Source of the DNA: Thermotoga sp.
Lineage (GTDB): Bacteria > Bipolaricaulota > Bipolaricaulia > Bipolaricaulales > Bipolaricaulaceae
Reading direction: 5' to 3'
NCBI GenBank assembly: GCA_020724765.1
Contig: DYGJ01000005.1
Span: forward strand, 1-34,800
DNA: 34,800 nucleotides
Part shown: positions 1-34,800 of the stretch, piece after piece
Position numbering within the stretch: position 1 is the stretch's first letter
Layout of the letters: each line of letters opens with the position of its first letter
Translations under genes and position numbers: made by a program
Notes under the pieces: generated by a model
Database searches by the model: none
What the model was told of the DNA's origin: nothing
The model's input: the letters and a program-made list of their open reading frames with translations, nothing else

Positions 1-1
1 T

Positions 2-349
2 GCCGCGCTCGCCGCGGTTCCGGGCCCGGTGGTGCTGATCCTTGGGGGGCGCCACAAACGGGGCGGCTACGAAGCTCTCATCCCCGTCCTACGCGGCCGG
101 GTGCGCATGTGCATCCTGATCGGCGAGTCGCAGGCGTACTTTGCTGACCTGCTCGCTTCGGGGGAGGTTCCGTATGAGATGGCCAGCGACCCCAGCGACG
201 CCCTGCGCCAGGCGTACCGTGTCGCTCGACCGGGCGACACGGTACTCCTCTCGCCGGCGTGCGCCAGCTTCGACCAGTTCCGAGACTACGCCCAACGGGG
301 CGAACTCTTCCAGAGAGCGTTCTTCGCTCTCGATCTCGATATGGAGTAG
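2..349 (+). CDS. murD: UDP-N-acetylmuramoylalanine--D-glutamate ligase, C-terminal fragment (5' truncated by window edge)
   Basis: Frame open from base 2; ...[26 protein letters not shown]... matches the conserved MurD C-terminal motif; first gene of a dcw-type order. Confidence 0.9.
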
Positions 350-448
350 TAGGGGGTCTCTGTCCCCTGCTCGGGGGACACCGCGCACCTCTTCTCCGGA
401 ACGATAGCCGGGGGAGCTAACCCCGCGGTCCTTTGGCCGAAGGGACAT

Positions 449-1582
449 GTGCGCCACACTACCTTTGCCATGGGGAGCCTTGAGGGCAAGATCGCGGTGG
501 TCCTCGCTTTCTTGCTCTTGGCGGGTTTTCTGTTCGTCTACTCAGCGAGCTCTCCTCTGTCGCTGCGCCTGACCGGCGATGCGTGGTCGCTGCTCAAGCG
601 GCAGATCATCGGGGGAGTCCTCGGGTTGGCTGCCCTTGTCATCCTGTGGCGGGTGGACTACCACGTGTGGGCGAAGATCGATGACCTGTTGCTGGGAGGG
701 GCGTTCGTGCTCCTCATCCTTACCCTGGTTCCGCTGCTTGCGGAAGGGTCGCGCTGGTTGAGGCTCGGCCCGTTCCCGTTCCAGCCGTCCGAGATCGGCA
801 AGGTTGCCCTCGTGCTGTACGTGGCGGGATCCCTCGTCCGCCGCGGAGGTCGGCTCGCGCGATACCGGGAAGCGGTTCTCCCGTACGTGCTCGTGCTGGG
901 AATGTTCGGGCTCGTGCTCCTTCTGCAGCCGGATTCGGGGATGCTCCTCGTGTACACGGTCACGGTCGCGTTCCTCTTGTGGGTGGGGGGGGTTCCCGTG
1001 CGCCATCTCTTTGTCACCCTGCTCGGAACGCTTCCGGTGGCTGGCGTGGTGCTGTTCTTTGCGCGGTACAGGTTGGAGCGGTTCGCCGCGTTTCTCAACC
1101 CAGAACCGTACCGGGATACCTACGGGTACCAGACGTTTCAGTCGTTGCTTGCCGTGGGATCGGGAGGGGTGTTCGGTCGGGGGCTCGGCGCGTCGCGGGC
1201 GAAGCTGTTCTACCTCCCTGCGGCGCACAACGATTTCCTGTTCTCCGTAGTGGCCGAGGAAACGGGGCTCATCGGCTCGCTGTGCGTGATCGCTCTCCTG
1301 GGGTTTCTCGTGGTGTTGGGGTTTCGTGCTGCCCGCCAGGCTCCGGACAAACTGGGGGCACTCTATGCGTGGGGAGCTTCGTTCCTCCTTGGGTTCCAGG
1401 CTCTTCTCAACCTTGCGGTGGCGGTGGGGGTCGTGCCCGTGACCGGGTTGACCCTGCCCTTCTTGAGCTACGGTGGATCGTCGCTCATGGTGAGCCTGAT
1501 GCTCGGCGGGCTCATCCTCGGCGTGGCCCGCGCGAGCCGGAGGTCCACGGTGGGGGTTCTCGTCCCCGGGGTGCGAGGATGA
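449..1582 (+). CDS. ftsW: FtsW/RodA/SpoVE-family SEDS protein (probable FtsW); start may be the ATG near 470
   Basis: Polytopic membrane protein with SEDS motifs (LLLQPDSGMLLVY, ...HNDFLFSVVAEETGLIG..., LPFLSYGGSSLM); lies between murD and murG. Confidence 0.93.
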   Translation: MRHTTFAMGSLEGKIAVVLAFLLLAGFLFVYSASSPLSLRLTGDAWSLLKRQIIGGVLGLAALVILWRVDYHVWAKIDDLLLGGAFVLLILTLVPLLAEGSRWLRLGPFPFQPSEIGKVALVLYVAGSLVRRGGRLARYREAVLPYVLVLGMFGLVLLLQPDSGMLLVYTVTVAFLLWVGGVPVRHLFVTLLGTLPVAGVVLFFARYRLERFAAFLNPEPYRDTYGYQTFQSLLAVGSGGVFGRGLGASRAKLFYLPAAHNDFLFSVVAEETGLIGSLCVIALLGFLVVLGFRAARQAPDKLGALYAWGASFLLGFQALLNLAVAVGVVPVTGLTLPFLSYGGSSLMVSLMLGGLILGVARASRRSTVGVLVPGVRG

Positions 1583-2652
1583 AGGTTCTCGTGGCAGCGG
1601 GCGGCACGGGCGGCCATATCTACCCGGCACTGGCCGTGGTCGAGGAACTCCAGAACCGCGGCCTACTCTCTCGGATCGGTTGGGTCGGTGATCCCCATCG
1701 TCTCGAGGAAAGGGTTGTCCGTCGGCTTTCCTGGATGGAGTTCTATCCCCTTTCCTCTCATGGGATCGACCGCCGTCGACCGTGGACTTGGCCGGGTTCT
1801 CTTCTACGAACAATGGGAGGGCTTCTGCGCGCGATCGCCATCGTACGCCGATTCGAACCGGACGTCGTGTTCGGAACCGGCGGACACGCCGCGTTTTCTC
1901 CCTTGGTGGCGGCATGGTTTCTCCGTATCCCGACGGTGATTCATGAGCAGAATGCGCGGATGGGGCTCAGCAACCGGCTTCTGGCTCGAATTGCGGATCG
2001 TGTGCTTCTCTCGTACCCGGAGACCCATGGCGTCCCCCCGCGGGCGCGGGCCGAGGTTACGGGGAACCCCGTGCGAAACGAGGTAAACAGCGTTCCCCCC
2101 CAACTCGGGGGCGAGTTGCTGGTCGTGGGGGGGTCCCAGGGTTCGCGATGCTTGATCGAGGCCATGCTCCGCGCCGCTCCCGAGTTGGCACGAACCCCGC
2201 GACTTCGGATGCGAGTTGTTGTGGGAAACGCTGCTCCAGTGGAGGACGTAGCGGAATCCCTTGCAAGAGCCGGGGTGACGGCCGAGGTCGTGAGGTACGT
2301 CGAGCCGTTTGCCGACGCCCTGGCCGAGGCCCGGCTCGTTGTGGCGCGGGCGGGAGCGACAACCGTGGCCGAGGTGGCAGCGGCCGGGCGGCCAACGGTG
2401 TTCGTCCCGTGGAACGGAGCGGCGAACAGGCACCAGCACGCCAACGCACGGGTGATGGCCCGTAGCGGGGGGTGTCTTGTGCTGACGGAAGAGGTTGCTC
2501 TTCGTGGGTTGGGGGAACTCGTGACGGAGCTGTGGGCCGATGACCTGAAACTTCGCGACATGGCCTCGGCGGCCCGGGCCCTGGCCCGGCCGGATGCCGG
2601 CCGAAGGGTAGCGGAGGCACTTCTCGCACTCGTGGAGGACAAACGAACATGA
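1579..2652 (+). CDS. murG: UDP-N-acetylglucosamine--N-acetylmuramyl-(pentapeptide) pyrophosphoryl-undecaprenol N-acetylglucosamine transferase
   Basis: MKVLVAAGGTGGHIYPALAV... and VVGGSQGS motifs; ATG at 1579 overlaps the ftsW stop (ATGA). The longer ORF from 979 is an out-of-frame extension through ftsW. Confidence 0.96.
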   Translation: MKVLVAAGGTGGHIYPALAVVEELQNRGLLSRIGWVGDPHRLEERVVRRLSWMEFYPLSSHGIDRRRPWTWPGSLLRTMGGLLRAIAIVRRFEPDVVFGTGGHAAFSPLVAAWFLRIPTVIHEQNARMGLSNRLLARIADRVLLSYPETHGVPPRARAEVTGNPVRNEVNSVPPQLGGELLVVGGSQGSRCLIEAMLRAAPELARTPRLRMRVVVGNAAPVEDVAESLARAGVTAEVVRYVEPFADALAEARLVVARAGATTVAEVAAAGRPTVFVPWNGAANRHQHANARVMARSGGCLVLTEEVALRGLGELVTELWADDLKLRDMASAARALARPDAGRRVAEALLALVEDKRT

Positions 2653-4001
2653 GCGGATTCACAGGGCGAGTTCACCTCGTGGGGATTGGGGGGGACGGGA
2701 TGTCCGCCTTGGCGCAGCTTCTGCGGGAAGGCGGAGTGAGCGTTTCTGGATCGGATATCCGGGACTCCTTACGCACCGCAGGCTTGCGGGCGTGGGCTGA
2801 CGTACACGTGGGGCACCGGGCGGAGAACGTACCGCAACGCGTGAATGCCATTGTCTACTCGTCCGCCGTCTCGTTTCTGAACCCGGAGATCCGGGCGGCA
2901 CACGACATCCCCCGGTGGCCGCGTCTCCCAGCGTTGGGAGAGGTCATCCGCGGACGTGAACTGGTAGCCGTGGTCGGAACCCACGGCAAGACAACCACCG
3001 CCAGTTGGGCTGCTCACCTCGTCACCACAGTCACGGGGGAGGGTGGGTACTACGTGGGAGGGGAGGTACCGGGCTCCCCGTCGGCGAGCCTTGGGAAGGG
3101 GAAGACGTTTGTGGCCGAAGTGGATGAGTCCGACGGTCGGTTTGTCGGTCTCTCTCCCCATGTGGCTGTTCTCACCTCAGTAGACACGGACCACATCGGA
3201 ACCTACGGTGGGTTCAACGGGTTGCGGCGGGCGTTCAGCCGGTTTGTCGGTCGTGCGAACCGGCTGGCCGTGTGTGCCGACGATCCGGTCGCACTCGATG
3301 CGGCGCGTTCACGGCGTATTCCCCTGACCTACGGGTTCTCCCCCAGGGCCGACTTGCGCGCTGTGGCGACGGAGTACCGACGGGAGAAGTCGAGCTTCGA
3401 GGTTCTTCTTCATGGGAAGCGGGCGGGAGAGGTCGAAGTCCCCGGGCCTGGTCCGCACAACGTGCGCAACGCACTGGGCGCGATCGCCGCTGGGGCCCTC
3501 CTCGGCATCCCGGTGCACGATCTCCTGCCAGCGCTCCCCACGGCTGCGCGACCTCGTCGACGGCTCGAGGTCCTCGAGGAGAACGGGTACCTCGTGGTGG
3601 ACGACTACGCTCACCATCCGACTGAGGTCGCGGCTGGCCTTGCCGCGCTGCGGTTGGGGTGGCCGGATCGACGGATCGTGGCGATCTTCCAGCCGCACCG
3701 CTATTCCCGGACCAAGACGCTAGCGAGTGCGTTTGGGTCAGTGCTATCTCGCGCCGATCAGGTTGTGGTATCGCGGGTCTATCCGGCATTCGAACGGCCG
3801 ATTCCCGGGGTCAGTGGACGGGAGGTGGCGGAGGCGGTCTCCGGTGCCGGGGGGAACGCTGTGTACCGGGACAGCTTAGGCGCAGCGATGGAAGCAGCGG
3901 CGGAAACGATCCAGCCTGGGGACGTGGTGGCGTGTTTCGGCGCGGGGGATATATGGAAGCTGGCGCGGGAGATGGCGCACGGGCTCTCCTACGGATCCTG
4001 A
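2649..4001 (+). CDS. murC: UDP-N-acetylmuramate--L-alanine ligase
   Basis: HLVGIGGDGMSALAQLL, VVGTHGKTTTASW, DDYAHHPTEV, FQPHRYSRT motifs; ATGA overlap with murG. Confidence 0.97.
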   Translation: MSGFTGRVHLVGIGGDGMSALAQLLREGGVSVSGSDIRDSLRTAGLRAWADVHVGHRAENVPQRVNAIVYSSAVSFLNPEIRAAHDIPRWPRLPALGEVIRGRELVAVVGTHGKTTTASWAAHLVTTVTGEGGYYVGGEVPGSPSASLGKGKTFVAEVDESDGRFVGLSPHVAVLTSVDTDHIGTYGGFNGLRRAFSRFVGRANRLAVCADDPVALDAARSRRIPLTYGFSPRADLRAVATEYRREKSSFEVLLHGKRAGEVEVPGPGPHNVRNALGAIAAGALLGIPVHDLLPALPTAARPRRRLEVLEENGYLVVDDYAHHPTEVAAGLAALRLGWPDRRIVAIFQPHRYSRTKTLASAFGSVLSRADQVVVSRVYPAFERPIPGVSGREVAEAVSGAGGNAVYRDSLGAAMEAAAETIQPGDVVACFGAGDIWKLAREMAHGLSYGS

Positions 4002-4837
4002 GAAGTCTTCCGGGCGAACTACGGGTGCAGGAACCGCTCGCTCCCCATACCACGTTTCGGATTGGTGGGAGGGCCTTCGCCCTGTACCGGCCGACCACGG
4101 AGAGCGCGTTGGCCGAGGCCGTGGTCCGAGCCCGGACCCACGGATTCCCGTGGCGCATGGTGGGCGGGGGGTCCAAACTTCTTGTCCCGGATCGCGGGTT
4201 CCCCGGCCTCGTCGTATCCACCACGGGATTAGGCGCCTGGCACGAGGACGAGGGGGTGTTGTCGGTCGGAGCGGGTGTGCCCTTGGCGCGGGTGGCGCGT
4301 TGGGGAGCGTGGAAGCTTGCTGGGATCCCAGGAACGGTGGGTGGCGCCGTAGCGATGAACGCGGGAACGAAGCACGGAGCGATCGCTGAACAGGTGGCTT
4401 GGGTGCAAGCCCTCCTGCCCACAGGGCGCGTTCACACCTTCTCCCCTAAGGAGTGTGGCTTCACCTATCGGGACTCGGTGTTTCGCCGGCTGCGCCTGCC
4501 GGTGCTCGCGGTCGGCCTGCGACCGCAACTGCGGAAAGATCTGGCTCCCCTTCTGGTCGAGCGGGCTCGGAGCCAGCCCCTGGGTGTTCCGTCCGCTGGG
4601 TGCGTGTTCCGGAATCCCGCGGACGGGCGATCTGCAGGCTGGCTGATTGACCAGTGTGGACTCAAGGGCGCACGCATTGGCGATGCCGTGGTCTCAGAGC
4701 GACATGCCAACTTCATCTGCAACCTCGGTCGGGCGCGCGCCGTGGATGTCCTGGAGTTGGTCGATCAGGTTCAGCATTGCGTGGTCAGCCGGTTCGGGGT
4801 ATGGCTCAGCCTGGAGCTTGAGGTCGTGGGGGAGTGA
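3953..4837 (+). CDS. murB: UDP-N-acetylenolpyruvoylglucosamine reductase; start uncertain (ATG 3953 or GTG 4025)
   Basis: EPLAPHTTFRIGG, GIPGTVGGAVAMNAG, PSAGCVFRNP, ERHANFICN motifs of MurB. Confidence 0.94.
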   Translation: MEAGAGDGARALLRILRSLPGELRVQEPLAPHTTFRIGGRAFALYRPTTESALAEAVVRARTHGFPWRMVGGGSKLLVPDRGFPGLVVSTTGLGAWHEDEGVLSVGAGVPLARVARWGAWKLAGIPGTVGGAVAMNAGTKHGAIAEQVAWVQALLPTGRVHTFSPKECGFTYRDSVFRRLRLPVLAVGLRPQLRKDLAPLLVERARSQPLGVPSAGCVFRNPADGRSAGWLIDQCGLKGARIGDAVVSERHANFICNLGRARAVDVLELVDQVQHCVVSRFGVWLSLELEVVGE

Positions 4838-5502
4838 TCCGGGCGATACGCCTCGGGTGCGTGTGTTGTTCTATTCTCATCGTTGTTTGCGCGGCACTTC
4901 GCTGGGGCGGATGGTGGTGCGTGGAGGAGGTGTGGGTCTCCCCGACGCGTTACGTCGTGGCCGAACAGTTGACAGGGATTCTGCTCGGTGCTAATGTACT
5001 TCGATTACAAACGGGGGAAATCGCCGATGGGATTCGGAACGACCCTCGGGTTTTAGAGACGAAGATTCGGGTTCGCCCGTTCTGGAAGCGGGTGGAAGTG
5101 GAGATCAAAGAGAGGGAACCGACGGTGCAGGTAGGGCTGCGAGGCGGGGCGGCGGTGTGGGTGGATGCCGAGGGGTTCATCCTCGAGCCAGCGACAGCAC
5201 CTGTCGTGGTGGGGGCTGCCCGAGCAGGCGAGCGGGTAGCTTCCGAAGCCGTGTACGCTGCCCGCGTTGTGGCTCGCCTGAGCCCCGGGGTGAGGGAGAA
5301 GTTCACGACGTTTGATATAACCGATCCCACCAATGTCATCGCCAGTGGTGACAGGTCCCCCACCCTTCTGTTGGGGGAGATTGGCCAACTGAGGGACCAT
5401 CTTGCTATCCTGGAGGATCTATGGGAGCGATGGAGGCTTGCCGAGTGCGCCATGGTAGATTTTCGCGTTGGCGACGAGGTGATCCTGAAGCGCAAACGAT
5501 GA
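4834..5502 (+). CDS. ftsQ: FtsQ/DivIB-like cell division protein (N-terminal TM plus POTRA-like domain)
   Basis: Short cytoplasmic N-terminus, one hydrophobic segment, then VEEVWVSPTRYVVAEQLTGIL...VLETKIRVRPFWKRVEVEIKEREPTV; position between murB and ftsA. Confidence 0.8.
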   Translation: MIRAIRLGCVCCSILIVVCAALRWGGWWCVEEVWVSPTRYVVAEQLTGILLGANVLRLQTGEIADGIRNDPRVLETKIRVRPFWKRVEVEIKEREPTVQVGLRGGAAVWVDAEGFILEPATAPVVVGAARAGERVASEAVYAARVVARLSPGVREKFTTFDITDPTNVIASGDRSPTLLLGEIGQLRDHLAILEDLWERWRLAECAMVDFRVGDEVILKRKR

Positions 5503-5515
5503 GGGTGGTGGTTCG

Positions 5516-6751
5516 ATGAGGCGGGAGCGGCTGATGGTGGGGTTGGATGTCGGGACGACCAAGGTGGCCTGTCTGGTGGCCAACGTGGTCGACGAGTACA
5601 TCGAGGTCATCGGTCTGGGGACATCTCCCTCACGGGGGTTGGAGAAGGGTGTTGTGGTCGATATCGGGCGCACCATCCAGTCCATCCGCAAAGCGGTGGA
5701 GGAAGCGGAGAACATGGCCGATGTGCGTGTCCAGAACGCCTACGTCGGCATTGCGGGTAAGCACATCCGTTCTCTCAACAACTCGGCGACCGTGTCCATC
5801 ACCCGGCCCGATCGGATCATCACCGCGGAGGACGTGCGGCGGGTGGTGGAAGCAGCGCGGACGATGCCCCTCTCTCCGGATGTCGAACTCATTCACGTCA
5901 TCCCTCGGCAGTACATCGTGGACGGTCAGGAGGGGATCACCGATCCGGTGGGTATGACTGGCACCCGCCTCGAGGTGGACGTGCACATCGTGCTCGGGTC
6001 GGTGACCGCGGTTCACAATCTCGTGCGGTGCGTGGAGGCCGTAGGTATTGGCATCTCCCAGATCGTGCTCGAGCCGCTGGCCTCGGCGATGGCGGTCCTC
6101 TCCTCTGCGGAGAAGGAGTTGGGGGTGGTGCTCCTCGACTCGGGCGGGGGAACGACGGACATCTCCGTGTTCCGCGGCGGCGACATCTGGTTCTCGAAGA
6201 CGATCCCCATCGCCGGGGAGCACATCACGAACGACATCACCGTCGGGCTGCAGACTCCAATCGAGGAAGCGGAGCGGATCAAGAAGCAGTACGGAACTTG
6301 CCTTGTGGACTCGGTGGGCGACGACGAGAAGATCGATGTGGCAACGATCGGCGGGGAGAGTACGAAACAGGTGTCGCGGAAGAAACTGGCCAAGGTCATT
6401 GAGCCTCGGGTGGAGGAGATCCTCGATCTGGCGATCCAGGAGGTCGAGGACGCGGGGTACCGCGACCTGATCCCGGCGGGGGTGGTCATCACGGGCGGGA
6501 CGTCCCAGCTCAACGGGATGTCCGAGTACATCGAGCGACGCTACGGACTGCCCTCCCGCGTGGGGAGCCTGCCGCAGGGGATCCACGGTCTGCGCGACAT
6601 CGTGGAGTCCCCGATCTACGCCACCGGGATCGGGCTCCTCAAGTATGCGGTGGAAACCCGGGACTTCGTGCCGTCCAAGCGCTCGCGGGGATCCTCCAAG
6701 GGGATGCTGGGGAAGATGCTGGGATGGTTCCGCAAGTTCCTGCGGGGGTGA
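5516..6751 (+). CDS. ftsA: Cell division protein FtsA
   Basis: VGLDVGTTKVACLVA, VVLLDSGGGTTDISVFRGG, VVITGGTSQLNG actin-fold motifs; C-terminal basic amphipathic tail MLGKMLGWFRKFLRG. Confidence 0.97.
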   Translation: MRRERLMVGLDVGTTKVACLVANVVDEYIEVIGLGTSPSRGLEKGVVVDIGRTIQSIRKAVEEAENMADVRVQNAYVGIAGKHIRSLNNSATVSITRPDRIITAEDVRRVVEAARTMPLSPDVELIHVIPRQYIVDGQEGITDPVGMTGTRLEVDVHIVLGSVTAVHNLVRCVEAVGIGISQIVLEPLASAMAVLSSAEKELGVVLLDSGGGTTDISVFRGGDIWFSKTIPIAGEHITNDITVGLQTPIEEAERIKKQYGTCLVDSVGDDEKIDVATIGGESTKQVSRKKLAKVIEPRVEEILDLAIQEVEDAGYRDLIPAGVVITGGTSQLNGMSEYIERRYGLPSRVGSLPQGIHGLRDIVESPIYATGIGLLKYAVETRDFVPSKRSRGSSKGMLGKMLGWFRKFLRG

Positions 6752-6758
6752 GCGGGGG

Positions 6759-7820
6759 ATGATGGGGGAGAGCCCAGCTAAGATCATGGTGGTGGGGGTG
6801 GGCGGAGGTGGCGGGAATGCCGTCAGCCGCATGGTCCAAGCAGGGCTGGTTGGCGTCGAACTCGTGGTGATGAACACCGACGCCCAGGTGTTGGAGATGA
6901 TCGAGGCCCAACGCCACCTGCAGCTGGGAGGCAAGCGCACGGGAGGACTGGGAGCAGGGGGAGACCCAGAGGTGGGACGCGAGGCGGCCGAGGAGTCCCG
7001 TGATGAGATCGCTGATCTGCTCGATGGGTTGGACATGGTGTTCATCACTGCCGGAATGGGTGGCGGGACCGGGACGGGTGGCGCACCGGTTGTCGCCGAG
7101 ATCGCCAAAGAGCTGGGCATCCTCACCGTGGGGATCGTCACCCGGCCGTTCTCGTTCGAAGGCCTCGCTCGATCCCAGCGTGCAGAGAGAGGTCTGCAGC
7201 AGCTTGCACGGAACGTAGACGCGATCATCACCATTTCCAATGACCGTCTGCTCAAGGTCGCCCCCCACGAGATGCCCCTCACCCGGGCATTCGAACTCGT
7301 GGACGAGGTTCTCCGCCAAGGAGTGCAGGGGGTGACCGAGCTCATCACCGTCCCCGGGCTCATCAACCTCGACTTCGCCGATGTCGAGGCGGTCCTGCGC
7401 GGGGCGGGAACCGCCCTCATGGGGATTGGCGAAGCCGATGGCGACAACAAGACGCGCGAGGCGGCCCGCAAGTCCATCTCTTCACCCCTCCTTGACTTCA
7501 GCGTGAAGGGTGCGAAGAAAGCGATCCTCAACATCACCGGCGGCGAGGACCTGACCCTGGAAGAGGTCACTGCGGCGGCCGGGGCGATTCAGGAAGCCCT
7601 GTCCGACAAGGCCGACCTCATTTTTGGCGCCGCGATTCGGGAAGGGATGCAGAAGGCCAAGGTGACCGTGATCGCCACCGGGTTCGCCGCGGTCCAGAGC
7701 GGCGAGATCATGGATACCGAAGAAGAGGTCGTCCTGGAGCGGCTGGAGCGGGAGGGTATCCGCGACGACTACGACATCCCCACGTTCCTTCGTCGCGCCC
7801 GTCGCCAGGAAGGCTCGTAG
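6759..7820 (+). CDS. ftsZ: Cell division protein FtsZ
   Basis: VVGVGGGGGNAVSRM, MGGGTGTGGAPVVAEIA (tubulin signature), C-terminal DYDIPTFLRRARR conserved peptide. ATG 6759 chosen over the upstream in-frame extension from 6645. Confidence 0.97.
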   Translation: MMGESPAKIMVVGVGGGGGNAVSRMVQAGLVGVELVVMNTDAQVLEMIEAQRHLQLGGKRTGGLGAGGDPEVGREAAEESRDEIADLLDGLDMVFITAGMGGGTGTGGAPVVAEIAKELGILTVGIVTRPFSFEGLARSQRAERGLQQLARNVDAIITISNDRLLKVAPHEMPLTRAFELVDEVLRQGVQGVTELITVPGLINLDFADVEAVLRGAGTALMGIGEADGDNKTREAARKSISSPLLDFSVKGAKKAILNITGGEDLTLEEVTAAAGAIQEALSDKADLIFGAAIREGMQKAKVTVIATGFAAVQSGEIMDTEEEVVLERLEREGIRDDYDIPTFLRRARRQEGS

Positions 7821-7883
7821 AGTTCACTGCCTCCCGCTGGGCCTTCGGCCACGCGGAGAAAATCGGATCCCCGCGGGTACTTG

Positions 7884-8310
7884 TTTGCCGCCGAGGCACA
7901 GAGGACGCAGAGAAAACCAGTTCTGGAATTGAATCTGTAGCGTCGCAGCCTGTCTGCGACGAACGACCGTCGGGGATGAACCCCGACGGTCGTTAGGGTT
8001 TCATGCCCGACGTCCGTTGGGTTGGACGGTTCGTCGGTTGACGGTGGAACGGTCCGAGAAAAGGCCGTCGCAGACGAGCTGCGCCGCTACGGAACTCAAA
8101 GGCTCTCACCGCCGAGCGCGCGGAGAACGCGAGAACAGCCGGTCAACGGAAAACCCCACCACAAAAGACACCAAGGTCACGAAGAAGAACACCAGGCATG
8201 AACCCTGGGGTTGGGAACCCCCGAATCCCTTTGTGTTCTTCGTGCCCTGGGTGGTGGAGTCCGGGGTTGCTCTGCGATCTCGGCGTCCTCGGCGGTGAAG
8301 CTGCAATACT
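7884..8310. repeat. Mosaic of inverted and dispersed repeats between ftsZ and nadE
   Basis: Contains GTAGCGTCGCAG...CTGCGCCGCTAC inverted arms, the perfect hairpin AACGACCGTCGGGG-ATGAA-CCCCGACGGTCGTT (7962-7994), and inverted arms CCACCACA...CACGAAGAAGAACAC / GTGTTCTTCGTGCCCTGGGTGGTGG. The segment near 7885-7950 is the reverse complement of the 3' end of the 18.4 kb repeat. Confidence 0.85.
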
Positions 8311-8315
8311 TGGGT

Positions 8316-9953
8316 TCAGGGTGCGAACCTATGGGTGATGGGGTACCGACGGCCGGTCCCGAACGACTTCGGCGACACTTTGATTACCAGAGGAAGCTGC
8401 TTTCGCTTGTACTCAGCCCGGTGAAGGCGATGGGCGACGTCTTGGACTACGTCCTGGCTGAACGCCCGCACCAGCTCTCCTGACGGCCGGTTCTCTGCGA
8501 CGAGTGCCCGCACGAGCGGGTCGAGCACGTCGTAGGGAGGGAGATCCTCGTCGTCGCGCTGATCGGGCCTCAGCTCGGCGGAGGGAGGTCGGGCAAGGGT
8601 CCCCTCGGGGATGGTGGGGACGGGTCCTTGCTCGTTGATAAGGCGGGCCAACTCGTACACCTCGGCCTTGACGAGATCGCCGATCGGCGCCAGCGCGCCC
8701 ACCGTGTCTCCGTAGAGCGTGTTGTAGCCCGTGGCGATCTCCGACTTGTTCCCGCAAGCGAGGACGGCGTAGTCGAGGGCGTTGGCCAGTGCCATCCACA
8801 GGACCCCCCGAACCCTTGCCTGGAGGTTCTCTGCTACCAGGCCTTCCACTGCGACGTGCGGAGCCAGGGCCTCACTGAGAGCAGAGAAGCTTGTGTCGAT
8901 CGGGATCTCCACAACGCACATCCCCAAGGCTTTCGCGAGCTGTGTCACCTCGTCGCGCGACTCGCTCGCGGTGTACGGTCCGGGGAAGAACGTGCCCAAA
9001 ACCCGATCCGGACCGAGCGCCTTGCAGGCGAGCGCGGCGACGACCGCCGAGTCCACCCCGCCGGAGACCCCTACGATACATCCCCGGATCCTGTTCTTGT
9101 CGAAGTAGTCTCGGATCCCGGCGATGAGAGCGTCCTGGATATCGCCCATCCCGTCGTTTGATGGGGGTTCGACCGGTGCTCCCGCCGTGTCGAAGGTGCA
9201 GACACCTTCGGTGAAACGCGGGGCGGAGAGGAGAAACGCCCCGTCCGGCCGGAGGGCGAACGATCCGCCGTCGAACACGAGTTCGTCCTGCCCCCCCACG
9301 AGGTTCGCGTACACAAAGAGCGCGCCCGACCGCTCGGCCCACTTCCGGGCCAGGTCATAGCGGAGGACGGGCTTCCCCCGGAAGTAGGGGGAGGCGGAGA
9401 CGTTCACGAGGAGGTCCACTCCTGCCGAAGATTGAGCCGCCAACACTCCTTCCTCGTACCAGAAGTCCTCGCACACCGAGAGCCCCACGCGCAACCCCTG
9501 CCAATCGAACACCGCGATCTTCGTGCCGGGCGAGAAGTACCGTTCCTCCTCGAACACATCGAACGAGGGGAGCCTGTGCTTGGCCTGATGGCCGATGATC
9601 CCTCCATCAGCGAGGAGGAACGCCGCGTTGTGGAAGAACACGTTGCCGCCAAACGCAGTTGCAGACGGGTCGGCCACGTTGCCAGCTCGGGTTCCTCCGC
9701 GGACCACATGACCGACGACCACGGCGATGTTCTTGGTGGAGTCCACGATCGCCCTGAACTCCCGGTCCGCCGCGTCGAGGAACCCCGCCTGCAGAAGGAG
9801 GTCCCGCGGGGGGTACCCCAACAGAGCGAGTTCAGGGAATACGATGAGATCGGCGCCTTGTTGCCGGATCTCGGCGATGGCGCGTACGATCCGCTCTCTG
9901 TTTCCAGCGAGGTCGCCCACCGTCGGGTTGATCTGGCCCAAGGCGATCTTCAC
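8316..9953 (-). CDS. nadE: Glutamine-dependent NAD+ synthetase (nitrilase plus NAD synthase domains)
   Basis: N-terminal nitrilase-like MKIALGQINPTVGDLAGN...; C-terminal GVSGGVDSAVVAALA PP-loop, GNKSEIATGYNTLYGDTVGALAPIGD. Confidence 0.96.
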   Translation of the reverse strand: MKIALGQINPTVGDLAGNRERIVRAIAEIRQQGADLIVFPELALLGYPPRDLLLQAGFLDAADREFRAIVDSTKNIAVVVGHVVRGGTRAGNVADPSATAFGGNVFFHNAAFLLADGGIIGHQAKHRLPSFDVFEEERYFSPGTKIAVFDWQGLRVGLSVCEDFWYEEGVLAAQSSAGVDLLVNVSASPYFRGKPVLRYDLARKWAERSGALFVYANLVGGQDELVFDGGSFALRPDGAFLLSAPRFTEGVCTFDTAGAPVEPPSNDGMGDIQDALIAGIRDYFDKNRIRGCIVGVSGGVDSAVVAALACKALGPDRVLGTFFPGPYTASESRDEVTQLAKALGMCVVEIPIDTSFSALSEALAPHVAVEGLVAENLQARVRGVLWMALANALDYAVLACGNKSEIATGYNTLYGDTVGALAPIGDLVKAEVYELARLINEQGPVPTIPEGTLARPPSAELRPDQRDDEDLPPYDVLDPLVRALVAENRPSGELVRAFSQDVVQDVAHRLHRAEYKRKQLPLVIKVSPKSFGTGRRYPITHRFAP

Positions 9954-10135
9954 CAGCGTTCCTTCGGAAGCCTGTTCTTCAGCATGGTCGGCCGGTCACC
10001 TGCCCCACATCACGGGTGCCGAATGAGCAGCGCCCTCCTGCCGGGGCTGGGAGGTGAGGCATGCGGTGGGATGGATAAGCCACGAGCAGAAGGGCGCGAA
10101 CTCACAACGCCAAGTATAGCCCTCTTCGGGTGACG

Positions 10136-10485
10136 GGTCGAGATACATGTTTGGCGTACCGCGAACCCACCGCAGAGCGCCTGTCTGCCGCCAGGCAGCC
10201 GGAGTTCGCAGAGGTAACCGAGTCCGCATCCCTGTCCCTCCCTCTCCCCCGGGCGGGAGAGGGTCGGGGTGGTGGAAGGGATCGCAGCGTCGGGGTGCAT
10301 CCCGTGACTTCGGTTAGGCGGTCTGACGGTTACAGGTTTTGTACCGTCGGGCTTCATGCCCGACGGTCTTCCGTCGCAGATTTGTCTGCAGCAGGCAGAC
10401 ACGCTGCGACGCTACAGAACCTCTTCGATTCAACTCCAGAACTGGTGTTCTCTGCGTGCTCGGCGGTAAGCAAGTACGGGTCGAG
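10136..10485. repeat. Long composite intergenic repeat, copy 1
   Basis: Near-identical blocks to 18152-18512: GGAGTTCGCAGAGGTAACCGAGTCCGCATCCCTGTCCCTCCCTCTCCCCCGGGCGGGAGA and CATCCCGTGACTTCGGTTAGGC. Contains hairpin ACCGTCGGGC-TTCAT-GCCCGACGGT (10343-10367). Confidence 0.9.
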
Positions 10486-10824
10486 AAACGGTGACGAGCG
10501 GCGCCCCGATACAGACCGTGCGCTGTTTTTGGGATGGCGTTCAGGATAGGGCAGATTACAGGTTGAAACCCGCCCCTCGTCCGGGGTGTATACTGTTTAT
10601 CCAGAGAATCAGCGGCGCAGGCAGAGGGTCATCGCACGCATCGCCTCCCGGCCAGAACTCCAACGCCCTGCACGTCTTCCGACCTCTCCCCATGTCCTCC
10701 ATCTGCCTCCCCCCTGCCCCGCCGAAGGGGGTGGGCGCGAGGAATATACCGCACAGAAGTCCCGTGGATCGGGGTCCGGTCGTCAACGGATGCGGTCAAT
10801 CGTATCGTGTGGGGGTGACAGATC

Positions 10825-11739
10825 ATGCGGCGGTGGACTACGAGAGTGGCGTTCGTGGCACTTGTGGTTCTCGGGAGCAACTTCTGCTTGGCTCAGACTG
10901 AGCTTACTCTGGTGCCGGACTGGGCCAGGCTCACCCTCGGGCCGTTTGTTGGGATAACAGATGATGAGGCGCGGTTCTTTGTCGATGCCTCCTTGCCGTT
11001 CTTGGGTGGTGTCAGTGGCCAGCTGGTCGAGGTGACGGGGACGTCCCTAGCAGGGATGCAGATCACCATTCGCCTCGAGCCGCGGCTGGGTCTGTCCGCG
11101 ATTCTCGGCATCGGGAACATTGGCACGGTCTGGTTTCAACTCGCCGACTACCCTTGGGAGGCGATCACCCAGTTCTCCTTTGACTTCGGAGGTCCGAAAC
11201 CAGTTCTAGCCGTGGGGCAGGTTATCCTGGATACGGGACTGCTGTTTTCGGGGACATCTGTGTGCGACATCACCAGGGTTGAGGACGATAAGCTGAAGGC
11301 CAGACTCGAAGGAGATACGTGGTCCAAGACGTTCCCAAGGTTCGCCGCTAAGCCAGATATCAAAGAGAAGGACGCGAAGGGCTCCCCCAAGTACCCTCAC
11401 TGCACGTACATTGCAGTTGAGGAATGGATCAACTACGCTGAGCCCGGAGATATCAACCTCGGCGAAACATCCCTCTGCGTTCAGTTCTATCATAGCGACG
11501 GGACCGACTGGAAGGAGGTCGGTGAGCTTGTCTGCATCCCAGCGTACAACGACATGAGTCTCGTCCCGAAGGGCATGAAAGAGGGAACGTACGTCCTGGT
11601 CTGGGAGAAGGACGGCTACTGCCTGTACAAGATCCTCAGGAACGACTGGCGGAGCAGGCGTGGCGTGTGGAAGCCCTTGAGTCCTCCGTCCCAACCTCTG
11701 AAGGAGGAGTTTGAGCCAGGTGGCTTCGAGTTTGGATGA
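10825..11739 (+). CDS. Exported protein of unknown function with one degenerate TDD module
   Basis: N-terminal signal peptide MRRWTTRVAFVALVVLGSNFCLAQ; LGPFVGITDDEARFFVDASLPFLGGVSGQL resembles modules in the two other island proteins. Confidence 0.75.
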   Translation: MRRWTTRVAFVALVVLGSNFCLAQTELTLVPDWARLTLGPFVGITDDEARFFVDASLPFLGGVSGQLVEVTGTSLAGMQITIRLEPRLGLSAILGIGNIGTVWFQLADYPWEAITQFSFDFGGPKPVLAVGQVILDTGLLFSGTSVCDITRVEDDKLKARLEGDTWSKTFPRFAAKPDIKEKDAKGSPKYPHCTYIAVEEWINYAEPGDINLGETSLCVQFYHSDGTDWKEVGELVCIPAYNDMSLVPKGMKEGTYVLVWEKDGYCLYKILRNDWRSRRGVWKPLSPPSQPLKEEFEPGGFEFG

Positions 11740-11885
11740 GCTTGCCTGCTTCCTGACAGGAGGCGTGAAATCGGCGTTCCCTCGTGCCAGGCGGTCTGTG
11801 GATCGTGTCTCGCGCGTGGCGATGGGCTGTTTGTGAATGGGGAGTGAAGTCTATAGAGCAGACGTGTAACGGGAGGTGGGCTACG

Positions 11886-14627
11886 ATGCGCAAGGTGCAG
11901 CTGGGTCTGGGGCTACTTGTCATATGGGCCCTGGTGGGGTGGTCGCAGTGCTTAGAGGTGCCTTGTCTGAGCTTCGACGGCCCCTCGGTTACGTTCAAGC
12001 TTTGCGTGCAGGTCGCCGGGGGCACGTGCAGCAACGTTCCTAAGCCGCCTCCGGCACCCTCGGACGCCGTCCGCTGTTCGGTGTCGGAAGGAACCTCGGG
12101 AACGGTGGATCTCACCGTGACGCGCAACGCGCCCGGGAGTTTCGAGGGCCGGATCGTGCTGACTGGAAGCGTCCCAGGCGGATGGCCTGCCTTCACGCCG
12201 GTTTCTAGGTCAGGCTCGGGGAACATGTCTCAGACTGCTCAATACCGGTTCAGCGTGCCTCCCGGCACCGCCGGCCGAACGCTCGAACTCAAGTTCAAAG
12301 CCCAGGCGGACGGGTGTTTCGGAGAGCTGATCCTCACGGTAGTCCTCGAGGTGACCGCGAGGCCGTCTGAGCCCCAGCTCTACGGGCCGTTCACCGGGAC
12401 AACGGACGACGCCGGGAAGTTCACCGTACCGATTCCGGGCTTGCCCAACAACGTGCGAGTGGGAGGAACGCTCACCGAGTGCACGGTGAAGATCCTTGCT
12501 CGGACCCCGGTGACGATCTACGTGGCAGCCCGCACGATGACTTTAGGAGGCGTGGGGTTTGTCTGGGCCTCCTACTCCGTGCCCCCGGTGGTCCAGCAAG
12601 CGTCCCCCGTTGACTATGTCCTGGTCTCCGTGCCGGGATACCCCCAGATGAGGGTGACCCCAGTCCAGATCATCCCGATCATCGTCGGGGGCACAACGTA
12701 CACGATGGTGGACCTGGGAACCGTGTCGTTCCCTGCTCCGACATGTCAGACCCGGCCGCCCGATGGTGGGATTACGGGTAAGACCGATGGTCAAGGGGGG
12801 TTCACGGTCAGCGTTGGAAGTGGAAACACTGTCTCCGGGAAGCTCAGGGAGTGCACCGAAAAGCCTCTTCCGAACCAAACGTTCACCGTGATCCCCAAGT
12901 TCTCGGGGAGCGAACTCGACGCCGTCACCTTTGTGGTCCCTGGCTACGCCGACACCACGGTGACGAAGGCTGTCTCCGTGGTCCACCTGGGTGCCATGAA
13001 GTACATCAACCTAGGCGACGTGTGCTTCTCCTTGCCGACACAGATCTCGCCCAAACCGAGGCTTGTTCTAGTTGATGTGGCAGTGGAGAGCTTCGCGCCG
13101 GTCTACTTCCTGCAGCAGACGGTTGACGAACTCCTCGAATTCAAGCTCGAGGCGGTCGAAGGGAGTACTGTCATGGAGCTGTCGGCCACACTGCGAGATG
13201 CCCGAGTCTCTGGACTCACGAGGGTCTCGGCTGGGGAGGTTGTCGTGCTGCCTTTAACGTGGCTCAGCGAGACATCAAGGAACAAGGTTGCGCAGAAGGA
13301 GTCCAGCATCGTCAGGTGTGCGAATTGGGCGTGGCAGGTTCCGGTTGCTGCCGAAGGCCCGTTCGGGGAGTTCAACGATCTGATCGTCAGGCGAACGGAG
13401 GCAGACAGAGTACGTGAAACCCCTATAAACGAGAACACGTTCTTCCGGGTCCAGGAGAAGGAACTGGACAAGATCGTCATAGCGAATGGCAAGGTGGCGT
13501 TGGGAATATGGGAGATGACCGCGAAGATCAGGACGCCTGACGGAGTCGTCCATACTGTCGTTTCAGAGCCTGACTACCGTGCGGAAGTCAAATTGACGCT
13601 TGACGATGGGAGCGTCATCTCTGTAGTCGAAGGGGTTCCCCATCTCTACCAGCTCTTCGGTCGCGAGGTGCCAGTCTATGAACTCAAGTTCTGTCAAGAG
13701 GCGGGTATTGAAGCTCGCGAGCTGCGCCAACCATCTGTTATGCAGTACTACAGTCTGGTCCCCGAGAGTCTGCAGAAGCGCGCAGATGTAGGCGGAGACC
13801 CGCTGACGATAGACCTCTATGCCAGGGTTGACCTCCGGAAGTGGGGAGTAGCGCCAGAGGTTGTGCTTGGGGGGAATTACATGTTGATCGGAAACCCCCT
13901 GACATGCCGCTTGGAGGGGTTGGACGCTCAGATCCGGAGCAACGCTTTCTACATCTGTCCGGCAATCAGCAAGGATGATCTTCCCGTCGAGACTGAGTCC
14001 GAGGTGATTGTAGAGCCCGCGTCTGGGACGTACGAGTGCAACGTCGCTGTTGAGCACGGAACCTGGACCGCTCTCTCGAAACTGCTGCTGGAGGAGGCGC
14101 TGGGGTTCGCCTTCGGAGGTGGCGTTCCGAACACGGGAGCGCAGCTGATCGAATTCCTGTTTGAGAAGGCGAGAGACTACCTCATGGACGATCTCCAGGC
14201 TCGGGTGGAGGGAGACGGTGCAGCTGCCGTCGAAGCCTACGCGTCAGTGTACCAAGCGCTGTTCTCTGCATCATCAGCTGATCCAGCACCCTGGTATGCT
14301 GCAACCTACAGGGTTCTACCTCCAGGAACCAACATTGGGAGGCGCGCTCTTGACGGGTTGATCACATGCACCTGGGAGAGTTCTGGCAGACCGTCCTATC
14401 AGGTGGTGACGGGTGCCGCTGCTGTGGCTATGGTGCTTGGCAGGGCAGCGAGAATCAAGAACTGGGTAGCCTATGCCAAGGTATCGTTAAGGCTAGACAG
14501 CTCTTGGTGGAAGGTGTGGAGCACTGTGGACGAAGATGTCTTGCCACACTATGAAGAGGGCATCCTGCGCCTGTGGCACGATGCACGCGAGGTGGATACC
14601 AAGGATCCCAATACCACCTGGAAGTAG
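11886..14627 (+). CDS. Large (about 914 aa) exported modular protein of unknown function with two TDD/carboxypeptidase-regulatory-like modules
   Basis: Signal peptide MRKVQLGLGLLVIWALVGWSQC from ATG 11886; repeats YGPFTGTTDDAGKFTV...VPGYPQMRV...VDLGTVSF and GGITGKTDGQGGFTV...VPGYADTTV...INLGDVCF. Confidence 0.78.
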   Translation: MRKVQLGLGLLVIWALVGWSQCLEVPCLSFDGPSVTFKLCVQVAGGTCSNVPKPPPAPSDAVRCSVSEGTSGTVDLTVTRNAPGSFEGRIVLTGSVPGGWPAFTPVSRSGSGNMSQTAQYRFSVPPGTAGRTLELKFKAQADGCFGELILTVVLEVTARPSEPQLYGPFTGTTDDAGKFTVPIPGLPNNVRVGGTLTECTVKILARTPVTIYVAARTMTLGGVGFVWASYSVPPVVQQASPVDYVLVSVPGYPQMRVTPVQIIPIIVGGTTYTMVDLGTVSFPAPTCQTRPPDGGITGKTDGQGGFTVSVGSGNTVSGKLRECTEKPLPNQTFTVIPKFSGSELDAVTFVVPGYADTTVTKAVSVVHLGAMKYINLGDVCFSLPTQISPKPRLVLVDVAVESFAPVYFLQQTVDELLEFKLEAVEGSTVMELSATLRDARVSGLTRVSAGEVVVLPLTWLSETSRNKVAQKESSIVRCANWAWQVPVAAEGPFGEFNDLIVRRTEADRVRETPINENTFFRVQEKELDKIVIANGKVALGIWEMTAKIRTPDGVVHTVVSEPDYRAEVKLTLDDGSVISVVEGVPHLYQLFGREVPVYELKFCQEAGIEARELRQPSVMQYYSLVPESLQKRADVGGDPLTIDLYARVDLRKWGVAPEVVLGGNYMLIGNPLTCRLEGLDAQIRSNAFYICPAISKDDLPVETESEVIVEPASGTYECNVAVEHGTWTALSKLLLEEALGFAFGGGVPNTGAQLIEFLFEKARDYLMDDLQARVEGDGAAAVEAYASVYQALFSASSADPAPWYAATYRVLPPGTNIGRRALDGLITCTWESSGRPSYQVVTGAAAVAMVLGRAARIKNWVAYAKVSLRLDSSWWKVWSTVDEDVLPHYEEGILRLWHDAREVDTKDPNTTWK

Positions 14628-14721
14628 GGGGATCCAGCGAGCGAGCGCAGTCGGGTCTTGCGATACGACAGGCGGGTAGACGGAAGGGTCCGCCCGGACA
14701 GAGGAAGGAGGTGCGCCAAAC

Positions 14722-16356
14722 ATGAACGGGGAAAGGCAGCGCTGGGTTCAAGCTGAAGGGTTCTGGGTCCCACGCGCGACTGTCATTCTGGTCGCCGTCC
14801 TGGGTGCCTTGGTATGGAGCGTCGGCGCTGTCGTTCCATTCACTGTCTCCCTGGGGAAGGCGGAGGTTCAGATCTACCCCGAGCATCCGACCGAGGGCGA
14901 TTCGGTTGTGCTCGTCGTGTCGGGCACGTGGACCAACTCGTGCGTGCCCAAGCTCTCGGCAGTGCGGATGTCAGGGAAGCACATCATCGTCTCCATGGAG
15001 AGCTCGGCCACGGGCTGCACTGGACTACTGGCCCCGTGGAAGCTGCAAGCCACCGTGGAGGGCCTACCGCCCGGAACCTATGCCGTGACGGTCACTCACC
15101 GGATGGCTGGCCCTGGCTACGTTCTACCGGAGAAGACCATCGGCCAGGCGACGTTTCAGGTGCGGATGTCCGGCTGCGACTCCGGCGAGCCGCTCCCGGA
15201 GCCGTCCGTGACGGACCTTGCGGAGCTCGTGCGGGGCAACACAGAGTTCGCTCTCGCCCTGTATCAGGCGCTGCGGGGAGATGGGGGGACCGAGGGGGAG
15301 AACCTGTTCTTCTCGCCCTACAACATCTCGCTCTGCTTGGCGATGGCCTATGCCGGCGCGCGGGGGGAGACGGAGCGCCAGATGGCCGAGGCCCTGCGGT
15401 TCACCCTCCCCCAGGACCGGCTCCACCCGGCGTTCGCCCGGTTGAGCCTCGCGTTGGCAGGCCGGAGGGGGCTCGAGCTGAGCACTGCCAACTCCCTGTG
15501 GGGCCAGAGGGGATACCCGTTCCTCCCCTCGTTCCTCTGTCTCCTGGGGGAGGTGTACGGCGCCCCGCTCCGAGAGCTGGACTTCTGGGCCGATCCCGAG
15601 GCTGCGCGGCAGACGATCAACCGCTGGGTGGAGGAGGAGACGCGGGAGAGGATCCAGGACCTCATCCCTCCCGGTGGCATCAACCCTCTCACACGGCTCG
15701 TCCTCGTCAACGCCGTCTACTTCGAGGCGGCCTGGAAGTTCCCGTTTGACAAGGGGGCTACCCATGACGCTCCGTTCTACCTCCTGGACGGGCGGGAGAT
15801 TCTTGTCCCGACGATGACGGAGGCGGCTGGGTTCGGCTATGCGGCAGGAGAGGGGTGGCAGGCGGTGGAACTGCCCTACGAAGGCGAGCAGGTCTCGATG
15901 GTGATCCTGCTTCCTGACCTCGGCCGGTTCGAGGAGTTCGAGCGCTCGCTCGACGCGCACCGGCTCGCCGAGATCGTCGGGCAGCTAGAAGCCACGCAGC
16001 TCTCCGTGTACCTCCGGCTGTCTCTGCCCAAGTTCACGTTCACCTCGCGGCTCGAGTTGGCACGGGTTCTTGCCGAGGAACTCGGGATGTGCGACGCCTT
16101 CTCAGCGCGCGCGGACTTCTCGGGGATGACCGGTCGGCCAGACCTGTTCATCGACAAGGTGTACCACCAGGCGTTCGTGGAGGTGGACGAGGCGGGGACC
16201 GAGGCCGCAGCTGCCACCGCGGGCGTCGTCATGCCGATGGGGCTGATGCCCGAGCCCCACGAGGTGAGGGTGAATCGGCCGTTCCTGTTCCTCATCCGCG
16301 ACCGGGAGACGGGAACGGTCCTGTCCCTAGGGCGCGTTCTTGACCCAGCATCCTGA
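14722..16356 (+). CDS. Exported serpin (serine protease inhibitor) with an N-terminal SGTW module
   Basis: Serpin hallmarks: ENLFFSPYNISLCLAMAYAGARGETERQMAEAL, LVLVNAVYFEAAWKFPF, hinge VDEAGTEAAAATA, RPFLFLIRDRETGTVLSLGRV. N-terminal hydrophobic segment; good Shine-Dalgarno-like GGAAGGAGG upstream. Confidence 0.94.
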   Translation: MNGERQRWVQAEGFWVPRATVILVAVLGALVWSVGAVVPFTVSLGKAEVQIYPEHPTEGDSVVLVVSGTWTNSCVPKLSAVRMSGKHIIVSMESSATGCTGLLAPWKLQATVEGLPPGTYAVTVTHRMAGPGYVLPEKTIGQATFQVRMSGCDSGEPLPEPSVTDLAELVRGNTEFALALYQALRGDGGTEGENLFFSPYNISLCLAMAYAGARGETERQMAEALRFTLPQDRLHPAFARLSLALAGRRGLELSTANSLWGQRGYPFLPSFLCLLGEVYGAPLRELDFWADPEAARQTINRWVEEETRERIQDLIPPGGINPLTRLVLVNAVYFEAAWKFPFDKGATHDAPFYLLDGREILVPTMTEAAGFGYAAGEGWQAVELPYEGEQVSMVILLPDLGRFEEFERSLDAHRLAEIVGQLEATQLSVYLRLSLPKFTFTSRLELARVLAEELGMCDAFSARADFSGMTGRPDLFIDKVYHQAFVEVDEAGTEAAAATAGVVMPMGLMPEPHEVRVNRPFLFLIRDRETGTVLSLGRVLDPAS

Positions 16357-16386
16357 ATGGCGATTACTTGACAGAGGAGGGATCCG

Positions 16387-17694
16387 ATGGTGACGAAGGG
16401 ATCTCAAGGATGCAAGCAGCTACAAGGGCAGGCGCCGGCCCGTTCGTACAGGGCAAGGGCGGCTTCTGCAATTCTGTTGTTGGTCGCTGCAGTCATCTTC
16501 GCGGCTTGGGGCGGAGCAGCAGGACCAGACGGTGCAGTGGAGATCGAGATCGTCCCGCCCCATCCCATCACGGAGGATTCGATCGCGCTTGTCCTATCGG
16601 GCACCTGGAAGGATTCGTGTGTCCCGCAAGCGCCGGAGGTGATGATCCTCGGCAGTCAGATCACGGTCACGACCTCGAACCCGGGCGGGATCTGCCTGAC
16701 GGTTCTCACCCCGTGGCAGTTGACCGTGCCCATCGGGACCCTCTCGTTCCCCGGCTGGTACTCGGTGGTCGTGGTCCACAACGGGCAACCGATCGGTGGG
16801 ATCGAGTTCGAGGTCCGCACCGGGAAGGACGGGTCCGCTCCGCCTGTCATGCTCGGCCCCGTCGTGGGCGTCACGGACGATGAAGGCCGGTTCACGGTGG
16901 CGCTGGTGACCCCGATGGCTGCGCAGTTCAGCGGGCGACTCTTCGATCTCGACGGGGAGCCGATCGCCCGCCAGTCGGTCGTGTTGTCCCCTAAGGATGC
17001 GCACGGGCGCCTCTCCGGCAGCGTGGACGGTATCGTCAGCATCGACGTGGCAGTCCCGGGCTACGTTCCCTCCGAGATCACCGAGTTCACCCACGTGACG
17101 TTCCTGTTCGTGACGATGGTCAGCGTGGGGGATGTGTGCCTGTGTCGAGCCCCGGATCGGGAGGAAAGCGGGGCACTGTGGCGGGTCATCACCTGGGACG
17201 ACTTCGAGGGGACCCCACCCGAAGGAGCGGACAAGGAGCCGGAGGCGGCGCGGATCGCGATCTTCCTCAAGCACGCCCCCAAGAGGGTCCAGGTTTGGCT
17301 TGACAAGGCGGCGCGCAAATGGAAGGCGAAGTACACGAAGATCGAGGTCACGAACTTCATGGACAAGTCCCAGTCGTGGGTCCTCCCCGGCCACAAGACG
17401 GCCGCACTCCTCAACCACGAGCAGAAGCACTTCGACCTGAACGAGGTCTACCGCCAACTGCTCCAGGAGGCGTTGGAGAAGCTGGAGGGCGAGGGGGACA
17501 CGCAGAGGGACGCTCTCAAAGACCTGAACAAGAAGGTCGCGGAGACGACCGCCAAGTTTGAAGCCGAGGCGAAGAAGCAGCAAGAGAGATACGACAAGGA
17601 GACCGACCATGGTCGGAATGCGGAGAAGCAGGCGGAGTGGGACAAGCGGATCGCCGGGTGGCTCGCTGACCCGAGCACTTCCCCTCAGCCGTAG
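16387..17694 (+). CDS. Exported protein: SGTW module + TDD module + C-terminal DUF922-like putative metalloprotease domain
   Basis: N-terminal hydrophobic segment; VEIEIVPPHPITEDSIALVLSGTWKDSCVP; LGPVVGVTDDEGRFTV; C-terminal WRVITWDDFEGTP...KSQSWVLPGHKTAALLNHEQKHFDLNEVYRQLL (HExxH). DUF922 assignment is from remembered family features, not a search. Confidence 0.75.
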   Translation: MVTKGSQGCKQLQGQAPARSYRARAASAILLLVAAVIFAAWGGAAGPDGAVEIEIVPPHPITEDSIALVLSGTWKDSCVPQAPEVMILGSQITVTTSNPGGICLTVLTPWQLTVPIGTLSFPGWYSVVVVHNGQPIGGIEFEVRTGKDGSAPPVMLGPVVGVTDDEGRFTVALVTPMAAQFSGRLFDLDGEPIARQSVVLSPKDAHGRLSGSVDGIVSIDVAVPGYVPSEITEFTHVTFLFVTMVSVGDVCLCRAPDREESGALWRVITWDDFEGTPPEGADKEPEAARIAIFLKHAPKRVQVWLDKAARKWKAKYTKIEVTNFMDKSQSWVLPGHKTAALLNHEQKHFDLNEVYRQLLQEALEKLEGEGDTQRDALKDLNKKVAETTAKFEAEAKKQQERYDKETDHGRNAEKQAEWDKRIAGWLADPSTSPQP

Positions 17695-18137
17695 ATCGAG
17701 AGAGGAGGGATTGCCTGCGGACAGTCTGTGGTGAGAAGGTCCAGGAGCTCTCTGGCTCCAGCTTCGACGGGGGGGGCGAACCCCTCGCCGAGGGAGCGGT
17801 CGGCGGGCTGGATCCCGACGAGGATGATTCCGCCCACCCGGTCGCGCACCGTGGAGAGGAGGAACGGGAGAGGAAGGGCGTGCGTTGAGCCGAGCATCCG
17901 CTCTGACTGATCAAGGGGCAGGCAACGCACGCTCCCCGGGGGGAGGCTCATCTCGGCGGCGTCCACGACCACAAGGAGATCGGGGGCAAGTCGGCGCACG
18001 GTTCCCAACGCGTTCTCCACGCTCTGGCCTGCGGCGATGACTTCCCAACCCGTTCCCCTCATCTTCTCGGCAACCCACAACCCGACCCCGTCGTCGCGGC
18101 GGAGGGGGTTCCCGATCCCCAGGATCGCACGCCGCAT
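17685..18137 (-). CDS. Hydrogenase maturation endopeptidase (HycI/HyaD family)
   Basis: MRRAILGIGNPLRRDDGVGLWVAEKM...VVVDAAEMSLPPGSVR...STHALPLPFLLS. True start taken as ATG 18137; the extension to 18272 translates repeat DNA. Confidence 0.85.
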   Translation of the reverse strand: MRRAILGIGNPLRRDDGVGLWVAEKMRGTGWEVIAAGQSVENALGTVRRLAPDLLVVVDAAEMSLPPGSVRCLPLDQSERMLGSTHALPLPFLLSTVRDRVGGIILVGIQPADRSLGEGFAPPVEAGARELLDLLTTDCPQAIPPLSIYG

Positions 18138-18151
18138 CGCTGGCACGTGCA

Positions 18152-18512
18152 TGTTCAGCGTACCTCGAGTCCACCGCAGAGACGCTTGTTTGCCGACAGG
18201 CAGGCCAGTTTGCCCTGCCTGCACGGGCAGGCGCGAGGCAGGCGGAGTTCGCAGAGGTAACCGAGTCCGCATCCCTGTCCCTCCCTCTCCCCCGGGCGGG
18301 AGAAGGTCGGGGTGAGGGAAGGGATCGTAGCGTCGGGGTTCATCCCGTGACTTCGGTTAGGCAGTTTGACGGTTACAGGTTCGGGACGAGCCCAATCCGG
18401 TTCGTCGCAGACACGCTGAGACGCTACAGAACCTCGGGAACTTGGATTCAATTCCAGAACTGGTTTCTCTGCGTCCTTTGTGTGCTCGGCGGTAGACACG
18501 TACGGTGGCACG
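18152..18512. repeat. Long composite intergenic repeat, copy 2
   Basis: Same order of blocks as 10136-10485: ATGTT.AGCGTACC.CGA..CCACCGCAGAG, GGAGTTCGCAGAGGTAACC..., TCCCGTGACTTCGGTTAGGC, ACGCTGAGACGCTACAGAACC, GATTCAATTCCAGAACTGG, CTCTGCGT...GTGCTCGGCGGTA. Confidence 0.9.
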
Positions 18513-18514
18513 AG

Positions 18515-19267
18515 CTAGGCCGGGTTCTCCCGGAGGAAGGTTCGGAACGGGTGCGAGAGGGCCCGAACCTCGTCGCGCTTGAGGATCACGATCCGCCGAC
18601 CAGGGAGGGCAACCATTCCTCGATCCTTGAATTCTGACAGGACACGGATCGCCGTCTCGGTGGACACGCCCGCCATCTCGGCGAGCTCGCCGCGCGGGAG
18701 TTCAACCCCGATGTCCCACCCGGCGTTCGTCTCTTCCCCGAACGCCTGGGCCAGCTCGACGAGGGACCGAGCAACGCGCTCTCGCGCCGATCGCGAAGTG
18801 ATCTCGATCAGCCGGTCGCCGAACACCTTGCTCTCCCGGGACATCTTCTCCAGGAGGCGCAACGCCACGCTGGGGTGGCGGCGCAAGAACTGGAGAAACG
18901 ACTCGCGAGGGATGAACATAAGCAGCGATGGTTCAAGGGTTTTCGCATAGCACGTGTAGGTTTCCCGGTCGAACATCGTCTTTTCGCCAAGGATCTCCCC
19001 GGGCCCAAGGAGCTTCAGGATCTGGGAGTGCCCTGCTCGGGTGCGCTTGGCGAGTTTGACCTTCCCTCGACACAGGATGTACAGGCCGAACGCGGGCACA
19101 CCCTCGTGAAATACGGTCTCCCCTTGTCCGAGCGCCATCGGCCGCATGAGGGAGATGAACTCCTCACGGGCCGCCTCAGTCAGATCGGCAAACACGCCGG
19201 AGCATGCCTGCCGACACAACTCAGCGGTTCTCGGAGAGGCGACCTTGACCCCCGCCATCGCCCCCAC
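18515..19267 (-). CDS. Crp/Fnr-family transcriptional regulator
   Basis: cNMP-binding-like domain (FGLYILCRGKVKLAKR...GPGEILGEKTMF) plus C-terminal HTH ELPRGELAEMAGVSTETAIRVLSEFKDRGMV. Confidence 0.93.
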   Translation of the reverse strand: MGAMAGVKVASPRTAELCRQACSGVFADLTEAAREEFISLMRPMALGQGETVFHEGVPAFGLYILCRGKVKLAKRTRAGHSQILKLLGPGEILGEKTMFDRETYTCYAKTLEPSLLMFIPRESFLQFLRRHPSVALRLLEKMSRESKVFGDRLIEITSRSARERVARSLVELAQAFGEETNAGWDIGVELPRGELAEMAGVSTETAIRVLSEFKDRGMVALPGRRIVILKRDEVRALSHPFRTFLRENPA

Positions 19268-19310
19268 TTGTACCTCGCTCGTCGCTCGGCGTCCAGTCTG
19301 CTCTGCGTCT

Positions 19311-19982
19311 CTACTCGCCGGATTCCTCGGTGGGCGTGTCGTGAGGCGATTGTCCCCAAGCGTCCGGGCGGCGGGAAACGAGCCCCCCTGACAGGATGAG
19401 ACTCAACGCCTCTTCGGCAGTCAGGTCAACAGGGGATACCTTGGTCCGGGGCACGAACAGGACCCACACCGAGAGCGGGTTGGGCGCGGTGGGAATGTAC
19501 ACGGAAACCGTGTCTGGCGAGAGCCGCTCGCTGAACTTCGCCACGTCCTCGTTGGTCAGAATGCCCAGAACGTGAGAACCGGGGTAGGGAAACTCCACGA
19601 GCACCATCCGCCGGCCTTTGGCAAATGTGGGCTCGCGGTGGAGGAAGACGTGGGCGAGCTGGCGCGCTCCCCAATAGAGGTTGCGTACGCCGGGGATTGC
19701 CCGCACCACCCACTCCACCCCCCGTAGAAGCCCCCGTCCCACCCAGTGACGGGCGATCGTTCCCACCAAGAACACGATGAGCAGGGTGATGGCAACCTCG
19801 GTTCCTGGGATGTAGCGCCCGATGAGCCGCGTCATCAGGGTGGCGAACGCGGTGTGCGGGCCGAGAAGGGAGTACGCGAGCCTGTACAGGAGCCACAGCA
19901 GATACAGGGTTAGCCCGAGGGGCAAAAGGGCAAGGAGCCCCGACAGGAAGGTCCTCTGCGCCCACCGGAAGAGCCGTCGCAT
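19311..19982 (-). CDS. DUF502-family membrane protein
   Basis: Two N-terminal hydrophobic segments, then IPGVRNLYWGARQL...VVLVEFPYPGSHVLGILT-type sequence, VSVYIPTAPNPLSVWVLFVP; typical DUF502 pattern. Confidence 0.88.
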   Translation of the reverse strand: MRRLFRWAQRTFLSGLLALLPLGLTLYLLWLLYRLAYSLLGPHTAFATLMTRLIGRYIPGTEVAITLLIVFLVGTIARHWVGRGLLRGVEWVVRAIPGVRNLYWGARQLAHVFLHREPTFAKGRRMVLVEFPYPGSHVLGILTNEDVAKFSERLSPDTVSVYIPTAPNPLSVWVLFVPRTKVSPVDLTAEEALSLILSGGLVSRRPDAWGQSPHDTPTEESGE

Positions 19983-20153
19983 CGGCCCACTTGTACGTCA
20001 AAACCAGGGCGTACGCAAAACGAGTTCTTCCCGGCCCGGGATCCGCCAAAGCAGCTGCCCATTCCAGGTGGGATCTATCGGACTGGGAACGAAGTTGGGG
20101 CTCGGGTATCATCGCGCGGGTCGAGTCCGACCCGACGAAGGAGGCACATCACA

Positions 20154-22133
20154 GTGACGAAGAAAGCGGCGATGGATGGAGTGCAGTGGGTCGTTCCCGA
20201 TCCCAACAAACCGAGCTGGTACTGGCCCAGCGAGACTCTGAAGCAACACGCCTGGGTATCGGATCCGAAGATCTACGAGCAGGCAGCGGCTGATCCCCTT
20301 GCGTTCTGGGCGAGGATGGCCGAGGAGCTAACGTGGTCCCAGAAGTGGACCAAGGTCTACGAGGACGAGCCCTACGCCTATCGGTGGTTCGTGGGCGGGA
20401 AGCTCAACCTCTCTCAGAACTCCCTCGACCGCCACGTGGAGGCGGGCAAGGGCGACAAGACGGCCCTCATCTGGGAGCCGGAGCCGGTGGACGAGCCCAA
20501 CCGGACCTTCACCTACAAGGAACTGCTCGCCGAGGTGTCGCGGTTCGCCAATGCGCTCAAGGCACTGGGGATCAAGAAGGGCGACCGCGTGGGGATTTAT
20601 CTTCCGATGATCCCGGAGGCCGTGATCGCGATGCAGGCCGTGGTGCGGATCGGCGCGGTGCATACCGTGGTGTTCTCCGCGTTCTCGCCCGAGGCGCTGC
20701 GCGATCGGCTCGTGGATTGCGGGGCGAAGGCACTCATCACCGCCGACGGGTACTACCGGCGGGGAAAGCAGATCCCGCTCAAGGGACAGGCGGACCAGGC
20801 GCTCGCCGGGACCTCGGTGGAGAAGACTGTCGTTGTCCGGAGGATGGGGAACGAGATCCCGATGCAGAAGGGACGCGACGTGTGGTACCACGACGCTGTG
20901 AAAGGCCAGTCGACAAGCTGTCCCCCCGAGCCGATGGACGCCGAGGACCTGTCGTTCATCCTCTACACGTCGGGCACGACAGGAAAGCCGAAGGGCGTAA
21001 TGCACACCACCGGCGGGTACGCGGTCCAGGTGTACGCGACGTGCAAGTGGGACTTCAACCTCCACGAGGACGACATCCACTTCTGCACCGCCGACGTGGG
21101 GTGGATCACCGGGCACTCCTACATCAACTACGGTCCACTCATGAACGGGGTGGCCACCGTCGTCTACGAGGGAACGCCCGATGCCCCGGACCACGGCCGG
21201 ATGTGGCAGATCACCGCCAAGCACAAGGTGACGGTGTACTACACCGCGCCGACCGCGATCCGGATGCACGTCAAGTGGGGCGAGGAGTGGCCGGCGAAGC
21301 ACGACATGTCCTCCCTACGCATCCTGGGCACAGTCGGTGAGCCGATCAACGAAGAGGCGTGGAACTGGTACTTCGAGCACATCGGCGGCAAGCGATGCCC
21401 GATTATTGACACGTGGTGGCAGACCGAGACCGGCGCGACCTGCGTCCAGGCGATGCCGGGGATCGGGCCGTTCATCCCTACCGTGGCCGGCCGGGCGTTC
21501 CCCGGGATCCGCACGAAGATCGTGGACGCGAGCGGCGTTCCCGTGAAGACGGGCGATGGCGGGTACCTCATCATGGAGCCCCCGTTCCCCCCGGCGCTCT
21601 TGCGCGGCCTGTACGGGGACGTGGAGAAGTTCCGGGCCACGTACTTCGGTGACCTGGGCCCCAAGCTCTACTTCACCAAAGACGGGGCGCGGATGGACGA
21701 CATCGGGAACACTCGCATTACGGGCCGCGTGGACGACGTGATGAACGTCGCCGGCCACCGTCTGGCCACGGCCGAGGTCGAGGACGCGCTAGCCCAGCAC
21801 CCGCTCGTGACCGAGGTCGCGGTGGTGTCCAAGCCCGATGACCTCAAGGGCGAGGTTCCCGTGGCGTTCGTCCTCCTCAAGAAGGGCGTCCAGCCGTCGG
21901 AGGAGCTGAAGAAGGACCTCGTGAAGACGGTGGACCAGCACATCGGTCCCACGGCGCGACCGGCGGCGATCCACTTCACGGAGGACGTGCCCAAGACGCG
22001 GTCGGGGAAGATCATGCGGCGGATCCTGAAGGCCCTGGTGCGGAACGAGCCCGTCGGCGACCTGACCACCCTTCGCAACCCGGAGAGCGTCGCCGACCTC
22101 CAGAAGGTCGTGGGTTACAAGGGCTCAGGTTGA
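20154..22133 (+). CDS. acsA: Acetyl-CoA synthetase (AMP-forming); GTG start
   Basis: LSFILYTSGTTGKPKGVMHTTGGY, WWQTETGA, and PKTRSGKIMRRIL motifs; full-length (659 aa). Confidence 0.96.
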   Translation: MTKKAAMDGVQWVVPDPNKPSWYWPSETLKQHAWVSDPKIYEQAAADPLAFWARMAEELTWSQKWTKVYEDEPYAYRWFVGGKLNLSQNSLDRHVEAGKGDKTALIWEPEPVDEPNRTFTYKELLAEVSRFANALKALGIKKGDRVGIYLPMIPEAVIAMQAVVRIGAVHTVVFSAFSPEALRDRLVDCGAKALITADGYYRRGKQIPLKGQADQALAGTSVEKTVVVRRMGNEIPMQKGRDVWYHDAVKGQSTSCPPEPMDAEDLSFILYTSGTTGKPKGVMHTTGGYAVQVYATCKWDFNLHEDDIHFCTADVGWITGHSYINYGPLMNGVATVVYEGTPDAPDHGRMWQITAKHKVTVYYTAPTAIRMHVKWGEEWPAKHDMSSLRILGTVGEPINEEAWNWYFEHIGGKRCPIIDTWWQTETGATCVQAMPGIGPFIPTVAGRAFPGIRTKIVDASGVPVKTGDGGYLIMEPPFPPALLRGLYGDVEKFRATYFGDLGPKLYFTKDGARMDDIGNTRITGRVDDVMNVAGHRLATAEVEDALAQHPLVTEVAVVSKPDDLKGEVPVAFVLLKKGVQPSEELKKDLVKTVDQHIGPTARPAAIHFTEDVPKTRSGKIMRRILKALVRNEPVGDLTTLRNPESVADLQKVVGYKGSG

Positions 22134-22158
22134 GCCTAGCCAGTGCATAAGCAGAACC

Positions 22159-22190
22159 GAGGGGCGGGCTCCGATCCGCCCCTCTAGGTT
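22159..22190 (+). terminator. Possible Rho-independent terminator between acsA and MFS gene
   Basis: GAGGGGCGG (22159-22167) / CCGCCCCTC (22176-22184) hairpin followed by TAGGTTTGT; T-tract is weak. Confidence 0.45.
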
Positions 22191-22209
22191 TGTCGAGGAG
22201 GAACGGCTT

Positions 22210-23451
22210 ATGGCAGAGATGAGGGTGTTGGGGTTGCCGGCGGAGAAGGGCCGGTGGGGGTTCGTGGTCCTAGGGTTCCTGATCAACCTGTGCATGGGTG
22301 CGGTGTACGCGTTCAGTGTATTTCGAACGCCACTTGAGGGGCTGTGGGCGATCGGGGCGACCCAAAGCGGACTTCCGTACATGGTGTTCCTCGGGATGTT
22401 CGGCCTGGGGATGGCCCTTGCCGGCGGGATCGTTGACCGCTGGGGCCCACGGCGAACCGGGGTGCTCGGCGGGTTCCTGGTCGGTGCGGGCTGGCTGCTT
22501 GCCGGTCTTTCCACCAACGTTGGGGTTCTCACCCTTCTCTACGGGATCATCGGCGGGGCTGGGGTAGGCATTCTCTATGGATGCCCGATTGCGGTGTCCA
22601 CACGGTGGTTTCCTGACCGAAGAGGACTTGCGGTCGGCCTCACCGTGACGGGGTTTGGTCTGTCGACCCTGGTCATGGCACCGGTCATGCGCCAGCTCAT
22701 CAAGACCGCGGGCGTTCTCTCCACGTTCTCGATCCTGGGAGGGGCGTTCCTCGTTCTCCTCGTCGTCCTCTCCCTTCCGCTGCGGTATCCGCCTCAGGGC
22801 TGGAGTCCTGCAGGGTGGACCCCACCCGCGTCCAAGGGCCGCGGGAGGGGCGACGTCGATCGAAAGGGGATGGTACGCGATGCGCGGTTCTACATCCTAT
22901 GGGCCGTGTATGCGTTCGGGTGTCTCGCCGGGCTGATGGCGATCGGGATCACCCAGCCCGTGGGAGAGCAGGTGGCAGGCTTGTCCCCGGATCTCATTGC
23001 GGGGATCGCGATGCCCTTGTTCGCCCTGTTCAATGCTGCAGGCAGGCCCCTGTTCGGGGTCCTCACCGATCGCTTGAGCCCGCGTCGGGCGGCCCTGCTG
23101 TCGTTCGTCCTCATCCTCGCGGCGGCAGCCGCCTTCTGGTTGTGGGGACAGAACAGTGGTCCACTGTTCTTCATTGTGTTCGCGCTGCTGTGGCTCAACC
23201 TCGGCGCATGGCTCGCCATCGCTCCCACTGCCACCGCTTCGCTCTTCGGCACCGTTCACTACGGGAAGAATTACGGACTCGTGTTCACGGCGTATGGAAC
23301 AGGGGCGATCCTGGGGATGATCCTGTCAGGGCTCTTGCGCGACGCGACCGGAACCTACCTGTCGGTGTTCCCGCCTGTGATGGGTCTTGCAGGGGCGGGA
23401 CTCCTTCTCACGTGGTTCGGGCTTCGCCCCGCGGGGCGCACGAAGGGCTAG
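22210..23451 (+). CDS. MFS transporter, OFA (oxalate/formate antiporter-like) family
   Basis: 12-TM-like MFS protein; GFLINLCMGAVYAFSVFRTPLE near the N-terminus resembles OFA-family proteins; RPLFGVLTDRLSPRRA loop. Confidence 0.82.
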   Translation: MAEMRVLGLPAEKGRWGFVVLGFLINLCMGAVYAFSVFRTPLEGLWAIGATQSGLPYMVFLGMFGLGMALAGGIVDRWGPRRTGVLGGFLVGAGWLLAGLSTNVGVLTLLYGIIGGAGVGILYGCPIAVSTRWFPDRRGLAVGLTVTGFGLSTLVMAPVMRQLIKTAGVLSTFSILGGAFLVLLVVLSLPLRYPPQGWSPAGWTPPASKGRGRGDVDRKGMVRDARFYILWAVYAFGCLAGLMAIGITQPVGEQVAGLSPDLIAGIAMPLFALFNAAGRPLFGVLTDRLSPRRAALLSFVLILAAAAAFWLWGQNSGPLFFIVFALLWLNLGAWLAIAPTATASLFGTVHYGKNYGLVFTAYGTGAILGMILSGLLRDATGTYLSVFPPVMGLAGAGLLLTWFGLRPAGRTKG

Positions 23452-24341
23452 TGGTGGGGCGGATCCTCTCCGGGGAAGCGATCGCGGCCGAGATTCGGGC
23501 CGAGCTTCAGGCACGGGTCGCGGGGCTGGCCGGGAGAGGGATTGTCCCCGGCCTGGCCATCGTCCGCGTGGGGGACGACCCCGCATCGGCCTCGTACGTC
23601 CGCCAGAAGGAGAAGGCGACCCACGGACTGGGCTTCCTCTCTGAGACGGTGGTTCTCCCCGCGCGGACGACGGAGGACGAGCTCGTGGGCTTGATCGCTT
23701 CGCTGAATGGGGAGCCCCGGTTCCACGGGATCCTCGTTCAACTCCCTCTTCCACCTCGTCTATCCGCGGAGCGCGCGTGCGGGGCGGTGAGCCCGGCGAA
23801 GGACGTGGACTGCCTCCATCCCGAGAACATGGGCCGGCTCGTCCGCGGTGACCCGTACCTCCTTCCGTGCACGCCCCACGCGGTTCAACAGATCCTCCTC
23901 CGCAGCGGGTACCCTCCTGCGGGGAAACACGTGGTGATCGTGGGGCGCAGTCCCCTCGTCGGACGGCCGCTGTCGATCCTTCTCTCCCAGAAGGGGGCCG
24001 GCGGGGATGCCACGGTGACCCTGTGCCATTCAGCCACGCCCGACCTAGGGGCGTTCACCCGTCAGGCGGACATCCTCGTCGTGGCGGTGGGGCGGCCGCG
24101 GACGGTGACGGCGGACGTGGTCCGTGAAGGCACAGTGGTCATCGACGTGGGGGTGAACCGGGTGGACGCCCCCTCCCACCCCAAAGGTTACCGGCTGGTG
24201 GGCGACACCGACTTCGAGTCGCTCCGCGCGAAGGCCGCGGCCATCACCCCGGTCCCCGGTGGGGTCGGGCCGATGACGGTGACCATGCTCTTGGTCAACA
24301 CTGTGGCGGCTTGTGAGGCGCAGACTCAGGACGCGAGGTGA
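23451..24341 (+). CDS. folD: Bifunctional methylenetetrahydrofolate dehydrogenase/methenyltetrahydrofolate cyclohydrolase; GTG start overlapping upstream stop
   Basis: DDPASASYVRQKEKA, GILVQLPLP, PAKDVDCLHPENMGRL, PCTPHAV, VVIVGRSPLVGRP, TPVPGGVGPMTV motifs. Confidence 0.96.
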   Translation: MVGRILSGEAIAAEIRAELQARVAGLAGRGIVPGLAIVRVGDDPASASYVRQKEKATHGLGFLSETVVLPARTTEDELVGLIASLNGEPRFHGILVQLPLPPRLSAERACGAVSPAKDVDCLHPENMGRLVRGDPYLLPCTPHAVQQILLRSGYPPAGKHVVIVGRSPLVGRPLSILLSQKGAGGDATVTLCHSATPDLGAFTRQADILVVAVGRPRTVTADVVREGTVVIDVGVNRVDAPSHPKGYRLVGDTDFESLRAKAAAITPVPGGVGPMTVTMLLVNTVAACEAQTQDAR

Positions 24342-24347
24342 GCGACG

Positions 24348-26108
24348 ATGGCCTATGACCCGACGAAACGAGCAGACTGGGAGATCGCAGCCGAGGCGGA
24401 GAAGGGGATGCCGTCCCCTTCCGAGTGGCAGAAGAGGCTGGGCCTCAAGACGGACGAGGTCCTCCCCTACGGTCGGATCGCCAAGCTCGACACCCGCCGG
24501 ATTCTCGACCGGCTGAGCGACGCGCCCACCGGCAGATACATCGAGATCACCGCCATCACCCCCACCCCGCTTGGGGAAGGCAAGACCACCACCACCCTCG
24601 GCTTGATCGGGGGCCTCTCCCGCCGCGGGATGCGGGCGGGCGGGGCGATCCGCCAGCCGTCGGGCGGTCCCTCGATGAACATCAAGGGCACGGCTGCCGG
24701 CGGTGGGAACGCCCTCCTCATCCCGATGACCGAGTTCACGATGGGCCTAACGGGAGACATCGACGCGGTCACGAACGCCCACAACCTGGCCTTGGTCGCC
24801 CTCACCGCGCGCCTCCACCACGAAGCGAATTACGCGGACGAAGCCCTCGCCAAGCGGGGACTGCGGCGTCTGGACATCGACCCTCGTCGGGTGGAGATGA
24901 GGTGGGCGATGGACTTCTGCGCCCAGGCCCTCCGCCAGGTCGTGATCGGCCTCGGAGGGAAGGGGAACGGTCTCCCGATGGAATCGGGGTTCCAGATCTC
25001 GGTGTCCTCAGAGCTGATGGCGATCCTCTCCATCGCGCGCGACCTGCGGGACCTTCGGGCGCGGATCGGGGAGATCACAGTGGCCTACGACAGACGAGGG
25101 AACCCGATCACCTGCGACGACCTCGAGGTGGGGGGGGCGATGGCAGCGTGGATGCGGAACGCCCTCCACCCGACCCTGTGCTCCACCATCGAGTACCAGC
25201 CGGTCCTCGTCCATGCCGGTCCGTTTGCGAACATCGCCGTCGGTCAGTCCTCGATCCTCGCCGACCGACTGGGGTTGAAGCTGTGGAACTACCACGTCAC
25301 GGAGAGCGGGTTCGGGGCCGACATCGGGTTCGAGAAGTTCTGGAATGTGAAGTGCCGCCTGAGTGGCCTCACCCCCCACGTGTCCGTGGTTACGGCCACG
25401 ATCCGCGCTCTGAAAATGCACGGCGGCGGATCGCGCGTCGTGCCGGGAAGGTCCCTCCCTAAGGAGTACAAGGAGGAGAACCTCAAGCTCCTCGAGCGGG
25501 GCATCGCAAACCTCCTCCACCACATTGCGATCGTGCGGAAGTCGGGGGTGAAGCCAGTGGTGTGCATCAATCGATTCCAAACCGACACCGGGGCCGAGGT
25601 GAACCTCGTCCGGCGCCACGTGGAGCGGGCCGGCGCCCGCTGCGCGGTGGGCGAACACTGGCGCAAGGGAGGGGAGGGAGCCCTCGAACTGGCCGACGCC
25701 GTGATCGAGGCGTGCGCGGAGCGGTCGGAGTTCGACTTCCTGTACCCCCTGGAACTGCCGCTCCGGGAGCGGGTGGAGCGGATCGCCCGGGAGGTGTACG
25801 GGGCGGATGGGGTCGCGTGGAGCCCGGAGGCGGAGGAGAAGGTTCGCGCGTTCGAGTCCGATTCCCGATTCCGCGACTACGCGACGATGATGGTGAAGAC
25901 CCATCTCTCGCTCTCCCACAATCCGGATTGGAAAGGGGTTCCCACGGGATGGACCTTGCCGATCCGGGACTTACTCCTCTTCTCCGGGGCGCGGTTCCTG
26001 TGCCCGGTGGCCGGCGCAATCACCCTCATGCCCGGCACGGCGTCCGACCCCGCGTTCCGCCGGGTGGACGTGGATCCCGAGACGGGCGAGGTCCGCGGCC
26101 TGTTCTAG
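24348..26108 (+). CDS. fhs: Formate--tetrahydrofolate ligase
   Basis: [18 protein letters not shown]-loop, [57 protein letters not shown]. Confidence 0.97.
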
Positions 26109-26154
26109 GGGCCTGTGGGGGAGGATCGCGGGCCTCCGGCCGGACGGGGTACCA

Positions 26155-26205
26155 GGGCGATCGTAGCGTCGCAGCTTGCCTGCGACGGCCTTTCACGGAA
26201 TCGAG
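26155..26205. repeat. Short dispersed palindromic repeat (GTAGCGTCGCAGCTTGCCTGCGACGGC)
   Basis: TCGTAGCGTCGCAGCTTGCCTGCGACGGCCTTTCACGGAA also occurs, with an internal insertion, at about 31304-31350. Confidence 0.85.
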
Positions 26206-26243
26206 GGACCGCTAACGGGCGAACTGTCCTTCCGACTTCGCCC

Positions 26244-28943
26244 CTACGGGGTTTCGCGGGTGCCCTGGAGGAGCTGGGCGAGGACCACCCCGTCCTTTGT
26301 GTGGTGTTCGATCGCGAACCCACGGTGCTGGAAGATCGCGATCATCCGTACGTTGTCCGGCGTGGTCTCCGCCTTCACCACCTGGACGCCCCAACTGCGG
26401 GCGATCTCCAGGCAGTAGTCGGTGAGCGTTCCCCCGAGCCCTTGGTTCTGCCACGGGTCGGCCACGAACACTGCGTACTCGGCGTTGGTGGGATCCGGGC
26501 CCACGACGAGCCGCCCCACCCCGGCGATCTTCTTCCGCCCCGCGTCCTCGACCTCGGCCACGATCGCCATCTCCCGGTCGTAGTCGATGAAACAGAACGG
26601 GATTGCCATTTGGTGGGTGGACTGCTTGAACAGGTACCGGAACCGGAACCGGATGGACTCCCGCGACGAAACGGCGAGCATCTCGTGCCACATCGGTTCG
26701 TCCTCAGGACGGATCGGCCGCAAGAGCACCTTCGTCCCGTTGCGAAAGGTGACCGAGCGGGAATAGCCTTCGGGGTAGGGGCGGATCGCGAGGTGGGCGT
26801 AGGGCCGCGGCGGGTTCTTCAGGGCCTCCTGGTCCACGACGATGCGTGCGTCCACGGCTACCACCTCGTCCGGCGAGGCCACGAGGGGGTTGATGTCGAG
26901 TTCCTTGATCTCCGGGTAGTCGGCGATGAGGTACGAGACGCGCATGATCGTCTCCACGAGGAGGTCGAGGTCTGCGCCGGGCTTTCCGCGGTACCCCTCG
27001 ATGAGGGGCCAGCTCTGGAGCGACTCCAGCCGGCGTCGGGCGAGGCGTTCGTTCAACGGCGGGAGTGCCAAAGCGGTGTCCTTGTACACCTCGGCAGCGA
27101 TGCCTCCCATTCCCACCATGAGCACGGATCCGAACGTGGGGTCCTTCTTCGCCCCCACGAGAAGCTCGAACCCTCTCGATGTGTCGATCATCCGCTGCAC
27201 GGTGATCCCCTCGATCCGCGCCTCTGGTCGGCGTTGGCGCACCGTGTCCATCATCCGCGCGAACGCCGCCCGGACCTCGTCGTCGCTGTGGAGTCCGAGA
27301 GCCACCCCTCCGACGTCAGTCTTGTGGGTGATGTCCGGGGACAGAATCTTCAGCACGACCGGGTATCCCGCCTTCTTCGCCGCGGCGACCGCCTCGTCAG
27401 CCGTACGCGCGGTCTGGGGCAGCACCACCGGGATCCCGTACGCAGCCAGGATCTCTTTCGAGTCCTGCTCGGAGAGGATCTCCGCCTTCTCGAGGAGCGG
27501 CCGGACCTGTTTGCGGACCGTCGCCTGGTCGAGGGAGAGGCGGACGGGCATCTCGCGCGGGGTTTCGTAGAGGAGCTCAAGGTTGCGGGCGTAGTCCACG
27601 AGGTGCATGAACGCCTCCACCGCCTGGTCGGGGGTGGCGTACGTGGGGACGCTGGCTCGGTTGAAGAGCTCGATCCCGTCGCGCATCAGCCGCCCACCCA
27701 TCCACGCCGCGAGCACGGGCTTCGCGGATTTCGCCGCGATCGCGCTCACCTCGCGGGCGGTGGTGGTGGGGTCCGTCACGGACTGAGGGGCGAGAACGGC
27801 GATCACCGCGTCCACCTCCGGATCCGCCAACAGGGTTTCCAGCGCCGTCGCGTACCGCTCGGGCGGGGCGTCCCCTAGCACGTCCACCGGGTTCCCGTGG
27901 GACCAGAACTTGGGCAGGATCTCGTTCAGCTTGGCCATCGTTTCCGGGGAGAGCTGAGCGAGGGTCCCCCGGCGGGCGATGAGGGCGTCGGTGGCCATCA
28001 CGCCCGGTCCGCCGGCGTTGGTGAGGATCGCCAACCGCGACCCGCGTGGAGGTCGGATCTTCGCCAGCAGCTCAGCGGAGTCGAATAGGTCGCCGATCTC
28101 GTACACGCGGACCATCCCCGCCCGCCGGAACGCAGCGTCGTACACCGAATCCTCCCCGGCCATCGCCCCGGTGTGAGAGCTGGCGGCTTTCGCCGACTCG
28201 GCGAACCGGCCCGCTTTGTAGACGAGGATCGGCTTCGAGCGCGCGAACGCCCGCGAGGCGGACATGAACTTGCGCGCCTCGCTCACGGACTCGATGTAGA
28301 GGAGGATCGACCGCGTCTTCTCATCCTCCCCGAAATAGTCGATGAGGTCGCCGAAGTCCACGTCGAGCATGTTCCCCACCGACACGAAGTACGAGAACCC
28401 GATCCCCTCGTCTACGGCCCAGTCGAGGATCGAAGTGCAGAGAGCGCCTGATTGAGAGATGAACGCCACGTTCCCATCCGGAGGGTGACCGGCGGCGAAG
28501 GTCGCGTTCATCCCGATCCTGGGGACGATGATCCCCAGGCAGTTCGGTCCGATGATCCTCATCCCGTCGAACTCTGCGGCTGCAGCCTTCACCTCGGCCT
28601 CGAGGGCCTTCCCATCGGAGCCGATCTCGCGGAACCCAGCGGAGAGGATGACCAACCCGCGGATCCCCGCTTTACCGCACTGCCGGACCAGCCCGGGAAC
28701 GGTCGAGCCCGGGGTGCAGATCACGGCGAGATCTGGGATCCGGGGGAGGGATGAAATGTCTGGATAGCTCTGGATGCCCTGAACCGACTCCCGCTTCGGG
28801 TTCACGGGGTAGACGACTCCGGTGAACCCGGCGTTGATCATGTTGCGCAGAACGCTGAACCCCACCGTGCCCGGGTTGCTGCTCGCTCCGATGACGGCCA
28901 CCCGGTGGGGGTTGAAGATCTTGTCGAGATTGCGAATGCTCAC
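26244..28943 (-). CDS. Fused NDP/ADP-forming acyl-CoA synthetase (alpha+beta) with C-terminal GNAT acetyltransferase domain (Pat/AcuA-type architecture)
   Basis: CoA-binding VAVIGASSNPGTVG, SQSGALCTSILDWA, SSHTGAMAGED, ATP-grasp YPVVLKILSPDITHKTDVGGV, then FRNGTKVLLRPIRPEDE...VADPWQNQGLGGTLTDYCLEIARSWG GNAT. Confidence 0.94.
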   Translation of the reverse strand: MSIRNLDKIFNPHRVAVIGASSNPGTVGFSVLRNMINAGFTGVVYPVNPKRESVQGIQSYPDISSLPRIPDLAVICTPGSTVPGLVRQCGKAGIRGLVILSAGFREIGSDGKALEAEVKAAAAEFDGMRIIGPNCLGIIVPRIGMNATFAAGHPPDGNVAFISQSGALCTSILDWAVDEGIGFSYFVSVGNMLDVDFGDLIDYFGEDEKTRSILLYIESVSEARKFMSASRAFARSKPILVYKAGRFAESAKAASSHTGAMAGEDSVYDAAFRRAGMVRVYEIGDLFDSAELLAKIRPPRGSRLAILTNAGGPGVMATDALIARRGTLAQLSPETMAKLNEILPKFWSHGNPVDVLGDAPPERYATALETLLADPEVDAVIAVLAPQSVTDPTTTAREVSAIAAKSAKPVLAAWMGGRLMRDGIELFNRASVPTYATPDQAVEAFMHLVDYARNLELLYETPREMPVRLSLDQATVRKQVRPLLEKAEILSEQDSKEILAAYGIPVVLPQTARTADEAVAAAKKAGYPVVLKILSPDITHKTDVGGVALGLHSDDEVRAAFARMMDTVRQRRPEARIEGITVQRMIDTSRGFELLVGAKKDPTFGSVLMVGMGGIAAEVYKDTALALPPLNERLARRRLESLQSWPLIEGYRGKPGADLDLLVETIMRVSYLIADYPEIKELDINPLVASPDEVVAVDARIVVDQEALKNPPRPYAHLAIRPYPEGYSRSVTFRNGTKVLLRPIRPEDEPMWHEMLAVSSRESIRFRFRYLFKQSTHQMAIPFCFIDYDREMAIVAEVEDAGRKKIAGVGRLVVGPDPTNAEYAVFVADPWQNQGLGGTLTDYCLEIARSWGVQVVKAETTPDNVRMIAIFQHRGFAIEHHTKDGVVLAQLLQGTRETP

Positions 28944-28962
28944 TGGCGTTACCTCCGGCGTG

Positions 28963-28968
28963 ATTATA
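28963..28968 (-). promoter_or_regulatory. Candidate -10 (TATAAT on - strand) for the acyl-CoA synthetase/GNAT gene
   Basis: Reverse complement reads CCTATAATCAC about 20 nt upstream of the start at 28943, with GGAGGTAAC between; no clear -35. Confidence 0.4.
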
Positions 28969-28990
28969 GGATGGGGTTCGACGCACAGCC

Positions 28991-29692
28991 ATGAACGGTG
29001 GAGAGCGGCTGAAGAGGGAAGCAGCGGAGAAGGCGGTGGAGTTCGTCCAGTCGGGGATGGTCCTCGGCCTCGGCCACGGCACCACCGTGCACCACGCTCT
29101 TCTCAAGCTGGCCGAGCAACTTCGGTCCGGCGAGCTGGAGTCCATCAAGGGAGTCCCCTGTTCCCGGGAGGTCGAGAGGGAGGCGCGGAGCCTCGGGATC
29201 CCTCTCACCACGTTGGAGGATCACCCCGCGCTCGACCTCACCATCGACGGGGCGGACGAGGTGGATCCCGCGCTGAACCTGATCAAGGGTGGCGGAGGAG
29301 CCCTGCTGCGGGAGAAGATCGTCGCCCAGGCGAGCCGGCGCGAGGTGATCGTGGTGGACGAGGGCAAGCTCTCCCCCTCTCTCGGGACGCGGTGGCCGGT
29401 CCCGGTGGAGGTCCTCCCGTTCGGGTGGAAAACCCACGTGCGGTTCCTGGAAGGGCTCGGCGCGGAAGTCGTGTTGCGTCGGGGCTCGGGTGGAGAGCCG
29501 TTCCAGACCGACCAAGGGAATCTCGTCCTCGACTGCCGGTTCGGCCCGATCCGTGCCCCCTACGCCCTTGCCCGCGGGCTTGACGAGCGTGCGGGGATCG
29601 TCGCCCACGGCCTGTTCCTCGGCCTGGCCACCGACCTGGTCGTGGCCGGGCCGACCGGAGTCCGCCACCTCCAGAGCCGCGCGAGATCGTGA
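28991..29692 (+). CDS. rpiA: Ribose-5-phosphate isomerase A
   Basis: [44 protein letters not shown] motifs. Confidence 0.95.
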
Positions 29693-29729
29693 TCCGTAGT
29701 CCGTAATCCGTTATGGCCCTCCAACTGCC

Positions 29730-30062
29730 GTCGGAAACAACCCCCGACGTCGGAAAGGCCGTCGGGCATGAAGCCCGACGCTACAAGCGATGGGGTTGTG
29801 TGGCGTCGGCCGCCGTGTCCGACGGCTTTTCCGAGGATTGCGCGGCGCGGCAACTCGTCAGCGACAGCCTCTCGTGCCGACGAACCCGTTCACCGCGAAG
29901 GACAAGGGGTACGAAGGGATCTGGATCTTCCGAACCCCACTCTTGTGCGCCTTCGCGCCCTTGGTGACCTTTGTGGTAGGTCCTAGGTCTGAACCAGCGC
30001 GCCGACAGCCGCCCAACCGTTCAACTGCTGTTCTCAGCGTGCTCTGCGCCCTTCGCGGCTGA
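29730..30062. repeat. Intergenic repeat cluster between rpiA and prfA
   Basis: Hairpin CGTCGGGC-ATGAA-GCCCGACG (29760-29780) followed by CTAC; TTCACCGCGAAGGACAAGGGGTACGAAGG...CTTCGCGCCCTTGGTGACCTTTGTGGT resembles the 8.1-8.3 kb mosaic. Confidence 0.8.
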
Positions 30063-30137
30063 ACTGTCGGGCTGCGTCGGAGAACGCCGGTCGCCAAGCC
30101 GCGTGTAGGTCCTCCTGCTTTCGGCTACCCTTCGGCC

Positions 30138-31205
30138 GTGGACCGAATCCTGTCTCGTGTGGACACCGCCGCGGCCGAGTTCCGGCAGCTCGAAGAAGAG
30201 CTCTCCCGACCGGGGATCGCCTCTCGTCCCGACTTCGTCGACCTGTCACGCCGCTACGCCCGTCTGCGCGAGCTTGTGGCCAAGGGAGAGGAACTGAAGA
30301 GGCTCCGGGCGGCGATCGCCGAGGAAGAGGAGCTCCTTCGCGAGGAGGCCGACGCTGAACTCCGCGAGGCCTTGCGGGCAGAAATCGAGCGTGACCAGGC
30401 AAGGGCCGAAACCTTGTCCCATGAGCTCCTGCGCATGCTCCTCCCGGAGAACCCGGCGGACCGCAAGAACGCGATCGTGGAAATCCGCGCGGGCGCCGGG
30501 GGAGAAGAAGCGGCTTTGTTCGCTTCCGAGCTGCTCCGGATGTACAGCCGGTACGCGGAACGAAAAGGGTACGGTGTTCGGGTGATGGACACCCATCCCA
30601 CGGCGCTGGGGGGGATGAAGCAGGTCGTGTTCGCCCTCGAGGGGGAGGGTGCCTACGGGCGGCTGCGTTACGAGTCCGGTGTGCATCGGGTTCAGCGGGT
30701 CCCGGAGACCGAAGCGAGTGGACGCGTCCACACTTCGACCGCCACCGTGGTTGTCCTGCCGGAAGCGGAGGACGTTGAGGTCGAGATCCGACCCGACGAT
30801 TTGAGGATCGACACGTTCCGCGCCAGCGGCCCTGGCGGTCAACACATGCAGAAGAACGAAAGCGCTGTTCGGATCACCCACATCCCGACCGGGATCGTCG
30901 TGGGCTCTCAGGAGGAGCGCTCTCAGCACCGGAACCGCGAGCTCGCCTTGCGTGTGCTCCGTGCCCGGCTGTGGGAGATCGAGGCTCGAGAGAAGGAGAA
31001 CGAGCTTCGCGATGCCCGCCGAAAGCAGATTGGGACTGGCGATCGCTCCGAGAAGATCCGTACCTACAACTTTCCCCAGACGCGGGTCACCGACCACCGC
31101 ATCGGACTCACCCTACACTGCCTAGGTGCCGTGATGGACGGTGACCTCGATCAGCTCATCGACCCAGTCCTCACTGCCGAGGTGGCGGAGACCCTCGTCG
31201 ACTAG
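30138..31205 (+). CDS. prfA: Peptide chain release factor 1
   Basis: [27 protein letters not shown] (PxT codon-recognition class) and [27 protein letters not shown] (GGQ). Confidence 0.97.
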
Positions 31206-31234
31206 CCGGCGATGTGGGGCTTCCCAGGCCCGCC

Positions 31235-31525
31235 CGACCAAACGGCCGTCGGGGATGAACCCCGACGCTGCGCAACCAGCGCCCGTTCCACGGAAGATCT
31301 CGTAGCGTCGCAGCTTGCCTGCTGCAGACAGGTCTGCGACGGCATTTCACGGAACAGCAGAACCGAGGAGCCGCCAGCCATCGAACCGCTTTTCTGGCCG
31401 TCGGGCATGAAGCCCGACGCTACGCAATCCGAGAGGCCGTCGGGGACAAGCCTCGACGCTACAACATCCTCGCCGATCCCCAGGAAGAGGCCGTGGCGGC
31501 GCAGTTCGTCGGCGACGGCCTTCTC
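31235..31525. repeat. Tandem cluster of palindromic repeat units between prfA and smpB
   Basis: GGCCGTCGGGGATGAACCCCGACGCTGC, GTAGCGTCGCAGCTTGCC...GTCTGCGACGGC, GGCCGTCGGGCATGAAGCCCGACGCTAC, GGCCGTCGGGGACAAGCCTCGACGCTAC, GTGGCGGCGCAGTTCGTCGGCGACGGCC in succession. Confidence 0.9.
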
Positions 31526-31979
31526 AGCGGAACCGCTTCAAGGCCTCGCGGGCCTTACGCTCTTCCTCTTCCTGGACGATCTTCCGCCGTTTGTCCACCT
31601 TTGTCTGCCCCCGGGCAAGGGCCAGTTCCACCTTGGCGTAGCCGCGGTCGTTGAAGTAGAGAGACATCGGGACAAGGGTGTACCCGGCCCGGCCCACCTT
31701 GCCGATGAGCCGCGCGATCTCCCGCTTGTGAAAGAGGAGACGCCGCGGCCGCTCGGGGTCGTGTCCCCGTGCTCCGCTCGGGCCGTAAGGAGCGATGTGG
31801 ACCCCCAGCAGCCACACCTCGCCGTCCTTCACCCGGGCGTAGGACTCATCGAGCGAAGCCCGGTGGAGGCGAAGGGACTTCACCTCCGAGCCGCGGAGAG
31901 AGATCCCCGCCTCATAGGTCTCCTCGACCGCGTAGTCGCGGCGAGCACGGCGGTTGCGGGCGACCAGTTCCCGGGGCAT
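31524..31979 (-). CDS. smpB: SsrA-binding protein
   Basis: VARNRRARRDYAVEETYEAGISLRGSEVKSLR, YARVKDGEVWLLGVHIAPY, GRAGYTLVPMSLYFNDRGYAKVELALARG motifs. Confidence 0.96.
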   Translation of the reverse strand: MPRELVARNRRARRDYAVEETYEAGISLRGSEVKSLRLHRASLDESYARVKDGEVWLLGVHIAPYGPSGARGHDPERPRRLLFHKREIARLIGKVGRAGYTLVPMSLYFNDRGYAKVELALARGQTKVDKRRKIVQEEEERKAREALKRFR

Positions 31980-32066
31980 GCGTCTAGGCTACCGTGCCTG
32001 AGGGCGCCGTGCCACCGTCGGAGCCATCGGCAGGGAAGGCCCCTCTGCATTCCGTCTGAACGTAAT

Positions 32067-32103
32067 GCGGACCATGGTCCGCCCTGTGGGGGCTTGCTAT
32101 AAT
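32067..32103 (+). promoter_or_regulatory. Candidate extended -10 promoter (TGCTATAAT, -10 at 32098-32103) preceded by a perfect 16-bp palindrome GCGGACCATGGTCCGC (32067-32082)
   Basis: Direct sequence reading; sits just upstream of the DUF151 gene. Confidence 0.55.
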
Positions 32104-32136
32104 CTCTGCGATTCAAGAGAGAGGAGGAGGCCAGGA

Positions 32137-32622
32137 ATGAGGGAAGCCGAGGTGAGAGCGTTACTTCTCGATCCAACGACGAAGACGCCGGTTCTGCTCC
32201 TCAAGGACCGCAATTCAACGAAAGCAATGCCTATTTGGATTGGCGAGCAGGAGGCGATGTCCATCGCGATCGAGCTTCAGGGGCACACGTTCCCCCGCCC
32301 GTTGTCCCACGACCTGATGCGGGAGCTTCTGAGCACGCTGGGGGGAAATCTGGAGCGGGCCGTGATCACATCCGTGAAGGAGAGCACCTACTACGCGAGC
32401 CTCGTGGTTCGGGATGCTGCAGGGGCGACCCGGGATATCGATGCCCGTCCCTCGGATGCGGTGGCGTTGGCCTTGCGCACCCAGGCACCGATCTACATTG
32501 AGGAAGCCGTGTTCGAGAAGTCGGCGATCGAGTCGCCGTTTGTCGAGGAAGAGCAGTTCGAGGAGTTCGTGGAAAAGGACCTCAAGTTCGGGGAGTTCAG
32601 GCGGCTCGTCTCTTCGGGCTAG
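32137..32622 (+). CDS. Bifunctional nuclease family protein (DUF151)
   Basis: LLLDPTTKTPVLLLKDRNSTKAMPIWIGEQEAMSIAIELQG...RPLSHDLMRELL...IDARPSDAVALALRTQAPIYIEEAVF; GAGAGGAGG upstream of ATG 32137. Confidence 0.92.
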   Translation: MREAEVRALLLDPTTKTPVLLLKDRNSTKAMPIWIGEQEAMSIAIELQGHTFPRPLSHDLMRELLSTLGGNLERAVITSVKESTYYASLVVRDAAGATRDIDARPSDAVALALRTQAPIYIEEAVFEKSAIESPFVEEEQFEEFVEKDLKFGEFRRLVSSG

Positions 32623-32624
32623 GT

Positions 32625-33359
32625 TCAGTCGTTGGGCACAGGAGTTGGGGACAGCCAGCGTTCGGGCTGGCTGTTGATTCTCAGCACATCCCGCAGTTCC
32701 AGCCCTGTGTTCACGTGTAACTGACGGCCTTCTTCATCCTCGACCACGGCCTCGATCTCCACCGCGGGTGGGCCTTCCGGGTCCGTATAGAGGTTCACCT
32801 TCCACGGGATCTGGCTGATCGAATCCACCCAGAGAACCATCCGCGGGAACATCCCGGACAGGCCCTGGATGTCGAATGCGTCGACCGGAGTGGTGTCATC
32901 CGGCGAACTGGGGACGTAGCTGACGGTAATCTGACCCCCGCGAAGGGCGTCCCACAGTTGAGCGGGGGTAGGCAGCGGGAGAGAGGTCTCAAGATCTGCA
33001 GTGCGGATGCGGCTCTCAATCACGAGTTCCAGGCTCGGACGGTAGTGCACGAACAGCCATTCCTCCGACACAGGTCTCACTGTGAACACCTCGCCCGCCA
33101 GGCTGCTCGGTGAGCCGATCTCCACCCGAAGGGTGGCTGGAGAGAGGAACATGAATCGGGCCTGAATCTCTCCTTCAGCGCCCCGTAGGATGACCTTCCT
33201 AGCGTCGAGGTCGCGGATCCCGTTCCACGTGCTGATGGTCTGGAGGAGCCTTTGCACAGACCGGGCGGGGGAAAGGGGATCGAGCCACGACCAGACCACC
33301 GGGGCAAGGGCAAGCGCGCCGCCCAGGAGCAATACCGCTGCCACAACCCATACATTCAC
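32625..33359 (-). CDS. Exported/membrane-anchored protein, possibly LolA/RseB-like fold
   Basis: N-terminal hydrophobic anchor, then ARKVILRGAEGEIQARFMFLSPATLRVEIG...EWLFVHYRPSLELVIES pattern reminiscent of outer-membrane lipoprotein-sorting-like proteins. Confidence 0.55.
   Translation of the reverse strand: MNVWVVAAVLLLGGALALAPVVWSWLDPLSPARSVQRLLQTISTWNGIRDLDARKVILRGAEGEIQARFMFLSPATLRVEIGSPSSLAGEVFTVRPVSEEWLFVHYRPSLELVIESRIRTADLETSLPLPTPAQLWDALRGGQITVSYVPSSPDDTTPVDAFDIQGLSGMFPRMVLWVDSISQIPWKVNLYTDPEGPPAVEIEAVVEDEEGRQLHVNTGLELRDVLRINSQPERWLSPTPVPND
32651..32674 (+). terminator. Possible terminator hairpin for the DUF151 gene inside the 3' end of the convergent gene
   Basis: ACAGCCAGC-GTTCGG-GCTGGCTGT, 29 bp after the DUF151 stop; no strong T-tract. 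Confidence 0.3.
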
Positions 33360-33428
33360 AGGGCAATCATACCTCCGCTTCCTTGTCGGTCCCGCACCGG
33401 GGACCTAGAATGGAGTCGGGTGATCGGG

Positions 33429-34610
33429 ATGAAACTTCGTACAGTTCGCGATCTTGTTCCTCGTGGCCTGAAGATCCTCCTGCGGGTTGACCTCAACGTT
33501 CCCCTCTCCGCGGGGCGCGTTACTGACGACAACCGCATTCGATCCATCATCCCCACCGTGCAGTGGCTTGTCGAGCGCGAAGCCCGGGTCGCGGTCCTCT
33601 CCCACCTCGGCCGCCCCGATGGCGCGGTCCTGGACGCGCTGCGCATGGGACCTGTAGCGACCCGGTTGGCAGAACTCCTGGGGAAGGACGTTCCTGCTCT
33701 GATGGACTGTGTGGGCCCTGACGTCGCTCATGGAGTGGACGGTCTCGCTCCAGGAGGGGTCGTTGTGCTGGAGAACGTGCGGTTCTACGCCGAGGAGGAG
33801 CAGAACGAATCTGGCTTCGCGCGGAAGCTCTCTTCTCCGTTCGACGCGTTTGTGAACGACGCGTTCGCCACCGCCCACCGCGCCCACGCGTCCACGGTCG
33901 GGGTGACTCGGTTCCTCCCCTCATACGCGGGGCTGCTCATGGAGCGCGAGGTGGAGGTCCTGTCCGGGATCCGTGACAACCCGCGCCGCCCCTGCTACAT
34001 CCTCGTGGGTGGGAAGAAGGCGAAGGACAAGCTGGGCGTGCTCACCGACCTCTTGCCCCGGGTGGACGGGTTCCTCGTGGGTGGAGGGGTGGCGTTCACG
34101 TTTCTCGCCGCACAGGGGCACAAGGTGGGTGCGTCGGTGGTAGACGCGAATCTCGTTGGTACCCTCCGCGATCTGCTGCGCAAGGCGAAGGAAGGGGGCC
34201 GAGAGATCCTTCTTCCCGAGGACGTCGTTGTGGCCCTCGAGCTCAAGGCGGGGGCGGAGACGAGGATCGTCCCCGCGGATGCGATCCCAGAGGGATGGAT
34301 GGGCCTCGACATCGGGCCAGCCACGGTGAAGCGGTTCGCCGCGGTAGTGAAAGGCGCGGGGACGGTGGTGTGGGCGGGTCCGCTCGGCGCGTTCGAGCAC
34401 CCGCCGTTTGGCGAGGGAACCGCCGCGGTTGCTCAGGCCCTCGTCTCTTCCACGGCGTTCACCGTGGTCGGGGGTGGCGAGACCGGCGAGGCTGTGGAAA
34501 AGCTGGGCTTTGCCAAGCGATTCGGGTACGTTTCAACCGGCGGCGGGGCGACCCTCGACTTCCTGCGCGGGAAGTCCATGCCGGCGTTGGAGGTCCTCCG
34601 GATCGGTTGA
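33429..34610 (+). CDS. pgk: Phosphoglycerate kinase
   Basis: LRVDLNVPLSAGRVTDDNRI, LSHLGRPDG, ENVRFYAEEEQNE, FVNDAFATAHRAHAST, GGGETGEAVEKLGFAKRFGYVSTGGGATLDFL. Confidence 0.97.
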   Translation: MKLRTVRDLVPRGLKILLRVDLNVPLSAGRVTDDNRIRSIIPTVQWLVEREARVAVLSHLGRPDGAVLDALRMGPVATRLAELLGKDVPALMDCVGPDVAHGVDGLAPGGVVVLENVRFYAEEEQNESGFARKLSSPFDAFVNDAFATAHRAHASTVGVTRFLPSYAGLLMEREVEVLSGIRDNPRRPCYILVGGKKAKDKLGVLTDLLPRVDGFLVGGGVAFTFLAAQGHKVGASVVDANLVGTLRDLLRKAKEGGREILLPEDVVVALELKAGAETRIVPADAIPEGWMGLDIGPATVKRFAAVVKGAGTVVWAGPLGAFEHPPFGEGTAAVAQALVSSTAFTVVGGGETGEAVEKLGFAKRFGYVSTGGGATLDFLRGKSMPALEVLRIG

Positions 34611-34665
34611 CCTCACCCTCATGAGTGCAGCGCTGCGCCCCCTTCCTGGAAACCCTGGAGGCGCT

Positions 34666-34737
34666 ATCGTAGCGTCAGGGTTCATCTCCTGACGTCTTTC
34701 GGGTCTCGTCGCACACAAGGTGCGACGCTACAGAACC
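34666..34737. repeat. Dispersed palindromic repeat pair downstream of pgk
   Basis: GTAGCGTCAGG...CCTGACG followed by CGTCGCAC-ACAAG-GTGCGACG-CTACAGAACCGAG. Confidence 0.85.
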
Positions 34738-34800
34738 GAGCTGTTGTAACAAACTATGAGGATGTCAAGGGTACGTAGGGCCGGTTATCCCTCCAGATGG

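Follow-up and report, generated by a model that had tools for sequence, protein, structure and literature searches.

Almost nothing is known of the surface biology of the uncultured phylum Bipolaricaulota; in the published Candidatus Bipolaricaulis genome, adhesins were reported to be absent and extracellular proteases to number just one (PMC6092417). An earlier note had read four consecutive genes for secreted proteins, one a serpin and one with an HExxH motif, as a cell-surface or extracellular proteolysis/inhibition system that pairs the serpin with the HExxH protein. In this study, the window, meaning the whole analysed stretch of 34,800 nucleotides (contig C110 of a 1.7 Mb MAG that is 84% complete), was compared with all 100 genomes of the phylum, most of which are fragmented MAGs. 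The four genes are probably what is now found at a variable locus for secreted proteins, which in the genus of Candidatus Bipolaricaulis lies between nadE and hycI/crp.

The four genes and their shared modules

The features of the locus are listed below by position, strand, and description.

10189..10479, no strand: imperfect direct repeat (~290 nt), left copy, between nadE and gene 1
10567..10650, +: conserved leader 5' of gene 1 (TGAAACC..TGTATAcT and GCGGCGCAGGCAGAGGGTC)
10825..11739, +: gene 1, secreted, with a signal-like segment, module B, and an orphan C-terminus
10927..11229, +: module B of gene 1, degenerate
11886..14627, +: gene 2, secreted C-B-B chassis with cargo
12057..12365, +: module C of gene 2, a beta-sandwich
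12372..12731, +: module B of gene 2, copy 1
12753..13028, +: module B of gene 2, copy 2
13101..14624, +: cargo of gene 2, an uncharacterised family (VYF..ETPINENTWFR..DDLPVE..) shared only with the G002 and G027 homologues
14722..16356, +: gene 3, module A and serpin
14842..15171, +: module A of gene 3
15235..16347, +: serpin domain, inhibitory hinge EAGTEAAAATA intact
16189..16254, +: reactive-centre loop of the serpin, EAGTEAAAATAGVVMPM/GLMPE, predicted P2-P1 Pro-Met506
16387..17694, +: gene 4, built as A-B-DUF922 and predicted to be a zinc peptidase that is secreted
16516..16824, +: module A of gene 4
16843..17142, +: module B of gene 4
17173..17685, +: DUF922 domain, HEQKH at 17416-17430
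18232..18505, no strand: flanking direct repeat, right copy, between hycI and crp; also in the same place in G006

The four open reading frames, all on the + strand and each with a hydrophobic N-terminal segment (Kyte-Doolittle 15-mer maxima 2.15-2.77), are present as the earlier note had described them. From gene 1 to gene 4, they are separated by 146, 94, and 30 nt, and a purine-rich sequence resembling a ribosome-binding site lies 5' of genes 2-4. No Pfam family matches gene 1 or gene 2, and the GC content of these two genes (58-60%) is lower than that of their neighbours (64-67%).

Both of the modules proposed earlier are borne out. Module A ('SGTW..SCVP..PW') is common to genes 3 and 4 with a similarity far beyond chance (blastp E 2e-17, 41% identity), and module B ('TDDxGxF..GY..LGxV') is common to genes 1, 2, and 4 (E 3e-7 to 1e-4). 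The second copy of B in gene 2 had been missed, as had a third module, C (aa ~58-160 of gene 2), which is also found on other DUF922 proteins. All three are N-terminal beta-sandwich modules, and none rises above Pfam family cut-offs. Proteins elsewhere in the phylum, CARDB and dockerin-like ones among them, carry modules A-C as well; module A is found there with CARDB, with BsuPI-type inhibitor domains, with Ig/InlB-type repeats, and with dockerin-like ends, the last recognized by eye only at the C-termini of proteins in G055 and G048. In L034, L038, and L043, module A is joined to a BsuPI-type protease-inhibitor domain, a second kind of inhibitor on this module. Relatives of module A were found in neither viral contigs nor plasmids. 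The sharing of modules supports the proposal that these are secreted proteins with common assembly- or adhesion-like parts; judged only by position and fold, the modules may anchor them to the cell surface or within the matrix.

The serpin and the DUF922 protein

Gene 3 encodes a serpin, as had been claimed: Pfam PF00079 matches aa 172-542 (1.3e-110) and is covered from position 2 to 370 of 370. Its hinge, EAGTEAAAATA, agrees at P17-P9 with the inhibitory motif ExGTEAAAA described for serpins (PMC8233489). The best PDB sequence match (1e-77) is Chloropin (8GXV), which, like other environmental bacterial serpins (PMC10090351, PMC8233489), shares the fold and the intact inhibitory hinge; the window serpin differs in its extra N-terminal beta module and in a predicted Pro-Met at P2-P1 instead of Arg at P1. 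With P1 placed by the canonical 17-residue hinge count, its Met predicts elastase- or subtilisin-like serine proteases as targets.

The HExxH motif noticed in gene 4 is HEQKH (aa 344-348), and the protein belongs to DUF922 (PF06037, 33 bits against a cut-off of 27). A zincin fold and metalloprotease function have been predicted for DUF922 (PMC3650047), and gene 4 likewise has HEQxH, the conserved W, SW, and the downstream E/D. HEQxHF is invariant in 16 aligned members. Gene 4, whose activity is predicted, is distinguished by fusion to A-B, whereas elsewhere in the phylum DUF922 is joined to C, A, B, or C-B-B. The AlphaFold model of gene 4 is confident only in DUF922 (pLDDT ~74-93), and the whole model has no significant PDB match.

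If genes 3 and 4 were a dedicated extracellular pair, the serpin would regulate either the HExxH protein itself or how that protein matures, with scaffolds supplied by genes 1 and 2. The arrangement is suggestive: the two genes are neighbours on the same strand, only 30 nt apart, and both carry module A. Inhibitors on module A also recur, since three related proteins have BsuPI-type inhibitor domains fused to it. However, serpins are present in 25 and DUF922 in 49 of the 100 genomes, and the two occur together in 11, where 12.25 are expected by chance (Fisher p=0.65). They are adjacent only in the window genome; the closest relative, G006, has no serpin even though its gene 4 is 86% identical; and of the 28 other serpins of full length, 0 carry module A, B, or C. 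The proteases that serpins trap are of the serine and cysteine classes; metalloproteases are not trapped. A DUF922 metalloprotease is therefore not a plausible serpin target, and the two proteins probably act independently; inhibition of the zinc peptidase by the serpin was rejected on this known specificity. The pairing put forward by the earlier note is thus not supported, and a dedicated pair is highly improbable.

The serpin was added at this particular locus: the closest relative lacks it, and in another species it has decayed. In G006, whose flanking DNA is ~94-95% identical to the window, gene 2 is followed directly by gene 4 at a distance of 34 nt. The module/serpin fusion was found in one species, with an adjacent relic in a second (G009). 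The relic, at L092 10416-11088, consists of an N-terminal gene-2 fragment fused to a frameshifted serpin C-terminus. Its broken serpin piece has the window serpin as its best match, and over 223 bp the piece of gene 2 shows 96.4% DNA identity with the window, compared with 75-79% for the flanking DNA. This difference suggests a recent inter-species exchange of the island. An assembly artefact as the source of the serpin insertion was rejected, as the G009 relic at the same spot argues against it. The serpin is a recent, non-conserved payload and not half of a fixed inhibitor/metalloprotease pair.

The serpin probably blocks the serine proteases of neighbouring bacteria and not the zinc peptidase. 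Held by module A, it would act as a suicide trap that shields surface proteins, independently of the DUF922 peptidase. Such a surface-held shield fits the proteolytic-community setting of Candidatus Bipolaricaulis; Ran1 lives by fermenting amino acids and peptides, encodes one extracellular protease, and relies on proteolytic neighbours (PMC6092417). A module-bearing serpin is in itself of a known kind, because cellulosomes include serpins and peptidases with dockerins; the secreted serpins of Ruminococcus flavefaciens (SIGN-Doc-SERPIN tandem genes, PMC2930009) likewise carry an extra N-terminal module shared with the secreted enzymes of that organism. Unlike that module, module A is not a dockerin, and no scaffoldin or cohesin is known here; Pfam matches show no dockerin on the four window proteins. 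The literature search found no paper mentioning serpins together with Bipolaricaulota.

A constant chassis with interchangeable cargo

In gene 2 and its relatives, the C-B-B chassis is conserved and the cargo at the C-terminus is interchangeable. In 19 genomes, a protein with B-B, usually in the form C-B-B, was found, and its C-terminal part is unrelated from one cargo type to the next. The cargos are listed below; the EEP, PKD, CARDB, and DUF922 identities are backed by Pfam.

Uncharacterised family: window, G002, G027
HExxH peptidase-like, HE(L/M)GHYWW..EGFAEF: G006, G009, G025, G036
Endonuclease/exonuclease/phosphatase (EEP, PF03372): G020, G021, G033, G035, G037
PKD/CARDB: G010, G028, G098
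DUF922: G001
Others: single cases

The cargo family of the window (~500 aa) has the strongly conserved motifs ETPINENTWFR, GDDDLPVE, and DPNSTWK, and its homologues lie at L102 6390-7895 and L105 15598-17145. Neither Pfam nor NCBIfam gave a match above cut-off for the window cargo, and it has no sequence relative in the PDB. The HExxH cargo (~600 aa, motif HE[LM]GHYWWLQIYG..EGFAEF) was seen at L091 782-2599, L092 12497-14305, L095 9212-10999, and L099 2342-4231. It matches no Pfam family at 0.01 and no sequence in the PDB, and is possibly an undescribed family of secreted metallopeptidases.

Three sister species whose flanks are 93-95% identical at the DNA level bear three unrelated gene-2 cargos: the uncharacterised family, HExxH, and PKD/CARDB. 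The chassis of the window is 63% identical to that of G010, and their cargos are unrelated; the window cargo is ~33-35% identical to those of G002 and G027, whose chassis are 35-36% identical to its own. On the chassis tree, which has 18 rows only, cargo type changes 11 times, close to the shuffled mean of 12.2 (39 of 200 shuffles were as low); thus, cargo is not inherited with the chassis. The chassis was modelled as tandem beta-sandwiches (pLDDT 77) with weak, generic beta-sandwich fold matches. It has no convincing PDB sequence relative and no relatives in viral contigs, and a collection scan with a 6-row chassis alignment returned 8 named loci, all from Bipolaricaulota/Acetothermia.

Polymorphic toxin systems also combine a constant N-terminal part with C-terminal domains exchanged at one locus. 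The gene-2 locus resembles them in its constant N-terminus, variable C-terminus, and single location; by analogy, a trafficking chassis would deliver swapped effectors against competitors. Nuclease-like and peptidase-like domains among the unrelated C-termini and the high turnover among sister species agree with this analogy. However, no cognate immunity gene accompanies the cargo, the next gene being the serpin, DUF922, or hycI; the cargos are long (400-600 aa), longer than in toxin systems, and not all are enzymatic, some being binding domains (PKD/CARDB). PADLOC gave no match, and no toxin-delivery family is among the Pfam matches. Such a toxin-like function is quite unlikely. A phage or defence origin of the island was also considered and rejected.

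At such a variable locus, the cargos of the DUF922 and HExxH kinds would be zinc peptidases and the EEP cargo a nuclease or phosphodiesterase, serving nutrition or competition. What is new here is the locus that swaps cargo; secreted proteins of modular build are known, as are serpins that bear modules.

Gene content between nadE and hycI

The order nadE-[island]-hycI-crp-acs is shared by G000, G005, G006, G008, G009, G010, and G012, with DUF502 also in the right flank (hycI/crp/DUF502/acs). The contents of the island differ as follows.

Window: gene 1, gene 2, serpin, gene 4
G006, island starting at the contig end: gene 2 with HExxH cargo, then gene 4, no serpin
G010, island spread over two contigs: gene 1; on the second contig, gene 2 with PKD/CARDB cargo, then hycI
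G009, contig stopping within the locus: gene 1, relic (gene-2 fragment and broken serpin), gene 2 with HExxH cargo
G005: gene 1, short gene 2, decayed A-B-DUF922
G008: gene 1 and short gene 2
G012: gene 2, another C-module protein, gene 1

In G025 and G021, a DUF922 gene follows gene 2 downstream of nadE. The earlier note had staked its reading on a conserved gene order and on an association between serpin and DUF922 genes. The order is kept in part (gene 1, gene 2, and, in some species, the A-B-DUF922 gene, from nadE to hycI), and the serpin is not; the association is absent.

Homologues of gene 1 occupy the same position in G005, G008, G009, G011, G012, and G015, although they are diverged (23-36% identity). 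The leader upstream of gene 1 can be aligned across five species of the genus, whereas the genes downstream of it diverge. Perfect matches to a 17-mer of this leader occur only upstream of gene-1-like genes, in G000, G009, G010, and G011. The leader is a possible promoter region for the island; a standard sigma-70 consensus scan gave no promoter match in the part of the window that it covered, and an RNA family search gave nothing above threshold.

Repeats lie on both sides of the island. The left copy is 94% identical over 150 nt to 18232-18381, with a gapped extension (78%) to 18505 (repeat search, blastn), and two of the three strong copies in the genome are those that flank the island. They belong to a low-copy dispersed family, related pieces of which lie at 7877-8098, ~29755, 31302-31423, and 34711. 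Excision was not observed. A breakpoint is also apparent within gene 4: between the window and G006, identity is 83-100% from module A onward and 32% in the signal region, a drop that reads as a break at a domain edge. The flanking repeats may drive the exchange of contents, which would be replaced through recombination at these repeats and at module boundaries.

The dispersed repeats on both sides also favour another reading, in which a recombination-prone intergenic site has simply gathered unrelated secreted genes with common Ig-like modules, secretion being their sole common role. The presence of modules A-C on CARDB, dockerin-like, and other proteins elsewhere, and the lack of association between serpin and DUF922, are in line with such accretion. 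It is nevertheless unlikely, given that the gene-1 leader and C-B-B chassis stay in place as cargo changes, and that DUF922 is met again and again, next to the chassis or within it, in G000, G001, G005 (decayed), G006, G021, and G025. DUF922 is the recurrent partner of the modules.

The variable secreted-protein locus can be given a more specific, tentative form: Bipolaricaulota may keep a dedicated display locus between nadE and hycI with a constant leader and C-B-B chassis, whose payload would change from species to species through recombination, both at the edges of modules and at the flanking repeats. Module-bearing DUF922 and serpin genes would be gained and lost alongside, forming a lineage-specific surface toolkit for life in a proteolytic community. 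A constant chassis with cargo exchange amid ~94% identical flanks would be a sign that secreted proteins are under strong selection. The locus also offers defined modules (A, B, and C) and an unusual module-bearing serpin as a candidate shield in proteolytic communities.

Modules A/B/C are found on 24 of the 56 DUF922 domains in the tree: 17 C-DUF922, 3 A-DUF922, 2 A-B-DUF922, 1 B-DUF922, and 1 C-B-B-DUF922. The A-B-DUF922 proteins of the window and G006 form a branch separate from the C-DUF922 form, which is inherited vertically in the genus and has a copy on contig C82 of the window genome. Some long open reading frames around DUF922 genes (for example, in G025) are over-extended at the 5' end, so their lengths overstate protein size. 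The C-DUF922 gene, seen at L118 (9262-10239, contig C82 of the same genome) and also at L126, L127, L128, and L129, adjoins a divergent ~228-aa gene and, in most cases, a 941-999-aa gene; this looks like the ancestral DUF922 locus.
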